Shown here piece by piece: positions 1-64,000 of a stretch of DNA of 64,000 nt. The DNA is from Catenulispora acidiphila DSM 44928 (GTDB lineage Bacteria > Actinomycetota > Actinomycetes > Streptomycetales > Catenulisporaceae), in the NCBI RefSeq assembly GCF_000024025.1, contig NC_013131.1, forward strand, positions 4,216,001 to 4,280,000, written 5' to 3'. The position numbers and the translations under genes were made by a program. Every line of letters begins with the position of its first letter. The first letter of the stretch is position 1. The notes under the pieces are model-generated. The model searched no databases. It had not been told where the DNA came from and saw only the letters and a program-made list of their open reading frames with translations.

Positions 1-1
1 C

Positions 2-316
2 CTCCCGTCATTCGTGCGCAAACTCAACCCGAACGGCCGCATGGTGATCGTGGGAGTGGTCGGCGGGCAGCCGCCGTCGGACTTCGGCACGACGATGATG
101 GACACCTTTCAGAAGTCGCCGTCCATCGCCGCCTTCAGCGCCGCAAGCATCCCCGCATCCGAACGCCATGCCGTACGCGCCGAGCAGTTCGCCGAGGCTG
201 CGCGCGGCGAACTGCGGACCGTCGTCCACGAGGTGTTGCCGCTGGAAAAGGCTGTGCTCGCCCACCAGAAGATGGAGGCGGGCGAGGTCTTCGGCCGCAT
301 CGTGTTGACCCCCTAG
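2..316 (+). CDS. Zinc-type alcohol dehydrogenase / quinone oxidoreductase, C-terminal part
   Basis: Only the last ~104 residues lie in the window; the gene begins upstream of base 1. The visible segment runs FVRKLNPNGRMVIVGVVGG, then a helical stretch, then PLEKAVLAHQKMEAGEVFGRIVLTP. This is the usual end of the MDR superfamily: the last Rossmann strand with G-x-[MIV]-V-x-x-G, then the A-H-x-x-[ML]-E-x-G...GKIVL-type C-terminal motif of NADPH:quinone reductases. Family knowledge implies NAD(P)H-dependent reduction of a quinone or enone in the cytoplasm; the substrate is not readable here. The next gene starts 32 nt downstream on the same strand and is also an NADP-binding protein, so the two may be co-transcribed. 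Confidence 0.8.
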   Translation, partial: LPSFVRKLNPNGRMVIVGVVGGQPPSDFGTTMMDTFQKSPSIAAFSAASIPASERHAVRAEQFAEAARGELRTVVHEVLPLEKAVLAHQKMEAGEVFGRIVLTP

Positions 317-348
317 CGACAACTGCACACCAACGAAGAGAGCACCTT

Positions 349-987
349 ATGAGCACCATCAGCACTAGCAGCACCATCAGCATCATCGGCGCCGGGAACA
401 TGGCCCGCACCCTCGGCACGCTGGCCGTGGCAGGCGGCAACACCGTCGAGATCATCGGCCGCGATCAGTCCAAGGCCGCCGCCGTGGCCAAGGCCCTCGG
501 CAGCGGTGCCACCACCGGTGAGTGGGGCGCCGTACCGGCCGGGGACATCGTCATCGTGGCCTTGTTGGCCGACGCTGTCGCTCCGACCGTCGCCCAGTAC
601 GGCGACGCCCTCGCGGGCAAGGTGATCGTCGACATCAGCAACCCCTTCAATGCCGCGGCCGACGGGCTCGCCTACCGCGGGGAGACCTCGATCGCGCAGG
701 AAGCCGCGAAGGTCGCCCCGGCCGGCGCCAGCGTGGTGAAGGCGTTCAACACCATCTTCGGCCATGTCCTGGACAAGGGAGGACGGCCCGACGTCTTCTT
801 CGCCGGCGACGATGCGCAGGCCAAGGCGGACGTGGAGGTGTTCATCAAGAGTCTCGGGCTGCGCCCGCTGGACGTCGGCGGCCTGCACATGGCGCACTGG
901 TTGGAGGGAGCCGGCTTGGTCGTGATGGGCCTCGCCCGCAACGGCGTCGGGCACTGGGACCTCGGCCTCGGCGTCGCCGAATTCTAG
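349..987 (+). CDS. NADPH-dependent F420 reductase-like oxidoreductase
   Basis: A 212-residue protein with a single Rossmann domain. The nucleotide-binding motif SIIGAGNMA is near residues 11-19, and the family hallmark DISNPFN (strand and loop near the nicotinamide) is near residue 90. The conserved VVKAFNTIFG segment is near residue 130. These are typical of the F420-dependent NADP reductase/NAD(P)-binding family (pfam F420_oxidored). Many members in actinomycetes do not use F420, so the cofactor partner is uncertain. A purine-rich stretch (GAAGAGAG) lies ahead of the ATG. No signal peptide; the protein is cytoplasmic. It follows a quinone-reductase-like gene by a short gap, suggesting a small redox operon. 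Confidence 0.8.
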   Translation: MSTISTSSTISIIGAGNMARTLGTLAVAGGNTVEIIGRDQSKAAAVAKALGSGATTGEWGAVPAGDIVIVALLADAVAPTVAQYGDALAGKVIVDISNPFNAAADGLAYRGETSIAQEAAKVAPAGASVVKAFNTIFGHVLDKGGRPDVFFAGDDAQAKADVEVFIKSLGLRPLDVGGLHMAHWLEGAGLVVMGLARNGVGHWDLGLGVAEF

Positions 988-1017
988 CTGCGAGCAGGCC
1001 AGGATCCGGTGTGCGAG

Positions 1018-1508
1018 TCAGGACGCTGGCAGGAAGCAGGACTTCACCACCCCATGGGCCGGATCGGGGAAAACCGTGTTGTCGCATGGCGTCCCGCCAG
1101 TGATGACCTTGCTCGTCCAGCTTGATCCGGCGCCGTACTCGACGGTCTTGGTCCCGCTGAACGCACACAGACCGTTCTCGGGCGCGCAGTAGCCGGTCCC
1201 AGTCGGCCCAGCCGTGACAGGGCCCGTATAACAGGACTTTGCCGCACCGTAGTCCGGGTCGCCGAGCGAGGTCACGGTGCACGGCGTGGAGGACGAGCTC
1301 GTGGTGTAGCCGTAGATTCCGTTGGCGCCGAACGCGACCGACTGGGTCCCGTTGACGGAGCACGTCCCACCCTCGTCGGCACACTTCGTATACCCGCTCG
1401 GCACGCCGTAGCCGCCGGGGTTGGCGGCGATCGCATAGCTCCCGGGCTGGACGCCGGTCAGGTAGACGTAGCTGGCGTCCGCCGAGGCGCCGGTGATCCC
1501 GGCGGCGC
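1018..1508 (-). pseudogene. Out-of-frame C-terminal Cys-rich modules of the upstream GH78-like gene
   Basis: This stretch continues the preceding GH78-like gene in another frame. Read from about position 1508, it gives a short linker (ITGASADASYVYLTGVQPGS) and then two ~55-residue modules. Each has the pattern C-A-x-E-x-x-x-C-[SA]-[VF]-x-G-T-x-[ST]-V-x-[FY]-G-A ... C ... D-P-x-x-G-x-x-K-S-C. These are clearly related to the three modules at the end of the divergent GH78 gene. The catalytic frame instead runs through VTAPPGSPAPRRT to an early stop at 1458. One missing base near 1497-1510 would join the two frames (VTAP-AGITGASAD). It is either a real disabling frameshift that removes the modules or a sequencing error. 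Confidence 0.75.
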
Positions 1509-3953
1509 GGTCACCTCCATGCTGAACTGGCGAACCCCGTTCTCCCCAGCCCAATCGACGCCGATCGCACCGTGCGGCGTCGGAACGCTGCCCTGCGCGT
1601 AAGCGAGGTCCCCGGGATGCGGCTTCACGCTCCAGGTGGCGAAACCGGCGCTCGCGGGCTGCACACCCAGGACGTACCCGGACAGCGCGGAGACCGGAGC
1701 CGTCGACCAGCCGTGCGACAAGTTGGTGCGGCTGCCGAGCCCGGGCAGCCCGTCGTTGCCGGACACGTTCTCCCAGGTGGTCCCCGTCTGCTCCGGACCC
1801 GAGGCGGCCATGTGCCCCCACACCGTGGTGAGCAGCGCCTCGGCGTCAGCCGTGTCGTTGGCGGCGAAGCTGGCCTCGAGCTCGTAGCCGCTGATGAAAG
1901 GGCTGATGACGTCCGCGTACGTGCTGCCGGTGAACGGCTTGGGACCGTAGGGGGTGGTCCACAGATCGGTCTTCAGAGCGGACAGAACCGTCGAGACGTC
2001 CGAGGCGGGGGCGACGCCGTAGAGGACGGCGAGGACATTGGCGTCCTGCGCGACGGTGGTGGTGTCGTTGTTGCTGAGGTAATACAGGCCACTGCCGCTG
2101 TTGTAGAGGTGGGCGTTGATCGCCGTCTTCAGCGCGGCGGCGCGGTTGGTATAGGCGGCGGCGTCGGTGGTGTCCCTGGCTGCGCCGGCCAGCGTCGCGC
2201 CGTCCAGCAGCGACTTGTAGTAGAGCAGGTTGTAGGCGGTGACCTCGCCGTTCTTACCGGAGTCGTAGAAGTCCCAGTCGGCGTTGTTCCCGCTGCCGGT
2301 GGCGACCAGGCCGTTGCCGTCGAGCAGGCCGGCGTTCCAGGCGAGCTCGGCTTTGAGAGCCGGAAGTTCTTGCTGGACGAACGCGGTGTCGCCGGAATAC
2401 AGGTAGTAGTCCGCGAGGCCCAGGACGAAGTAGGTCGAGTAGTCCGCCGAGTAGAACCAGCCGGAGCCGGTCTGCGGCGACGTGCCGAGCGGGTACTGCG
2501 GCGGGATGTCGCCTGCTGTCGCGCCGTCGGTGCGTGCGTAGCTGGCGAGCAATTGCAGCGAGCCCTTGAGGTAGGCCGCGTTGCCGGTGGAGTAGAAGAC
2601 GCTCGGGATCTCCACGTTCATGTCCCCGGACCAGATCGCTCGGTCGCGCTTGGCGCCGTCGAGGATCGACGCGTACTGATTGGTCCCGGGGACGGCGAAC
2701 TTCGCCAGCGCTGCGGAGGAGTTCAAAGGATCGCTGAAGAGTGTGGCGCCGGAGGAGCTGGTGACGGTGAGGTTTTTGAAGTCTGCCGCCTCGCCTGCGA
2801 ATTCGCGGAAGCCGACCGAGCCGGTGGCGTGAGCTGTGTTCGTCAGGGTACTGAGGAGCTTTCCGTCGAGGGAGACGGTGAGCGTGGAGCCGGAGACCGT
2901 TGTGGCGACGGTGTGCCAGGTGCCGGCGGTCAGCGGGCTGGGCAGGGCGACGGTGCCCAGGGAGGTGTAGGTGCCGCCGTGCTCGTCGAACTCCTGAAGG
3001 GTGTTGGCGGCACCTGCGGTGTCGGTGCTGTCGTCGAGGATGAACAGGTAGCCGTCGCCGACGTCCTTGCCGCGCACGAACCATCCGGACTGGTTGGTCA
3101 CGACGTCGGTCTGGAAGCCGACGGTGTAGTCGCCCCAGGACGAGCCCGCGGTCAGCAGGCCCGGTATCCCGCTGGGATCGCCCCCGGCTCGCAGGACGCC
3201 GCCGCTCACCGACCACGCGCCGGGCAGGGACTTGGCGGGGACCGAGTCGAGTTGGTCGGTGTATTCGGAGTCGTACCAGATCTGGTTCAGCGCGGCGTTG
3301 CTGGAGTTGAACCAGCCTGCGAGGTCGGCGGCCTGGGTGCGGTCGGCGATGTAGGTGATTCCGGCGCCGCTCAAGGTGATCGAGCCCGGTGTGGTGAGGG
3401 TGAGCTCCTCGTAGCGCTCGCCACCTTGGACGTACTGGTTGGTGATCGTCCCAGGGGCGGTGACGGGGTAGTCGTCGTAGCGGTTGCTGTCGCCCTCGGC
3501 CCAGGGGGAGGCGCCGTCGCCGGTCGAGCTGATGGAGTCACGCCCTTCGGAGTAGCCGGCGCGCAGCGTCGGCGAGCCGGTCTCGGAGGTGACGTGGAAG
3601 AAGGGGACGCCGCCGACGTCCTTGCCGTAGTCCAAGACGATCGTCGGTGCGGTTCCGCCGGAGGCCAGGGTGAGCTGCGCTGCTCCGGAGCCGCCGCACA
3701 GCAGCCCGGATGCGCCGGAGACGGTACCGGAGGTACTGGTGACGGCGGTGGGGCAGACGGTCGCGCTGGTCGGGGTCTCGTCGTAGGACTGCCAGGCGGG
3801 GGTGGACGGCCAGGGGGTGGGGGATGAGGCGGCGGACGCGGCCGGTGCCGCCGATGCTGCCGGTACCGCGCCGAGGGCGGCGAGCAGTCCCGCGCAGGCG
3901 AGGGCGGTGGCGCGGAGGCGGGGGTTACGCAGGACTCTGACGCGACGCAGCAC
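1458..3953 (-). CDS. Secreted GH78-like alpha-L-rhamnosidase, C-terminus frameshifted
   Basis: An 831-residue protein as read. A Sec signal peptide (RRVRVLRNPRLRATALACAG... ending AASAAPAASAA) spans about residues 1-40. A beta-rich N-terminal region follows, then a LamG-like insertion at roughly 240-405 (WGDYTVGFQTDVVTNQSGWFVRG type). The six-hairpin (alpha/alpha)6 domain has its hallmark DGAKRDRAIWSGDMN near residues 430-445, matching the R-D-x-x-W-x-G-D signature of GH78 that carries the general acid. It would hydrolyse rhamnosyl or related linkages in extracellular plant glycans. GTG start with GGGAG 7 nt upstream. The last residues after VTAP are out-of-frame sequence: the natural tail continues in another frame with two Cys-rich modules, so the gene is truncated as read. 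It diverges from a second GH78 gene, with a LacI-type operator on its own promoter. Confidence 0.8.
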   Translation of the reverse strand: MLRRVRVLRNPRLRATALACAGLLAALGAVPAASAAPAASAASSPTPWPSTPAWQSYDETPTSATVCPTAVTSTSGTVSGASGLLCGGSGAAQLTLASGGTAPTIVLDYGKDVGGVPFFHVTSETGSPTLRAGYSEGRDSISSTGDGASPWAEGDSNRYDDYPVTAPGTITNQYVQGGERYEELTLTTPGSITLSGAGITYIADRTQAADLAGWFNSSNAALNQIWYDSEYTDQLDSVPAKSLPGAWSVSGGVLRAGGDPSGIPGLLTAGSSWGDYTVGFQTDVVTNQSGWFVRGKDVGDGYLFILDDSTDTAGAANTLQEFDEHGGTYTSLGTVALPSPLTAGTWHTVATTVSGSTLTVSLDGKLLSTLTNTAHATGSVGFREFAGEAADFKNLTVTSSSGATLFSDPLNSSAALAKFAVPGTNQYASILDGAKRDRAIWSGDMNVEIPSVFYSTGNAAYLKGSLQLLASYARTDGATAGDIPPQYPLGTSPQTGSGWFYSADYSTYFVLGLADYYLYSGDTAFVQQELPALKAELAWNAGLLDGNGLVATGSGNNADWDFYDSGKNGEVTAYNLLYYKSLLDGATLAGAARDTTDAAAYTNRAAALKTAINAHLYNSGSGLYYLSNNDTTTVAQDANVLAVLYGVAPASDVSTVLSALKTDLWTTPYGPKPFTGSTYADVISPFISGYELEASFAANDTADAEALLTTVWGHMAASGPEQTGTTWENVSGNDGLPGLGSRTNLSHGWSTAPVSALSGYVLGVQPASAGFATWSVKPHPGDLAYAQGSVPTPHGAIGVDWAGENGVRQFSMEVTAPPGSPAPRRTPATST

Positions 3954-3973
3954 GGCACTACTCCCTGTCGTAC

Positions 3974-3985
3974 TGAATGGTTTCA
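3974..3985. promoter_or_regulatory. LacI-type operator for the minus-strand GH78 gene
   Basis: TGAATGGTTTCA is a near-palindrome close to the LacI/GalR-family consensus TGAAACGTTTCA. It sits at about +1 of the predicted minus-strand promoter and ends 21 nt before the GTG start, a position where a repressor would block initiation. A sister site lies at the equivalent place in front of the divergent gene. No LacI-family gene is present in the window. Confidence 0.5.
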
Positions 3986-3992
3986 GTCGGTG

Positions 3993-4021
3993 AACGTAGA
4001 CATGCTTCAGGGTGCGGTCAA
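3993..4021 (-). promoter_or_regulatory. Sigma-70-like promoter of the minus-strand GH78 gene
   Basis: On the minus strand, TTGACC and TACGTT are separated by 17 nt, matching the principal actinomycete promoter class (TTGAC / TANNNT). The predicted transcription start falls at about 3986, directly at the operator-like site. Confidence 0.5.
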
Positions 4022-4046
4022 GGTTTTCTCCGTGATTTGAGACTTC

Positions 4047-4075
4047 TTGACGCGGTGTCAGGTGGTCTCTACTCT
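4047..4075 (+). promoter_or_regulatory. Sigma-70-like promoter of the plus-strand GH78 gene
   Basis: TTGACG and TACTCT are separated by 17 nt. The predicted start is near 4082, 13 nt upstream of the second LacI-type operator. The two divergent -35 boxes are only 25 nt apart. Confidence 0.45.
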
Positions 4076-4094
4076 GTGGCCTGAGTTCACTGAT

Positions 4095-4106
4095 TGAAAC
4101 GATTCA
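4095..4106. promoter_or_regulatory. LacI-type operator for the plus-strand GH78 gene
   Basis: TGAAACGATTCA differs by one base from the perfect palindrome TGAAACGTTTCA recognised by LacI/GalR-family repressors. It lies just downstream of the predicted transcription start and 37 nt before the ATG. Confidence 0.55.
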
Positions 4107-4143
4107 TTCATTCCATGCCTCGGCACTGAGGACGGTCATCCGT

Positions 4144-7100
4144 ATGCTGATTCGGCGCCGCTTTGCCACCGCGCTCGCGCTGATCCTCGCCTTTGCCGCC
4201 GTGACGCCGGTCGCCTCCGCGGCGCCGTCGCCGTCGCTGTCGCTGTCGGCGTCCTCGGCCGGAACCGAAGTGTCGGTCAGTGCTCTGCAGACCGATGCCA
4301 CGACGAACCCTCTTGGGATCGACGACCCGCACCCGAGTCTGAGCTGGAAGCTGGCGTCACAGATCAACGGCGAGTATCAGAGTGCTTATCGGATCGTGGT
4401 CGCCGGCAGCCAGAGCGATGCGAGCGCCGGGGTGGGGAGCGTATGGGACAGCGGTGAGGTGGCTTCGGGCAACTCAGTGGGCATCGCGTATGGCGGTCCG
4501 GCGCTGGCGAGTGAGAAGACCTACTACTGGGCTGTGCAGATCTGGGACGAGCACGGAACGGCTTCGGGCTGGAGCGCTCCGGCTCAGTGGGAGATGGGTC
4601 TGCTCAATCCCGGCGATTGGCAGGGCGCGCAGTGGATCAGCCCGACGTCCGCGAGCGCCGCGTCGCCGTTGCTGCGTAAGGACTTCACGCTGGCCAAGCC
4701 GGTGGCGAGGGCTCGGGCGTATGTCTTCGGGCTCGGCTTCTACGAGCTGCATCTCAACGGAGGCAAGGTCGGCGATCGGGTTCTGGAGCCGGCGAGTACC
4801 CCTTACGCGCAGCGTGATCTGTACGCCGCGTATGACGTCACCGGCACCGTCAAGCAGGGCGGCAATGCGGTCGGGCTGTGGCTCGGCAACGGTTACGACG
4901 CGAACTTCAGCCAGTACGGCTTCCGGTGGCTGGGACCGAAGCAGGCGATCGTGCTCATCGACGTCACCTTCAGCGATGGCACACATCAGGCCGTCACCAG
5001 TGACGGCAGTTGGACGTGGTCGCCGAGTCCGATCACCGCTGACGGCATCTACAACGGCGAGTCCTACGACGCCCGGATGGTGCAGCCTGGTTGGGACGCG
5101 GCCGGGTTCAGCGCGTCGTCGTTGCAGCCGGTGCGGACCGTCGCCGCGCCGGGCGGGTCGCTGGTGGCCGACGCGATGCCGCCGATCCGGGTGACGCAGA
5201 CGCTGAACGCGGTGAAGCTGACGTCGCCGTCGCCGGGTGTGTACGTGTACGACTTCGGTCAGAACGTCTCGGGCTGGGAAGTGCTGCGTACGCAAGGCGC
5301 GGCGGGCTCGACGGTGAAGATGCAGACCGCTGAGGACCTGCTCGCGAACGGAACGATCGATACCACGACCAACCGAAACGCGCTGTCCACGGACTCTTAT
5401 ACGCTCGCGGGTACGGGATCAACGGAGACGTACGAACCGCGCTTTACGTATCACGGCTTCCGGTATGTGGAGGTCACCGGGGATCCGCAGACTCCGGTCG
5501 TGAGCAGCCTCCAGGCGCGTGTTGTTCATGCGGACCTGGCGTCGACCAGTACGTTCAGCTCATCTGACGCGACGCTGAATCAGATATGGCAGAACAACCA
5601 GCGGACCATGCTGAACAACCAGATGAGCACGCCTACGGACAATCCGGTGCGGGATGAACGTACGCCTCCGGGGATGGACGTGCAGGCGTACCACGATGCG
5701 TCGACTGCCGAGTTCGGGATGGACACCTACTACGCCAACTATCTGCGGGACATGCCGCCGGGGACCGCGCTGCCCAGCGACGGCGGGAACGCTCAGCAGC
5801 CTGATATGGGTGGCGACCAGGTGACGCTGGCCTGGACGCTGTATCAGCAGTACGGCGATATCGCCACGCTCGCTGCGATGTATCCGCTGATGAAGAAGTT
5901 CGTCGATACGAACGCCACCAATGTGCCTGGCCACATCTGGTCCACCGGCTTTGGTGACTGGTGTCCGCCGGACCACAGCTCGAATGCCAACGGCGGTATG
6001 GGGAATCCGAGCGCCGGGGCGTGCACCAGCGAGGTGCCGATCGTCAATACGGCGCTGTCGTATCTGCAGGCTTCGGACGTCGCCAAGGCTGCGACGGCGC
6101 TGGGGCAGGCTGGGGACGCGGCGCACTACACGCAGCTGGCCGGCGATATCGCGAACGCTTTCAACGCGGCGTTTCTGAACTCCGACCACGCGAGCTATGG
6201 GGATGGACGCGAAACGACGAGCATTTTGCCGCTCGCGTTCGGGATGGTGCCGGCCGCCGATGTGCCCGCGGTCGGGGCGCGGCTCGTGGACACGGTCGTG
6301 CGTGGCAACGGCGGACACCTCGATACCGGGATCTTCGGGACGCGGTATCTGATGGACGCGCTGGCGGGCATCGGGCGTACCGACCTTGCGATGACGGTGC
6401 TGGATCAGGGCACGTATCCGGGCTACGGCTTCGAGATCGGCAAGGGGGCGACGACGGACTGGGAGGAGTGGACGTATGCCTCCTCGATGGAGTCCCATGA
6501 TCACGCGATGTTCGCCGGGATCAATGCCTCCTTCGCCAGCAGGCTTGCGGGTATCGAGCCGACGGGCCCGGGTTACAGCACGGTCAGCATCGCGCCGCAG
6601 ATTCCCGCCGGTCTTCAGAGCGTCGCGGCTTCTGTCAGCACGGTTCGGGGGACGGTCGCCTCGTCGTGGTCGGTGAGCGGCGGCAAGGTCACGATGGACG
6701 TCACGGTTCCGGTCGGGGCGACGGCGAGCGTGCGGGTGCCGAGCTTCGGGCAGGGGAGCGTGACGACGGTCAGCCCGGCGGGCGCCGGTGCGGTGCAGGT
6801 GTCCGCGGGCGGGACTTCGAGCACGTATACGGTCGGCTCCGGCAGCTGGGAGTTCACCGGCTCGCTCGTTCCGGCGTCGAGCACCGTGCTGCCGGGGACG
6901 TGGACTCAGTGTGCGGTCGAGACCGGCAACTGCTCGGTCGCGGGCACCGAGACGGTGGCGTTCGGCGCGCAGGGTAAGTACGACTACGCGACCGTGAGTG
7001 GCACCGTTGCCTGCTCCAACACGGTATTCGGCGACCCGGACTCGGGCGTCTCCAAGGCCTGCTATGCCGAGCCGGCGCCCGCGACGACGCCCGGCGCGTG

Positions 7101-7467
7101 GCAACAATGCGCGGCGGAGACGGCGACGTGCTCCTTCGCGGGCACCGAGACCGTGGCATTCGGCGCCCAAGGCAAGTACACCTACGCGACCTTGACCGGC
7201 GGCACCCCTTGCACCACCACGATCTTCGGCGACCCGGCGTACGGCATCCCCAAGTCCTGCTTCATCGAAGCCCCACCCCCCGCCGCCACAACCTGGATCC
7301 CCTGCGCCGCCGAAACGGCCACCTGCACCCTCACCGCCAGCCGCGACGTGGCCTTCGGCGCCCACGGCGACTATGCCTACCGCACAGCGAACGCCCCGAC
7401 AACCTGCACCAACGCAGTCTTCGGCGATCCGGCGCCGGGCGCGGTCAAGGCTTGCTACCTGCAGTGA
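4144..7467 (+). CDS. Secreted GH78 alpha-L-rhamnosidase with three C-terminal Cys-rich modules
   Basis: A 1107-residue exported enzyme. The signal peptide (LIRRRFATALALILAFAAVTPVASAA) is followed by the rhamnosidase N-terminal beta domains (TNPLGIDDPHPSLSWKL is typical of the first one). The six-hairpin catalytic domain shows DNPVRDERTPPGMDVQAY near residue 500, the position of the usual R-D-E-R-x-x-W-x-G-D acid motif, here with P-P-G-M replacing the common L-G-W-T. TDWEEWTYASSMESHDHAMF near residue 775 carries the probable general base. After a C-terminal beta sandwich come three tandem ~55-residue modules with four conserved Cys each (about residues 917-1107). Expected role: removal of terminal rhamnose from plant or microbial glycans. 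Promoter and operator context suggest repression by a LacI-type regulator. Confidence 0.85.
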   Translation: MLIRRRFATALALILAFAAVTPVASAAPSPSLSLSASSAGTEVSVSALQTDATTNPLGIDDPHPSLSWKLASQINGEYQSAYRIVVAGSQSDASAGVGSVWDSGEVASGNSVGIAYGGPALASEKTYYWAVQIWDEHGTASGWSAPAQWEMGLLNPGDWQGAQWISPTSASAASPLLRKDFTLAKPVARARAYVFGLGFYELHLNGGKVGDRVLEPASTPYAQRDLYAAYDVTGTVKQGGNAVGLWLGNGYDANFSQYGFRWLGPKQAIVLIDVTFSDGTHQAVTSDGSWTWSPSPITADGIYNGESYDARMVQPGWDAAGFSASSLQPVRTVAAPGGSLVADAMPPIRVTQTLNAVKLTSPSPGVYVYDFGQNVSGWEVLRTQGAAGSTVKMQTAEDLLANGTIDTTTNRNALSTDSYTLAGTGSTETYEPRFTYHGFRYVEVTGDPQTPVVSSLQARVVHADLASTSTFSSSDATLNQIWQNNQRTMLNNQMSTPTDNPVRDERTPPGMDVQAYHDASTAEFGMDTYYANYLRDMPPGTALPSDGGNAQQPDMGGDQVTLAWTLYQQYGDIATLAAMYPLMKKFVDTNATNVPGHIWSTGFGDWCPPDHSSNANGGMGNPSAGACTSEVPIVNTALSYLQASDVAKAATALGQAGDAAHYTQLAGDIANAFNAAFLNSDHASYGDGRETTSILPLAFGMVPAADVPAVGARLVDTVVRGNGGHLDTGIFGTRYLMDALAGIGRTDLAMTVLDQGTYPGYGFEIGKGATTDWEEWTYASSMESHDHAMFAGINASFASRLAGIEPTGPGYSTVSIAPQIPAGLQSVAASVSTVRGTVASSWSVSGGKVTMDVTVPVGATASVRVPSFGQGSVTTVSPAGAGAVQVSAGGTSSTYTVGSGSWEFTGSLVPASSTVLPGTWTQCAVETGNCSVAGTETVAFGAQGKYDYATVSGTVACSNTVFGDPDSGVSKACYAEPAPATTPGAWQQCAAETATCSFAGTETVAFGAQGKYTYATLTGGTPCTTTIFGDPAYGIPKSCFIEAPPPAATTWIPCAAETATCTLTASRDVAFGAHGDYAYRTANAPTTCTNAVFGDPAPGAVKACYLQ
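6895..7464 (+). repeat. Three tandem four-Cys protein modules
   Basis: Within the GH78 protein, three units of ~55-60 residues share C-A-x-E-[TA]-x-x-C-[ST]-x-x-[GA]-[TS]-[ER]-x-V-A-F-G-A-[QH]-G-x-Y-x-Y and, later, T-x-C-x-[NT]-x-[VI]-F-G-D-P-x-x-G-x-x-K-[AS]-C. The four cysteines per unit suggest two disulfides. Related units are encoded out of frame beside the divergent GH78 gene. Similar tails occur on secreted actinomycete hydrolases and are plausibly carbohydrate- or wall-binding, but the function is inferred. Confidence 0.7.
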
Positions 7468-7592
7468 GCTGAACGCCGAGCCGACCTCAAGCGCAGACAG
7501 GCGGCACCCTCGCCCGAGGCCGAGCCTCGCCCCGCTTCGCCTCGCTGCGTCACGACGTCACGGCCCTCATCGGCAGCCGACGCGCCAACGAG

Positions 7593-7624
7593 TACGGCCC
7601 CGGGGACAACGCCCCAGGGCCGTA
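7593..7624. terminator. Hairpin terminator between convergent genes
   Basis: TACGGCCC and GGGCCGTA form an 8-bp stem around an inner GGGG/CCCC stem with an ACAACG loop. It lies between the ends of the convergent GH78 and SGNH-esterase genes, so it can serve both. No T-run follows, which is usual in high-GC actinomycetes. Confidence 0.6.
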
Positions 7625-7658
7625 AGCGGTCATCCCCGCCGTTCGATATCCCCGGCGG

Positions 7659-9136
<1,478 letters not shown>

Positions 9137-9604
9137 GTGTCGTCAATGATCAAGAGGAATCTCCGCAGACGGATCATCGCACTGTGCTCGGCGAGCGCCG
9201 CCATCCTGGCGACGACCGTCGCCGCCTCGCCGCCCGCCTCGGCCGACTCACGCACGATGGTCCTGTCCTTCAGCTGCGCTACCGGCCTGCCCTACGGGCT
9301 GTACATCAACACCGGCTCCGGCTGGTACTCCCCGCCCGGCAGCAGCTACGCCGACGGCACCACCAAGGTCTTCACCATCTCGATCCCCACCAACAGCATG
9401 AACTTCCAGTACCAGCCCTCCTACTGCGACAACCAGCCGACGGACGGCGGCTATCCCATGTGGGAGGGCTACACCTACGGCATCGGCGCCGGCACCTCGA
9501 CCGTCAACGCCGTCGGTGGCTGCGCCGACTACACCTACAGCGTAGGATACGGGCTGAACTACCTGCTCTACTACTGCTCCATCAGCTCTCTGACTTACAG
9601 CTGA
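9137..9604 (+). CDS. Small secreted four-Cys protein of unknown function
   Basis: A 155-residue protein with a clear Sec signal peptide (RRRIIALCSASAAILATTVAASPPASADS). The mature part is about 118 residues, rich in Tyr, Gly, Ser and Thr, with four cysteines (SFSCATG, PSYCDNQ, GGCADY, YYCSIS) that could form two disulfides. No family is recognised. The composition, with many aromatic and small residues and few charges, resembles extracellular beta-sandwich or inhibitor-like proteins. GTG start with AGGGA 7 nt upstream. It stands alone between intergenic regions in the secreted-enzyme part of the window. Confidence 0.7.
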   Translation: MSSMIKRNLRRRIIALCSASAAILATTVAASPPASADSRTMVLSFSCATGLPYGLYINTGSGWYSPPGSSYADGTTKVFTISIPTNSMNFQYQPSYCDNQPTDGGYPMWEGYTYGIGAGTSTVNAVGGCADYTYSVGYGLNYLLYYCSISSLTYS

Positions 9605-9653
9605 CCGCAGCCGCTGCGGCTGACTAACAGCTGACCTGGTGAAACTTTCGGGA

Positions 9654-9687
9654 ACCGGGATCGCACGCGAAGAGGGCGGATCCCGGT
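9654..9687. terminator. Hairpin downstream of the small secreted protein
   Basis: ACCGGGATC and GATCCCGGT form a perfect 9-bp stem with a 16-nt loop. It lies 50 nt after the stop of the secreted protein gene and before the next plus-strand gene, a position fitting a terminator. A smaller CAGCCG/CGGCTG stem precedes it at 9608-9622. Confidence 0.45.
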
Positions 9688-9757
9688 CCCCGCCTCGCGC
9701 ACTGCGCACCCGCGCGAGGTATGTATGGGTTCTTAGGTTCGCGGGAACGATCGCGCC

Positions 9758-12202
9758 GTGGAACCCAGCCCGCGCGAGCAGCCAGGCACAGGGCATCGCG
9801 ACTCGCTCGTCTCCGCCGCGTCATCGGTCACGACATCGGAGGAGCTCGCTGAGCTGTTGCGGGATCTTCGGCGTCGGCACGCGCGGAGACGGCGTGACAG
9901 GAAACTGACATACCGGGAGCTGGCTGCGGAGACCGGATGGTCGCAGACGGCGATCGCCGAATACTTCACCGCCCGCACGCTGCCACCGACGGACCGTTTC
10001 GACGCCTTGCTCGAAGTACTGGGCGTCTCGCCGGCTGAACAGCGCGCGCTGGCCACCGCGCGTGACCGGGTGGAGGAGGTGAACCGGCGGACCGGGAATC
10101 GCCGCGGCGCCCGCCGCCCCGAGCCCGGACCGGAGCGCGTGTCACCGCCCGGCACCGTGGCACATCGACTGCCCGCCGCACCGCCCCTGTTCACCGGCCG
10201 TGCTCGGGAACTGGCGTGGCTGGACGCGGCGCTAGGGGCGGCGCTGGACGAGCGGACGCGGGCCGACGACCGACCCCGGGTCTGCGCCATCGGCGGGATG
10301 GGCGGCATCGGCAAGACCTGGCTCGCCCTGCACTGGGCGAATCAGCATCTTGATCGGTTTCCCGACGGCCAGCTGTATGTGGACCTGCGGGGATTCGACC
10401 CCGCTGGTCAGCCCATGGCTCCGACTGCCGCCGTCCGCGGTTTCCTGGAGGCGTTGGGCGTGGCGCCCTCCGCGATCCCGGCCGCCCGCGACGCTCGCTT
10501 CGGCTTGTACCGCAGCCTGACAGCCGGTCGCAGAATGCTGATCCTCTTGGATAACGCCCGTGACACCGCGCAGGTGACGCCGCTGCTGCCGGGCAGCGAC
10601 GCGTGCACCGTGCTGATCACCAGCCGCCCGCAGCTGGCAGGACTGATAGCCACGCACGGCGTGTCCTCGGTCGCCTTGGACGTCTTGCCGCGGGACGAGG
10701 CTCGGCGGCTGCTCTCCCGCTATCTGGGGCGTGCGCGCCTCGACGCCGAACCCCAGGCGGCGGACGCCTTGCTGGCTTGCTGCGCCGGGCTGCCCCTCGC
10801 GGTGGGCATCGTGGCCGCGCGTGCGACGATCCACTCCGATCTGTCGCTTGGCGCGCTGGCCGCCGAACTCGGCGAGGACGCCTATCGGCTCGACGGCCTC
10901 GACGCCGGAGAGCCCCAGGCTGATCTGCGGGGCGTGCTGTCCTGGTCCAGCCGTGCTCTGTCGCCGGATGCCGCGCGGGCCTTCGGGCTTCTCGGGATCG
11001 CTCCCGGGCCCGACCTCGGGCAGACCGCCGCGGCGAGCCTGCTCGCCCTGACGGTGGCGAAGACCCGCACCGTGCTTCGCATGCTTGAGCACTCCTCGCT
11101 GATCGAAAGGCATGCGCCCGAGCGGTACCGCATGCACGATCTGGTGCGGCTGTACGCTGCCGAACAAGCTGCCGCTCAGCACGCTCCCGCCGAGGTGCAG
11201 GCGGCACAACGGCGCTTGGCCGACAGCTACGTGCGTACGGCCTACGAGGCTGTACGACTGTTCGCAGACCGCCCCGTCCCGCTGGCCGCCGAACCGGTCG
11301 AGGGCTCCATGGCCCACTCGCTCGCTGATCCCGCCTCGGCGATGGCCTGGTTCGATACCGAGCACACCAATCTGTTGGCCGCTCAACGGACGGCTCAGAG
11401 CCTCGGCTGGGACGAAGCGGTCTACCTCCTGGCCTGGACGCTCGATCCCTACCATCGGCGCCGTGGACACCTCGAGTCTCAGGCCACTGCCTGGGAGCTC
11501 GCCGTGACCAGCGCCCGATCTCTGCCCGACCAGGCGCTGCGGATCCTGGCGCACCATATGCTCGGCGACGCCTACGCCCAACTCGGGAGGACCGCCGACG
11601 CTCTGCGTGCGCTGCACGAAGCCCTGACCATGGCCGAGCAGGCCGATGACGTCAGCAGCCAGGGCGAGATCCACCACAGTCTGGGCGGCGCCTGGGAGCG
11701 GCACGGCGACGACCGGCACGCGCTGGAGCACGCACGCCGCGCCGTGCTGATCTTCCAGTCGCTGGACGACCTTTACCGGCAAGCCCGAGGACTCAACGGC
11801 GTGGGCTGGTTGCAGGCTCGGATAGGCGAGCACATGGAGGCCCGCACCAACTGCCAGGCCGCACTGGCTCTGCTGCGCCGGCTGCCCTCCGACGATCAGC
11901 GGGTCGGTGAATCCGACATCCTCGACAGCCTCGGATTCATCGCCCACCGCCTGCACGAATACGACCGAGCGCTCGAACACTTCCGCCAGGCGCTGGCGAT
12001 CTGCCGCGCCCAGGGCCACAGCTATCTCGAGCCGGACATCCTCCACCACATCGCCGAGACCCATTGCGCGCAATGCAATATCGAGCAGGCCCGTGACACA
12101 TGGCAGCGTGCGCACACGCTCTACGCCGAGCAGCATCGACTCACGGACGCGTCACGCGTCCAGCAGCGGTTGGACGCGCTTCCGGCACCGGCTGCGTCGT
12201 AG
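9758..12202 (+). CDS. XRE-HTH / NB-ARC / TPR STAND protein
   Basis: An 814-residue multidomain cytoplasmic protein. A helix-turn-helix of XRE type (LTYRELAAETGWSQTAIAEYF) is at about residues 48-70. A STAND NTPase follows, with P-loop CAIGGMGGIGKTWLALHWA near residue 178, Walker B RRMLILLDNARD near 255 and the sensor-like LITSRPQL near 285. A winged-helix region (YRMHDLVRLYAAEQ) comes next, then TPR repeats to the C-terminus (e.g. TADALRALHEALTMAEQA, EYDRALEHFRQALAICRAQG). Such proteins act as ligand-gated, ATP-dependent oligomerising regulators; in actinomycetes they are linked to development and metabolite control and some to conflict systems. GTG start with only a weak GGGAA upstream. A GTPase gene follows at 123 nt on the same strand. 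Confidence 0.8.
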   Translation: MEPSPREQPGTGHRDSLVSAASSVTTSEELAELLRDLRRRHARRRRDRKLTYRELAAETGWSQTAIAEYFTARTLPPTDRFDALLEVLGVSPAEQRALATARDRVEEVNRRTGNRRGARRPEPGPERVSPPGTVAHRLPAAPPLFTGRARELAWLDAALGAALDERTRADDRPRVCAIGGMGGIGKTWLALHWANQHLDRFPDGQLYVDLRGFDPAGQPMAPTAAVRGFLEALGVAPSAIPAARDARFGLYRSLTAGRRMLILLDNARDTAQVTPLLPGSDACTVLITSRPQLAGLIATHGVSSVALDVLPRDEARRLLSRYLGRARLDAEPQAADALLACCAGLPLAVGIVAARATIHSDLSLGALAAELGEDAYRLDGLDAGEPQADLRGVLSWSSRALSPDAARAFGLLGIAPGPDLGQTAAASLLALTVAKTRTVLRMLEHSSLIERHAPERYRMHDLVRLYAAEQAAAQHAPAEVQAAQRRLADSYVRTAYEAVRLFADRPVPLAAEPVEGSMAHSLADPASAMAWFDTEHTNLLAAQRTAQSLGWDEAVYLLAWTLDPYHRRRGHLESQATAWELAVTSARSLPDQALRILAHHMLGDAYAQLGRTADALRALHEALTMAEQADDVSSQGEIHHSLGGAWERHGDDRHALEHARRAVLIFQSLDDLYRQARGLNGVGWLQARIGEHMEARTNCQAALALLRRLPSDDQRVGESDILDSLGFIAHRLHEYDRALEHFRQALAICRAQGHSYLEPDILHHIAETHCAQCNIEQARDTWQRAHTLYAEQHRLTDASRVQQRLDALPAPAAS

Positions 12203-12325
12203 TGAGGTTCCACCATTGGTCCGCGTCCGGGCAGAAGAGCGGCGAACTGGTCTCCCATCCGCGTACGCTCCAGGTTGGAATGGTTTGCCGTCGCAACGGC
12301 CTGAGTTCTGGGCAAGGGGAACGCT

Positions 12326-13573
12326 TTGACGGGTGTCGACACCTACCATGTGGTCGCTCTTGGTTCGCCCGGGTCCGGGAAGACCGTCTATCTGTCCGCT
12401 CTCCACCATGTGCTCGGCAACGATCCCGATGCGGTCGGACGGGGGATCACCGCGACGGTGGAGGAGCCGGACAAGCGGGCGCTGCTGGCCAAGACGTACG
12501 ACCTCGCGGTCGAGCCTGAGGACCCGAGCTGGCCGGCTGGCACCCATTCCGGTGAGCAGATGCGTGAGTTCGTGTTCGCCATGAAGGTGTCGTGGACTCA
12601 GAAGTCGATGCGCGGCACGTTGAAGCGGCGTACGTTCCACCCGCTGAATGTCTCTTACGTGGACTATGCCGGGGAATGGATTCCGGAAGCGTATGAGCAG
12701 TCGGCCGAGGTCCTCGAACCGTTCAAGAAGCGGGTGCGGGAAGCGCACGCGCTCCTGGGCATCATCGACGGTCTGAGACTTCTCCAATTCATGCAAGGTC
12801 ATCGCAGCACCTCCTTCATGAACGATCAGGTCAGGCCGATCGTGGCGTTCATGGAGGGGACGGACGTGCCCCTGCACTTCATCATCACGAAGTGGGACCT
12901 GCTCGACAGTCGCGGCATCACCCTGGACGCGGTCCGGACCAAGATGCTCGAGTCCGGTGGCGCCGGCTTCGGGAAGCTTGTCGAGTCCCGGACGGCCCAA
13001 GCTGTCTTCACGCGTCGACCGCAGGGCTCGATCCGGTTCATCCCTGTCACCTCGCTCGGCGGGTTGGCTGTCCTGCAAGATGACTGGACGATCACTAAGA
13101 ACGCGGCCGCTCGAGCGAGTCAGCAGTACGTCGAAGTGCCGTTGCTCGCGACCGTCTACGACATCTGCGATCTCGCGGCCAGGCGGCTTCGAGCCGGCCA
13201 GGCGGGCGATGCCGCCGGCAGCGAGGCGGCGGACGCGGCCGGCGTGGACGTGCAGCGAGTGGGGCAGTTCGCCCAGAGACAGCTCGACGGGCAGCACGGT
13301 CTCAACGCCAAGATCGGCCTGACCGGCATCAGTATCAGCCTCAGCCAGATCGTCGCGTTCATGGCCGACAACGGGCAGGGCGCGGTGCGGCTCCTGGGCA
13401 AACCGGCGATGAAGACGGGGCGGACCATGCGGCGGGGCGTGCGCAGGGTCAAGGCCCGGGATCTCAAGGGCGTCCGAAGCCCGGAGGCTGCGCTGTACTA
13501 CGTCATGCGCACGCTCCGGCACAAGCTGCAAGCCTTCGAGGCAGAGCAGCCTAGTTCCATGCTGGACGCGTGA
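12326..13573 (+). CDS. P-loop GTPase, double-GTPase-like
   Basis: A 415-residue protein with all core GTPase motifs: P-loop GSPGSGKTVYL at residues 13-23, a G3-type DYAGEW near residue 113 and a G4 motif TKWD near residue 190. Between them are helical segments and a short HPLNVSYVDY strand. The C-terminal ~150 residues are Ala/Gln-rich and helical, ending in a basic region (MKTGRTMRRGVRRVKARDLKGVR). This resembles the TRAFAC-like DO-GTPase group described from actinobacterial NTP-dependent conflict systems, an assignment made by motif layout only. TTG start supported by AAGGGGA 5 nt upstream. The stop is 4 nt from the next gene, so the two are translationally linked. It may switch an effector or organise a membrane complex; no partner of known function is adjacent. 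Confidence 0.6.
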   Translation: MTGVDTYHVVALGSPGSGKTVYLSALHHVLGNDPDAVGRGITATVEEPDKRALLAKTYDLAVEPEDPSWPAGTHSGEQMREFVFAMKVSWTQKSMRGTLKRRTFHPLNVSYVDYAGEWIPEAYEQSAEVLEPFKKRVREAHALLGIIDGLRLLQFMQGHRSTSFMNDQVRPIVAFMEGTDVPLHFIITKWDLLDSRGITLDAVRTKMLESGGAGFGKLVESRTAQAVFTRRPQGSIRFIPVTSLGGLAVLQDDWTITKNAAARASQQYVEVPLLATVYDICDLAARRLRAGQAGDAAGSEAADAAGVDVQRVGQFAQRQLDGQHGLNAKIGLTGISISLSQIVAFMADNGQGAVRLLGKPAMKTGRTMRRGVRRVKARDLKGVRSPEAALYYVMRTLRHKLQAFEAEQPSSMLDA

Positions 13574-13577
13574 CCCG

Positions 13578-14255
13578 GTGGGCAGCGAATCCTCCTCCTC
13601 ACCGCCGCCGGCCGACGCCTGGCCGTTCCTGATCAGTCGGGGACGGACCGTCGGCCAGCGGGTGGTCCTCGCTCCGAATCCCCTGATCTCGGCTGGACGG
13701 CACGCGGATCTGTTGCCCAGCGTCGCGCAAGCCACCCTCGCGGCCGATGACATCGAGAGGTCGCAGTTCCACGACCCCGCGTCCAGAACCGACTACACCC
13801 TCTTCTTCAGGAGGCCTGTCGCCCACGCCGGCATGATCGGTCAGGAGGGTGGAGACCTGCTGGACGAGCATTCGCGCAAGGTCGTGCTCACCGAGGGTGT
13901 GGTCATCGCGGGAAGCCCAGAGGATTTCGACCCACGGCTGCTCGACGAAGCGCTGCGAATCACCAAAGAGACGTTCCGCGCGTTCTGGCTCGCCGACGAT
14001 CCCCATATCGCGCCGGTGCCAGCCCCAAGGCTCGTCCCCGGGGCGACGACGACACTCGATCTCTCAGCGTTCCAGCGACGAAGCCCTCGCGGAGGTGAGT
14101 CAGCGCCGCCGCCTCAGCCCACTTCGCAGCCGAGTGGTGAAGGTAAGTCCAAGGGCGAGAAAGACGACTCACACCCGCGTTCTCTATGGCAGAGTGCCGC
14201 ACGCCTTGCGGCCGTTGTCGGGCGGCGCCTCCGCGGTAGACGCCCGGGTCGGTGA
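13578..14255 (+). CDS. Unknown protein partnered with the GTPase
   Basis: A 225-residue protein not matched to any family. Residues ~1-160 look folded (SRGRTVGQRVVLAPNPLISAGRHADLL, DPASRTDYTLFFRRPVAHAG, then a helix LLDEALRITKETFRAFWLADD). Residues ~165-205 are a Pro/Ser/Lys-rich linker, and the last 20 are very basic (ARLAAVVGRRLRGRRPGR), possibly membrane- or nucleic-acid-associated. GTG start 4 nt after the GTPase stop, so the two are almost certainly one operon and probably physically interact. No signal peptide. Confidence 0.6.
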   Translation: MGSESSSSPPPADAWPFLISRGRTVGQRVVLAPNPLISAGRHADLLPSVAQATLAADDIERSQFHDPASRTDYTLFFRRPVAHAGMIGQEGGDLLDEHSRKVVLTEGVVIAGSPEDFDPRLLDEALRITKETFRAFWLADDPHIAPVPAPRLVPGATTTLDLSAFQRRSPRGGESAPPPQPTSQPSGEGKSKGEKDDSHPRSLWQSAARLAAVVGRRLRGRRPGR

Positions 14256-14321
14256 TGCCGAAGGTCGCCAATTACCGGGCCCACTGGTAACCGGGTGAAC
14301 ACGGGCTGTCCGGGATTTTAC

Positions 14322-14350
14322 TCTCCCATGGGGAGACGGCTGCCTATAAC
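14322..14350 (+). promoter_or_regulatory. Possible promoter with palindrome for the G1 peptidase
   Basis: A hyphenated palindrome TCTCCC-ATG-GGGAGA (14322-14336) precedes a good -10-like TATAAC (14345-14350), 47 nt before the peptidase ATG. The palindrome overlaps where the -35 would be, suggesting regulator-controlled transcription. No good -35 hexamer is visible. Confidence 0.35.
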
Positions 14351-14396
14351 GGTGCTTAGTTTCCTTCTCAACCACCCCACGTGAGAAGGAGTACTG

Positions 14397-15137
14397 ATGG
14401 CTCACAAGGCTGCCATACGACGCTCAGTCCTGGCCCTCACCGGCGCGCTGCCGATGATGCTCCCGGTGACCGCGGCGGCTGCCGGTACGACGTTCAACGC
14501 GCCGATGAGCGGCGCGATCTCGCACGTCTTCCACAGCTCGAGCAACAACTGGTCCGGCTACGCCGTGACCGGCAAGAAGTTCACCTCGGTCTCGGCCAGC
14601 TGGACCCAGCCGGCCGCCACCTGCTCGTCCAAGACCACCTACTCCAGCTTCTGGGTCGGCCTCGACGGCGACGGCAGCAACTCGGTGGAACAGACCGGCT
14701 CCGAGGTCGACTGCTCCAGCGGCCGCGCCCAGTACTACAGCTGGTACGAGATGTACCCGGCCTACCCAGTGAACTTCAGCAACACCGTCCGAGCCGGCGA
14801 CCACTTCACCGCCTCCGTCACCAACACCGGCGGCGCCAACTTCACCCTGGTCCTGACCGACTCCACCCAGGGCTGGACCCACACCATCAACAAGACACTG
14901 AACAACCCGGCCCTAGCCTCCGCCGAAGTCATAGCCGAGGCACCATCCAGCAGCTCCGGCGTCCTACCCCTAACGAACTACGGCACCATCAACTTCACCG
15001 CAGCCAAAGCCAACGGCGCATCCATGGCAGGCCAGAACCCCGACCCGATCACCATGGCCAGCGGCAGCACCACGAAGGCGACAGTCTCCTCGATCTCCAG
15101 CTCCGGCGCCTTCTCCGACACCTGGCACCACAACTGA
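14397..15137 (+). CDS. Secreted G1-family glutamic peptidase
   Basis: A 246-residue exported protein. The signal peptide (RRSVLALTGALPMMLPVTAAAAG) is followed by a domain with the G1 (eqolisin-like) fingerprint: SSNNWSGYAVTG, SASWTQPAATCS (catalytic Gln region), SFWVGLDGDGSNSVEQTGSE, YYSWYEMYPAYPV, and ASAEVIAEAP (catalytic Glu region). Eqolisins were first known from fungi and are acid-active; bacterial members are common in acid-tolerant actinomycetes. It would degrade proteins outside the cell at low pH. ATG start with AGAAGGAG upstream. A hairpin follows the gene before the convergent response-regulator gene. Confidence 0.85.
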   Translation: MAHKAAIRRSVLALTGALPMMLPVTAAAAGTTFNAPMSGAISHVFHSSSNNWSGYAVTGKKFTSVSASWTQPAATCSSKTTYSSFWVGLDGDGSNSVEQTGSEVDCSSGRAQYYSWYEMYPAYPVNFSNTVRAGDHFTASVTNTGGANFTLVLTDSTQGWTHTINKTLNNPALASAEVIAEAPSSSSGVLPLTNYGTINFTAAKANGASMAGQNPDPITMASGSTTKATVSSISSSGAFSDTWHHN

Positions 15138-15253
15138 CTGGGCGGCCGGCGCACGTCCGAAGACCCCCCACAGACGGACACCGCCGACAGGACGTCCATG
15201 ACCGAGCACCGATGACCCGGTACTGACTGGCCAGTCGGAGCTTCACAACGCGA

Positions 15254-15288
15254 CGCTGGTAACCCTGCCCTTCGCGGGGGTACCAGCG
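15254..15288. terminator. Hairpin terminator between convergent genes
   Basis: CGCTGGTA and TACCAGCG form an 8-bp outer stem with an additional C-rich/G-rich inner stem. It lies between the convergent ends of the G1 peptidase and the response-regulator gene. Confidence 0.55.
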
Positions 15289-15369
15289 CTCACGTTCCAG
15301 CCGTGACACTGCTCAGCAGGATCATTCATTGCAGTCTCCGCGGCCGATCCTCCCAGCGAAGCGGTTGAC

Positions 15370-16080
15370 TCAGCGCCGGGGACGCGGCGGGTGTGCCAAG
15401 CCGGTCTGGTAAGCGAGTACCACCAGTTGTGCGCGGTCGCGTGCGCCGAGCTTGGTCATGGCGTGGTTGACGTGGGTTTTGACGGTGAGGGGGCTGAGGG
15501 TGAGTTGGCGGGCTATGTCAGTGTTCGACATTCCGTCGGCTACTAGGGCGGTGAGTTCGCGTTCGCGGTCGGTGAGGGTGGTGAGGAGGGGTGATGGATG
15601 GACCGGTTCGGTGTCCTGCAGGCTGAGGAATCTGGCGATCAGGCCGCGGGTGGCGGATGGGGAGAGTAGTGCGTCGCCTCGGGCGACTGTGCGGATTGCG
15701 TCGATGAGGGCGTCTGGGCGGGCTCCCTTGCCGAGGAAGCCGCTGGCTCCTGATCGGAGGGCCTCGAAGACGTAGTCGTCGACCTCGAATGTGGTCAGGA
15801 TCAGGACCCTTACTCCTGCCAGGCTGTCGTCGGCGGCTATTCGCCGAGTCGCGGCGAGTCCGTCCAGGCCTGGCATGCGGATGTCCATCAGGACGACGTC
15901 GGCGCGGGCTTCGCGGGCGATGCGGACGGCGTCGTGGCCGGTGGCTGCCTCGCCCACCACGGCCAGGCCCGGTGCGCGGTCGATCATCAGGCGCAGGCCC
16001 GCGCGGACGAGGTCCTGGTCGTCGGCGAGGACGACGCGGGTCGGCTCGGTCGCGGCGGATCTCGGCACGGTGCCGGTCAC
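15370..16080 (-). CDS. NarL/LuxR-family response regulator
   Basis: A 236-residue regulator. The receiver domain starts TRVVLADDQDLVRAGL, has the phospho-acceptor Asp in ADVVLMDIRMPGLDG near residue 60 and the Thr switch in ILTTFEVDD. The C-terminal LuxR-type helix-turn-helix is LTDRERELTALVADGMSNTDIARQL followed by SPLTVKTHVNHAMTKL. It is phosphorylated by the histidine kinase just upstream. The GTG start overlaps the kinase stop (GTGA), so the pair is translationally coupled. A likely target is the divergent MMPL transporter, since a perfect hyphenated palindrome lies between the two units. Confidence 0.9.
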   Translation of the reverse strand: MTGTVPRSAATEPTRVVLADDQDLVRAGLRLMIDRAPGLAVVGEAATGHDAVRIAREARADVVLMDIRMPGLDGLAATRRIAADDSLAGVRVLILTTFEVDDYVFEALRSGASGFLGKGARPDALIDAIRTVARGDALLSPSATRGLIARFLSLQDTEPVHPSPLLTTLTDRERELTALVADGMSNTDIARQLTLSPLTVKTHVNHAMTKLGARDRAQLVVLAYQTGLAHPPRPRR

Positions 16081-17285
16081 GAAGCCTCGATCCGGGCTGC
16101 TCGCAGCGGGAGCTCGGCGAAGACGCGGTAGCCGCCCTCGGGCCGCGGTCCTGCCGACAGCCTGCCGCCCAGGGCGGCCACCCGCTCCCGCATGCCCACG
16201 ACGCCGTGTCCGCCCAGCGTGTCCCTCGAGTTTCTCGTAGCCCGCGCGGTCGGCGTGTCCAGCGCAGCCGGCCGTCCCTCGTCCTCGACCGCCAGGCTGA
16301 GCGCTCCGAGCGTGTAGTCGAGCCGCACCACGGCGGTGTCGCAGCCGGCGTGCTTGCGCGTGTTGGTCAGCGACTCCTGGATGACCCGGTAGGCGGTCAG
16401 TTCCACCGCCTCGGGCAGGGGTCTGGCGTGCCCGGTCACCTCCCGGGTGACGCGCAGGCCCGTGTCGGCGAACGAGCAGATCAGCTCCTCGAGCTGGTCC
16501 AGTCCCGGCACCGGCTCCGCCGGCTCGGCGGGCTCGGCCGCGCCTGGCGCGCGCAGGAGCCCGACGGTCAGCCGCAGTTCCTCGAGAGCTTCCTCGCCGG
16601 CGCGCTGGATGTGCGCGAGGGACTCCCTGGCACGGCCGAGGTCCTCGTCGTCGAGCAGGCAGGCCAGTGCGCCGGCCTGCACATTGATCAGAGCGACGTG
16701 ATGCCCGACCGCGTCGTGCAGGTCCCGCGCGATCCGCAGCCGTTCCGCGGCGACCCGGCGATTCGCCTCGTCCTCCCGGTCCAGCTCGGCCCGTCTGACC
16801 CGCTTCTCGACCTCGACGACGTAGCCGCGGTGACTGCGGGACGCGCCGCCGCTGGTCACGGCCAGCGCCGCCCACAGCAGGATGACGAAGCCCGCGAGGC
16901 CCGGATGGGTGATGAGCGAGGCGCTGAGCAGCGTCGCCTTGACGGTGACGCCGACCGCGAGCGTGCGCCCCGGACCCGTTTCCAGCGCGACCGAGTACAG
17001 CACATAGAAAACCGCCGGCAAGGTCAGCGGGTAGGCCATCCCGTCGGCCATCAGCACCACCGAGCCGGCGACGGTGACCGCGACGGTGCCGAGCGGGAGC
17101 CGCCGATGCGCCACCAGGGCCGCGTAGACCGCCGCGGACACCAGCCAGTCTTGCGGCGAGTGGGATCTCAGAACCCTGATGTCGGCGGGGAGCGTCACCA
17201 CCACGAACAGCGCCACCGCTGCGACCGCCGACAAAAGCAGCAGCTCCTGCCGGGCCATCAGCCTGTTCCAGGCGCTCGCCCCCAT
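16077..17285 (-). CDS. NarL-type sensor histidine kinase
   Basis: A 402-residue membrane kinase. The N-terminal half has about five to six hydrophobic segments (e.g. LLLLSAVAAVALFVVVTL, VFYVLYSVALE). The dimerisation/phosphoacceptor box is ERLRIARDLHDAVGHHVALINVQAGA (HisKA_3, His in DLHD) near residue 205. The ATPase domain shows AYRVIQESLTNTRKHA (N box) and GGHGVVGMRERVAALGG (G box). It phosphorylates the coupled LuxR-type regulator. The ATG at 17285 is chosen; an upstream in-frame TTG at 17321 would add 12 residues and has no better ribosome site. The sensed signal is unknown; divergence from an MMPL pump suggests an envelope or lipid-related cue. Confidence 0.85.
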   Translation of the reverse strand: MGASAWNRLMARQELLLLSAVAAVALFVVVTLPADIRVLRSHSPQDWLVSAAVYAALVAHRRLPLGTVAVTVAGSVVLMADGMAYPLTLPAVFYVLYSVALETGPGRTLAVGVTVKATLLSASLITHPGLAGFVILLWAALAVTSGGASRSHRGYVVEVEKRVRRAELDREDEANRRVAAERLRIARDLHDAVGHHVALINVQAGALACLLDDEDLGRARESLAHIQRAGEEALEELRLTVGLLRAPGAAEPAEPAEPVPGLDQLEELICSFADTGLRVTREVTGHARPLPEAVELTAYRVIQESLTNTRKHAGCDTAVVRLDYTLGALSLAVEDEGRPAALDTPTARATRNSRDTLGGHGVVGMRERVAALGGRLSAGPRPEGGYRVFAELPLRAARIEAS

Positions 17286-17326
17286 GGCTGGACTGTAGGC
17301 AGCAGCCGTCGCCGTGCGCAACCAAA

Positions 17327-17344
17327 CTACTGCCGGCGCAGTAG
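17327..17344. promoter_or_regulatory. Perfect hyphenated palindrome between kinase and MMPL genes
   Basis: CTACTGC-CGGC-GCAGTAG is an 18-nt inverted repeat with 7-bp arms in the 180-nt divergent intergenic region. It lies 42 nt upstream of the kinase ATG and 122 nt upstream of the transporter ATG. It is the best candidate for a dimeric regulator site, plausibly for the adjacent NarL-type regulator. Confidence 0.5.
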
Positions 17345-17465
17345 GCGGAGCCGAAGACCGCTCCGGATGGCGCGGTCACGATCCCGGCGATCGCTGCGGT
17401 GGGCCGACGACCCGGGGCGTCGAAGCCCGGACGATGAGGAGCCGGACTGAAAGGAACGGAGAATC

Positions 17466-19679
17466 ATGTCGGCTCTTGCCCGCTGGTGTTATCAGCACCG
17501 TTTCATCGTGATCACCGCCTGGGTAGCTCTTCTGATCGGCCTGGCGTTGGTGTCGCAGGCGATGCGGACGACCTACGACAACTCGCTCACCCTGCCGGGG
17601 ACGGATTCCGGGAGCGCCCAGCAACTCCTGGTGCGGTCGGCGCCGGCCCAGGCCGGTGACGCCGACCAGATCGTCTGGCGGGTCGGCGCCGGCCGCGTCA
17701 CCGATCCGGCCGTCGAGCAGCGGATATCGGGCATGCTCTCGCAGGTTTCACACCTGCCGGCAGTGGCGTCGGTCGCCAGTCCCTACCTGCCGGGCGGCGA
17801 GGTCCAGGTCAGCCCGGACGGGCGCGCCGCGTATGCCACGGTGACCTTCACCGAGCAGGCGGACGACCTGGACCATGCCGACGTCGACCGGGTGATAGCG
17901 ACGGTGACTGCCGCCCGCGGGCCGGGTCTCGCGGTCGAACTCGGCGGCAAGGCGATCGCCGGCGCCGAGGAGACGACGGCGTCGAACGCGTCGCTGATCG
18001 GCATCGGCGCGGCCGCCGTCATCCTGCTCGTCGTGTTCGGATCGCTGCTCGCGATGGCGCTGCCGATCGTGACCGCGGCGGCCGGGGTCGGCAGCGGCCT
18101 GATGCTCATGGCCCCGCTCAGCCACCTGATGTCCGTGAACGGTATCGCGCCGATCCTCGGCGCCTTGATCGGCCTCGGCGTCGGGGTCGACTATGCCCTC
18201 TTCATCGTGACCAGGCATCGCCGCGGCCTGCGGTCCGGGATGGACCCGGAGCAGTCGGCCGTGCAAGCGCTCAACACCTCCGGCCGCGCGGTCCTGTTCG
18301 CCGGCGGCACAGTGTGCATCGCCCTGCTCGGCCTGCTCACCGTCGGGCAGCAGTTCATCGACGGGCTGGCCGTTCCGGCGGCGATCACCGTCGTGTGCAC
18401 GGTGGTCGCTGCCGTCACGTTGCTGCCCGCGCTGTTCGGGGTGCTCCGTCTGCGCGTACTGAGCCGCGGACAACGCCGCAGGCTGCGGGCCGACGAGCTG
18501 GGTCACGAGGCCGACGGCGGCGGCATGTGGGCGCGCTGGTCGCGTGTCGTGCCGCGATTCCCCGCGGTGCTCGCCTCCCTGGGGGTCGCGGTCATGCTCG
18601 CGGTGTCCGCTCCCGTGCTGCACCTGAGGCTGGGCTTCTCCGACGCCTCCAACGACCCCACGTCGACCCACACGCACAAGGCGTACGAAATGCTCGCCGA
18701 GGGGTTCGGGCCGGGTTTCAACGGCCCGCTGCTCCTGGTCGCTCAGACTCAGTCCGCGGCCGACCGCGCCGCGCTCGACCGGCTCGACCACGCGCTCGCC
18801 GCCGTGCCCGGGGTGGCCGCGGTGCAGACCTCACCCGCGCAGACCTCACCGGCGCAGACCGCATCGGGTGCCGGGCCCACGATCGAGGTGACCCAGGTCC
18901 TGCCCACCACAGCGCCCGAAGACAAGGCCACTTCCAAGCTGATCGACCATCTGCGCGACACGGTCATACCGCGCTACACACAGGGCACCACGCTACGGGT
19001 CCACGTAGGCGGCCTGACTGCGACCTTCATCGACTTCGCGGCGGTGACAAGCGCCAAGCTGCCCTGGCTCCTCGCCACGATCATGGGTTTCAGCTTCCTG
19101 CTACTCGTGCTCGCCTTTCGCAGCCTGCTCATCCCCGCGATCACAGCGGTGCTCAACCTGCTGGCGGCGGCGGCCGCGTTCGGCGTACTCACCGCGTTCT
19201 TCCAGTGGGGCTGGGGGACCGGCGCGTTCGGCCTCGGCGCGCGGAGCCCGATCGAGGGCTACCTGCCCGAGCTGGTGCTGGCGGTCCTGTTCGGCCTGTC
19301 CATGGACTACCAGGTGTTCCTGGTCAGCAGGATGGCCGAGGAATGGTCGCGGACCGCAGACAACGCCCGGTCGGTGCTCGCCGGCGTGACCGACACCGCG
19401 CGGGTGATCACCGCCGCGGCGATGATCATGATCGCGGTGTTCACGGCGTTCGTGTTCATGGGGCAGCGCGGCGTCGCCGAGTTCGGCGTCGGGCTGGCCG
19501 CCGCCGTGGCCCTGGACGCCTTCGTCCTGCGCACGGTGCTCGTGCCGGCCGTGATGTACCTGTGCGGCCGGGCCAACTGGTGGCTGCCCCGCTGGCTGGA
19601 CCGCCGTCTGCCGCACCTGGCCATCGAACCGCTCGCGGCGGAGCAGCCTGCCGACGTGCCGACCTCTGCCCTCGTCTAG
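17466..19679 (+). CDS. MMPL-family RND transporter
   Basis: A 737-residue inner-membrane protein with the duplicated RND layout: one N-terminal transmembrane helix, an extracytoplasmic domain, a bundle of helices, then the same again. Each bundle has the conserved proton-relay segment, GLGVGVDYALFIVTRHRRGL in the first half and LFGLSMDYQVFLVSRMAEEW in the second. The second extracellular loop contains a short direct duplication, QTSPAQTSPAQT. MMPL proteins export lipids, polyketides or drugs using proton motive force. ATG start with AAAGGA upstream. It diverges from the two-component pair and is followed 23 nt later by a methyltransferase, probably one operon. Confidence 0.9.
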   Translation: MSALARWCYQHRFIVITAWVALLIGLALVSQAMRTTYDNSLTLPGTDSGSAQQLLVRSAPAQAGDADQIVWRVGAGRVTDPAVEQRISGMLSQVSHLPAVASVASPYLPGGEVQVSPDGRAAYATVTFTEQADDLDHADVDRVIATVTAARGPGLAVELGGKAIAGAEETTASNASLIGIGAAAVILLVVFGSLLAMALPIVTAAAGVGSGLMLMAPLSHLMSVNGIAPILGALIGLGVGVDYALFIVTRHRRGLRSGMDPEQSAVQALNTSGRAVLFAGGTVCIALLGLLTVGQQFIDGLAVPAAITVVCTVVAAVTLLPALFGVLRLRVLSRGQRRRLRADELGHEADGGGMWARWSRVVPRFPAVLASLGVAVMLAVSAPVLHLRLGFSDASNDPTSTHTHKAYEMLAEGFGPGFNGPLLLVAQTQSAADRAALDRLDHALAAVPGVAAVQTSPAQTSPAQTASGAGPTIEVTQVLPTTAPEDKATSKLIDHLRDTVIPRYTQGTTLRVHVGGLTATFIDFAAVTSAKLPWLLATIMGFSFLLLVLAFRSLLIPAITAVLNLLAAAAAFGVLTAFFQWGWGTGAFGLGARSPIEGYLPELVLAVLFGLSMDYQVFLVSRMAEEWSRTADNARSVLAGVTDTARVITAAAMIMIAVFTAFVFMGQRGVAEFGVGLAAAVALDAFVLRTVLVPAVMYLCGRANWWLPRWLDRRLPHLAIEPLAAEQPADVPTSALV

Positions 19680-19702
19680 CTCGGTCTACGGAAGGACTGC
19701 TC

Positions 19703-20434
19703 ATGGTCAAGAAGCCGAACGGATCACCTCTGCCGACCCTTCGAGGGCCGCGGTACGGCGTCGACGCGCCGGCGGTCCCAGCCGTCCTCGGCGCCGCCGG
19801 TGCAGCCTGCTACGTGGCTGCCCTTCAACGATGGCCGGGCAGCGTCGCGACGGCAGCCGTCGGGACGGTGCTGTTGGCCAACGCGGCCGTGTACCTGCAC
19901 ACCACCCTGCGCGGCAAGCTGCACATCTGGGAGCGGGAACTGGACCGCGCCGGCCTGCGAGGAGACGAGCATCTCCTGGACCTGGGCTGTGGACGAGGCG
20001 CGGTGCTGATCGCGGCGGCCAAGCGGCTGCCGACGGGACACGCCGTGGGCGCGGACCTGTGGACCAGGGACCAGAGCGGCAACAGCCCGGAAGTCACGCT
20101 TGCCAACGCCGCCGCGGCCGGCGTCGCCGACCGCGTGGAGGTCCACACAGCCGACATGACCGCGCTCCCGTTCCCCGACGCCTCTTTCGACGTCGTGACG
20201 AGCGCGCTGGCGATCCACAACATCCCCTCCTCCGAGGCACGCTACCGCGCGGTGGACGAGGCCATGCGAGTCCTGCGCCCCGGCGGGCAGCTCCTCGTCG
20301 CCGATCCCTGGCCCATGGCCAGGAAGTACGCCAGGCACCTCGGCCGCGGCACGCTGCGTCCGCTTGGCCCTGGGTACTGGTACGGCGGGCCGTGGCTCGG
20401 CATCACCCTGGTGCATGCGGTCAAGGACCGCTGA
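19703..20434 (+). CDS. Membrane-anchored SAM-dependent methyltransferase
   Basis: A 243-residue protein with two N-terminal hydrophobic segments (AVPAVLGAAGAACYVAAL; SVATAAVGTVLLANAAVYL) and a class I methyltransferase domain. SAM motif I is HLLDLGCGRGAVLIAAA near residue 90; the motif II/III region is EVHTADMTALPFPDASFDVVTSALAIHNI; the post-motif is VLRPGGQLLVADPW. The substrate is unknown, but the membrane anchor and the MMPL pump just upstream suggest methylation of a lipid or other hydrophobic molecule. ATG start with GGAAGGA upstream. Confidence 0.8.
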   Translation: MVKKPNGSPLPTLRGPRYGVDAPAVPAVLGAAGAACYVAALQRWPGSVATAAVGTVLLANAAVYLHTTLRGKLHIWERELDRAGLRGDEHLLDLGCGRGAVLIAAAKRLPTGHAVGADLWTRDQSGNSPEVTLANAAAAGVADRVEVHTADMTALPFPDASFDVVTSALAIHNIPSSEARYRAVDEAMRVLRPGGQLLVADPWPMARKYARHLGRGTLRPLGPGYWYGGPWLGITLVHAVKDR

Positions 20435-20450
20435 GGATTACAGGGTGTCT

Positions 20451-20481
20451 GTCCCGGCCGGTGTCCACCTTCGGCCGGGAC
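20451..20481. terminator. Strong hairpin terminator after the methyltransferase
   Basis: GTCCCGGCCG and CGGCCGGGAC form a perfect 10-bp stem with an 11-nt loop, 17 nt after the methyltransferase stop. It also faces the end of the convergent AfsR-type gene. Confidence 0.65.
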
Positions 20482-20499
20482 GCGGCTCGCGATGGCTGC

Positions 20500-20547
20500 C
20501 GACAGGACAGCGGTAGCGTTCGACAGGACAGTGGTAGCGCTCGACAA
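20500..20547. repeat. 21-bp direct repeat, 2.3 copies
   Basis: The unit CGACAGGACAGYGGTAGCGYT occurs twice in tandem with two differences, then begins a third time (CGACAAG). It lies in the intergenic space between convergent genes and has no evident function. Confidence 0.6.
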
Positions 20548-20607
20548 GCGCGATCGCAGGATCACCGTGTCGCGATTTGGCCGACCATGTCTGCGTCTCC
20601 CGGATCC

Positions 20608-23586
20608 TCACCCTGATTCACTGGTGTGAATCTCTTCATGGGTATAGGCGCCCAACACCTCTCGAACAGCGCCTGCCTCCCGCGTGTCCGGCCGGAGCGC
20701 AGGCAGTGCCGCCCGCCATGCGCTCGTCGCGGCGGCCAGGTCGCCGAGGCGTTGGTGCGCGAAGCCGGAGTCCGCGAGGAACACCGCGACCGCATTGGGG
20801 TCGCCGAGGGCGCTGAAGAGGTCCATGGCCTCCTCGAAACTCTCCAGGGCTTCGAGCGCGCGGTCCGCTCTCAGGAGCGCACGACCCAGTTCGGCGAGAG
20901 CGAAGGCCTCGCCTTCGCGGAGTCCGTGTTCGCGCGTGAAGACCAGGCAGTCATACTGCGCAGATATGGCCGTTTCATGGTTGCCGAGTTCGGAGTGGCA
21001 AGCGGCCAGGTGGTGCCGGGCCATTGTCGCGTTCTCCGATTCGCCCAGTTCCTCACTGAGCGCCAGAGCCCGTTCGAGGTGAGCCAGAGCCCGTGCCGGT
21101 TCGCCGGACACGCGCAAGCACTTGCCGATGTTCACCAAGCTGGCGCATTCGCCCAGCCGGTTGCCGAGCCGCTTGAACAGGTCCGCCGCCGCCTCGTGGT
21201 CTGCCACGGCCTCGCGGTAGAAACCACGCTGGAAGTCCAGCAGGCCGCGCCGGTTCAGGACGCGGGCCTTTTCCAGGGAATCGTCGAGCCGCTCGGCGAG
21301 CCCGACGGCCGCCGACAGGTTCTCGTCGGATTCCTCGAATCTTCCGGTGAGCAGGGCCAGCAGGCCGCTGCTCTGGCGGCCGACGAGCTCGGCGGCCGTG
21401 TCGCCGGTGCGGACCGCGCCGTCGATCACCGCGGCCGCCGCGTCATGCCACAGCCGCCAGTGCCCCCGGGACCGCAGGTACCACTGGACGCGGTACAACA
21501 TGTCCGCGGCGACGCCGACCGCGTCGGCCGGGCCGGAGCCGGCCTGGACGATCAGTCCGCCGACGGCGCGGAACTCCTGATCCAGCCAGTCCAACGCTTC
21601 GTGGGCGGTGCCGAACCGGAGCGCGGGCGGGGATTCGTCGAGGTAGCCCGGCCGGGCAGCGGCGGCGGCATGGGCCAGCAGCTCTGCGTACGCCGCCAGA
21701 GTCCGGCCCGCGGCGCCGGCCAACGCCTCAGCGGACTCGGTCACGGACGCCGCCTCGCGGGCGAACACGCGCGTCAGATCGTGGTAGCGATAGCGCTCGG
21801 CGCCGGCCGGCTCCAGCAGGAAGGCGTCCACCAGGCTCTCCAGAAGAGTCTCAGCTGTCCGTGCCGGCACATCGAGGTGCACCGCTGCGTGCCAGACGGA
21901 CAGTGAGTCGACATCGGGGACGGCGAGCAGCCGGAAGGCTCGCGCCTGGTCGCCGGTCAGGTGCTGGTAGCTCATGTCGAGGGTCGCCCGCACTTGCAGG
22001 TCGTCCGTCCGGAGCTCGTCGAGGCGCCGTGCGGTGTCCCCCAGCCGGGCCGCCAGCGACTCCAGCCGCCAGGTCCGCCGCACCGCGAGTCGCGAGCCGG
22101 CGATGCGGATCGCCAGCGGCAGCCCGCCGCAGAGCTCGACGATGCGCGCCACCGCGGCCGGCTCGGACTGCGGCCGCTCGTCGCCCACGACTTTGCCGAA
22201 CAGGCTGGCGCCGTCCTGTGGTGACAGCGAGCCGAGCTCCAGCCGCGCACAGTCCTCCAGGCCGGGCAGGCGGCTGCGGCTCGTGATGATGACGCAGCAC
22301 CGGGGATCGGCCGGCAGCAGAGGCCGCACCTGTTGGACGTCACCGGCATCGTCCAGCAAAATCAGCACCCGCCGATCGGCCAGCATCGTGCGGAAGACCG
22401 CGGAGCGGTCCGCCACCCCCTCGGGCAGCGCGGAACCACCGTCTCCGAGGGCGCGGATGAACTCGGCGAGCGCGTGGCCGGGATCGACCGGGTGCCGGTC
22501 GGCGCCGCGCAGGTCGAGATAGAGCTGGCCGTCGGGGAACCGGTCCCGGACGGCGTGCGCGACCTGGACGGCGAGCGCCGATTTGCCGGTGCCCCCGGCT
22601 CCGGCGATGACGCAGACTCCCGGAGCCGGCACGCTGCCGGGCGGGTCGTGGGAAAGCAGCGTCTTGATGCGCTCCAGTTCGTGGTCGCGTCCGGTGAAGT
22701 CACGGATGCCGCGCGGCAACTGTGCGGGCGCGGCGGGATGAGGCGCGGGGGCGGCCGGTTCCGCATCCGACGTGGGATCCGGTGCCGGCTGCGACGGAAA
22801 TCGCGGCTCCGGGGAGGAGCCAGCCGGGTCGTTCCACGCCGGATCGTTCAACGCCGGGTCGGCGTTGAGGATCCGGCCGTGCAGCCGCTGCAGGTCCCGG
22901 CCGGGCTCGATCCCCAGCTCCTCGGCGAGCACGCGCCGCGCCGACCGGAAGGCGGCCAGCGCGTCGGCGCGCCGGCTCGCGCGGTAGAGCGCGAGCATGA
23001 GGAAGGAGTGCGCGCGTTCCAGAAGAGGTTGCCGGACGACGAGGTCGCGCAGTTCCGGCACGAGCAGTTCGTGGCGGTCCAAATGCAGGTCCGCGTCGAT
23101 CCGGGCCAACAGCGCGTCCAGCCGGAGTTCGGCGAGCCGGTCGACCTCGCCGCTCAGGGCGACGGACTGGACACCCTGCAACGGCTGCCCGCGCCAGACT
23201 CCCAGCGCGGTGTGTAAGAGGTCTGCGGCGCTTTCCCAAGCCTGCTCCGCGCTCCTGGCCTTGGCCGCTTCGACCAGAGCGGTGAAGCGGTGCAGATCCA
23301 GTTCCCCGTCCTGCACGACGAAGCGGTAGCCCCGGGCCTCGGTGCGCACCCGGTCGGCGGCGGTGCCGAGCGATCGTCGCAGCCTCATGACATAGGTGTG
23401 CAGCGTCTTGTGCGCACCGCCCGGTGCGGCGTCGGCCCACAGGTTCTCGGCGATGCGCTCGACCGAGACCACCCGGTTCGCGTTCAGGAGCATCGTGGCC
23501 AGGATGACTTGTTGCTTCGGCGCGACGATCCGTCTGTCGGCCGAGCCGTCGTGCGCCAGGAGCGGACCGAGGACCCCGAAACGCAT
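20608..23586 (-). CDS. AfsR/SARP-type regulator (winged helix-BTAD-NB-ARC-TPR)
   Basis: A 992-residue regulator. An OmpR-like winged helix (MRFGVLGPLLAHDG ... KTLHTYVMRLRRSLG ... EARGYRFVV) spans residues ~1-95 and a bacterial transcriptional activation domain ~100-245. After a Pro-rich linker comes an NB-ARC ATPase (P-loop CVIAGAGGTGKSALAVQVAHAV, Walker B RRVLILLDDAGDVQQ, IITSRSRL), then TPR repeats. SARP proteins activate secondary-metabolite clusters by binding direct repeats next to promoters. It is divergent from the Cys-rich peptide operon and is the natural candidate to switch it on. The ATG at 23586 is chosen because the protein then begins exactly at the conserved MRFGVLGP; longer in-frame starts lack support. 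Confidence 0.85.
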   Translation of the reverse strand: MRFGVLGPLLAHDGSADRRIVAPKQQVILATMLLNANRVVSVERIAENLWADAAPGGAHKTLHTYVMRLRRSLGTAADRVRTEARGYRFVVQDGELDLHRFTALVEAAKARSAEQAWESAADLLHTALGVWRGQPLQGVQSVALSGEVDRLAELRLDALLARIDADLHLDRHELLVPELRDLVVRQPLLERAHSFLMLALYRASRRADALAAFRSARRVLAEELGIEPGRDLQRLHGRILNADPALNDPAWNDPAGSSPEPRFPSQPAPDPTSDAEPAAPAPHPAAPAQLPRGIRDFTGRDHELERIKTLLSHDPPGSVPAPGVCVIAGAGGTGKSALAVQVAHAVRDRFPDGQLYLDLRGADRHPVDPGHALAEFIRALGDGGSALPEGVADRSAVFRTMLADRRVLILLDDAGDVQQVRPLLPADPRCCVIITSRSRLPGLEDCARLELGSLSPQDGASLFGKVVGDERPQSEPAAVARIVELCGGLPLAIRIAGSRLAVRRTWRLESLAARLGDTARRLDELRTDDLQVRATLDMSYQHLTGDQARAFRLLAVPDVDSLSVWHAAVHLDVPARTAETLLESLVDAFLLEPAGAERYRYHDLTRVFAREAASVTESAEALAGAAGRTLAAYAELLAHAAAAARPGYLDESPPALRFGTAHEALDWLDQEFRAVGGLIVQAGSGPADAVGVAADMLYRVQWYLRSRGHWRLWHDAAAAVIDGAVRTGDTAAELVGRQSSGLLALLTGRFEESDENLSAAVGLAERLDDSLEKARVLNRRGLLDFQRGFYREAVADHEAAADLFKRLGNRLGECASLVNIGKCLRVSGEPARALAHLERALALSEELGESENATMARHHLAACHSELGNHETAISAQYDCLVFTREHGLREGEAFALAELGRALLRADRALEALESFEEAMDLFSALGDPNAVAVFLADSGFAHQRLGDLAAATSAWRAALPALRPDTREAGAVREVLGAYTHEEIHTSESG

Positions 23587-23659
23587 GGACAAGTGCCGCT
23601 CCCTGGTGTGCCACCGAAACGTGACCAGAATGCCAGCCCCTTGAGTCAACATCCAAAAG

Positions 23660-23673
23660 CGGGCGATCGCCCG
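23660..23673. promoter_or_regulatory. Perfect 14-bp palindrome in the regulator/peptide intergenic region
   Basis: CGGGCGATCGCCCG is self-complementary and sits 36 nt before the peptide ATG and 73 nt from the regulator start. It is a candidate regulator site; no convincing -10/-35 pair could be assigned beside it. Confidence 0.4.
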
Positions 23674-23709
23674 AGAATTTCACCGTTATTCGACAGTCTG
23701 GGGACCAGA

Positions 23710-23916
23710 ATGAAGTCGATCATCAGCCGCCTGAGTGACAAGGCACTCTCCGCTCTGCTGCGTGAGGAGACGGCCGGCGCGTGCATCCCGGAGCAGGGCA
23801 AGCCCTGCACGAACAGCTACTGCTCCTCGAGCGGCGCCTGGTACACCTGCTCGAGCACCTACTCCTGCACCGGCGCCTGCTCCTGCACCCCGCACTACAC
23901 CCAGAACCGCTGCTAA
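23710..23916 (+). CDS. Precursor of a Cys-rich ribosomal peptide
   Basis: A 68-residue precursor. Residues 1-24 look like an amphipathic leader (MKSIISRLSDKALSALLREE, then TAGA), not a hydrophobic Sec signal. Residues 25-68 form a 44-residue core with eight Cys (25, 33, 38, 47, 53, 57, 59, 68), starting CIPEQGKPC and ending HYTQNRC, otherwise Ser/Thr/Tyr-rich with one Trp. A-G-A before C25 fits the A-x-A rule for type I signal peptidases, and one is encoded in the same operon. Even cysteine number, no Cys in the leader and adjacent redox genes suggest four disulfides. No known RiPP class is recognised. GGGGA lies 5 nt before the ATG. First gene of the operon, 124 nt from the divergent AfsR-type regulator. 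Confidence 0.75.
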   Translation: MKSIISRLSDKALSALLREETAGACIPEQGKPCTNSYCSSSGAWYTCSSTYSCTGACSCTPHYTQNRC

Positions 23917-23986
23917 TCGACGCCCGAACGGCGGCGGTGTCGCGACAGCGGCCCGCCGTCCCGACGCCCAAGGCGGTGCCGAGCTC

Positions 23987-24520
23987 ATGACATTCCTGGC
24001 CATCTCCATGCGCACGCTGCTCGGGGTCGTCTTCGCCCTGGCCCTCGGCGGCAAGCTCCGGAGCCGCCGGTCCTTCGCCGACTTCGCGGCGTCCTTGCGC
24101 GAAATCCGCTGGCTGCCCGGCCCGGCACGCGCCGCGGCGCCGATCGGGGTCGTCGCCGTCGAGGCCGTGAGCATCGTGCTGCTGGCTGTTCCGGCGACCG
24201 TCCCGTTCGGTTTCGCTCTGACGCTCCTGACGCTGGCCGTGTTCACCGCCTCGGTCGGCTGGTCGCTGCGCCGGGGTGAGAGGGTGCGCTGTCAGTGCTT
24301 CGGCACGGACGGCGGTCCTATGGGCACCTGGGAGGTGGCCCGGAACTGCGTCCTGTCGGTCGCCGCCGCGGCCGGACTGCTCGCCTCGGCCGCCGGCCCG
24401 GCGGCGGCCGCTCCGGCCGGGTCCGCCGTGGCCGCGGCCGGCGGTGCCCTGGCCGCCGCCATGATCGTCCGTTGGGACGACCTGCGTTACGTGTTCTCTT
24501 CTCCGACGACCGGCCGTTGA
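23987..24520 (+). CDS. MauE/DoxX-like redox membrane protein
   Basis: A 177-residue integral membrane protein with about four hydrophobic helices (FLAISMRTLLGVVFALALGG; VVAVEAVSIVLLAVPA; FALTLLTLAVFTASVGW; a long Ala/Gly-rich C-terminal one). The loop after the third helix has the MauE hallmark C-x-C-F-G (VRCQCFGTDGG), followed by the usual WEVARNCVLSV. MauE in methylamine utilisation is needed, with MauD, for the disulfide-rich small subunit of methylamine dehydrogenase. No mau structural genes are here, so it most likely passes oxidising or reducing equivalents to the Cys-rich peptide. The ATG at 23987 is the first plausible start; its ribosome site is weak. Confidence 0.75.
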   Translation: MTFLAISMRTLLGVVFALALGGKLRSRRSFADFAASLREIRWLPGPARAAAPIGVVAVEAVSIVLLAVPATVPFGFALTLLTLAVFTASVGWSLRRGERVRCQCFGTDGGPMGTWEVARNCVLSVAAAAGLLASAAGPAAAAPAGSAVAAAGGALAAAMIVRWDDLRYVFSSPTTGR

Positions 24521-24568
24521 GCCGAACTCCCGTCGGAAGCCTTCCGTCCGCGTCCTAAGGAAGACCCC

Positions 24569-25129
24569 ATGCTCGGTACGCTCGCCGCGGTTGTCGCACT
24601 CCTCACCATCCTCACTTTGATCAACATCGTCTTGCTGTTCGCTGTCATCAGGAGGCTGCGAGGGGTGGAGCAGCAGCACGGCGCCGGATCCCTGGCGGAT
24701 CAGCTGCCTGCCGTGGGACGGCGGGTCGGAGAGTTCGAGGCCACGGCGCTCGACGGCTCGGTGCTCACCTCGGCCGAGGTCGCCGGGACGACGGACGGCG
24801 CCGACCGGCTCGTCGCGTTCGTGATGACGGGCTGCGAGCCCTGCGGACAGTTCATCTCCACGCTGCAGGACGGGTCCCCGGCCGGCTACGACCGGACCTT
24901 CTTCTTCATCACCGGCGATCCCCGGACCGACGCCACGGCCGCGCTGGTCGCCGAGCTCAGCGACCTGGGCCGGGTCGCGATGCTGGCCGAGGAGGGTCCG
25001 GTCGGCCCGGCCGTCGGCGGCATCGGAAGCTACCCGACGGTGCTGCGGATCAGCGACGGCGAGGTCGCGGCAGCCGGCCGCAAGCTGGACGAGGTGTTCC
25101 CCGGCGTACCCGTCCGGGCGGCCCGGTGA
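24569..25129 (+). CDS. Membrane-anchored MauD/TlpA-like thioredoxin-fold protein
   Basis: A 186-residue protein with one N-terminal transmembrane helix (LAAVVALLTILTLINIVLLFAV) and an extracytoplasmic thioredoxin-like domain. The redox motif C-E-P-C is in VAFVMTGCEPCGQFISTL near residues 89-92, and the cis-Pro region is IGSYPTVLRISDG. This matches MauD/TlpA organisation. Paired with the MauE-like protein just upstream, it should catalyse disulfide formation or isomerisation outside the membrane, presumably in the eight-Cys peptide. ATG start with AAGGAAG upstream. Its stop overlaps the GTG of the ABC transporter (GTGA), so the genes are translationally coupled. Confidence 0.8.
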   Translation: MLGTLAAVVALLTILTLINIVLLFAVIRRLRGVEQQHGAGSLADQLPAVGRRVGEFEATALDGSVLTSAEVAGTTDGADRLVAFVMTGCEPCGQFISTLQDGSPAGYDRTFFFITGDPRTDATAALVAELSDLGRVAMLAEEGPVGPAVGGIGSYPTVLRISDGEVAAAGRKLDEVFPGVPVRAAR

Positions 25130-26955
25130 CCGACGAAGCGCGCCGCGCGCCGGCCCGGCGGCCGGCCATGACCGCCCTCGGCTTGGGCTGGCGCGCGGCT
25201 CCGTTCGGCACCGCCATGCTGCTCGGGGTGACTGTCGTCCTCGGGCTGCTGCCGGGTGTGGCCGCCTGGACCGGGAAGCTGTTGGTGGACGAGCTCGCGC
25301 TCGGCCGGCACGCTGACGCCGGCCGGGCGACCGTGCTGGCCGTGGCATCGGCTCTGGCCGCGTTCGGGCTGATCGCCCTGGAGCTGATGTCCGGCCTGAT
25401 CGTGCGGTATGTCCAGCGCAAGGTATCCCTGCGGGTGCAGGACGTGCTGTACCGGCATGTCAACGGCTTTCCCGGGCTGCGCTACTTCGAAGATCCCGTC
25501 TTCCAGGATCGGTTGCGGCTCGCCGAGCAAGGCGCGCAGTCCGCACCGCAGGGGATGACGGACCTGCTGACCGGGAGCGTGCGCAGCGGCGTCGCCATCG
25601 CCGGTTTCCTCGGGGTGGTTCTGGTCGTCTGGCCTCCGATGGTCCCGCTGCTCGGCCTCGCGGCAGTGCCGGCCTACCTCGGGCAGCGGTCGATGGGTCG
25701 GCGGCATGTGCTCGTCACAGAGCAGAACATGGAGACCTTGCGGAAACGGTACTTCTACCAGCAACTTCTGACCGACCCCGCAACGGCCAAGGAGGTCCGG
25801 CTCTTCGGTCTGGGCCCGCTGTTCCACGGCCGGATGCTCAACGCCCTCGAGAGCACGTCCGGGGCTGATCTCGCGGTCGAGCGGCGCGGCGCGGCGGTCC
25901 AGGGCTGGCTCGCGCTGCTCACGGCCGGCGTCGCCGTCATCGGCGCGGTGGTGGTGGTGCGCGGTGTCGCGGGCGGTCGGCTGAGCGTGGGCGACGCCGC
26001 ACTGTTCACCGCGGCGGTGGCCGGCGTCCAGACCGCGGTGGCCGGCACGGTGGCCCAGTTCGCCCGCTCCGGGCAGAACCTGCGGCTGTTCCGGCACTAC
26101 CTGGACATCATCGAAGCCCCCGCCGACGTCGCCGGCGGCCGTACGCCGGCCAGTCCGCTGCGGACCGGTATCGAGCTGCGCGACATCTGGTTCCGGTACG
26201 ACCCCGGCGGCCCTTGGATCCTGCGCGGGGTCGATCTCGTGATCCCCCGCGGCTCGGCGGTCGGACTGGTCGGGCTCAACGGCGCGGGGAAGAGCACGCT
26301 GGTCAAGCTGCTGTGCCGCTTCTACGAACCCGAACGAGGACAGATCCTCTGGGACGGCGTCGATGTCCGGGACCTGGAGATCGACGACCTGCGCCGGCGG
26401 ATCGGCGCGACGTTCCAGGACTACAGCCGCTACGACGTCACCGCCGCCGAGAACGTCGGCATCGGCGACGTCGGCCGTCTGGACGACCTCCCGGCCGTCC
26501 GCCGCGCCGCGAGCGCCGCCGGCATCGACCAGACCCTGTCCGGTCTGCGCCAGGGGTACCAGACCCTGCTGAGCCGGATCTTCCTCGACGCGGATCGCCA
26601 GCGCGGCCTGGCCCTGTCCGGCGGCCAGTGGCAGCGCGTGGCCCTGGCCCGTTCGCTGATGCGGGAGCACGCCGACCTGCTCATCCTCGACGAGCCCAGC
26701 TCAGGTCTGGACGCGGCGGCGGAGCACGAGATCCACCGGGCACTGGCGCGACGGCGGGCCCAGCGCACGAGTCTGCTCATCTCGCACCGCCTCAATACCC
26801 TGCGCGACGCCGACGTCCTCGTGGTCCTCGCCGACGGCGAGATCACCGAACGCGGCACCCATGAAGAGCTGATGGCGGCGGACGGGCGATACGCGCGCCT
26901 CTTCCGGCTTCAGGCCGAGGGATATCAAGACTCGCACGTAGGAGCCGAGGCATGA
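25126..26955 (+). CDS. ABC exporter (fused permease-ATPase) for the peptide
   Basis: A 609-residue half-transporter with an N-terminal six-helix permease domain (e.g. APFGTAMLLGVTVVLGLLPG; GVAIAGFLGVVLVVWPPMV) and a C-terminal ATPase. Walker A is GLVGLNGAGKSTLVKL, signature LSGGQWQRVALARSLM, Walker B LLILDEPSSGLD and the H-loop SHRLNTL, all canonical. It has no N-terminal C39 peptidase domain, so leader removal must be done by another protein, fitting the S26 peptidase encoded next. It probably works as a homodimer exporting the precursor. It overlaps its neighbours by 4 nt on both sides (GTGA and ATGA). Confidence 0.85.
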   Translation: MTDEARRAPARRPAMTALGLGWRAAPFGTAMLLGVTVVLGLLPGVAAWTGKLLVDELALGRHADAGRATVLAVASALAAFGLIALELMSGLIVRYVQRKVSLRVQDVLYRHVNGFPGLRYFEDPVFQDRLRLAEQGAQSAPQGMTDLLTGSVRSGVAIAGFLGVVLVVWPPMVPLLGLAAVPAYLGQRSMGRRHVLVTEQNMETLRKRYFYQQLLTDPATAKEVRLFGLGPLFHGRMLNALESTSGADLAVERRGAAVQGWLALLTAGVAVIGAVVVVRGVAGGRLSVGDAALFTAAVAGVQTAVAGTVAQFARSGQNLRLFRHYLDIIEAPADVAGGRTPASPLRTGIELRDIWFRYDPGGPWILRGVDLVIPRGSAVGLVGLNGAGKSTLVKLLCRFYEPERGQILWDGVDVRDLEIDDLRRRIGATFQDYSRYDVTAAENVGIGDVGRLDDLPAVRRAASAAGIDQTLSGLRQGYQTLLSRIFLDADRQRGLALSGGQWQRVALARSLMREHADLLILDEPSSGLDAAAEHEIHRALARRRAQRTSLLISHRLNTLRDADVLVVLADGEITERGTHEELMAADGRYARLFRLQAEGYQDSHVGAEA

Positions 26956-27479
26956 AGCCGGCTATGGGGCTCCTCGAGAGCAGATCGGTGTTCCTGACGG
27001 CGGCGGCGGCGGTCTCGGCGATCGGCGTGGCCGGTGCGGTCGCGGCGCTCGGGGCACGTCGCGCGCTGGTGCTGATCACGGTGGCCGGCGGCAGCATGAG
27101 CCCGACCTACGCCGACGGCGAGAAGCTGCTGGTACGGCGTGGCCGCCCGCGCGTCGGCGACGTGGTCGTCTTCCGCCATCCGTGGCTCGAACGGACGAGG
27201 CAAAGAGCCACGACGATGACGGAAACCGCAGCCGCGAACGCGACACCGCGACCGGACGTCGACTGGATGGTCAAGCGAGTAGTCGCCACCGCCGGAAACC
27301 GGGTTCCCGAGGACTTTCGTCACGCCGTCGCAGCGCTCGACCCCGACACGATGGTCCCGTCCGGCTGCCTGCTGGTGCGCGGGGACAATCCGAGGAGTCT
27401 GGATTCGCGGCACTTCGGCTACGTTTCCACTGCCGATGTGCTGGGTGTTGCACTACGGCGACGACCGCACGCTCCATGA
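26952..27479 (+). CDS. S26-family signal peptidase
   Basis: A 175-residue membrane peptidase with one N-terminal helix (VFLTAAAAVSAIGVAGAVAAL). The catalytic Ser is in VAGGSMSPTYADGEKLLV, the general-base Lys in DWMVKRVVATAGNRVPE, and box E is LLVRGDNPRSLDSRHFGYV. All type I signal peptidase boxes are intact, so it should be active. As the last gene of the peptide operon it is the best candidate to cut the precursor after A-G-A. The ATG overlaps the ABC transporter stop (ATGA). It converges with an MFS gene 105 nt away, which marks the end of the peptide cluster. Confidence 0.85.
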   Translation: MKPAMGLLESRSVFLTAAAAVSAIGVAGAVAALGARRALVLITVAGGSMSPTYADGEKLLVRRGRPRVGDVVVFRHPWLERTRQRATTMTETAAANATPRPDVDWMVKRVVATAGNRVPEDFRHAVAALDPDTMVPSGCLLVRGDNPRSLDSRHFGYVSTADVLGVALRRRPHAP

Positions 27480-27584
27480 CAACGATCTGTGTCTCACGCA
27501 CCGACGTCCAGGCAACAGATACACCCGAACCCCGCAGCGCCACTACACCGTCCAACTGTGGCCGTCGAGGGACACGTCGGTCGC

Positions 27585-28841
27585 TTACGGCACCGGCCCG
27601 GAGCTGGTGGAGCTCTGCGCACCCGCGTATCGCCCCGGCTGCCGGACCGGTGCGGACAGCCGCCGCTCGGACCACCTCACGACCGGCGGCACCGCCAGGC
27701 CGGTGACGGCGAACATCGCGCCGACGATCCACCAGCCGGGTGTGCCCCAGTCGATGCACAGGGCGATCAGCAGGCCTGGGCCGATGGTCACGCCGAGGCC
27801 CATGCCCATGCCGAACAGGCCTTGGTACTGGCCTACGGCGTGGCTTGGCGCGAGGGCGAAGGAGAGCTCGAAGCCGCCGGCGGATTGCCAGATCTCGCCG
27901 ATGGTGTGGACGACGACGCCGGCCAGGACGAGCGTGACCGTCAGCCAGGCCGGCAGGCCTGACAGGGTCGAGAAGATGGCGCAGGAGGCCAGGAAGGCGA
28001 ATCCGGAGCGCCGGAAGGCCAGGCCGCCGGCCTTCGGGGTGTCGATGCTCCTGCTGGCCCGGACTTGGAACACGACCACGATGGCGGTGTTCACCAGCAT
28101 CACCGCCGAGACCGACCAGCGCGGGGCGTGGGTGCGGCTGAGCAGCCACAGCGGGATGGCGGCGGTCAGCACCCGGAACTGGATCGCCATCACGCCGTCC
28201 AGGAGCGTCAGGGCCAGGTACGGCCGGTCGCGCAGCGCGATCCACGTGCGGCCGCGGCCGGCCGGCTCCGGCGGCAGGGGCGGGAGCAGCAACACGACAC
28301 CCGCCGCGACCGCGCTGCACGCCGCGCTCACCGCGAGCAGCAGCAGATACGCGCGACGGGTGCCGATCTGGATGCCGAAGCCGGCCAGGACCGCGCCCAG
28401 GGCGATGCCGATGTTCGTCACCGCGCGCAGATACGCGCGGTACTCGGCCGGGCGGTCGCCGCCGTAGTGCTTCACCAACGGGCCGCGGGCGGCCGGTCCC
28501 GTGCTCTGGGCGACGGCCGCGACCGAGGCGAAGACCAGGAACGGCCAGAAGCCGCGGGTCAGGCACAGCCCTGCCATCGCCAGCGCCGCGGCCGTCAGGG
28601 TGAGCGCGTAGGATCCGCGCGCGCCGCGCCGGTCGGCGAGGTGCCCCACCGGGACCCCGGCGGCCAGCGCCACGGCGCCGGCCACCGTCAGCCCGATGCC
28701 GACCCGGGAGGCGGCCAGGCCCATGGCGCGGGTGAAATACAGCACGCTCGCGGTCAGGTAGACGCCGTAGCCGGTCATGTTCACCGCGGTCGCGATCGCG
28801 AGCACCCGCCGAGGCCCGGACTCCGGGACGGGGAGTCTCAT
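27585..28841 (-). CDS. MFS exporter
   Basis: A 418-residue transporter of the major facilitator superfamily with about twelve hydrophobic segments. The loop 2-3 signature is visible as GVPVGHLADRRGARGSYAL, and an opening helix pair is VLAIATAVNMTGYGVYLTASVLYF. Such proteins are usually drug/proton antiporters. The ATG overlaps the stop of the ATP-grasp gene (ATGA), and this is the last gene of a seven-gene minus-strand operon. It therefore most likely exports the operon product or provides self-resistance. No terminator is obvious in the short gap before the convergent signal peptidase gene. Confidence 0.85.
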   Translation of the reverse strand: MRLPVPESGPRRVLAIATAVNMTGYGVYLTASVLYFTRAMGLAASRVGIGLTVAGAVALAAGVPVGHLADRRGARGSYALTLTAAALAMAGLCLTRGFWPFLVFASVAAVAQSTGPAARGPLVKHYGGDRPAEYRAYLRAVTNIGIALGAVLAGFGIQIGTRRAYLLLLAVSAACSAVAAGVVLLLPPLPPEPAGRGRTWIALRDRPYLALTLLDGVMAIQFRVLTAAIPLWLLSRTHAPRWSVSAVMLVNTAIVVVFQVRASRSIDTPKAGGLAFRRSGFAFLASCAIFSTLSGLPAWLTVTLVLAGVVVHTIGEIWQSAGGFELSFALAPSHAVGQYQGLFGMGMGLGVTIGPGLLIALCIDWGTPGWWIVGAMFAVTGLAVPPVVRWSERRLSAPVRQPGRYAGAQSSTSSGPVP

Positions 28842-30115
28842 GTGAGCGACCACAGCCCCGGCAGACGGTCGGCCGGCGCGTCCTGGACCGTGAAGCGCAC
28901 CGAGTCCACGAGTTCGGTCGCCAGTTTGCGCGCCAGTGCGGGGTCATCCGCGCCGACGACCACGAAGCCGGCCCGGTCGGAGGACTGTCGCAGGGGTTTG
29001 ATGATGTCGCCGGGGGCGACCAGTAGTTGCGCGTGCAGGACCGCGGGATGCGCCAGCACCTCCTCCCACCCCTCGATCGCGGTCACCTGGCCCGGCGGCG
29101 GAACCAGGTAGCGGACGGCGGCGCCGCGCGTCGGCTCCAGGGAAGTGTGCGTGCCGGGCAGGCCCAGCATGTCCTCGAAGACGAGCCCGAAGACCTCCAG
29201 GTCCGGGATCGCGTGCTGCAGCATGGTGTGGATCCAGTCGCCGCCGAAGCGGCCGTGCACCTCGCCGAGCACCGGGCCGTCGGCGGTGAGCCACAGCTCG
29301 ACGTGGAAGGCGCCGGTGCGCAGGCCCAGCGTGGACAGGGCCGCGGCCACCCGGTCCCGGATCCGGTCGTGCTCGGTCTCGGAGATCTCGGCCGGCAGCA
29401 CGTGGCCGACCTCGACGAAGAACGGCGGCGGCGCCTTCTCCTTCGCGGTGACGGCCAGGATCCGCGGCTCGCCGCCGAGGAAGACCCCTTCGACGCTGAA
29501 CTCGGGACCCTCGACGAACTCCTCGATCAGGAAAGGGCTTTCGTCCGGCAGCGCCGCGACCGCGCCGGGCAGGTCGGCGATCCCGCGCACGAGGCTGACC
29601 CCGATGCTTCCCATCGCGTCGCGGGGTTTGACGACCCACGGCCCCGGCTTCGAGGACTTCGAAAGCTCCTCCAGGAAATCGGCTGCCGCCCGGACATCAG
29701 CACACAGCCGCACCGCCGGCTGCGCGAAGCCCGCCTCGGCCAGCGCCGCACGGCACAGGTCCTTGGTACGGATCCGGCGCACGGCCTCGGGCTCGTTGCC
29801 CGGCGCCCCCAGCGCCCGGGCCACCTCGGCGACGGCGACCTGCGCCATCTCCTGCAGCGCGAACACCGCGTCGAACCGTTCGCCGTCGCGAGCCCGGGAC
29901 CGCGCCCAGGCCACGGTCTGCTCCGAGGGCACGAAGTCGACGGCCGAGACCGCGTCCGCGGCGGCGCTGACGGTCGGGGTCCCGGCCAGGGCGTCGGGCC
30001 GGTTCACGACGTGCGTGCGGATCCCCCTGGACCGTGCCTGGGCCAGGGCCTGCTCGGCCATGACCGTGCTGATCGGCACCGGACGCGCACCGCCGACGAA
30101 TAACAGGTTCTTCAC
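28838..30115 (-). CDS. ATP-grasp ligase
   Basis: A 425-residue ATP-grasp enzyme. The N-terminal domain starts KNLLFVGGARPVPISTVM. The ATP-binding core shows WVVKPRDAMGSIGVSLV near residue 140 and the adenine-binding LIEEFVEGPEFSVEGV near residue 200. The metal-binding strand is HVELWLTADGPVLGEVHGR (E...E-x-x-G-R), the usual E-x-N-x-R position with His for Asn. Family members activate a carboxylate as acyl phosphate and join it to an amine or thiol, as in dipeptide ligases. The GTG start overlaps the upstream stop (GTGA), and the MFS gene overlaps its end, so it belongs firmly to the operon. It may couple the acyl/amino product of the operon to an amino acid. Confidence 0.8.
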   Translation of the reverse strand: MKNLLFVGGARPVPISTVMAEQALAQARSRGIRTHVVNRPDALAGTPTVSAAADAVSAVDFVPSEQTVAWARSRARDGERFDAVFALQEMAQVAVAEVARALGAPGNEPEAVRRIRTKDLCRAALAEAGFAQPAVRLCADVRAAADFLEELSKSSKPGPWVVKPRDAMGSIGVSLVRGIADLPGAVAALPDESPFLIEEFVEGPEFSVEGVFLGGEPRILAVTAKEKAPPPFFVEVGHVLPAEISETEHDRIRDRVAAALSTLGLRTGAFHVELWLTADGPVLGEVHGRFGGDWIHTMLQHAIPDLEVFGLVFEDMLGLPGTHTSLEPTRGAAVRYLVPPPGQVTAIEGWEEVLAHPAVLHAQLLVAPGDIIKPLRQSSDRAGFVVVGADDPALARKLATELVDSVRFTVQDAPADRLPGLWSLT

Positions 30116-32100
30116 TTCGCACCTTCCGCAGGAGGGGTTTTCATGATCGCCAGGATCTGGCCGGCCGCCACCACGTCGCCGACGGCGCACCGGATGTCCG
30201 GCACGCCGGCGAACGGGGCCAGGACGCGGTTCTCCAACTTCATCGACTCCACGACCACCAGGACGTCCCCGGCGTGGACCGGATCGCCGGCCGCGCGGGC
30301 GACGGCGACGACCGTGCCGGGCATGTCGATGCGCACGGCGCCGTCGGAACCGCGTGCACCGCCCTCGGCGAAGGACGGGACGGTCAGGGTTTTGCGATAG
30401 CCGCCGACGGTGATGTCGTAGCCGTCGGCGGTCCGTAGCCCGGTCCAGGGGATGTCGTCCACGGTGCCGTGGAACAGGTGTCCGCGCGCGCGGGTCCGGA
30501 CCCGCAACGTCTGGCCGTCCACGGTCACCCGTGCCACGTCAGCGGACGCGCCGGTCAACCGCGCGTGCCATTCGCGATCGTCGCTGTGCACGACGATCCG
30601 GCCCAGCGGCGCGTCCGGATCCAGATCCGCGCGGCCGAAGGCGCCGATCGAGCCGGTCCACGGCGAGTCGGGCACCGGGACGTCCATCGCGGCCGCGCAC
30701 GCCACCGCCAGCCGGGTGCAGCCGCGGTGCGCGGATCCGGCCACGAGGTCGTCCACCAGGTGGGTGTCGAGCCGGCCGGCGAGGACTTCGGGCTCGGCCA
30801 GCAGCCCGGCCAAAAAGCCCAGGTTGGTCGTCAGCCCGGCCACTGTGGTCTGCGCGATCGCGCCGGTGAGCTGCCGCAGTGCTGCGGCGCGGGTGGTCCC
30901 GTGGGCGACCAGCTTGGCGATCAGGGGGTCGTAGAAGGCCGGGACGGCGGCGGCCCCGCGCGCTCCGCTTAACCCGCCGGCCGGGGTGTCGTCGAAGGCT
31001 GCTTCCACCCGCACGCCGCCGGGCCACCGGACGGCGGCGGCCGATCCCGGCGCGGGCCGGAACCCGGCCTCGGGGTCCTCGGCGTACACGCGGCACTCGA
31101 TGGCGTGCCCGGTGACCGTGATCTGCTCCTGGTCCACCGGCAGCGGCTCGCCGCCGGCGACCCGCAGCTGCCACTCCACGAGATCGACGCCGGTGACCTC
31201 CTCGGTCACCGGATGCTCGACCTGCAAGCGGGTGTTGACCTCCAGGAAGAAGAAGTCCTCGCCGTCGAGGATGAACTCGAACGTCCCGGCGTTGACGTAG
31301 CCGATCGCCTCGGCGCCGCGGACCGCGGCCGCCAGAAGCGCCTCGCGCACCCCGGCGGCGAGCCCGACGGCGGGCGCCTCCTCGATGATCTTCTGATGGC
31401 GCCGCTGCAGCGAGCACTCGCGCTCGTGCAGGTGGACGACCTTCCCGTGGCCGTCGCCGAACACCTGTACCTCGATGTGCCGCGGCCGGGCCACATAGCG
31501 CTCGACGAGCAGCCGTCCGTCGCCGAAAGCGCTGCGGCCGATCCGCACCGCCTGCTCGACCGCGCCCGGCAGGGCGTCGGCGGCAGCGACGACCGCCATC
31601 CCCTTGCCTCCGCCGCCGGCGACGGGCTTGAGGATGACCGGGTAGCCGATGCGCTCGGCGTCCTGAGCGAGCACTGCCAGGGAATCAGTGGCCTGAGAGG
31701 AGCCCGGGAGCACCGGGACGCCGGCCTGCGCCATCAGTGTTCTGGCACGCGCCTTGTCTCCCATCGCGGCGATGGTCTCGGCGCCGGGACCGACGAAGAC
31801 CAGGCCGGCTTGGGCGACGGCCGCCGCCAGGCGCGGGTTCTCCGACAGGAAGCCGTAGCCGGGGTGGACGGCGTCGCAGTCGGTACGCAGCGCGGCCTCG
31901 ACGACCGCCTCGATGTTCAGATAGCTGTCCGCCGCGGCGGCTCCGCCGATCTCCACGTGCTCGACCGCGCCGTCCAGATGCGCGGCGAAGCGGTCCGCCT
32001 CGGAGTACACGGCCACGTACTCGATGCCCAGCCGGCGGCAGGTCCGGGCGATCCGCCGGGCGATCTCGCCGCGGTTGGCTATCAGGACTCGTTTCAACAT
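30112..32100 (-). CDS. Acyl-CoA carboxylase alpha subunit (biotin carboxylase + biotin carrier)
   Basis: A 662-residue protein with the domain order of methylcrotonyl/propionyl-CoA carboxylase alpha chains. The biotin carboxylase N-terminus is KRVLIANRGEIARRI, the ATP-grasp Gly loop KPVAGGGGKGM near residue 160, the active-site segment EVNTRLQVEHPVTEEVTGVDLVEWQL near 290. A linker follows, then a biotinyl domain whose carrier Lys is in VVVESMKLENRV near residue 620 (the common motif is AMKM; here SMKL). It carboxylates biotin with bicarbonate and ATP. ATG start with GAGGGAG upstream, 14 nt after the beta-subunit stop. Its end overlaps the ATP-grasp gene. Confidence 0.9.
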   Translation of the reverse strand: MLKRVLIANRGEIARRIARTCRRLGIEYVAVYSEADRFAAHLDGAVEHVEIGGAAAADSYLNIEAVVEAALRTDCDAVHPGYGFLSENPRLAAAVAQAGLVFVGPGAETIAAMGDKARARTLMAQAGVPVLPGSSQATDSLAVLAQDAERIGYPVILKPVAGGGGKGMAVVAAADALPGAVEQAVRIGRSAFGDGRLLVERYVARPRHIEVQVFGDGHGKVVHLHERECSLQRRHQKIIEEAPAVGLAAGVREALLAAAVRGAEAIGYVNAGTFEFILDGEDFFFLEVNTRLQVEHPVTEEVTGVDLVEWQLRVAGGEPLPVDQEQITVTGHAIECRVYAEDPEAGFRPAPGSAAAVRWPGGVRVEAAFDDTPAGGLSGARGAAAVPAFYDPLIAKLVAHGTTRAAALRQLTGAIAQTTVAGLTTNLGFLAGLLAEPEVLAGRLDTHLVDDLVAGSAHRGCTRLAVACAAAMDVPVPDSPWTGSIGAFGRADLDPDAPLGRIVVHSDDREWHARLTGASADVARVTVDGQTLRVRTRARGHLFHGTVDDIPWTGLRTADGYDITVGGYRKTLTVPSFAEGGARGSDGAVRIDMPGTVVAVARAAGDPVHAGDVLVVVESMKLENRVLAPFAGVPDIRCAVGDVVAAGQILAIMKTPPAEGAK

Positions 32101-32114
32101 CCCCGTCTCCCTCG

Positions 32115-33722
32115 TCACATCCGGAAAACGCCGAAGCTGGTCTGCCGCCGCGGCGCGCCGGCCGCGGTGGCCAGGCACAGCGTCAGCCACTCCCGGGTCT
32201 GCCCGGGGTCGATGATGGCGTCGACCCACAGCCGGGCCGCGTAGTACAGCGGCTGCGCCTGCTCCTCGTAGGCGTCGATGATGGGCTTGCGGATCGCCTC
32301 CTCTTCCTCCGGACTCAGGGTCCTGCCTTCCTTGGCCAGCTGGTCCGAGCGGATCAGGGCCATGACTGTGGCGGTCTGCTCGGCGCCGACCACGGTGGAC
32401 TTCGCGCTCGGCCACATCGCCATCTGCCACGGGCCCATCGAGCGCCCGCACATCGCGAAGTTCCCGGCGCCGTAGCTGGCGCCGACCACGACGCTGAACT
32501 TCGGCACGGCGGCGCAGGACACGGCGTTGACCAGCTTGGCGCCGTGTTTGGTGATGCCGCCGGCCTCGTACTCGGCACCGACCATGAAGCCGTTGATGTT
32601 GTGCAGGAACACCAGCGGGATGTCGCGCTGGGCGCACAGTTCGATGAAGTTGGTGGCCTTCTGCGCGCTCTCGGAGAACAACACCCCGTCGTTGATCAGG
32701 ACGCCGACCGGGTAGCCGCCGATGTGGCCGGTCCCGCACACCATCGTCGGACCGAACCGGGACCGGTACTCGGTGAACTCGCTGCCGTCGAGCAGCCGGG
32801 CCAGGATCTCCCGGGCCGGGATGTGCTCGCGCAGTCCGGCGCTGACCACGCCGGCCAACTCGGCCGGGTCGTGCAGCGGCGGGCGGGGCACGGCCGGCGG
32901 GGCGGGCACCGGCGCGCCGGCGGTCCGGGCGGCGATGTCGCGCACGAGCGCCAGGGCGTGCTCGTCGTTCTCGGCGATGTGGTCGGCCACGCCGGTGACG
33001 CGGCTGTGCAGGTCCGCGCCGCCCAGGGTCTCGGCGTCGACGACCTCGCCGGTGGCGGCGCGCACCAGCTGCGGGCCGCCCAGGAACACCGTCCCGGTGC
33101 CGCGCACGATGACCGTCTCGTCGCACATGGCCGGGATGTAGGCGCCGCCGGCTGTGCAGGACCCCATCACCGCGGCGATCTGCGGCAGGCCGAGCGCCGA
33201 CATCTCGGCGATGTTGCGGAAGATCCGCCCGAGGTGGTGCTCGTCGGGGAACAGGTCCTGCTGCATCGGCAGGAACACCCCGCCGGAGTCGACCAGGTAG
33301 ATCGAGGGCAGGCCGTTCTCCCGCGCGATGTCCTGGGCCCGCAGGTGCTTGCGGACGGTGAGCGGGAAGTAGGTGCCGCCCTTGACCGTGGCGTCGTTGG
33401 CCACGATCATCGCCGGCCGGCCCGCGACCACGCCGATGCCGGCCACCAGGGCGGCGGAGGGCACCGGCTGCTCGTAGACGCTGTGTCCGGCCAGTTGCCC
33501 GATCTCCTGGAAGGGCGTGCCGGGGTCCAGCAGGCCGGCCACCCGCTGGCGGGCGGTGAGTTTGCCGCGCTCGGCGTGCCGCTGCCGGGACCGGGCGTCG
33601 CCCCCGGCGATGGCGGAGGCCCGGGCCTCGGCCACCACGCGGCGCTTGGCGTCGAAGTCCCGGACGTTGCGCGCGTAGTCCTCGGAGCGCGGGTCGAGGC
33701 GGGAGCGCAGGATGGTGCTCAC
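32115..33722 (-). CDS. Acyl-CoA carboxylase beta subunit (methylcrotonyl-CoA carboxylase-like)
   Basis: A 535-residue carboxyltransferase. Family blocks include GKLTARQRVAGLLDPGTPFQEIG, GGTYFPLTVRKHLRAQDIA, the acyl-CoA-site GSCTAGGAYIPAMCDE, and LHNINGFMVGAEYEAGGI with GAGNFAMCGRSMGP in the second half. These are closer to methylcrotonyl/geranyl-CoA carboxylase beta chains than to propionyl or acetyl types, so a branched enoyl-CoA substrate is possible. It transfers CO2 from biotin to the acyl-CoA. The GTG start overlaps the stop of the oxoamine synthase gene (GTGA). In leucine breakdown one would expect isovaleryl-CoA dehydrogenase and HMG-CoA lyase beside it; both are absent, so a biosynthetic role is more likely. 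Confidence 0.85.
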   Translation of the reverse strand: MSTILRSRLDPRSEDYARNVRDFDAKRRVVAEARASAIAGGDARSRQRHAERGKLTARQRVAGLLDPGTPFQEIGQLAGHSVYEQPVPSAALVAGIGVVAGRPAMIVANDATVKGGTYFPLTVRKHLRAQDIARENGLPSIYLVDSGGVFLPMQQDLFPDEHHLGRIFRNIAEMSALGLPQIAAVMGSCTAGGAYIPAMCDETVIVRGTGTVFLGGPQLVRAATGEVVDAETLGGADLHSRVTGVADHIAENDEHALALVRDIAARTAGAPVPAPPAVPRPPLHDPAELAGVVSAGLREHIPAREILARLLDGSEFTEYRSRFGPTMVCGTGHIGGYPVGVLINDGVLFSESAQKATNFIELCAQRDIPLVFLHNINGFMVGAEYEAGGITKHGAKLVNAVSCAAVPKFSVVVGASYGAGNFAMCGRSMGPWQMAMWPSAKSTVVGAEQTATVMALIRSDQLAKEGRTLSPEEEEAIRKPIIDAYEEQAQPLYYAARLWVDAIIDPGQTREWLTLCLATAAGAPRRQTSFGVFRM

Positions 33723-34993
33723 CGGCGCTCGGCTCCGGCCCCGACCGCGTTCCCGGCCTGAGCCCACGCACCGGTCCCGGCCGAGCCGAGCTCGTCGCGC
33801 AGTTCCTTCAGCAGCCCGGCGAAGGTCTCGATCTCGGTGCGGGTCATGTTCGCGCGCAGCATGAGGCGCAGACCGGCCCGGCCGCGGCCGATGATCGGGA
33901 AGAAGATGGGGGAGGCGTAGAAGCCCCGCTCGAGCAGCCGCTGCGCGAGCTGCACCGTCGCGTCCTCCTTGCCGATCTCGACGAAGCGGATCGGCAGCCC
34001 GTCGCGGCTCTGCTCGGTCTGGACCAGGCCGTCGAACAGGTCGATGTTGTCCTGCAGCCGCTTTTGCAGCCCGGCGAACTCCTCGGTCGCGTGCAGCGCC
34101 ACCGAGGCTTTGATCGCTCCGAGCCCGGCGGTGTTGACCCGCTGGGACCACATGAGCGGGCCGTTGCGCAGCGCCAGGTTCTTGCGTTCGTCCGAGCCCT
34201 GCGGGCCCAGGAATATCGCACCGCCGGAGGCGCCGAAGCCCTTGTTGAGCGAGGCGATGATGATGGTGCGGTCGGTGATCCGGCCGCCGAGCTCCTCCAG
34301 GACCAGCCCCCGGCCCTGCCGTCCGAGCGTGGAGATGCCGTGCGCCTCGTCGAAGTACAGGAACAGGCCGTACTTCTCCTGGAGGCGCAGCAGTTCCTTG
34401 ACCGGCGCCTGGCCGCCGGTGCTGTAGACCCCGTCTGCGACGTAGGCGACCTTGGGATGCTCCTTGCACAGCTGCTCGAGCGCCTCCACGTCGTTGTGCG
34501 CGATGGTGACGATCTGCGCTTCGTCCGCGGCGGCGGCCTTCAACGCGTTGAGGCAGAAGTGCGCGTTCTTGTCGAACACCATCACCGGCGCGACGTCCTC
34601 GGTGAACAGGCCGGAGGCCAGCAGCGGCAGGGTGGCCCAGGCCGCGACGGCGCACGAGGCGGTGGTCAGCGCCTCCACGTCGAAGTGCTCTGACAGCGCC
34701 CGCTCGGCGTCGTCCAAGGCGGCGAAGCGGATCCGCATCCGGGAGGTGGAGGTGTTCAGCGACCCCTCGGACAGCACCTCGTCGGCGGCGGCCCGGACCA
34801 GCCGGAGATCGGTGTCCAGGCCGAGGTAGGAGTAGGAGGACATGTTCACGAACTCGTGGCCGTCGTCGGCGCGGCGGTGCCAGCCCTCGCCCAGGCCCGC
34901 GACGACGAGCCCGAACAGCCCGGCCCGATCGGTGACGTCCCAGAAGTCCCCGCTGATGCTCGCGAGTTTCTTGATGTTCATATACGTGTGCAT
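33719..34993 (-). CDS. PLP-dependent alpha-oxoamine synthase
   Basis: A 424-residue fold-type I PLP enzyme of the alpha-oxoamine synthase group (relatives: AONS, KBL, serine palmitoyltransferase, CqsA). Visible blocks are FVNMSSYSYLGLDTD, the PLP-stacking His region VFDKNAHFCLNAL, the PLP-pyridine Asp with catalytic His in YFDEAHGISTLGRQGRG, and the Schiff-base Lys in IIIASLNKGFGASGG near residue 252. The family condenses an acyl-CoA with an amino acid, with loss of CO2, to give an alpha-amino ketone. Between acyl-CoA carboxylase subunits and a 3-hydroxyacyl-CoA dehydrogenase, it is the probable carbon-carbon bond-forming step of the operon. The ATG has GAGGA 9 nt upstream. Confidence 0.85.
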   Translation of the reverse strand: MHTYMNIKKLASISGDFWDVTDRAGLFGLVVAGLGEGWHRRADDGHEFVNMSSYSYLGLDTDLRLVRAAADEVLSEGSLNTSTSRMRIRFAALDDAERALSEHFDVEALTTASCAVAAWATLPLLASGLFTEDVAPVMVFDKNAHFCLNALKAAAADEAQIVTIAHNDVEALEQLCKEHPKVAYVADGVYSTGGQAPVKELLRLQEKYGLFLYFDEAHGISTLGRQGRGLVLEELGGRITDRTIIIASLNKGFGASGGAIFLGPQGSDERKNLALRNGPLMWSQRVNTAGLGAIKASVALHATEEFAGLQKRLQDNIDLFDGLVQTEQSRDGLPIRFVEIGKEDATVQLAQRLLERGFYASPIFFPIIGRGRAGLRLMLRANMTRTEIETFAGLLKELRDELGSAGTGAWAQAGNAVGAGAERR

Positions 34994-35005
34994 GGGAAGC
35001 AGTCC

Positions 35006-35863
35006 TCAGAGGTAGGAGTGGAAGCCGCGCCCGGATTTGCGGCCGAGGATGCCCGACTCGACCATCCGGGACAGCAGCGGCGGCGGGGCGTGCAGCGGCT
35101 GGCGGGACTCCGCGTGCAGGGCCTCGGCGATCGCGGCGACCACGTCCAGGCCGATGAAGTCGGCGAGCTTGAGCGGACCCATGGGGTGCGCGCAGCCCGA
35201 TTCCATGGCCTGGTCGACGGCCTCGGCCGAGGAGTACCCGGACTCGACCATCCGGATCGCGGCCAGCAGAAAGGGGATCAGCAGGGCGTTGACGACGAAC
35301 CCGCTGCGGTCGGCGACGGTCACCGGCTTCTTGCCCAGCCCGGTCACGAAGGCCTCGGCGCGCTCGCGCACGCGGTCGGCGGTCAGCAGGGTCGGGACCA
35401 GCTCGACCAGCTCCATCACCGCCACCGGGTTGAAGAAGTGCACGCCCAGCACCCGCTCGGGATGCTCCACGACCCCGGCCAGCCGGGTGATGGACAGCGC
35501 CGAGGTGGTCGAGGCCAGGATCGCGTCGGGGTCGGCCACCTTGTCCAGGGTGGAGAAGACGTTCTGCTTGAGGCCCTCGTCCTCGGCGACCGCCTCCACC
35601 ACCAACTGGCGGTCGGCCAGATCGCCGAGGTCCGCGGTGACGGCGATGGCGGCCAGCGCCGCGTCACGCTCGTGCGGGGCGAGTCTGCCCTTGGCCACGC
35701 GGCGGTCCAGGGAGGCGGCGATGCGCGCCGGCGCCGCGGTCAGCGAGGACGGCCGGGAGACCGCCAGCCGGACGTCCAGACCGTGCAGGGCGAACAACTC
35801 GGCGATACCCGCGCCCATGGTGCCGGATCCGACGACACCGACCCGGGTGATCCCCGCGCTCAC
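35006..35863 (-). CDS. 3-hydroxybutyryl-CoA dehydrogenase family protein
   Basis: A 285-residue NAD(P)-dependent dehydrogenase. The N-terminal Rossmann motif is RVGVVGSGTMGAGIAELFALHG; the middle has STTSALSITRLA and the catalytic His in HFFNPVAVMELVELV near residue 140. The C-terminal dimer domain begins RSGFVVNALLIPFL and ends with ILGRKSGRGFHSYL. It interconverts 3-hydroxyacyl and 3-oxoacyl-CoA. In the operon it may reduce a 3-oxo intermediate or an amino ketone. The GTG start overlaps the upstream monooxygenase stop (GTGA). Confidence 0.85.
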   Translation of the reverse strand: MSAGITRVGVVGSGTMGAGIAELFALHGLDVRLAVSRPSSLTAAPARIAASLDRRVAKGRLAPHERDAALAAIAVTADLGDLADRQLVVEAVAEDEGLKQNVFSTLDKVADPDAILASTTSALSITRLAGVVEHPERVLGVHFFNPVAVMELVELVPTLLTADRVRERAEAFVTGLGKKPVTVADRSGFVVNALLIPFLLAAIRMVESGYSSAEAVDQAMESGCAHPMGPLKLADFIGLDVVAAIAEALHAESRQPLHAPPPLLSRMVESGILGRKSGRGFHSYL

Positions 35864-37059
35864 CGGGCCACCTCGAGCTGGCGCGCCGTCGTGCCCTGAT
35901 CCTCGCGCGCGTTCGCAGCCCTGCGTTCGGCCTCTTGCTTGGCCTGGTGCTCTGCCGCGCGCTCGGCGTCGCGCTTGGCGACCTCCTCGCGCACGATCGG
36001 GATGACGTACCGCCCGACGTCGATCGCGTCGCCGAGCAGGTCGTAGCCGCGGGCCGAGAGGATCTCGACGCCGAGGTCGTAGTAGTCCAGCAGCGCCTGG
36101 GCGACCGTCTCGGGGGTGCCGACCAGCGCGTTGGAGTTGCCCGCTCCTCCGGTGGCGGCGGCGGTGCGGGTCCACAGCGCGCGGTCGAAGCGCTCGCCGC
36201 GCTCGGCGATCTCGATCAGCCGCTGCGACCCGGTGTTCTGCGGCGCCTGGCCGCGCAGCCGGCGGCGCTTGAGCTGGTCCGGCCCGCCGGCGGCTTTGCG
36301 CTGCTCGATGCGCTCGACGACACGGTGTGCCTTCTCCCAGGCCAGTTCCTCGGTCGGTGCGATGATCGGCCGGAAGGCGACCTGGATCCGGGGTACGTCG
36401 GTCCGTCCGGCCGCGGCTGCCGCAGCCTTCACCGCCGCGATCTGCTCGGCGGTCTGCTCCAGCGGCTCGCCCCACAGGCAGTAGATGTCCGCTTCGGCTC
36501 CGCCGGCGGCGTAGGCGGCCGGCGAGGAGCCGCCGAACGACACGGCCGGCCGCGGCTGCTGGGCCGGGAACACGTCGCTGAGGAAATCGGCGAAATCGTA
36601 GTGCGCGCCCTGGTGGCTGAACGGCTCGCGCGAGGTCCAGGCCTGCTTCACGATGCCGATGTACTCCCGGGTGCGGGCGTAGCGCTCGTCCTTGGTCAGG
36701 AAGTCGCCCTCGCGGCCCTGCTCGGCGTCGTTGCCGCCGGTGATGAAGTGCACCGCGACGCGGCCGCCGCTGATCTGGTCGATGGTGGCGAAGACCTTGG
36801 CCGCGTAGGTCGGGTACGACAGGTTCGGACGGTGCGCCAGCAGCAGCTGCAGGGTGTCGGTGTGGGCGGCTATGTAGGCGGCGCCGGCGGCCGGGTCGGG
36901 ACTGCCGGAGTGGTAGGCGAACAGAACCCGATCCCAGCCCCACTCCTCGTGGGCGCGCGCCAGGCGCAGGGTGAAGTCCTTGTCGAAACTCGGGCCGGAC
37001 CGCGAACGGGTCTCGGAGGAATCGCTGGTCGCGGCGATCCCGAGGAATTCCACGGGCAT
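35860..37059 (-). CDS. LLM-class FMNH2-dependent monooxygenase, SsuD-like
   Basis: A 399-residue luciferase-like TIM-barrel monooxygenase. Family blocks are EFLGIAATSDSSE, SFDKDFTLRLARAHEEWGWDRVL, HRPNLSYPTYAAKVFATIDQISGGR, VHFITGGNDAEQGREGD and YARTREYIGIVKQAW. These are typical of alkanesulfonate monooxygenase and relatives, which need reduced flavin from a partner reductase. The C-terminal ~35 residues are a charged helix. The ATG at 37059 has GGAAAGGG upstream; a longer in-frame start is rejected because it would overlap the leader region. It is the first structural gene after a Cys leader peptide, so sulfur-regulated release of sulfite from an organosulfonate, or oxygenation of a sulfur compound for biosynthesis, is likely. 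Confidence 0.85.
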   Translation of the reverse strand: MPVEFLGIAATSDSSETRSRSGPSFDKDFTLRLARAHEEWGWDRVLFAYHSGSPDPAAGAAYIAAHTDTLQLLLAHRPNLSYPTYAAKVFATIDQISGGRVAVHFITGGNDAEQGREGDFLTKDERYARTREYIGIVKQAWTSREPFSHQGAHYDFADFLSDVFPAQQPRPAVSFGGSSPAAYAAGGAEADIYCLWGEPLEQTAEQIAAVKAAAAAAGRTDVPRIQVAFRPIIAPTEELAWEKAHRVVERIEQRKAAGGPDQLKRRRLRGQAPQNTGSQRLIEIAERGERFDRALWTRTAAATGGAGNSNALVGTPETVAQALLDYYDLGVEILSARGYDLLGDAIDVGRYVIPIVREEVAKRDAERAAEHQAKQEAERRAANAREDQGTTARQLEVAR

Positions 37060-37069
37060 GACGGAAGCC

Positions 37070-37108
37070 CTTTCCAAAGATATGGCGGTGTGCGCCGCGC
37101 ACGGAAAG
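37070..37108 (-). promoter_or_regulatory. Possible anti-Shine-Dalgarno pairing in the leader
   Basis: In the transcript, CUUUCC (from 37108 to 37103) can pair with GGAAAG (37075 to 37070), the ribosome site of the LLM gene, with a 27-nt loop between. A ribosome stalled at the two Cys codons of the leader peptide could alter this structure. Six base pairs are modest evidence. Confidence 0.3.
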
Positions 37109-37144
37109 TTCACGCGATGCGGTCGGGGCGAGGATCCAGGGGCG

Positions 37145-37219
37145 TCAACGGCAACAAGAGGCGGACCACACACGACCGAAGTCGATGTGGGCGCGGGTGA
37201 CGAGCCGGGCGCTGTGCAC
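37145..37219 (-). CDS. Cys-Cys leader peptide of the LLM/acyl-CoA operon
   Basis: A 24-residue open frame with a GTG start, containing LVTRAHIDFGRVWSASCCR and stopping right after Cys-Cys-Arg. The R-x-H-[VI]-D-[FL]-x-R-x-x-S-A core is shared with two other leaders in this window. It matches the short peptides found ahead of sulfur-assimilation operons in actinobacteria, where poly-Cys leader frames act as cysteine-responsive attenuators. The predicted promoter places the transcript start within a few nucleotides of the GTG, so translation is probably leaderless. Stalling at the Cys codons under cysteine shortage would allow expression of the monooxygenase 86 nt downstream. Ordinary gene finding misses it because of its length. 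Confidence 0.8.
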   Translation of the reverse strand: MHSARLVTRAHIDFGRVWSASCCR

Positions 37220-37227
37220 CCCTCTTG

Positions 37228-37255
37228 AGTATCAGGATTCTTAGTAGTGGGTCAA
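37228..37255 (-). promoter_or_regulatory. Promoter of the leader-LLM operon
   Basis: On the minus strand, TTGACC and GATACT are separated by 16 nt. The predicted start is at about 37219-37222, on or next to the GTG of the leader peptide, which supports leaderless translation of the peptide. Confidence 0.55.
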
Positions 37256-37328
37256 TAGAAGTCCACGGGAAATCGCCATCTATGGCGACATGAACGACCC
37301 GGAGAAGTCCTTGAAAAATGGCAGGCGT

Positions 37329-37367
37329 AATTCTTCGGCGACCCGGTGTCCTGGTCGCCGAAGAATT
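37329..37367 (-). terminator. Intrinsic terminator of the solute-binding protein gene
   Basis: AATTCTTCGGCGACC and GGTCGCCGAAGAATT form a perfect 15-bp stem with a 9-nt loop, 25 nt past the stop of the minus-strand lipoprotein gene, followed on that strand by ATTTTTC. It separates this gene from the leader-LLM operon downstream. Confidence 0.8.
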
Positions 37368-37391
37368 GCGGCCGCGCCGCTGGAACAGGCT

Positions 37392-38405
37392 TTAGGAATT
37401 GGTGATCGGCAGGCCGGGCGGGTTCACCTGCGAGGTCTGCACCGCCTCGTCGCCGAGGTTCCACGCGGCCAGCCACTTGGCGTAGTCGCCGTTCTGGATC
37501 AGATAGTTGATGGCATCGGCGATCGGCTTGGCCAGGCCGCTGTCCTTCTTCGTGGTGGCGGCGATCAGACCCTGCAGCGAGCCGCCGGCGCCGGAGTACT
37601 CGCCGGCGATGCGCGTGGGCGTGGGCGACTTCGCGGTCTGGGTCACCTGGTAGGCCACACCGGGGTTGGCGCCGAGGAAGATGTCGATCTTCCCCGAGGT
37701 CAGCGCGAGAAGCGTGGAGTTGGCGTCCGGGTAGTACTTGACGGAGAAGTCCTTGCCCTCGGCGCGCAACTTGGTCTGCCACTCCAGCAGGATCTTCTCC
37801 TGGTTGGTCCCCGAGCCCACCGCGATCGTCTTGCCCGCCAGGGCGCGGTAGTCGCCGCCGAAGGTCCAGGGGTTGCTCTTGAGAACCTCGAAGCCGAGGT
37901 TGTCCTCGCGGTAGCTGGCGAAGTCGTACTTCTCCTTGCGCTTCTCGGTGTCGGTGATGTTGGCGAACCCGACGGCGTCCTTGCCGCTGTCGATGGCCAC
38001 GAACATGTTGTCCCAGTTCGCGTTGTCGAAGGCGGGCTTGAGTCCCAGCACCCCGGCGACCAGCCGGGCCAGGTCCGGCTCGGAGCCGGTCAGGGTCTTC
38101 TGGTCGCTTCCGACGAAGAACAGCGGCGGCGTCCCGGCGGGCAGATCGCCGATGGCGACCCGCAGCTGGCCGCCGTCACGGATCGATGCCGGAAGCTCGG
38201 CGCGGATCTGGTCCTGCTGCGCGACGCTCAGCTCGACCGGGGTCGCGGCGCCGTTGGACAGCGACCCGACATGGACCACGCCGGAACCGGCGGCGGCCGG
38301 TGCGGTGGCGGGATGGTTCGAGGCGCTGCTGGCGCAGGCCGACAACGCCAGCCCGAGGGCGGCCGCGAGCGCGGGCGCGAGCAGGCGAAGCGGTTTCACG
38401 GACAC
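37392..38405 (-). CDS. Family 3 amino-acid ABC solute-binding lipoprotein
   Basis: A 337-residue lipoprotein. The signal peptide ends in the lipobox LALSACASS. The mature part is a periplasmic-binding-protein family 3 fold: LRVAIGDLPAGTPPLFFVGSDQ, EPDLARLVAGVLGL, WDNMFVAIDSGKDAVGFANITDT, AGKTIAVGSGTNQEKIL, SGKIDIFLGANPGVAYQV. The family binds polar or sulfur amino acids such as cystine. GTG start with AAGGAG 7 nt upstream. It is monocistronic, closed by a strong terminator. Its promoter region holds the same CAAT-YCYATGGG motif found near the Rrf2 gene, so control by that sulfur-type regulator is plausible. A paralogue lies at 41505-42476. Confidence 0.85.
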   Translation of the reverse strand: MSVKPLRLLAPALAAALGLALSACASSASNHPATAPAAAGSGVVHVGSLSNGAATPVELSVAQQDQIRAELPASIRDGGQLRVAIGDLPAGTPPLFFVGSDQKTLTGSEPDLARLVAGVLGLKPAFDNANWDNMFVAIDSGKDAVGFANITDTEKRKEKYDFASYREDNLGFEVLKSNPWTFGGDYRALAGKTIAVGSGTNQEKILLEWQTKLRAEGKDFSVKYYPDANSTLLALTSGKIDIFLGANPGVAYQVTQTAKSPTPTRIAGEYSGAGGSLQGLIAATTKKDSGLAKPIADAINYLIQNGDYAKWLAAWNLGDEAVQTSQVNPPGLPITNS

Positions 38406-38456
38406 GGTGCTCTCCTTGAGGAAGTCGCGAGGACGGCCGTGATGCTCACATCATGC

Positions 38457-38472
38457 CAATCCCCATGGGGTT
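38457..38472. promoter_or_regulatory. Recurrent CAAT(C)YCYATGGG motif, copy 1
   Basis: CAATCCCCATGGGGTT includes the perfect palindrome CCCCATGGGG. It lies 52 nt upstream of the lipoprotein start and 31 nt upstream of the Rrf2 remnant. It is one of four similar sites confined to this transporter/Rrf2 region and a possible Rrf2-type operator. Confidence 0.35.
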
Positions 38473-38502
38473 GATCAGGTTTAGGGCTGTGACGATCCAG
38501 GC

Positions 38503-38640
38503 GTGCACATCTGGGCCACAGCGGACTACGCGCTGCGCGTCATGCTGGAGATCGCATCAGGACCTGCCTCGCACGAGTGCGAGGACACCGACGCCGCTGA
38601 AAACCTGGCAGAGGTCTGGGTCGCCGCCGCGCTGAGCCGT
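38503..38640 (+). pseudogene. Rrf2-family regulator remnant with internal deletion
   Basis: From a GTG the frame reads HIWATADYALRVMLEIASG, nearly identical to the first 20 residues of the intact Rrf2 gene at 41038 (HISAKADYAVRVMLELAA). It then jumps to EDTDAAENLAEVWVAA, matching residues ~97-113 of the intact protein. About 70 codons, including most of the winged helix, are missing. Downstream the frame stays open without Rrf2 similarity. Even the bases before the start (TCCAGG-N-GTGCACATCT) are conserved between the two copies. It is a decayed paralogue and should not bind DNA. Confidence 0.75.
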
Positions 38641-38693
38641 ACACGCCGCGCGGTCCGGCCGCCGGGACTCGACCGACGGGCACCCGACAGTCC

Positions 38694-38855
38694 TCACAGG
38701 GATTCCTTTCGGAGTCGGCGGCGCAGCACGGACAGCCCCGAGCGCAGCCGGCCGGGACGGCGCGTGGACCCGCGAGGTCCGGCCGCATCGTGCTCGCCGG
38801 CAGGTGCGGGGGAGGGCAGGGCCAGCGGCGCCGGCACTTCGGGGACCTCAGTCAT
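38694..38855 (-). CDS. Possible small protein or gene remnant
   Basis: A 53-residue frame starting MTEVPEVPAPLALPSPAPAG and ending in a basic region (RRPGRLRSGLSVLRRRLRKE). The Pro/Ala-rich start loosely resembles the beginning of the ABC permease at 40928 (MTSVNAPDAVPVGEGSG), so it may be a truncated permease remnant. No clear ribosome site is visible. A CAAT-type motif (38963-38980) lies about 110 nt upstream. The rest of the 38641-39078 interval shows nothing I recognise. Confidence 0.25.
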   Translation of the reverse strand: MTEVPEVPAPLALPSPAPAGEHDAAGPRGSTRRPGRLRSGLSVLRRRLRKESL

Positions 38856-38962
38856 GGCGATGAGCTTTCGGTCGGGTCGGGGGCACGCGGTGACCCGCGC
38901 CGCCCGTCGGGGAGCATCGCGGATGGTGCTGGTCGGCTGACCGGTGCCTCTCGCTGTGAAAA

Positions 38963-38980
38963 CAATCTCTATGGGCAAAG
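38963..38980. promoter_or_regulatory. Recurrent CAAT(C)YCYATGGG motif, copy 2
   Basis: CAATCTCTATGGGCAAAG matches copy 1 and the site before the permease. It lies upstream of the small minus-strand frame and within a region that looks like a decayed transporter locus. Confidence 0.35.
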
Positions 38981-39078
38981 GGGGTTTTCGGCCCGAGGTT
39001 CAGCATGGCTTATAAGACCCCTGATCCGACATCCCTGTCTCACGCCTTGGGCGGCATGGCAGGGGAGCGCCGTGGATG

Positions 39079-39873
39079 TCACAGGACCTTGCTGAGGAAT
39101 TCGCGGGTCCGCCGGTAGCGGGGGTTGTCGAGCACCTCCTGCGGCGATCCCTGCTCGAGGACCTTTCCGCCGTCGAGGAAGACGACCAAGTCTGCGATCT
39201 CGCGGGCGAACCCCACCTCGTGTGTCACGACGATCAGGGTGGTCCCGCTGTCGGCGAGGTCCTTGATCGCGCCGAGGACCTCGCCGACCAGCTCCGGGTC
39301 CAGTGCCGAGGTCGGTTCGTCGAACAGGATCAGCCCGGGGCTCTGGGCCAGGGCCCGGGCGATCGCCACCCGCTGCTGCTGCCCGCCGGACAGCTGGCGC
39401 GGATAGACGTCGGCCTTGTCCGCGAGCCCGACGCGCGTCAGCAGCTCGACCGCGTGCTCACGGGCTTCGGCCTTGGTCGCCCGACCGGTCGCGACCGGCG
39501 CCGCGGCGACGTTCTCCAGCGCCGTCAGATGCGGGAACAGGTTGAAGGACTGGAAGACGAACCCGATCTCGGCGCGCTGTGCCAGGATCGCACGCTCGCT
39601 CAGTTCCTTGAGACGCGAGCCGTGCTGTCGCACGCCGATCAGCCGCCCGTTGACGCTGACGTGCCCGGCGTCCGGCTTCTCCAGGTGGTTGACGGTCCGC
39701 AGCAGCGTCGACTTCCCGCCGCCGGACGGGCCGAGGAGCACTGCCACCTGGCCGGGCTGGATCGTCAGGTCGACACCGTCCAGGACCTTGAGCGCGCCGT
39801 AGGACTTGGTGACGCCCCGGATCTCCACGGCGGCCGCGCGGGTCTGTGTCTGCGTCTGCACCGCGGCGCTCAT
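39079..39873 (-). CDS. Polar amino-acid ABC transporter ATP-binding protein
   Basis: A 264-residue ATPase with all motifs intact: Walker [18 protein letters not shown]-loop [15 protein letters not shown], signature [17 protein letters not shown], Walker [17 protein letters not shown]-loop [11 protein letters not shown]. The closest family is GlnQ/TcyC-type importers. The ATG overlaps the permease stop (ATGA). Together with the permease and one of the two family 3 lipoproteins it should import an amino acid; the leader and Rrf2 context suggest cystine or another sulfur amino acid. Confidence 0.9.
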
Positions 39874-40928
39874 GCCTTCACCGGACCGAGTTCGGGACGG
39901 TCCCGCAGCTGCCGCACAGCGTTCCGCGCTCCGGCCCGCAAGCGCTGGATCGGCGTGGGTGGCAGCGTGCGCAGCGCGCCTCGTGAGTACCGGCGCTCGA
40001 CGTAGAACTGGACGGCCGACACGACGCTGGTCAGGATGACGTACCAGGCCGTCGCCACGAGCAGCAGCGGGACGATGTCGGCGGGATAGGTGCTGCCCAT
40101 CGTCTGCACCTGCCCGAACAGGTCCAGGAGCGAGACATAGAAGACCAGCGACGTGCCCTTGATCAGCCCGATCAGCTGGTTGACATAGGCGGGGACGATG
40201 GCGCGCAGCGCCTGCGGCAGCACGATCCGCCGGAACTGGTAGCCGCGCGGCAGTCCCAGTGAGGCCGCGGCCTCGTGCTGGCCCTGGTCCACAGACAGCA
40301 GGCCCGCGCGGACGACCTCGGCGGCGTAGGCGGCCTCGTTGAGGCTCAGGCCCACCGTCGCCACGACGAGCTCGGTGGCGAGCCTGTTCTCGTCGAAGTG
40401 GAAGAAGCCCGGACCGAACGGCACGCCGAGGCTGAGCGTCTTGTACAGCGCGCTGAAGTTGAACAGGATCAGCAGCACGACGATCAGCGGCACCGACCGG
40501 AACACCCAGATATAGAGCCAGCTGACCAGGTTCAGCACCGGGTTCCGCGACTGCCGCGCCAACGCCAGCAGCACACCGCCGGCCAGGCCCAGGACCGCGC
40601 TGAGCGCGGTCACCCGCAACGTGACGACCAGACCGCGCATGATGACCGGCCTGGCGAACCAGTACTCGAAGCGGTCCCATTGGTAGAAGGGGTTGGTGAT
40701 CAGGCCGTGCGCGAACTGGGCGGCCAGCACCAGCACCGCGACCGTGGCGATCCAGCGGCCCGGATGGCGCAACGGGATGACACGCTGCGCGGTGAACGCC
40801 GACGTGGGCGCGCTTTCCTCGGCCGATCGGGCGTGCCCGACAGGGTCGGGCGGCTGCCGCGGCTGTGGCGGCGGAGCCCCGGAGCCCTCGCCGACGGGCA
40901 CGGCGTCGGGGGCGTTGACGCTGGTCAT
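39870..40928 (-). CDS. Polar amino-acid ABC transporter permease
   Basis: A 352-residue membrane protein: a Pro-rich cytoplasmic N-terminus of ~55 residues, then about six helices. It has the HisM/GlnP-type signature (GLVVTLRVTALSAVLGLAGGVLLAL near the start of the bundle) and the ATPase-contacting EAA loop QHEAAASLGLPRGYQFRRIVLPQALR. The ATG has GAGAGGAA upstream. It is divergent from the Rrf2 gene across 109 nt containing a CAAT-YCYATGGG-like motif, so joint control with that regulator is likely. Confidence 0.9.
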   Translation of the reverse strand: MTSVNAPDAVPVGEGSGAPPPQPRQPPDPVGHARSAEESAPTSAFTAQRVIPLRHPGRWIATVAVLVLAAQFAHGLITNPFYQWDRFEYWFARPVIMRGLVVTLRVTALSAVLGLAGGVLLALARQSRNPVLNLVSWLYIWVFRSVPLIVVLLILFNFSALYKTLSLGVPFGPGFFHFDENRLATELVVATVGLSLNEAAYAAEVVRAGLLSVDQGQHEAAASLGLPRGYQFRRIVLPQALRAIVPAYVNQLIGLIKGTSLVFYVSLLDLFGQVQTMGSTYPADIVPLLLVATAWYVILTSVVSAVQFYVERRYSRGALRTLPPTPIQRLRAGARNAVRQLRDRPELGPVKA

Positions 40929-40973
40929 CGTGGTTCCTCTCAGGCGGTGAAGTCGGAGTGGGTCCGAGCCGAG

Positions 40974-40995
40974 CACTCCTATGGGCAAAATCAGG
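40974..40995. promoter_or_regulatory. Recurrent CTATGGGCAAA motif, copy 3
   Basis: CACTCCTATGGGCAAAATCAGG lies in the divergent region between the amino-acid permease and the Rrf2 gene, 46 nt from the permease start. It shares CTATGGGCAAA with copy 2 and ATCAGG with copy 1. It is a likely autoregulatory site of the Rrf2 protein. Confidence 0.4.
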
Positions 40996-41037
40996 TATCA
41001 ACGCGAGTAGCAGCGGTAGCAGCGGTACCATCCAGGA

Positions 41038-41493
41038 GTGCACATCTCAGCCAAAGCGGACTACGCGGTGCGGGTCATGCTCGAACTCGCCGCCCACGGG
41101 CCGGGGGTGGTGAAGGCCTCGGTGGTGATCGACCACCAGGACCTTCCCCGCAAGTTCATCGAGGCGATCCTCGTCGAGCTCCGGCGGGCCGATCTGGTGC
41201 GCAGCCACCGCGGCGCGGACGGCGGCTACACGCTGGCCCGGCCGGCCGCCGCGATCTCGATCGGTTCGGTCGTCCGAGCCGTCGACGGACCGCTGGCCGA
41301 GGTTCGGGGTCTGCGTCCGCACGAGACCGAGTACGCCGGGGCCGCCGAGCACTTGGCCGACTGCTGGGTCGCCGCCCGCGCCGCGCTGCGCAAGGTTTTG
41401 GACGAGACCAGCCTCGCGCAGGTGCTCGACGGCAGGCTTCCGGCCCACGTGCGGCGGTTGGCCGAGTCGCCGGAGGCGTGGCTTCCGCGATAG
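41038..41493 (+). CDS. Rrf2-family transcriptional regulator, CymR-like
   Basis: A 151-residue winged-helix protein with the Rrf2 N-terminus HISAKADYAVRVMLELAAH, the recognition region LPRKFIEAILVELRRADLVRSHRG and the wing GADGGYTLARPA. It has a single Cys (residue 109), so it lacks the three-Cys iron-sulfur site of IscR/NsrR. That leaves the CymR-type group, which responds to cysteine metabolism through protein-protein contact. No separate ribosome site is visible before the GTG; translation may be leaderless. It is flanked by an amino-acid importer and a solute-binding lipoprotein and probably represses them when sulfur is plentiful. Confidence 0.85.
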   Translation: MHISAKADYAVRVMLELAAHGPGVVKASVVIDHQDLPRKFIEAILVELRRADLVRSHRGADGGYTLARPAAAISIGSVVRAVDGPLAEVRGLRPHETEYAGAAEHLADCWVAARAALRKVLDETSLAQVLDGRLPAHVRRLAESPEAWLPR

Positions 41494-41504
41494 GCCGCCG
41501 TGGC

Positions 41505-42476
41505 TCACAGCTTCGGCTTCGGATTCACCTCCGAGGCCTTCACCGCCGTGTCCGCGACACCCCACTTGGTGAAGATCTTCGCGTAGTCCCCGCTGGCTAT
41601 CAGGGCATTGATCGCGTCGCTGATCGCCTTACCGGTGGGGGCGCCCTTGGCCGTGACGAAGCCGACCGGGGTCGAGCTGTACTGGCCGAGGAACTTGGTT
41701 CCGGCGATGTGCTGTGCGTCGTACTTCAGGCTCAGGGTCGGACCGAAGTAGATGTCCACTTTGCCGTTGGCGAGCCCCAGGAAGATCGGGGCGGTGTCGG
41801 CGAAATACTGGACCTGGTAGGGCTTCTTCCCGGCTGCCGCGCACTTGCCGGCGCCGTCGGTGAGGATCTGCTGGAAGGTGGTGCCGGGGCTGGTCGCGAC
41901 GCTGAGGCCGCACAGGTCCGTCAAGGTGCTGATGGATGTCGCCGAGACGTCCTTGGAGCCGAGGAACGCCTGTCCGTCGTCGAGGTAGGTGGCGAAGTCC
42001 ACGACCTGCTCGCGGGCCGTCGTGACGCCGAAGTTGTCCTGGCCGACGTCGTACTTGCCGTTCTGGACACCCGGGATGACGGTCTGGAACGTGCCGTACT
42101 GCACGTCCCAGGTCACGCCGAGCTTGCGGGCGACTGCTTCGCGCAGGTCGATGTCCAGCCCGACGGTCTTGCCCGTCGGGTCGACGCCGTCGTGCGGCAG
42201 ACCGGAGTTGCCGGTGGTCTTCGTCGTGCCGAGGATCAGAGTTCCGCGGCTCTGGACCGCTGCCGGGAGTTCTGCTTTGAGCGCCGGGTCGGCCTGGATC
42301 GCCGAGAGCACGTCCTGGCCGGGAAGCGCGGTCGACGGCACGGCGGCGGCGACCGGGGTTTGCGCTCCCGGCGATCCGCCGGCCGGCTTGCTGCTGGAGC
42401 TGCATGCTGTGACCAGCGCCAGCACTGCCGCGGCAAGGGCGATCACGATCCGTACGGATGCTCTGACGTGCGTCAC
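41505..42476 (-). CDS. Family 3 ABC solute-binding lipoprotein
   Basis: A 323-residue lipoprotein. The signal peptide RASVRIVIALAAAVLALV ends in the lipobox VTACSSS. The mature domain shows SRGTLILGTTKTTGNSG, VGLDIDLREAVARKLGV, TFQTVIPGVQNGKYDVGQDNFGVTTAREQ and NGKVDIYFGPTLSLKYDA, the usual family 3 pattern. GTG start with GGAAGGA upstream; an earlier in-frame start at 42500 is less well supported. The gene follows a Cys-containing leader peptide (42606-42704) by ~130 nt, implying cysteine-responsive expression. It ends 11 nt from the convergent Rrf2 gene. It probably serves the permease/ATPase pair at 39079-40928. Confidence 0.85.
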   Translation of the reverse strand: MTHVRASVRIVIALAAAVLALVTACSSSSKPAGGSPGAQTPVAAAVPSTALPGQDVLSAIQADPALKAELPAAVQSRGTLILGTTKTTGNSGLPHDGVDPTGKTVGLDIDLREAVARKLGVTWDVQYGTFQTVIPGVQNGKYDVGQDNFGVTTAREQVVDFATYLDDGQAFLGSKDVSATSISTLTDLCGLSVATSPGTTFQQILTDGAGKCAAAGKKPYQVQYFADTAPIFLGLANGKVDIYFGPTLSLKYDAQHIAGTKFLGQYSSTPVGFVTAKGAPTGKAISDAINALIASGDYAKIFTKWGVADTAVKASEVNPKPKL

Positions 42477-42605
42477 GGTGGTTCCTTCCAAGGTGGTCAA
42501 GGGGGGCGACTCACAGGACGTGGTGAGGAACAGTGCCGCGTCGCGCGGGAGGCGCCGTCGCAGAAGGCGGGAGAAGGAGGGCTGTGCGAGTGCTTGCGGG
42601 CAGTC

Positions 42606-42704
42606 TCAGACGGCCTGGAACGCGCCCGGACACAGCGCGCTGCTCACTCGGAGCAGGTCGACGTGGCGCCGCAGGACCCGCAGCTGGGAGTACGTTGCCT
42701 GCAT
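42606..42704 (-). CDS. Cys leader peptide upstream of the solute-binding protein
   Basis: A 32-residue frame containing LRVLRRHVDLLRVSSALC and then PGAFQAV. It shares R-x-H-[VI]-D-[LF]-x-R-x-x-S-A-x-C with the leaders at 37145 and 52093. The ATG at 42704 or the in-frame GTG at 42713 could start it; no good ribosome site is visible before either. The gap to the lipoprotein gene (~130 nt) fits an attenuator. Only one Cys codon is present, so its sensitivity may differ from that of the Cys-Cys leader. Confidence 0.7.
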   Translation of the reverse strand: MQATYSQLRVLRRHVDLLRVSSALCPGAFQAV

Positions 42705-42753
42705 GCGGATCACCTCGCTGTCGCCGTCACGGTAGCCGTTCTCCCCAGCCAGA

Positions 42754-42769
42754 CAATGTCTATGCGGAT
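42754..42769. promoter_or_regulatory. Recurrent CAAT-YCTATG motif, copy 4
   Basis: CAATGTCTATGCGGAT lies 50 nt upstream of the Cys leader and overlaps a perfect palindrome AGACAATGTCT (42751-42761). It shares CAAT-N-TCTATG with copy 2. It is a candidate Rrf2 or other sulfur-regulator site. Confidence 0.35.
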
Positions 42770-42904
42770 ACTGGGGATTGTGTACCGTGCCATCATGCCG
42801 ACGCAAGCCCCTGATGCGTCAGATCCGTCTCACGTCCTGGACGATCCGGCCCGCCACGGGAGGGCCCGACGGAGGCTCATCGGGTGCGGGTATGCCGCCG
42901 AGGG

Positions 42905-44749
42905 CTACCTGGTCTGGTGCGCGCGATGCCGCCCTGCCAGCCACACCACGGCGCCGGCGCCGATCGTCACCCGGGCTGAGGCCGGCTCTCCCGACCATGG
43001 CTCGCCGGTCGCGGTCACCGTGCCGAGGTTGCCCACGTCCGAGCCGCCGTAGACGGCCGCGTCGGTGTTGAGGATCTCGCGCCAGGTTCCGGGCCACGGC
43101 ATGCCGATCTGGTGGTTCCGGACGTGCACTCCGGAGAAGTTGGCGACGCATATGAGCGCTGTGCCGTCGTCGTACTCTGCGAACCTGGCGAAGGCCAGGA
43201 GGTTCGCATCGGTGTCAGAGCCCAGCCAGCGGGTTCCGTGCGGGTCGGCGTCGCGGATCCACAGTGCCGGGTGTTCGCGGTACCGGGCGTTCGCGTCGGC
43301 CATGAGGCGGGCCAGGCCGCGGCGCTCGGGCTCGTCGGCGTCGGGCCAGTCCAGTCCGCGTTCCTCGCTCCACTCGGCCTGCTGCGCGAACTCCCCGCCC
43401 ATGAACAGCAGCTTCTTGCCGGGGAAGGCCCACTGGTAGGCCAGCAGTCCGCGCAGTCCGCCCACCTGCTCGCGGCGGCCTCCGGGCTGTTTGCCGGCCA
43501 GGGAGCCCTTGCCATGCACGACTTCGTCATGGGACAGCGGTAGGAGGTAGTTCTCGCTGAAGGCATAGGAGGCGGGCTGTGTCAGGTCATGGTGATGGTG
43601 GCTGCGGTGAACGGGATCGCGCGCCACGTAGCGCAGTGTGTCGTTCATCCAGCCCATGTTCCATTTCAGGTCGAACCCGAGGCCGCCGCCGGCGGTCGGC
43701 CGGGTGACCCCCGGCCACGCCGCCGACTCCTCGGCGATCGTCACCACGCCGGGGTGCCGGGTGTGGACCTCGTCATTGAGGCTTCTCAGAAGCGAGGTCG
43801 CCTCCAGATTCTCCGTGCCGCCGTACATGTTCGGCTCCCACTGGCCGGGACCTCGCGAGTAGTCCAGATGCAGCATCGAGGAAACCGCGTCCACGCGGAG
43901 CCCGTCGGCGTGGAACTCCTCGATCCAGAACAGCGCCGAGCCGATGAGGAAATCGCGCACCTCCCAGCGTCCGAAGTCGAAGATCAGGCTTCCCCAATCG
44001 GGATGCTCGCCGCGCCGGGAGTCAGGGTGCTCATACAGCGCGGTGCCGTCGAAGCGCGCCAGCGCCCACGCGTCGCGGGGGAAATGCGCCGGGACCCAGT
44101 CGAACAGCACCCCGATCCCCGCCTGGTGCAGCCGGTCCACCAGGTGCCGCAGGTCGTCGGGATGCCCCAACCGCGACGTCGGGGCGAAGAACCCGGTCGT
44201 CTGGTATCCCCAGGACCCGCCGTAGGGATGTTCCATCACCGGCAGGAACTCCACGTGCGTGAAACCGTGTCCGCGCACGTGGTCCACCAGTTCCGAGGCC
44301 AGATCCCCGTAGGTGCGCCCGCGTCGCCAGGACGGCAGGTGTACCTCGTAGACCGACATCGGCAGCGCCGCGTGCGCGCCGGCCGCCTCTCGGCGCGCCT
44401 TGAGCCAGTCCCCGTCCTGCCATCGATGCGACGAGGCGAAGACGCGCGAAGCGTCCGCCGGCGGCGTCTCGGTGTGGAACGCGACCGGATCGGCCTTCAG
44501 CCGCCACGTCCCGTCGGCGCACAACACCCGGTATTTGTACCGGTCCCACTGCCCGGCGCCCTCGGCGAAGCCGTGCCAGCAGCCGGTTCCGTCATCGCCG
44601 CTCAGCTCCGTGGCGCGGTGCGGGTCCCAGCCGTCGAAGTCGCCGGTCACCTGCACGCGCAGCGCGTTCGGCGCCCACACCGCGAAGCGCGTGCCACCCG
44701 GCTCGGGGTGGGCGCCGAACACATCCCAGTAGCGCGGGCCGCCGCTCAA
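42905..44749 (-). CDS. glgB: 1,4-alpha-glucan branching enzyme
   Basis: A 614-residue GH13 branching enzyme. The N-terminal CBM48 domain includes TRFAVWAPNALRVQVTGDFDGW; the barrel has HVEFLPVMEHPYGGSWGYQTTG. The nucleophile Asp is in ADGLRVDAVSSMLHLDY, the acid Glu in GVVTIAEESAAWPGVT and the transition-state Asp in LPLSHDEVVHGKGSL. It makes alpha-1,6 branches in glycogen-like glucan. The start is a TTG overlapping the stop of the glycosyltransferase gene (TTGA). Together they form a compact glycogen-synthesis operon, divergent from a GH63-type glucosidase. Confidence 0.9.
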   Translation of the reverse strand: MSGGPRYWDVFGAHPEPGGTRFAVWAPNALRVQVTGDFDGWDPHRATELSGDDGTGCWHGFAEGAGQWDRYKYRVLCADGTWRLKADPVAFHTETPPADASRVFASSHRWQDGDWLKARREAAGAHAALPMSVYEVHLPSWRRGRTYGDLASELVDHVRGHGFTHVEFLPVMEHPYGGSWGYQTTGFFAPTSRLGHPDDLRHLVDRLHQAGIGVLFDWVPAHFPRDAWALARFDGTALYEHPDSRRGEHPDWGSLIFDFGRWEVRDFLIGSALFWIEEFHADGLRVDAVSSMLHLDYSRGPGQWEPNMYGGTENLEATSLLRSLNDEVHTRHPGVVTIAEESAAWPGVTRPTAGGGLGFDLKWNMGWMNDTLRYVARDPVHRSHHHHDLTQPASYAFSENYLLPLSHDEVVHGKGSLAGKQPGGRREQVGGLRGLLAYQWAFPGKKLLFMGGEFAQQAEWSEERGLDWPDADEPERRGLARLMADANARYREHPALWIRDADPHGTRWLGSDTDANLLAFARFAEYDDGTALICVANFSGVHVRNHQIGMPWPGTWREILNTDAAVYGGSDVGNLGTVTATGEPWSGEPASARVTIGAGAVVWLAGRHRAHQTR

Positions 44750-46062
44750 GCCGCCAGTCCCGCCGACGCGAGCAGGTTGCCCTCCGGGATGGTGATCGGA
44801 TGCTGCCGGGACCGCCATAGTTCCTCGGGCCCGGCGGGCACAGCCGGCGCGTCGTTGACGGCCGCCGCGTAGGCGGCCGCGGTCTGTTCGCCCACGGTGG
44901 GCCAGCCGTAGCGGCTGCGGACCATCGCCTTGGCGGTGACCACCATCCGGCGTGCGGACGGCCGGTCCGCCAGCAGCGCGGACACCGACCGCGCCAGCGC
45001 GCCCTCGTCGCGCGCCGGGAACGTCATGCCGGTGACGCCGGGCTCGACGATCTCGGCCAGGCCGCCGGTCGCCGAGACGGCCAGCGGGGCGCCGGCCGCG
45101 GCGGCTTCCAGGGCCACCATGCCGAAGGGCTCGTACAGGCTCGGCACGACCATCGCGTCGGTGGCGGCCATCGTGGCCGACAGCCGGGAGCCCAGGAATC
45201 CGCCGAAGCTGACCGCGTGCTCCAGCCCCAGGCGCCGGGTGAGTTGCTCCAGCTCGCCGCGGTTCGGACCGTCGCCGCAGATGACCGCCCGCAGTCCCGG
45301 GTGGGTGCGGCGCAGCTCGGGCAGCGCGTGCAGCAGGTGCTGCACTCCCTTCTCGTGGACCAGGCGCCCGGCGAAGCCCACCAGCGGGCCGCTGTCGGCA
45401 TACTTCGCGCGCGCCAGCCCCACCTGCTTCGGCTCGGCCCGCCAGCGCGGCATGTCCACTCCGTTGGGGATGGCGTCGATCTTCGACGCCGGCACACCGA
45501 GCAGTACCGAGACCTCCCGGCGCATGTACTGCGAGCAGACCAGCACGCGTTCGGACTCCTGGGCCAGCCAGCACTCGATGGAGTGGATGCCGCGGTTCAG
45601 GTCGCCGGGCAGCCAGCCCTGGTGCCGGCCGGCCTCGGTGGCGTGGATGGTGGCCACCAGCGGGATGCCCAAATGGTCCTTGACGGTGACGGCGGCGTGG
45701 GCGACCAGCCAGTCGTGGGCGTGGACGAGTTCGAAGTCCTGCCCGCGGGCGGCGTGCAGGGCGGTGCGGGTCAAGGTGTGGTTGAACGCGACGGCCCAGG
45801 CCAGCAGATGCTCGGTGTCCAGCGGGATGACCGGCGGGTCCTGCGGGGCGCGCACCACGCGCACTCCGTCGACGACCTCCTCCAGCGGCGCGCCCGGGGC
45901 GTGGCGGGTCGCGACGGTCACGTCGTGCCCCGCCCGGGCCAGGGTGGTGGCCAGCGCGTGGACGTGCCGGCCGAGCCCGCCGACCAAGACCGGCGGGTAC
46001 TCCCAGGAGAGCATGAGGAGCTTCCTTGCGCGGAACGCTGTCGGCCCGGTCGTCGCAGTCAT
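44746..46062 (-). CDS. GT4 glycosyltransferase, glycogen-synthase-like
   Basis: A 438-residue GT-B enzyme. The N-terminal domain has LMLSWEYPPVLVGGLGRHVHALATTLARAGHDV and VHAHDWLVAHAAV. The C-terminal domain has VGFAGRLVHEKGVQHLLHALPEL and the nucleotide-sugar site PSLYEPFGMVALEAAAAGAPL with the E-x7-E pair. It resembles actinobacterial GlgA/GlgM-type GT4 enzymes using ADP- or UDP-glucose. ATG with GAGGAGG upstream. Coupled by overlap to glgB, so it most likely elongates the glucan that GlgB branches. Confidence 0.8.
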   Translation of the reverse strand: MTATTGPTAFRARKLLMLSWEYPPVLVGGLGRHVHALATTLARAGHDVTVATRHAPGAPLEEVVDGVRVVRAPQDPPVIPLDTEHLLAWAVAFNHTLTRTALHAARGQDFELVHAHDWLVAHAAVTVKDHLGIPLVATIHATEAGRHQGWLPGDLNRGIHSIECWLAQESERVLVCSQYMRREVSVLLGVPASKIDAIPNGVDMPRWRAEPKQVGLARAKYADSGPLVGFAGRLVHEKGVQHLLHALPELRRTHPGLRAVICGDGPNRGELEQLTRRLGLEHAVSFGGFLGSRLSATMAATDAMVVPSLYEPFGMVALEAAAAGAPLAVSATGGLAEIVEPGVTGMTFPARDEGALARSVSALLADRPSARRMVVTAKAMVRSRYGWPTVGEQTAAAYAAAVNDAPAVPAGPEELWRSRQHPITIPEGNLLASAGLAA

Positions 46063-46243
46063 CGGTTCGCCTCCTCGTCAGGGATCACGGATGCCGTGCG
46101 CGCAAAGCGTGTTTCGGCGGTGCGACCAGCATCTTCGACCGAGATTGCACGCACGTTGCGGGTATGAGGCCATCGTGTTCGGGATTCGCGCACCCTGGGC
46201 TTTCGGAAACAGGCCGAAATCATCGCCGGTCCACACTGGGGAC

Positions 46244-48907
<2,664 letters not shown>

Positions 48908-48930
48908 GCGCGAAGAAGGGGGGCTTCTGG

Positions 48931-49606
48931 CTGATGTGTGGGTGGGTTGCGTGGGTGTGGTGCGGTTTGTTTGTGGGTTTTTAGAAGCTTTCTTTACGGC
49001 TTCGCGCGGGTGTTGATGGCCTCGCAGGGGGCGCAGTTCGGTGGAACGTGTCTGGGTGGCGCTGGCGGCTGGCGGCGTTTCGTGTTCACGACCGCGCGCA
49101 GGTCCGGGTCACTGCGCGCACGTTTGTCTTGGCGGGTGTCGGCGGCGTTTGAAGGGCTAAGTCGCCGACGGTTTCGGGAAACACATTGGTGTTATTGGGC
49201 GCCGCCCGCCGGGACTGGCAGCCGTGCTCGCGGCGAGTTTTCTGCGATAGCCGGGGGACTTCTTCCCATAAGGGAGGCGACCAACACTCGAACCGCCGCC
49301 GCCCCGCCCGACCCAGCCCCGACCCCCCGTTGCAGAGTGCCCCCGCCGGAGGCGCCTGCTCTTGACCTTGACTTCAGGTGCGCACCAAACGCGGCAGACA
49401 CCCGCCAACCCCAACGCGTGCGCAGTGACTCGGACCTACGCGCGGGCGTGTCGGTCCACAACCGCCGGCCGCCAGCGCAACCCAGACACCCGCCACCGAA
49501 CTGCGCCCCCTGCGAGGCCATCAACACCCGCGCGAAGCCGTAAAAAGCTCTGAAAACCCACAAACAAACCGCGCTGCCCACCTACACCGCACCACCCACA
49601 CATCAG
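48931..49606. repeat. Large imperfect inverted repeat (221-nt arms, 234-nt spacer)
   Basis: The left arm (48931-49151) and the reverse complement of the right arm (49386-49606) both begin CTGATGTGTGGGTGG and end near a GCG(G)CGTTTG box. They share about 50 nt of essentially identical sequence (left copy 48993-49044, around GCGCGGGTGTTGATGGCCTC). Because the arms are homologous, both strands show similar open frames (FARVLMASQGAQFGG), but these lack ribosome sites. It fills most of the 778-nt gap between the GH63 and ROK genes. No transposase, target-site duplication or known IS end was recognised. Confidence 0.7.
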
Positions 49607-49685
49607 TCAGCAGCGCCGAAAGAAGCCACCGTACTGATGAGGTCGCACAAGGTCGGTGGAGCAGCACCGCACCCCCACCGCGCCG

Positions 49686-50936
49686 TCACCGCCCCGACCG
49701 GCGCGGCGCGACAGCGAGCGGGTCGCGGTAGAGCGCGTTCAGGATCACCGAGCCGCCCGCGATGGCGAGGGTGTTCCCCGCGAAGCTGGAGGGCACCACG
49801 GCGGATGCCGCGTCGATGCGGGTTCGGGAGCTGGCGGCCACTTCGGCCCGCAAGGCCGCAAGTGCGGACGGCAGGGTCGTGACCGCCTGCTCGGCCACGA
49901 CCACGAGTTCGGGGTCGAACACGTCGATCAGCATCGCGGCGCCCTGTCCAACCAGGCGGGCGCGCTCGACCAGCAGGTCGAGGGCCGCCCGGTGGCCGGT
50001 GCGGGCCGCGGTGAGCAGGGCGGGGAAGTCGTGGACGGGGACGACGCCGCTCTCGACGGCGCGAGCGGTGACGGTGCGTTCGGAGACCGCGGCTTGGAAG
50101 CAGCCGGTGCGGCCGCAGGGGCAGTGTTCGGTGCTGTCCGCGAGCCGGAGGTGCGCGATGGCGCCGGCTTGGGAGCGCGGACCGTAGTGGGCGGCGTCGC
50201 CGAGGGCGAAGGCCGCTTCGACCACGTTCCCAACGAACAGGTGCAGCACGCTTTCGGCGCCGCGGGCCGCTCCGAAGAGCCGTTCGCCGTGCAGCAGGGC
50301 CCGCGAGTGTCCGTCCACGTAGACCGGCAGGCCGGTGTGCTCGCGGAGCAGATCGCGGATCCGCACCTGGCTCCAGCCGAGCATCGTGTGTTCCACGACG
50401 ACGCCGGTCTCCTGGTCCACCCAGCCGCCGCAGGCCACGCCGATGCCGAGCGGCGCGGCGCCCGCGCCGTCCTGGCGCAGCAGCTCGAGCAGGCACCGCG
50501 CGGCGTGCCGAACCGTGCTGTCCGCCGAGCGGGCCAGGTGCGGGATCCGGCGGCTGGCCAGGACCCGGCCGCGCAGGTCGAGCACCGCGACGGTGACGTG
50601 CGGGACCGCGATGTGGACGGCGCCGACCACATGGCGGGCGGTGTCGATGTCGACCGGCAGGTGCGGGCGGCCCAAGCCGTTCGACTGCGTCTGGTCCGGA
50701 AGGTCGCGCAGCAGACCGAGCCCGATCAGCTCGGTGCAGTACCCGGTCATCGAGGCCGGGGACAAGCCGGTCAGGCGGCCGATGGTACTGCGCGCGGCGG
50801 GCCCGTGGCCGAGCACGGTGCGCAGGATCCCGCCGGCGCTCGCCGCCCGCCGGCCGACCGCCGCCGTCCGGGTGTCCCGGCTCGCGACGGCGGCGTGGGA
50901 CGCGGTGTCTGGGTGGTCGCCGATGACGGGTTTCAC
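49686..50936 (-). CDS. ROK-family transcriptional regulator
   Basis: A 416-residue repressor-type ROK protein. A winged helix-turn-helix (GPAARSTIGRLTGLSPASMTGYCTELIGLGLL) is near residues 40-75. The sugar-kinase-like ROK domain follows, including GIGVACGGWVDQETG and the zinc-site motif EHCPCGRTGCFQAAVSE (C-x-C-G-x-x-G-C). ROK repressors of this kind release DNA on binding a sugar. The GTG at 50936 is chosen for its GGAGG 9 nt upstream; an ATG at 50981 would add 15 residues. The target may be the nearby glucan genes or a distant sugar operon. Confidence 0.85.
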   Translation of the reverse strand: MKPVIGDHPDTASHAAVASRDTRTAAVGRRAASAGGILRTVLGHGPAARSTIGRLTGLSPASMTGYCTELIGLGLLRDLPDQTQSNGLGRPHLPVDIDTARHVVGAVHIAVPHVTVAVLDLRGRVLASRRIPHLARSADSTVRHAARCLLELLRQDGAGAAPLGIGVACGGWVDQETGVVVEHTMLGWSQVRIRDLLREHTGLPVYVDGHSRALLHGERLFGAARGAESVLHLFVGNVVEAAFALGDAAHYGPRSQAGAIAHLRLADSTEHCPCGRTGCFQAAVSERTVTARAVESGVVPVHDFPALLTAARTGHRAALDLLVERARLVGQGAAMLIDVFDPELVVVAEQAVTTLPSALAALRAEVAASSRTRIDAASAVVPSSFAGNTLAIAGGSVILNALYRDPLAVAPRRSGR

Positions 50937-51177
50937 AGGATGCTGCCTCCGGGCGCGCGGCTGGGTGGGGACTGTTCCCATCGCGCGCCGGGGTCAGGCC
51001 GAGACGCGCGGTCCGGCAGGCGGACACAGCGCGGTCGCCTGGCGGCACAGGTCGACATACAGCCGTGCTCTGAGACCGGCCGCTTGAGAGGGCATGTCGC
51101 CCCGAACATGGGGCGTAGCGGCGATTATTCCCGTGTCCACGCGCGGCGGCGTGGCGAGTTCGGGCGGCGGACGGCGA

Positions 51178-51207
51178 TTGACAGCCCTGCGCCACCCTGC
51201 CTAGCGT
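51178..51207 (+). promoter_or_regulatory. Promoter upstream of the FMN reductase gene
   Basis: TTGACA and TAGCGT with an 18-nt spacer fit the standard actinomycete vegetative promoter closely. The predicted start is at about 51214, giving a ~160-nt untranslated leader before the reductase ATG. No Cys leader peptide with a start codon was found in that leader. Confidence 0.55.
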
Positions 51208-51371
51208 TCGCCGACAGAGACGAACCTGTCGGGCGCGGGCCGACAGCGTGTCGTATATCAGCGCTCGTCTGTAACTGCCCCGAGCGTGCCACACCGCCGG
51301 CGCGATCAATCCGATCAATCGTCCGCCCTGCCGTGTCGGCCGCCGCCTCCCGCTGCCTCATGGAGAATCTG

Positions 51372-51920
51372 ATGACTCAGACACCTGAACCCGGCTCTGC
51401 CCTGCCGCTGCCCGCGAACCTCCGGGTCGGCGTCGTGGTGGGCAACCCCAAACCCGCCTCGCGCACCTACCAGGCCGCGGTCCACCTGGCCGAGCGCCTT
51501 GCGGGACGGGCTCCGGACCTGACTGTCGACCTGGCCGAATACGCCGGCCTGCTGGACTGGTCCGACGCCGCCACCGCCGCGGCCGTGGCCGGTGTCACCG
51601 ACCTCGACCTGCTGGTGGTCGCCAGTCCGACGTACAAGGCTTCGTATACCGGCCTGCTCAAGGTGTTCCTCGACCGCTTCCGGGCCGACGCGCTGGCCGG
51701 CGTGGTCGCCGTGCCGTTGATGCTCGGCGCTGGGCCGGGCCACGCGATGGCGCCCGAGGTGTTCCTCAAGCCGGTGCTGGCCGAACTGAGCGCGGTGCTG
51801 CCCACCCGCGCTCTGTATCTGCTCGACACCTCCTACGACGACCCGGCCGCCTATGAGCCCTGGCTCGCCGCCGCGCGGCGCCCGGTGCTCGCCGCGCTGC
51901 GTTCACCGGTCTCCCCGTGA
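51372..51920 (+). CDS. NAD(P)H-dependent FMN reductase, SsuE/MsuE-like
   Basis: A 182-residue flavodoxin-fold reductase: the first strand and phosphate loop RVGVVVGNPKPASRTYQAAVHLAE, then LLVVASPTYKASYTGLLKVFLDRF and VPLMLGAGPGHAMA. The family reduces free FMN with NAD(P)H and supplies two-component sulfonate monooxygenases. Three such monooxygenases are encoded in this window, and the sulfonate operon begins 440 nt downstream on the same strand. The ATG at 51372 has GGAG 7 nt upstream; another ATG lies 12 nt earlier. Confidence 0.85.
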   Translation: MTQTPEPGSALPLPANLRVGVVVGNPKPASRTYQAAVHLAERLAGRAPDLTVDLAEYAGLLDWSDAATAAAVAGVTDLDLLVVASPTYKASYTGLLKVFLDRFRADALAGVVAVPLMLGAGPGHAMAPEVFLKPVLAELSAVLPTRALYLLDTSYDDPAAYEPWLAAARRPVLAALRSPVSP

Positions 51921-52028
51921 GGCGGATAGGGACTTCTCAGCCGCGACGGCTGCCCATTGTCGGCAGTGCGGCGTCTCACGGACCAAGACACACTCCCGCG
52001 ACCACCTTCTCTTCGGCGGCGGCTGCTT

Positions 52029-52049
52029 TATTTCAGCAGGGATGAAATA
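52029..52049. promoter_or_regulatory. Hyphenated palindrome before the sulfonate operon promoter
   Basis: TATTTCA-GCAGGGA-TGAAATA has 7-bp AT-rich arms in an otherwise GC-rich region and ends 8 nt before the -35 box. It is a candidate activator or repressor site of the sulfonate operon. Confidence 0.4.
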
Positions 52050-52057
52050 GCTATGTG

Positions 52058-52086
52058 TTGACGTGCGGGTATGCCGCTGCGATGGT
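52058..52086 (+). promoter_or_regulatory. Promoter of the leader-sulfonate operon
   Basis: TTGACG with a weak GATGGT 17 nt downstream places the transcript start at about 52093, the A of the leader-peptide ATG. That would make the leader peptide leaderless, as predicted for the leader at 37145. Confidence 0.4.
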
Positions 52087-52092
52087 GTATGC

Positions 52093-52176
52093 ATGACCTC
52101 CGGCGCGCACCTTGTGGCCCGCCTGCACGTCGACCTTCGGCGGCAGGCGAGTGCCGTCTGTCCGGCTTCTCGGTAG
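52093..52176 (+). CDS. Cys leader peptide of the sulfonate utilisation operon
   Basis: A 27-residue frame starting MTSGAHLVARLHVDLRRQ, then ASAVCPASR and a stop. It has the same R-x-H-V-D-L-x-R-x-x-S-A-x-C core as the leaders at 37145 and 42606. It precedes the TauD-like gene by 184 nt, an interval that contains a GGGCTC/GAGCCC hairpin (52235-52252). Cysteine-responsive attenuation of the operon is the expected role, by analogy with actinobacterial poly-Cys leader frames. The promoter position suggests leaderless translation. Confidence 0.8.
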   Translation: MTSGAHLVARLHVDLRRQASAVCPASR

Positions 52177-52360
52177 TTCTCCCGTCCGCGGTCGCTCTGT
52201 GCCGCCGCGGCCCTCGCTTCCGGCGTTTGTTGCAGGGCTCTGAATCGAGCCCGCGGAACGCGTTGCCCGTTCGCCTCTGAATCGCCTTCCGTCCTCAGCG
52301 TCATGTGCGTTCCGGCGTGCCCGCGCCACCCTTGACGCCTGCTGAAAGGTCCCTGTCGCC

Positions 52361-53308
52361 ATGCCAGAAAACCAGCTCACCATCTCCCGTGTCGCCGGCC
52401 GGATCGGTGCCGAGATCAGCGGGATCGATCTCGCCGAACCGCTCGAGGAGCACACCGTGGCGGCGATCCGTGCCGCGCTGTTGGAGCACAAGGTCGTCTT
52501 CTTCCGCGCGCAGCGCCTCGACCACGGTTCGCAGATCGCCTTCGCGCGGCAGTTCGGCGAGCTCACCCACGCCCACCCGCACGAGGACGCGCCGCCGGAG
52601 CAGTTCCCGCAGATCCTGACCATCGATCCGGACCGCTACGCGCAGAAGTACGGCGAGGACTTCCGGCAGGAGTACCGCAAGCGTCAGTACTCGTACTTCT
52701 CGGGGTGGCACACCGACGTCACCGCGGCGGTCAACCCGCCGGCGGGCTCCATCCTGCGCGCCGAGGCGGTGCCGGAGTTCGGCGGCGACACCCAGTGGAC
52801 GAACCTGGCCGCCGCCTACGAAGGACTCAGCGCGCCGTTGCAGCGGCTGGCCGAGTCGCTGCGGGCGGTGCACCGCTTCCGGATCCCGGCCGAGGAGGAG
52901 TCCAAGCGGGCCGAGCGGGTCAACGCCAACCTGCTGATCGCCGAGCACCCGGTGGTGCGGGTGCATCCCGAGACCGGGGAGCGGGTGCTGTTCGTCAACC
53001 CCGGGTTCACCGACCACATCGTCGGGCTGAGCGCGGTGGAGTCCCGCCGCGTCCTGGACCTGTTCTACGAGCACCTCACCCGGCCCGAATACACCGTGCG
53101 CTTCCGCTGGCGCGCCGGCGACGTCGCGTTCTGGGACAACCGCGCCACCGCCCACCTGGCTCCCACAGACCTGGACCATCTGGACGTCCGGCGCACGCTG
53201 CACCGCGTCACCCTCATCGGCGACCGTCCGGTGGGTGTCGACGGACGGGAATCCGAACTCCTCGCCGGCCGGCCGTTCCTGGCCGACAGCGCCGTCGTCG
53301 TGTCCTGA
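52361..53308 (+). CDS. TauD/TfdA-family Fe(II)/2-oxoglutarate dioxygenase
   Basis: A 315-residue dioxygenase. The iron facial triad is visible as H-x-D in YFSGWHTDVTAAVNPPAG and the distal His in RATAHLAPTD; the 2-oxoglutarate Arg is in VRRTLHRVTLIGDRP. The N-terminus (VAGRIGAEISGIDLAEPL) is characteristic of taurine dioxygenase relatives. It hydroxylates a sulfonate or sulfate ester next to sulfur, so that sulfite or sulfate leaves. ATG with GAAAGG upstream. It is the first structural gene after a Cys leader peptide and heads a nine-gene operon for organosulfur use. Confidence 0.9.
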   Translation: MPENQLTISRVAGRIGAEISGIDLAEPLEEHTVAAIRAALLEHKVVFFRAQRLDHGSQIAFARQFGELTHAHPHEDAPPEQFPQILTIDPDRYAQKYGEDFRQEYRKRQYSYFSGWHTDVTAAVNPPAGSILRAEAVPEFGGDTQWTNLAAAYEGLSAPLQRLAESLRAVHRFRIPAEEESKRAERVNANLLIAEHPVVRVHPETGERVLFVNPGFTDHIVGLSAVESRRVLDLFYEHLTRPEYTVRFRWRAGDVAFWDNRATAHLAPTDLDHLDVRRTLHRVTLIGDRPVGVDGRESELLAGRPFLADSAVVVS

Positions 53309-53320
53309 GGCGGGCCGGAC

Positions 53321-53818
53321 GTGACGCTGTTCACCACCAATCAGGACCTTTCGCCCGAGGGTCTGCGCGAAGTCTTCGGCGTCTTCCCGTCCGGGGTCGT
53401 CGCCCTCGTCGCCTTCGTGGACGGCGAGCCGGTCGGCCTCGCGGCCAGTTCCTTCACCTCGGTGAGTCTGGACCCGCCGCTGGTGTCGGTCTCGATCGCC
53501 AACGGCTCCAAGACGTGGCCGGAGCTGCGGGGCGCCACCCACCTGGGCATCACCGTCCTGGCCGACCAGCACCGCGGGTTCGCCCGGCAGTTGGCCGGAC
53601 CGGTCGGCTCGCGGTTCGCCGGGATCCCGCTCGCCCGCACCGCTGAGGGATCCGGATTCCTCGAGGACGGTCTGGCCCATTTCAACACCAGCATCTACCG
53701 CGAGGTCGAGGCGGGGGACCACACCGTCGTCCTGCTGCGCGTCCACGCCAGGGCGGCGGCCGCCGAGGGCCAGCCGCTGGTCTTCCACCGCAGCGGCTTC
53801 CGCACTCTCGCCGCCTGA
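53321..53818 (+). CDS. Flavin reductase domain protein
   Basis: A 165-residue protein of the flavin-reductase-like (RutF/HpaC) split-barrel family. Motifs are FPSGVVALVAFVDGEPVGLAASSFTSVSLDPPLVSVSI, typical of the FMN-binding half, and NTSIYREVEAGDHTVVLLRVHA near the end. It supplies FMNH2 to two-component monooxygenases; two LLM-type enzymes follow in the operon. GTG start with GAGG upstream, 12 nt after the dioxygenase stop. Confidence 0.85.
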   Translation: MTLFTTNQDLSPEGLREVFGVFPSGVVALVAFVDGEPVGLAASSFTSVSLDPPLVSVSIANGSKTWPELRGATHLGITVLADQHRGFARQLAGPVGSRFAGIPLARTAEGSGFLEDGLAHFNTSIYREVEAGDHTVVLLRVHARAAAAEGQPLVFHRSGFRTLAA

Positions 53819-53846
53819 TCACCTCGCGATCGCCGAAGAAGGACTC

Positions 53847-54896
53847 ATGGAACTCCTCTGGTACGTCCCCAACACCATCGAACCGGGCCACCGCGGCGAT
53901 GACACCGCCGACGGCTGGGGCACGCTCGACTTCACCCTCGATCTGGCTACCACGGCCGAGGCCCACGGCTGGTCCGGCGCCCTGTTCGGCACCGGGTGGG
54001 GACGCCCCGACACCTTCACCGTCGCCACCGCGGTCGCCGCCCGGACGACCACGTTCAAGCCGCTGGCGGCGATCCGGCCCGGCTATTGGCAGCCCGCACA
54101 CTTCGCGAGCTCGGCGGCGACACTCTCGCATCTGTCGGGCGGCCGGCTGCTGGTCAACATCGTCAGCGGCCAGGACAACCTCGCCGCGTACGGCGACGCC
54201 GAGGGCGACCAGGCGCAGCGCTACGCCCGGACGAAGGAGTTCATGCGGATCGCCCGGCGGCTGTGGACCGAGGAGAACGTGACCTTCGACGGCGAGTACT
54301 TCCGGGTGAGCGACTCCACCGTCGTGCCGCGGCTTCTCGACGGCGGACCGCGCCTGTACTTCGGCGGCGCCTCGGCGGCGGCGGAGCGGGTCTCGGCGAC
54401 CGAAGCCGACGTCCAGCTGTTCTGGGGCGAGCCGCTGGAGGACATCGCCGAGCGCATCGACCGGCTCAAAGCACTGAGCCGCGACCTGGACCGGGACCTG
54501 AAGCCGTTGGAGTTCGGACTCCGGATCACCACGCTGGTCCGGGACACGCCGGAGGAAGCCTGGCGTGCCGCGCAGGAGAAGGTCGTCAAGCTCGCCGAGC
54601 GCACCGGGGTCCCGCGCACCTGGAAGTCCGCGGTCGGACAGCAGCGGCTGCTCGATCTGGCAGGGCGCGGCGACGTTCTCGACGACTGCCTGTTCACGAC
54701 TCCCGGCCGGTACGGCGGCGGCGGCGCCGGCACGACCTGGCTGGTCGGCTCGGCCGACCAGGTCGCGGCGGCCCTGCGCAAGTACGCCGACCTCGGCATC
54801 AGCCACTTCATCTTGTCGGACACCCCGTACAAGCAAGAGACCGCCCGGGTGGGCGACGCGCTGATCTCGCGTCTGCGGGAGCCGGTCGCGGTCTGA
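53847..54896 (+). CDS. ssuD: Alkanesulfonate monooxygenase (SsuD-like)
   Basis: A 349-residue luciferase-like monooxygenase. Blocks include LLWYVPNTIEPGHRGDD, AHGWSGALFGTGWGRPDTFT, KPLAAIRPGYWQPAHFASSAATL, GGRLLVNIVSGQD and YARTKEFMRIARRLW, closely following SsuD. It oxidises an alkanesulfonate with FMNH2 and O2 to an aldehyde and sulfite. The flavin reductase gene lies just upstream and Ssu-type transporter genes just downstream. ATG with AAGGA upstream. Confidence 0.9.
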   Translation: MELLWYVPNTIEPGHRGDDTADGWGTLDFTLDLATTAEAHGWSGALFGTGWGRPDTFTVATAVAARTTTFKPLAAIRPGYWQPAHFASSAATLSHLSGGRLLVNIVSGQDNLAAYGDAEGDQAQRYARTKEFMRIARRLWTEENVTFDGEYFRVSDSTVVPRLLDGGPRLYFGGASAAAERVSATEADVQLFWGEPLEDIAERIDRLKALSRDLDRDLKPLEFGLRITTLVRDTPEEAWRAAQEKVVKLAERTGVPRTWKSAVGQQRLLDLAGRGDVLDDCLFTTPGRYGGGGAGTTWLVGSADQVAAALRKYADLGISHFILSDTPYKQETARVGDALISRLREPVAV

Positions 54897-54957
54897 TGCC
54901 GGGCGGTCTCTTTTTTTTGCCCGATACCACACTGAACCTATATGGATGGATGACTTT

Positions 54958-56046
54958 ATGAGGCCGAGACACCTGGCCGACCGCGCCTCCGCGCTCCGCC
55001 GCACCGCCGCGCTCCTGACCGCGATCGCGACCGTCGGCGGACTGACAGCCTGCGGCTCCTCCAGCCATCCCGCGCTGGCGCTGACAGCCGCTCTGCCCTC
55101 CACCGTGCCCTCCGGCACGGTCCTGCGCATCGGCGACCCGGCGGTGCAGATCGCGATCCAGGCCGCCGGCTTGGACAAAGAGCTCGCCGCCGACGGCGTC
55201 ACCGTCAAGTGGGCCAACATCAGCGGCGGCCCGGACAGCATCAAGGCGTTCCGGGGCAACCAGCTCGACTGCAGCGCGGTCGCCGACATCCCCTCGCTGT
55301 TCGCGCACTGGACCGGCACGTCGACGCAGATCGTCTTCCAGTCGGTGACCGTCGACCCGCTCGCGCACCCGGTCTACAAACTCGGCGTCGCGCCGGGCAA
55401 GGACGTCAAGACACTGGCGGACCTGAAGGGCAAGAAGATCGCCTACAGCCCCGGGCAGGCCCAGGGCGCGCTGGTCCTGCGGGTGCTGCAGAAGGCCGGG
55501 CTCACCAAGAACGACGTCACGCTCGTGGACCTGCCCAGCACGGCGAGCACCTACAACCAGGCGCTGGGCAGCCACGCGGTGGACGTCGCGCCCCTGGGCA
55601 CCAGCACGATCGTGACGTACCTGAAGCAGTACCCGGGTTCCTCGGCGATCACCACCGGCATCCGGGACGACGCCTCGACGCTGTACTGCCTCACCTCGTC
55701 GGTCAAGGACACGGCCAAGGCCGCCGCCCTGCAGGAGTACGTAGCCGTCCGTACCAAGGCGCTGCTGTGGGAGAACGCCCACCCGGACCAGTGGGCAAAG
55801 CTCTACTACGAGCAGAACCAGGGCCTGAGCGCCGCCGACGCGCAGCACGCGGTCCAAGTGAAGGGTCTGGCCGGCATCCCGGCGACGTGGACGGACGCCG
55901 ACGCCCGGCTCCAGGCGACCGCCGACCTTCTCGCCGCCGATCAGGGCAACGCGAAGTTCGACGTCTCCACGATCGTCGACACCCGCTTCGCCGGCGTGGA
56001 GGCCGCGGCGGCGGGCTCGAACGTGGTCACGGGAGGCGCGTCATGA
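54958..56046 (+). CDS. ssuA: Sulfonate ABC transporter substrate-binding lipoprotein
   Basis: A 362-residue lipoprotein. The signal peptide (RRTAALLTAIATVGGLTACGSSS) has a lipobox at LTAC. The mature part is an SsuA/NMT1-like binding protein: LRIGDPAVQIAIQAAGLDKELAADG, KWANISGGPDSIKAFRGNQLD, GVAPGKDVKTLADLKGKKIAYSPGQAQGA. It captures aliphatic sulfonates or related sulfur esters for the permease and ATPase that follow. The ATG at 54958 has GGATGGA upstream; an in-frame ATG at 54946 would add four residues. A GGTCTCTTTTTTTT run lies in the short gap before it. The stop overlaps the permease start. Confidence 0.85.
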   Translation: MRPRHLADRASALRRTAALLTAIATVGGLTACGSSSHPALALTAALPSTVPSGTVLRIGDPAVQIAIQAAGLDKELAADGVTVKWANISGGPDSIKAFRGNQLDCSAVADIPSLFAHWTGTSTQIVFQSVTVDPLAHPVYKLGVAPGKDVKTLADLKGKKIAYSPGQAQGALVLRVLQKAGLTKNDVTLVDLPSTASTYNQALGSHAVDVAPLGTSTIVTYLKQYPGSSAITTGIRDDASTLYCLTSSVKDTAKAAALQEYVAVRTKALLWENAHPDQWAKLYYEQNQGLSAADAQHAVQVKGLAGIPATWTDADARLQATADLLAADQGNAKFDVSTIVDTRFAGVEAAAAGSNVVTGGAS

Positions 56047-56891
56047 CCAGCACCGCGCTGGACCGGGCCGTCCTGGCCGGGGACGAGCCGGCGCGCGAAG
56101 ACGTCCGCGTCGTGCGCCGCCGGCTCGGACCGGGTCCCCGGATCCGCTTCGCCTTCTGGATCGGCCCGGCGCTGCTGGTGACCGTGTGGGTGGTCGGGTC
56201 GCTGACCGGCTTCATCACCCCGCAGGTGCTCACCGCGCCCTGGGACGTGGCCAAGGAGTTCGGCGACCAGTGGACCCACCACGATCTGCTCGGCAACATC
56301 ACAGCCTCGCTGCGGCGCGCCGGGTACGGGCTGGCGCTGGGAACGGCGGCGGGCTTCCTGCTCGCCCTGGCCTCCGGCCTGTCCCGGCTCGGCGAGGCGG
56401 TCATCGACGGTCCGATCCAGATCAAGCGCGCCATCCCGACCCTGGCGCTGATCCCGCTGTTCGTGGCCTGGTTCGGCATCGGCGAGCAGATGAAGATCAT
56501 CACGATCGGGCTGATCTCGATGATCCCGATCTACATCAACACCCACAACGGGCTGCGCGGGATCGACGGCCGCTACGCCGAGCTCGCCGAGACCCTGGAC
56601 ATCCGGCGCGGCACGTTCCTGCGGCACGTGGTGCTGCCCGGCGCGCTCCCCGGCTTCCTGCTGGGCCTGCGCTTCGCGGTGACCGCCGCGATGCTCGGTC
56701 TGGTCGTCGTGGAGCAGTACAACTCGCTGTCCGGCATCGGCCACATGATGACGCTGGCCCAGGAGTACGGCCAGACCTCGGTCATCGTCGTCGGCCTGGT
56801 CCTGTACGGCTTCTACGGTTTCCTCGCCGACGCCGCCGTCCGTCTGGTGGAAAGGAAGGCACTGTCATGGCGACGGACGTTGGAGGGCTGA
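56043..56891 (+). CDS. ssuC: Sulfonate ABC transporter permease
   Basis: A 282-residue membrane protein with about six helices and the BPD_transp_1 EAA loop (YAELAETLDIRRGTFLRHVVLPGALPGFLLGLR). The pre-loop helix IKRAIPTLALIPLFVAWFGIGEQMK is typical of SsuC/TauC. It forms the sulfonate importer channel with the neighbouring lipoprotein and ATPase. The ATG overlaps the lipoprotein stop (ATGA), and the ATPase gene starts 25 nt before this gene ends. Confidence 0.9.
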   Translation: MTSTALDRAVLAGDEPAREDVRVVRRRLGPGPRIRFAFWIGPALLVTVWVVGSLTGFITPQVLTAPWDVAKEFGDQWTHHDLLGNITASLRRAGYGLALGTAAGFLLALASGLSRLGEAVIDGPIQIKRAIPTLALIPLFVAWFGIGEQMKIITIGLISMIPIYINTHNGLRGIDGRYAELAETLDIRRGTFLRHVVLPGALPGFLLGLRFAVTAAMLGLVVVEQYNSLSGIGHMMTLAQEYGQTSVIVVGLVLYGFYGFLADAAVRLVERKALSWRRTLEG

Positions 56892-57646
56892 CCACCGCTC
56901 CGGCCGGGGTCGCGGTCCGCGGCCTGTACCGCAGCTTCAACCGGTCCGGCGGCGTGCTCAACGGTCTGGACCTGGACATCGCGCCGGGGGAGTTCGTCGC
57001 GCTGATCGGGCGCTCCGGCAGCGGCAAGACCACGTTGCTGCGCGCGCTGGCCGGGCTCGACCGGGACGTCGAGGGCTATGGCCGCATAACGGTTCCCGAG
57101 CAGGTGTCGGTGGTCTTCCAGGACTCCCGGCTGCTGCCGTGGAAGCGGCTGCTGGCCAATGTGACGCTCGGCCTGGAAGGCAGGGACGCCGTCGAGCGCG
57201 GGCTGCGGGCGCTGGCGGAGGTCGGCCTCGCCGGCCGGGAGCAGGCCTGGCCGGCCGAGCTGTCCGGCGGCCAGCAGCAACGCGCCGCGCTGGCCCGCTC
57301 GCTGGTCCGCGAACCGCGGCTGCTGCTGGCCGACGAGCCTTTCGGCGCGCTCGACGCACTCACCCGCGCCCAGATGCACCGGCTGCTGCGCAAGCTGTGC
57401 CAGGCGCACCAGCCGGCGGTGCTGCTGGTGACCCACGACGTCGATGAGGCGATCGTGCTCGCCGACCGGGTGATCCTGCTCGACGACGGGATCGTCGCCA
57501 CCGACCTGCGGATCGACCTGGAGCAGAGGTCTGCGGCGGACCCGGGCTTCGCCGTGCTGCGCCAGCGGTTGCTCGACGCGCTGGGCGCCACCGGCGAGCA
57601 CCTCGGCTCCGACTTCATCGCTCCCGGCACGCGCCGGGCTTCCTGA
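56867..57646 (+). CDS. ssuB: Sulfonate ABC transporter ATP-binding protein
   Basis: A 259-residue ATPase with Walker A LIGRSGSGKTTLLRAL, Q-loop SVVFQDSRLLPWKRL, signature [16 protein letters not shown], Walker B LLLADEPFGALDALTR and H-loop VTHDVDEAIVLADR. The DSRLLPW and VDEA segments are characteristic of SsuB/TauB. It energises import through the preceding permease, with which it overlaps by 25 nt. ATG with GAAAGGAAGG upstream. Confidence 0.9.
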   Translation: MATDVGGLTTAPAGVAVRGLYRSFNRSGGVLNGLDLDIAPGEFVALIGRSGSGKTTLLRALAGLDRDVEGYGRITVPEQVSVVFQDSRLLPWKRLLANVTLGLEGRDAVERGLRALAEVGLAGREQAWPAELSGGQQQRAALARSLVREPRLLLADEPFGALDALTRAQMHRLLRKLCQAHQPAVLLVTHDVDEAIVLADRVILLDDGIVATDLRIDLEQRSAADPGFAVLRQRLLDALGATGEHLGSDFIAPGTRRAS

Positions 57647-57663
57647 AAGAGACACGCTTCTCC

Positions 57664-59031
57664 ATGAGCACAGACAAGACCGGCAAGAAGCTCCATCTCA
57701 ACGCGTTCCTCATGGACACCGGGCATCACGAGGCGTCGTGGCGGCTGCCGGAGTCCGATCCGTACGCGGTCTGGGACGTCGAGTACTACAAGCGCGTGGC
57801 GCGGATCGCCGAGCGCGGCAAGCTGGACTCGATCTTCTTCGCCGACAGCCCGGCTCAGGGCCACGATCCCACGCGGCGTCCGCCAGGCAAGCTCGAACCG
57901 ACCGTGCTGCTGACCGTCATCGCCGGCGCCACCGAGCACATCGGGCTGATCGCCACCGCGTCCACCTCGTACAACGAGCCGTTCAACCTGGCCCGGCGCT
58001 TCGCCTCGGTGGACATCGCCTCCCGCGGCCGGGTGGGCTGGAACATCGTCACCACGGCCGGCGCCGACGCCGCCCGCAACTTCGGCCTGGACGACGTGCC
58101 GCTGCACAAGGAGCGGTACGACCGGGCCGATGAGTTCCTCGACGTCGTCACCAAGCTGTGGGACAGCTGGGCCGACGACGCGACGGTCGCCGACAAGGAG
58201 GCCGGCGTCCACACCCTGCGGGAGAAGGTGCGCGCGATCAACCACCGCGGCCGGTTCTTCCGCGTCGACGGTCCGCTGAACTCGCCGCGCCCGCCCCAGG
58301 GCTGGCCGCTGCTGGTCCAGGCCGGTTCCTCGCAGGACGGCAAGGAGTTCGCCGCGGCCTGGGCCGAGGCGGTGTTCACCGCGCAGCAGACGCTGGAGGA
58401 TTCGCAGGCCTTCTACTCCGACCTGAAGGCCCGGACGGCCGCGCACGGACGCGACCCCGAAAGCATCAAGATCCTGCCCGGCATCGTGCCGGTCATCGGC
58501 GACACCGAAGCCGAGGCCCGCGAGATCGAGGACCACCTGGAGCGGCTGATCGACCCCGAACACCAGAAGCGCAACCTCGCCGCCCGTTTCAAGCTGGACC
58601 CGGACGCCCTCGACCTGGACCAGCCGCTGCCGCTGCACCTGCTGCCGAAGGAGGACGAGATCGAGGACGCCAAGAGCCGGTACACGCTCATCGTCGACCT
58701 GGCCCGGCGGGAGAACCTGACCGTGCGCCAACTGATCGCCCGCCTCGGCGGCGGCCGCGGCCACCGCACCTTCACCGGAACCCCGGTGCAGATCGCCGAC
58801 ACCCTCCAGCACTACTTCGAGAACGGCGCCGCCGACGGCTTCAACATCATGCCGGCCGTCCTCCCCTCCGGGCTGGAGGCGTTCGTCGACAAGGTCGTCC
58901 CGATCCTTCAAGAACGCGGCCTGTTCCGCACGGAGTACGAAGGCGCCACGCTGCGCGAACGCTACGGACTGGCGCGCCCGGCCAACCGGATCCACGATGT
59001 GGTCGACCGACGGGTGGGTACCGCTTCGTGA
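57664..59031 (+). CDS. NtaA/SnaA/DszA-family FMNH2-dependent monooxygenase
   Basis: A 455-residue luciferase-like monooxygenase of the NtaA/SnaA/DszA/SoxA group. Hallmarks are KKLHLNAFLMDTGHHEASWRLP, SIFFADSPAQGHD, EPTVLLTVIAGATEHIGL, ASTSYNEPFNLARRFASVDIASRGRVGWNIVTTAGADAA and WPLLVQAGSSQDGKEFAA. Members oxidise nitrilotriacetate, streptogramin precursors or aryl sulfones (DszA). In this sulfonate operon a sulfone or organosulfur substrate is more likely. Its stop overlaps the start of the ABC exporter (GTGA). Together with the TauD and SsuD relatives it gives the operon three chemically distinct C-S cleaving or oxidising enzymes. Confidence 0.85.
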   Translation: MSTDKTGKKLHLNAFLMDTGHHEASWRLPESDPYAVWDVEYYKRVARIAERGKLDSIFFADSPAQGHDPTRRPPGKLEPTVLLTVIAGATEHIGLIATASTSYNEPFNLARRFASVDIASRGRVGWNIVTTAGADAARNFGLDDVPLHKERYDRADEFLDVVTKLWDSWADDATVADKEAGVHTLREKVRAINHRGRFFRVDGPLNSPRPPQGWPLLVQAGSSQDGKEFAAAWAEAVFTAQQTLEDSQAFYSDLKARTAAHGRDPESIKILPGIVPVIGDTEAEAREIEDHLERLIDPEHQKRNLAARFKLDPDALDLDQPLPLHLLPKEDEIEDAKSRYTLIVDLARRENLTVRQLIARLGGGRGHRTFTGTPVQIADTLQHYFENGAADGFNIMPAVLPSGLEAFVDKVVPILQERGLFRTEYEGATLRERYGLARPANRIHDVVDRRVGTAS

Positions 59032-62000
59032 CCGCAGCCCTCGTCAGCTCCGAGAAGACAGCGCCCAGCGGCGGCGAGCCGCCCGATGCCAGATGGCTGC
59101 GACGGCTGGCCGGCTACTGTCTGAGGCACCGCACGGACCTGGTCGCCGCGTACGGAGCCGCGCTCGTAGCCGCCATCGCGACCGCGGTGCTGCCGCTGGT
59201 GCTGCGTCACATCGTCGACGGCGTCGACGACCGCTCGCTGCGGATGACGCCGTGGCTGCTGGTCCTGGCCGGGCTGGGACTGCTGCGGTTCGCCGGCAGC
59301 TTCCTGCGTCGCTACTGCTCCGGCCGGCTCTCTCTCGGCGTGCAGTACGACCTGCGCAACGACGCCCTGGCCGCCCTGCTGCGCCTCGGCGGCGGCTACC
59401 AGGACGAACTGCGCACCGGCCAGGTGGTGAGCCGGTCGATCTCGGACATCACCCTCATCCAGCAGCTGCTCCAGATGTTGCCGAACATGACCGGCAACTT
59501 CCTGATGTTCTTCGTCTCGCTGGTCTTCATGGCCGTGCTCTCGCCGGTCCTGACGCTCGTGGCTCTGGTGGTGGCACCCGCGCTGTACGCCATCGCCCGG
59601 CATAGCCGCAAGGACCTGTTCCCTGCCAACTGGCACGCGCAGCAGGAGGCGGCCGAGGTCGCCACCGGTGTCGAGGAGGCCGTGACCGGCGTCCGCGTGG
59701 TCAAGGGCTTCGGGCAGGAGGAGCGCGAGATCCGCGAGCTCGAAACCCGGGCGCGCCGGCTGTTCTCCTCCCGGGTGCGGGTGGCGCGGCTGACCAGCCG
59801 CTACAACCCGGCCCTGCAGGCCGTGCCCCCGCTGGGCCAGGTCGCCGTGCTGGCGCTCGGCGGGTGGCTGGCGCTGCGCGGCGACATCACGCTCGGCACC
59901 TTTCTGGCGTTCACCACCTACCTGAGCTCCTTCGTGAACCCGGTCCGCCAGGTCGCCACGCTGCTGACTGTGTGGCAGCAGGCGCGCGCCGGCGTCGAGC
60001 GGGTGCTGGACATCGTCGATGTCACACCCGGTATCGCGGACCGCCCGGACGCCGCGGACCTGCCGGACGTTCCTCTCGCGCTGGAGTGGGACGGCGTCGT
60101 CTACGGGCACGGTGAGCAAGGCGGCAGGCCGCTGCTGAACGGCTTCTCGCTGCGGGTGGAGCCCGGCGAGACCCTCGCGCTTGTCGGCGCCGCCGGTTCC
60201 GGCAAGTCGACGGCGGCCTACCTCATCCCGCGCTTCTACGACCCCGGGGAAGGTTCGGTCCGCATCGGCGGTGTCGACGTACGGGACCTGCGGTTGGCGT
60301 CGTTGCGCTCCCGCCTGGGGTTCGTCTTCGAGGACAGCCACCTGGTCGCGGGCACCATCGGGGCGAACATCGCCTTCGCCGAACCGGACGCCCCGATCGA
60401 GCGGATCCGCGCCGCGGCCCGCGTCGCCCGCGCGGACGAGTTCATCGACACCCTGCCGGACGGCTACGACACCGTCGTCGGCGAGCAGGGCCTGACCCTG
60501 TCCGGAGGGCAGCGGCAACGGATCGCGCTGGCCAGGGCGATCCTGCGCGATCCGGCCGTGCTGATCCTGGACGACGCCACCTCGGCGATCGACGCGCGCG
60601 TGGAGAAGGAGATCCACGCCGGTCTGCACGGGGTCACCCAGCAGCGCACCACGCTGATCATCGCTCACCGCGCCTCGACACTGGAGCTGGCTGACCGGAT
60701 CGCCGTCCTGGACGGCGGCCGGGTCGTCGACATCGGGACCGCGGCCGAGCTCCAGGAACGCAGCGCGGTCTATCGGGCGCTGCTCTCCGGCGAGCCCGCA
60801 CCCGGCGAGCTCGACATCGACGCCGCCGAAGCGGCCGGTCCCTACCGGCCGGGCGGGATCACCGAAGCGCTGTGGCAGCGGCCTGCCGACGACGCCGAGG
60901 CCGGCGAAGCGGTCGGGCTGCGGGTCGCGCAGGCTTTCGCGGCGCGCGCCGCCGGTGCCGGCCACGGCGGCGGCCGGGGCGCGCTGGGCGGCGGCGTCCT
61001 CGGATCGGCGCCGCCGACCCCGCAGATGCTCGCGCATCTGGAGCAGGTACCGCTGATCGACCAGGATCCTGACATCCGCTCCGACCAGGCGCGGTCCGCC
61101 GATCCCCACTTCGGGCTCGCCTCGTTGATCCGGCCCTTCCGCGGCGCCCTGCTGCTCGGACTGATCCTGGTCGCCCTGGACGCGGCCGCCGAGATCGCCG
61201 TGCCGGTCCTGGTCCGGCACGGCGTCGACTCCGGTATCGCGCGCGGGTCCGAGCGCGCGCTGCTGCTGGTCTCCCTGGTGGCGGCCGCGATCGTCCTGGC
61301 CGACTGGATCGCCGGGGTGTGCCAGGTCCGCGTCACCGGCCGTACCGGTGAGCGGCTGCTCTACACGTTGCGGGTCAAGACCTTCGCCCAGCTGCAGCGG
61401 CTCGGGCTCGACTACTACGAGCGGGAGCAGGCCGGGCGGATCATGACCCGGATGACGACGGACGTGGACTCGCTGTCGAACTTCCTGCAGACCGGGCTGG
61501 CGACGCTGGTGGTCAGCGTGCTCACGGTGTTCGGTGTCCTGATCGCGCTGCTGGTCATCAACGCCGGGCTGGCGTTGGTGCTGGTGGCCGCCCTACCGGT
61601 GCTGGCCGCCGCGACCGCGGTCTTCCGGCGGCGGTCGGTGCCGGCGTACCTGGACGCCCGGGAGAAGGTCAGCGCGGTCAACGCCGATCTGCAGGAGAAC
61701 GTGACACTGATCCGGGTCACGCAGGCGTTCGGGCGCGAGGCGTACAACCACCGGGCCTTCGCCGTGCGGGCTTGGGCGTTTCGCGACTCGCGGCTGTACG
61801 CGCAGCGGTTGATGGCGACGTTCTTCCCCTTCGTGGAGTTTCTCAGCGTCGTCGCCAGTGCGGCCGTGCTTTTCGTGGGTGCGCGCCAAGTGCGTTCCGG
61901 GGCGCTCACTGCCGGGACGTTGATCGCGTTTCTGCTCTGCGTCGACCTCTTCTTCTCGCCGATCCAGCAGCTCTCCCAAGTCTTCGACGGCTATCAGCAG

Positions 62001-62933
62001 GCTGTGGTCGGGCTGGGACGGCTGCGGGCGTTGATGCGTACGCCCTCTGCGACGCCGGCGTCTCCGGACCCGGTCACGGCGTCGGAGTTGGCAGGGGAGA
62101 TCGAGTTCGACGACGTGGGCTTCGGTTATCGGACCGAGGCCGACGGCGCCGAGCCGCGCGAGGTGTTGCACGGCATCAGCTTCCGGATCGCCGCCGGCGA
62201 GACCGTCGCCCTGGTCGGGACCACCGGCGCCGGCAAGTCGACGATCGTCAAGCTGGTCGCCCGGTTCTACGATCCCACCTCCGGGGCGGTGCGCGTCGAC
62301 GGCGTCGATGTGCGCGACTACGACCTCGGCCGGTTCCGGCACCGGCTGGGCATCGTGCCGCAGGAGTCGCACATCTCCGGCGGCACCGTGCGCGACGCGA
62401 TCGCCTACGGCCGGCCCGACGCCACCGACACCGCGGTGGAGGCCGCGGCCCGGGCGGTCGGCGCGCACGAGATGGTCGCCGGGCTGCCCCACGGGTACCG
62501 CACCGACGTCGGGGAGCGCGGCCGGACGCTCTCGGCGGGGCAGCGGCAGCTGCTGGCGCTGGCCCGCGCCGAGCTCGTCGACCCCGACATCCTGCTGCTC
62601 GACGAGGCCACCGCCTCCCTGGACCTGGCCACCGAGCGCCGGGTCGCCCTCGCGACCGCCGCGCTGACCCGCCGTCGCACCACCATCGTGGTCGCCCACC
62701 GGCTCACCACCGCCATGGCCGCCGACCGGATCGTGGTGCTCGGCCACGGCCGGGTGCTCGAGGCCGGTCCGCATTCCGAGCTGCTTCAGGCCGACGGGCC
62801 CTACGCGCGGCTGTGGCAGGCGTTCCAGAGCACCGGTCCCACCGCTGACATCGACGTGTTGTCGCAAGCCCAGTCTTCGCAAGCCGAGTCTTCGCCAGCC
62901 CAGTCTTCGCAAGCCCAAGGAGAGAATCGATGA
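59028..62933 (+). CDS. Fused double ABC exporter (TMD-NBD-TMD-NBD)
   Basis: A 1301-residue protein carrying two complete half-exporters. Half 1 has a permease domain ~35-325, then Walker A LVGAAGSGKSTAAYLI, signature LSGGQRQRIALARAIL and Walker B VLILDDATSAID, with Asp in place of the catalytic Glu. Half 2 has a permease domain ~705-1005, then Walker A LVGTTGAGKSTIVKLV, signature LSAGQRQLLALARAEL and canonical Walker B ILLLDEATASLD. So one ATP site is degenerate, as in asymmetric heterodimeric exporters. The linker is Gly/Ala-rich and the C-terminus holds a short SSQAQ-type repeat. It may export a product or toxic intermediate of organosulfur metabolism. GTGA and ATGA overlaps tie it to both neighbours. 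Confidence 0.85.
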   Translation: MTAALVSSEKTAPSGGEPPDARWLRRLAGYCLRHRTDLVAAYGAALVAAIATAVLPLVLRHIVDGVDDRSLRMTPWLLVLAGLGLLRFAGSFLRRYCSGRLSLGVQYDLRNDALAALLRLGGGYQDELRTGQVVSRSISDITLIQQLLQMLPNMTGNFLMFFVSLVFMAVLSPVLTLVALVVAPALYAIARHSRKDLFPANWHAQQEAAEVATGVEEAVTGVRVVKGFGQEEREIRELETRARRLFSSRVRVARLTSRYNPALQAVPPLGQVAVLALGGWLALRGDITLGTFLAFTTYLSSFVNPVRQVATLLTVWQQARAGVERVLDIVDVTPGIADRPDAADLPDVPLALEWDGVVYGHGEQGGRPLLNGFSLRVEPGETLALVGAAGSGKSTAAYLIPRFYDPGEGSVRIGGVDVRDLRLASLRSRLGFVFEDSHLVAGTIGANIAFAEPDAPIERIRAAARVARADEFIDTLPDGYDTVVGEQGLTLSGGQRQRIALARAILRDPAVLILDDATSAIDARVEKEIHAGLHGVTQQRTTLIIAHRASTLELADRIAVLDGGRVVDIGTAAELQERSAVYRALLSGEPAPGELDIDAAEAAGPYRPGGITEALWQRPADDAEAGEAVGLRVAQAFAARAAGAGHGGGRGALGGGVLGSAPPTPQMLAHLEQVPLIDQDPDIRSDQARSADPHFGLASLIRPFRGALLLGLILVALDAAAEIAVPVLVRHGVDSGIARGSERALLLVSLVAAAIVLADWIAGVCQVRVTGRTGERLLYTLRVKTFAQLQRLGLDYYEREQAGRIMTRMTTDVDSLSNFLQTGLATLVVSVLTVFGVLIALLVINAGLALVLVAALPVLAAATAVFRRRSVPAYLDAREKVSAVNADLQENVTLIRVTQAFGREAYNHRAFAVRAWAFRDSRLYAQRLMATFFPFVEFLSVVASAAVLFVGARQVRSGALTAGTLIAFLLCVDLFFSPIQQLSQVFDGYQQAVVGLGRLRALMRTPSATPASPDPVTASELAGEIEFDDVGFGYRTEADGAEPREVLHGISFRIAAGETVALVGTTGAGKSTIVKLVARFYDPTSGAVRVDGVDVRDYDLGRFRHRLGIVPQESHISGGTVRDAIAYGRPDATDTAVEAAARAVGAHEMVAGLPHGYRTDVGERGRTLSAGQRQLLALARAELVDPDILLLDEATASLDLATERRVALATAALTRRRTTIVVAHRLTTAMAADRIVVLGHGRVLEAGPHSELLQADGPYARLWQAFQSTGPTADIDVLSQAQSSQAESSPAQSSQAQGENR
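62867..62922 (+). repeat. 15-bp tandem repeat at the ABC exporter C-terminus
   Basis: A 15-bp unit close to CAAGCCCAGTCTTCG recurs about 3.7 times and encodes repeated QAQSS/QAESS/PAQSS. It adds an unstructured tail of about 18 residues to the exporter and is a likely site of copy-number variation. Confidence 0.6.
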
Positions 62934-63958
62934 GCATCCCCCTGCGTCCGTTCGGACGTACCGGCGTCAAGGTCAGCGCGCTCGCGCTGGGCACGATGAT
63001 GTTCGGACCCCGCGGCAACCCGGATCACGACGACAGCATCCGGATCGTCCACCGGGCCCTGGACGCCGGGATCAACCTGGTCGACACCGCGGACGTGTAC
63101 AGCCAGGGCGAGTCCGAGACGATCGTCGGCAAGGCCCTGGCCGGCCGCCGCGACAGCGTCTTCCTGGCCACGAAGTTCCACGGCCGGATGGGGGAGGACG
63201 CCAACCGCTTCGGCAACTCCCGCCGGTGGATCGTCAAGGCGGTCGAGGAATCGCTCGCGCGTCTCCAGACCGACCACATCGACCTGTACCAGGTGCACCG
63301 TCCCGAGGACGACACCGACATCGACGAAACCCTCGGCGCGCTGTCCGATCTCGTCCACCAGGGCAAGATCCGCTACATCGGCACCTCGACCTTCGAGCCG
63401 TCCGGCATCGTGGAGGCCCAGTGGGTGGCCGAGAAGCGCGGCCGGGAGCGGGTGGTGGCCGAACAACCCCCGTACTCGGTCCTCGCCCGCGGCATCGAGC
63501 GCGAGGTCCTGCCGGTCGCGCAGAAATACGGACTCGCGGTGATCCCCTGGAGCCCCCTGGCCGGAGGCTGGTTGACCGGCAAGTTCCGCGTCGGCGCAGC
63601 GCAGCCCGAGACCAGCCGCGGCGCCCAGCAGGGCCGCTTCGAGATCGGCGACCCGGCCAACGCCGACAAACTCCAGGCGGTCGAAGCCCTGGCCCTCCTC
63701 GCCGAGGAAGCAGGCATCTCACTGGTCCACCTGGCGCTGGCGTTCGTGCTGGAGCACCCGGCCGTCACGGCGCCGATCATCGGCCCCCGCACGTTCGAGC
63801 AGCTCGAAGGACAGCTCGACGCGGCATCCCTGCGGTTGGCACCGGACGTCCTCGACGAGATCGACAAGATCGTGCCCCCGGGCGTCACCCTGTCCGCACG
63901 CGATGCCGGATATAACCCGCCGTCGGTCACCGACTCCGCCCGTCGGCGCCGTGCCTGA
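62930..63958 (+). CDS. Aldo/keto reductase
   Basis: A 342-residue AKR with the (beta/alpha)8 motifs of the family: LRPFGRTGVKVSALALGTMMFG, the catalytic Asp/Tyr region INLVDTADVYSQGESETIVGKAL, Lys in VFLATKFHG and His in DLYQVHRPEDDTDIDETL. The cofactor segment is APIIGPRTFEQLEGQLDA. It reduces aldehydes or ketones with NADPH. Since SsuD and TauD chemistry leaves an aldehyde when sulfite is released, this enzyme could remove it. The ATG overlaps the ABC exporter stop (ATGA); it is the last gene seen of the operon. A T-rich run follows near the window end. Confidence 0.9.
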   Translation: MSIPLRPFGRTGVKVSALALGTMMFGPRGNPDHDDSIRIVHRALDAGINLVDTADVYSQGESETIVGKALAGRRDSVFLATKFHGRMGEDANRFGNSRRWIVKAVEESLARLQTDHIDLYQVHRPEDDTDIDETLGALSDLVHQGKIRYIGTSTFEPSGIVEAQWVAEKRGRERVVAEQPPYSVLARGIEREVLPVAQKYGLAVIPWSPLAGGWLTGKFRVGAAQPETSRGAQQGRFEIGDPANADKLQAVEALALLAEEAGISLVHLALAFVLEHPAVTAPIIGPRTFEQLEGQLDAASLRLAPDVLDEIDKIVPPGVTLSARDAGYNPPSVTDSARRRRA

Positions 63959-64000
63959 CTTCAGGCTCGTGTAGCCGAGTTCGGACCTTTTTTCGGCGCC

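Follow-up and report, generated by a model that had tools for sequence, protein, structure and literature searches.

Organization of the locus

We analysed a 64,000-nucleotide stretch of the chromosome of the soil actinobacterium Catenulispora acidiphila DSM 44928 (the window; contig NC_013131.1, positions 4,216,001 to 4,280,000), in which a small gene on the forward strand is followed by four genes for membrane proteins and export functions. The frame at 23710-23916 encodes 68 residues with eight cysteines, as an initial annotation of the sequence had it. Its 24-residue leader (23710..23781) ends in AGA directly before the first cysteine, where cleavage would release a core of 44 residues (23782..23916, with the stop codon) that holds all eight cysteines, the last as its C-terminal residue. 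Next come a MauE-family membrane protein (23987..24520), a membrane-anchored thioredoxin-like protein of the MauD/TlpA kind (24569..25129), an ABC exporter with fused membrane and ATPase domains (25126..26955) and an S26 (type I) signal peptidase with a single N-terminal membrane segment (26952..27479). Gaps of 70 nt and 48 nt lie between the peptide and MauE genes and between the MauE and TlpA-like genes, respectively. Overlaps of 4 nt are found at the TlpA/ABC and ABC/S26 junctions, two rather than the three originally described. On the minus strand, and divergent from the cluster as annotated, lies an AfsR/SARP-like regulator (20608..23652) with BTAD, NB-ARC and TPR domains, whose real start may be a later ATG; such a regulator is also divergent from the cluster in loci L009 and L023. 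Downstream, the opposite strand carries genes for an ATP-grasp ligase (28838-30115) and an MFS protein. We rejected both as cluster members after negative tblastn searches in L020, L023, L024 and L025, the four cluster loci with long enough flanks (L009 and L026 end within the cluster, and L021, L022, L027 and L028 are non-cluster loci).

Profile searches upheld most of the protein assignments. PF07291 matched the MauE protein at 87 bits (cut-off 27), and both cysteines of its CxC motif (C102-x-C104) were invariant in 67 of 67 aligned family members. The signal peptidase matched PF10502 (72 bits) and TIGR02227 (58.2 bits, cut-off 47); Ser48 and Lys108, which we take to be its catalytic residues, were invariant among aligned relatives. 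The exporter matched PF00005 at 101.6 bits and had no C39 peptidase match in the Pfam scan, consistent with the annotation. For the MauD/TlpA assignment the picture is mixed: the window protein has the CxxC motif (CEPC at 89-92) and a conserved opposite proline (Pro156), but reached no profile cut-off and gave no match at E up to 0.1 in a profile search of solved structures. Six of nine scanned relatives did reach the AhpC-TSA or Redoxin cut-off, and the CxxC motif was kept in 73 of 75 (motif counts for MauE, TlpA-like and S26 proteins use matches above 70 bits only). Among the 18 window products scanned, Pfam found no lanthionine, YcaO, radical-SAM or cyclase family, in agreement with the annotation, and no class-defining enzyme of lanthipeptides, thiopeptides or lasso peptides. 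PADLOC found no defence system among four window proteins, and no immunity gene was identified.

The five genes recur as a module

The same set of genes was found elsewhere in the C. acidiphila genome, in the genus and in other actinomycetes. When the TlpA-like protein served as bait (30 loci, L061-L090), the peptide was found in 29 loci, MauE in 29, the ABC exporter in 28, the S26 peptidase in 28 and all five genes in 26; three further loci reached through the TlpA-like protein in genomes other than that of C. acidiphila (L125-L127) each had all five. With the peptide as bait we examined 44 loci, a non-random sample comprising 4 (L121-L124), 14 and 26 chosen by hand, mostly for stronger matches: the TlpA-like protein was present in 36, the exporter in 36, the peptidase in 35, MauE in 30 and all five genes in 28. 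By comparison, none of the five genes occurred in any of 20 arbitrary control regions, 2 of which had an AfsR-like gene. Overall, 61 of 82 loci kept all five genes, in 28 arrangements. The initial annotation suggested searching other actinomycetes for the same five-gene order and named separate occurrence of the genes as evidence against it; the genes do remain together in distant relatives, although their order and strand are reshuffled. In seven of the 44 peptide-bait loci all four partners were missing, and in another only the S26 peptidase was present, so some precursors must use partners encoded elsewhere, be dead or be false matches. Gene clustering found no further protein family in more than 7 of the 82 loci, although this test is insensitive, grouping the S26 peptidase in 21 loci compared with 70 of 82 by profiles.

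A first peptide search, with a six-row Catenulispora alignment, matched 2 of 296 genomes, that of C. acidiphila itself and one with a weak match at a locus without partner genes (L091). The wider family was reached through the TlpA bait and not through this alignment. Later peptide searches matched at least 17 of the 296 genomes, including the doubtful L124 genome, and at least 106 of 250 genomes from a single actinomycete family; one of these carried peptides of this kind at 10 places. The counts are lower bounds, because scoring was restricted to the top candidates from a permissive initial pass.

The leader is conserved and the core cysteines are even in number

Of 104 peptides, 102 have an even number of cysteines. 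The exceptions, L124 (a weak and probably false match, with four cysteines ahead of a long frame) and L197 (a decayed copy with five), were dropped before the counts that follow, leaving 102 of 102 cores even; L090_6086 has seven cysteines in total, six of them in the core. Evenness also held among representatives at below 40% identity (39/39) and in larger representative sets (62/62, 75/75 and 87/87). Cores of other members contain 4 to 10 cysteines, most commonly 6 (66 of 102). The first peptide lists were filtered for at least four cysteines and an A-x-A-like or looser motif without regard to parity; these filters favour cysteine-rich, AxA-bearing frames, and 36 of the 42 A3 rows come from those lists. 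In 25 aligned pairs, cysteine columns matched in 166 of 166 cases versus 512 of 744 for other columns with gaps left out, a comparison that omits cysteines opposite a gap, as where L084 has eight and its partner L086 six.

The same 25 pairs gave pooled dN/dS values of 0.31 for the leader and 0.61 for the core, with dN higher in the core (0.194) than in the leader (0.086). Relatives of the small frame are under protein-level constraint, which bears out its annotation as a coding gene. Across 741 pairs of representatives, identity was 0.41 in the leader versus 0.25 in the core, and higher in the leader in 690. The family precursors thus have the conserved leader and variable core characteristic of RiPPs. 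An A-x-A motif directly precedes the first core cysteine in 99 of 102 peptides versus 51.7 in shuffles, an excess to which the selection of the initial peptides contributed in part; the exact AGA of the window peptide occurs in 6 of the 102, itself included. We discounted Sec secretion of the peptide because the hydropathy of the leaders (median best 15-residue value 0.58) is far below that of the TlpA membrane anchors of the same loci (2.82); 47 of 102 leaders are more amphipathic than 95% of shuffles. Double-glycine/C39 processing was likewise rejected, given an exporter with no C39 match and leaders that end in AxA and rarely have glycine at position -2 (3 of 39 representatives). None of 11 peptides scanned reached a Pfam or NCBIfam cut-off, and a profile search of the family against solved structures gave no match at E up to 1. 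AF2 models were poor (pLDDT 60 for the precursor, 70 for the core) and so give no fold backing for any disulfide pattern; Foldseek with the weak core model returned no match under E 6.

A proposed maturation route and its alternatives

A conserved five-gene module, together with a conserved leader, a variable core, even cysteine numbers and intact active-site motifs, supports at the sequence level the route put forward in the initial annotation. We consider it probable that the cluster makes a ribosomal peptide whose maturation consists solely of export, pairing of every cysteine and removal of the leader. Disulfide formation, the putative modification beyond cleavage, is predicted from cysteine parity and the partner genes. 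The AfsR/SARP regulator would control expression, and the short, amphipathic, non-Sec leader would direct the precursor to the ABC exporter, which has no peptidase domain. Outside the cytoplasm, the CxxC motif of the anchored TlpA-like protein may make or shuffle disulfides, four in the window peptide, with MauE recycling it through the CxC motif. The S26 peptidase would then cleave after A-x-A to free the 44-residue peptide, whose computed monoisotopic mass when fully paired is about 4726.78 Da, 8.06 below the reduced form (4734.84). The presence of a membrane cysteine in MauE correlated with that of one in the TlpA-like protein (61 loci, Fisher p 0.009); this value is uncorrected for relatedness, and we do not claim redox coupling between the two. 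A bacteriocin-like role in competition is suggested by the diversified cores, the occurrence of several copies in a genome and precursors arranged in tandem, and is the least certain step.

TlpA/ResA-type proteins are often reductants rather than oxidants, and in other systems a TlpA-like protein paired with a membrane protein serves as a reductase. In one alternative, the cysteines would hold a metal or cofactor and be kept reduced by MauE and the TlpA-like protein, much as happens during cytochrome c maturation or when a metallopeptide is pre-loaded. Even cysteine numbers would suit metal sites too, but cysteine spacing differs widely between cores (7-4-8-5-3-1-8 residues in the window), we saw by eye no constant metal-site motif, and the recurrent neighbours, within the limited sensitivity of the clustering, include no metal or cofactor gene; we regard this explanation as unlikely. 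Somewhat less likely still is a RiPP that carries thioethers or another modification installed by an enzyme encoded elsewhere, with disulfides that are incidental. Some RiPPs do use unclustered enzymes and the window core is rich in serine and threonine, yet in 59 of 102 cores Ser+Thr are fewer than Cys, lanthionine formation does not require an even cysteine number, and the 82 loci revealed no additional recurrent enzyme, again with limited sensitivity; lanthionine-type chemistry is thus disfavoured. It is very improbable that MauE and the TlpA-like protein just happen to stand beside a small secreted peptide, whether as redox genes of general use in the envelope or as remnants of the methylamine dehydrogenase maturation after which MauE and MauD are named: MauE went undetected in 14 of the 44 peptide-bait loci, but the genes keep close company with the peptide over many genomes and 28 arrangements and are absent from all 20 control regions, and the C. 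acidiphila genome matches no methylamine dehydrogenase family, a weak point as control genomes are unmatched too.

Returning to disulfide-only maturation, we lean towards regarding the family as a large class of actinomycete peptides that has no name yet. It would have its own export-coupled MauE/TlpA folding machine, a leader of neither the Sec nor the double-glycine type and a signal peptidase dedicated to cutting off this ABC-exported leader, and its cores would diversify freely while cysteines are strictly gained and lost in pairs. The C. acidiphila cluster would then belong to a large and little-studied family that probably makes, exports and folds disulfide-only peptides and may be a source of new bioactive peptides. 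If this is true, at least 106 of 250 genomes of one actinomycete family encode such peptides, bacteria possess a natural modular system for producing multi-disulfide mini-proteins, and the function of MauE and MauD/TlpA can be tested directly.

Comparison with known systems

Class II bacteriocins and glycocins with thiol-disulfide oxidoreductases of the PedC and BdbB types have a double-glycine leader cleaved by C39. They resemble the window cluster in combining an exported cysteine peptide, an ABC exporter and a thioredoxin-like partner, but the window cluster lacks a C39 domain and has instead an AxA leader end, a separate S26 peptidase and MauE. TMcins, in the parts of their description considered here (PMC13252029), are RiPPs that also lose a leader, are secreted and form their disulfide through a CxxC protein encoded in the cluster (TmcD). 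They differ in a transmembrane-helix precursor, in having only one disulfide, and in relying on an S2P-type protease and an oxidoreductase of the DsbA family. Actifensin, from what we drew on in its description (PMC6989792), is likewise an actinobacterial, cysteine-rich peptide with a leader, variable paralogues and ABC transporters; it is antimicrobial, and a mass loss of 6 Da pointed to its disulfides. It differs in having six cysteines, a 32-residue leader and a locus with a subtilisin-like protease and a LuxR regulator, and neither MauE nor thioredoxin appears in the text of that paper. The MauE/MauD pair of methylamine dehydrogenase maturation, outlined in part in PMC7794033, is also a membrane and thioredoxin-like pair serving a cysteine-rich exported protein, but the window locus has no dehydrogenase subunit, and the substrate there would be a short peptide encoded next to an ABC exporter.

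The nearest precedent is the 2020 decRiPPter genome-mining study (PMC7794033), the only one among the open-access papers listed by our literature searches in which we saw MauE joined with RiPPs; subscription papers and bioRxiv preprints outside PMC lay beyond that scope, and a later description may exist. Its section on these families reports three families of candidate RiPPs from Streptomyces that contain mauE, one of them together with mauD; their precursors have at least eight cysteines, and their clusters were chosen for a peptidase, a transporter and a regulator. It proposes a role for MauE in precursor modification, offers a disulfide role as speculation and describes the function of MauD as unclear. 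The window cluster likewise combines MauE, a TlpA-like protein and an eight-cysteine precursor, and its family is likely, though unproved, to be the same as the decRiPPter mauE families, judged from their description in that section rather than from precursor sequences. The kind of cluster described in the initial annotation was partly anticipated, and the concept is not wholly new because MauE-bearing, cysteine-rich candidate RiPPs had already been flagged there. Those families are predictions confined to Streptomyces, in a section that gives no leader, even-cysteine rule, S26 identity or wider spread; new relative to that work are the leader, the even-cysteine rule, the definition of the module and its spread.

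Recurrence of the five-gene set

The locus lies in a genome of one contig (10,467,782 bases) and comprises, on the plus strand, a 68-residue precursor peptide with eight Cys (23710-23916) followed by MauE (23987-24520), a thioredoxin-like protein with a membrane anchor (24569-25129), an exporter of the ABC type (25126-26955) and a peptidase of the S26 family (26952-27479), with a divergent AfsR/SARP-like regulator on the minus strand (20608-23652). The initial annotation described three 4-nt overlaps in this operon; the two junctions among the last three plus-strand genes overlap in this way, but the third overlap is absent. The window peptide had no match to any Pfam or NCBIfam model, and ten of its relatives had none above cut-off.

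A paralogous locus in the same genome (L020) carries all five genes and AfsR-like genes. Within the genus, the set occurs in the window's order in a Catenulispora metagenome assembly (L009), the closest named relative found, where a contig end cuts inside the set, and at three further loci, L023, L024 (S26 gene not detected) and L025. A profile of the thioredoxin-like protein matched 16/296 genomes of the class, and 30 loci found with this profile alone contained a related peptide (29), MauE (29), ABC (28), S26 (28) or all five (26), with an AfsR-like gene in 17. The peptide profile, built from 42 peptides, matched 17/296 genomes of the class (one of these doubtful), 7/14 genomes of the window's family, 106/250 of the family of another genome (G414) and 2/296 genomes spread over the phylum, the window's own among the two. 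A set of 44 loci found with it contained the thioredoxin-like protein (36), ABC (36), S26 (35), MauE (30) or all five (28); seven had none of the four partners and one had S26 alone. None of the five genes was found in 20 arbitrary regions from ten of these genomes; two of the 20 regions contained AfsR-like genes.

Altogether, all five genes were present at 61/82 loci. The expectation that the set would recur in other actinomycetes was borne out, but a fixed gene order was not: we found 28 distinct arrangements, of which the window's was the most frequent (18 of the 61 complete loci), and all genes lay on one strand in 39/61. Plasmid SNP1 of Streptomyces nigrescens (NZ_AP026074.1) has the window's gene order with an AfsR-like gene upstream. 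Clustering of called gene products from the 82 loci revealed no additional family in more than seven loci, with a caller that is insensitive, because it grouped S26 in 21 loci versus 70 by profiles. A large permease family occurs in 7/82 loci (L078:7329-10193 and six further loci), and the one member scanned weakly resembles LolE/FtsX, below cut-offs. It is possible that this permease is a self-protection transporter.

The peptide frame is conserved and the cores have an even number of Cys

Judging from its substitutions, the small frame is translated and its Cys are under selection. Third codon positions hold 12 of the 17 differences between the window and L009. The more distant L023 shows 45 differences spread evenly over codon positions (16, 16, 13); the leader is conserved and the core evolves fast (core dN 0.39, dS 0.23). 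Across 25 non-overlapping pairs of relatives, pooled dN/dS was 0.31 for the leader and 0.61 for the core, confirming that the proposed peptide frame is real and conserved, and core dN exceeded leader dN in 19/25. Aligned core Cys columns were identical in 166/166 cases versus 512/744 for other columns, leaving out Cys opposite gaps.

Cores are 28 to 57 residues long with 4, 6, 8 or 10 Cys. The Cys number was even in 102/104 peptides; of the two exceptions, one carries an extra Cys in its leader and one is a decayed copy. Once this copy and a hit that is probably false were left out, every one of the 102 cores was even, as were all representatives at each identity cut-off tried (39/39 at the strictest); among random small frames from control regions, 35 were even and 23 odd. 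Ser and Thr together were fewer than Cys in 59/102 cores. In the decayed precursor (L197:8000, genome G011), the leader ends in ETAGAC and runs into a long Cys-poor continuation; no partner genes were found at this locus. Six different precursors lie in tandem at L171:6079-8000 and four at L181:7886-8700; within these arrays the leaders resemble one another and the cores diverge. Orphan peptides are in some cases found in genomes that have complete clusters as well, which makes them candidates for trans-acting use of the partner proteins. In genome G004, from the window's family, peptides occur at nine places (L187-L193), several of them with complete clusters and one alone (L190); the 24-residue leader of the L190 peptide is identical to that of both peptides of the complete L187 locus.

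Leaders and maturation proteins

Leaders span about 24 residues around the pattern G/A-D-R-L-L...L-V-P...A-x-A and are without a hydrophobic stretch (median best 15-residue hydropathy 0.58, versus 2.82 for the thioredoxin-like anchors at the same loci). Their helical moment exceeded 95% of their own shuffles in 47/102. A-x-A precedes the first core Cys in 99/102, compared with a mean of 51.7 after shuffling the same stretch, a count favoured by selection because the founding peptide list was filtered for such a motif.

Among matches above 70 bits, the thioredoxin-like protein has CxxC in 73/75, followed by an invariant Pro, MauE has C-x-C in 67/67, and S26 retains a Ser and a Lys, which we take to be the catalytic pair. 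The window's thioredoxin-like protein and S26 each have one hydrophobic membrane segment. The motifs, together with 6/9 relatives reaching Pfam redoxin-type cut-offs, argue for assigning the window's thioredoxin-like protein to the TlpA/MauD kind. ATPase motifs are kept across the exporter family, and the window exporter has no C39 domain.

Across 61 loci, a membrane Cys is present in the first membrane segment of MauE in 55% and in the TlpA-like anchor in 45%. The two tend to co-occur (Fisher p 0.009, uncorrected for relatedness); both are absent from the window's proteins. The window's genome also has a second kind of MauE locus (L022:6881-10093; G000:C1:6570880-6574092). It encodes a MauE-like protein, a CATC-bearing thioredoxin-like protein and a pair of secreted proteins that have no Pfam match. 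Each of these two has a twin-arginine-like signal and a mature part with 11 Cys, an odd number unlike that of the peptide family. This locus suggests that Cys-rich proteins secreted by a conventional route are also served by the MauE/TlpA pair.

Proposed route and role

From these parts, the most likely route would be leader-directed ABC export, Cys pairing and S26 cleavage. The precursor, still unfolded, would be brought to the exporter by its leader. On the outside, its Cys would be paired by MauE and the thioredoxin-like protein, acting as an oxidase or as an isomerase or reductase, any of which the sequences would allow, and the S26 peptidase would cleave after A-x-A. The diversity of the cores, the several copies per genome and the precursors in tandem (six at L171) suggest a putative role in inter-strain competition.

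Relation to known systems

This candidate class has been glimpsed before. The decRiPPter study (PMC7794033) describes mauE in three Streptomyces families of candidate RiPPs, one of which has mauD too; each precursor has at least eight Cys, and a role in precursor modification was proposed. Judged by this description, the present clusters are most probably of the same kind; among the papers listed by open-access literature searches there was no further description of such clusters. The TMcins (PMC13252029), experimentally studied RiPPs, differ in that their disulfides are formed by other cluster-encoded proteins, and the actifensins (PMC6989792), actinobacterial disulfide-rich antimicrobials, differ in their neighbouring genes. 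To the earlier description our analysis adds, by computation only, the leader, the even-Cys rule, the S26/ABC processing logic, the reshuffled module and its wide spread.
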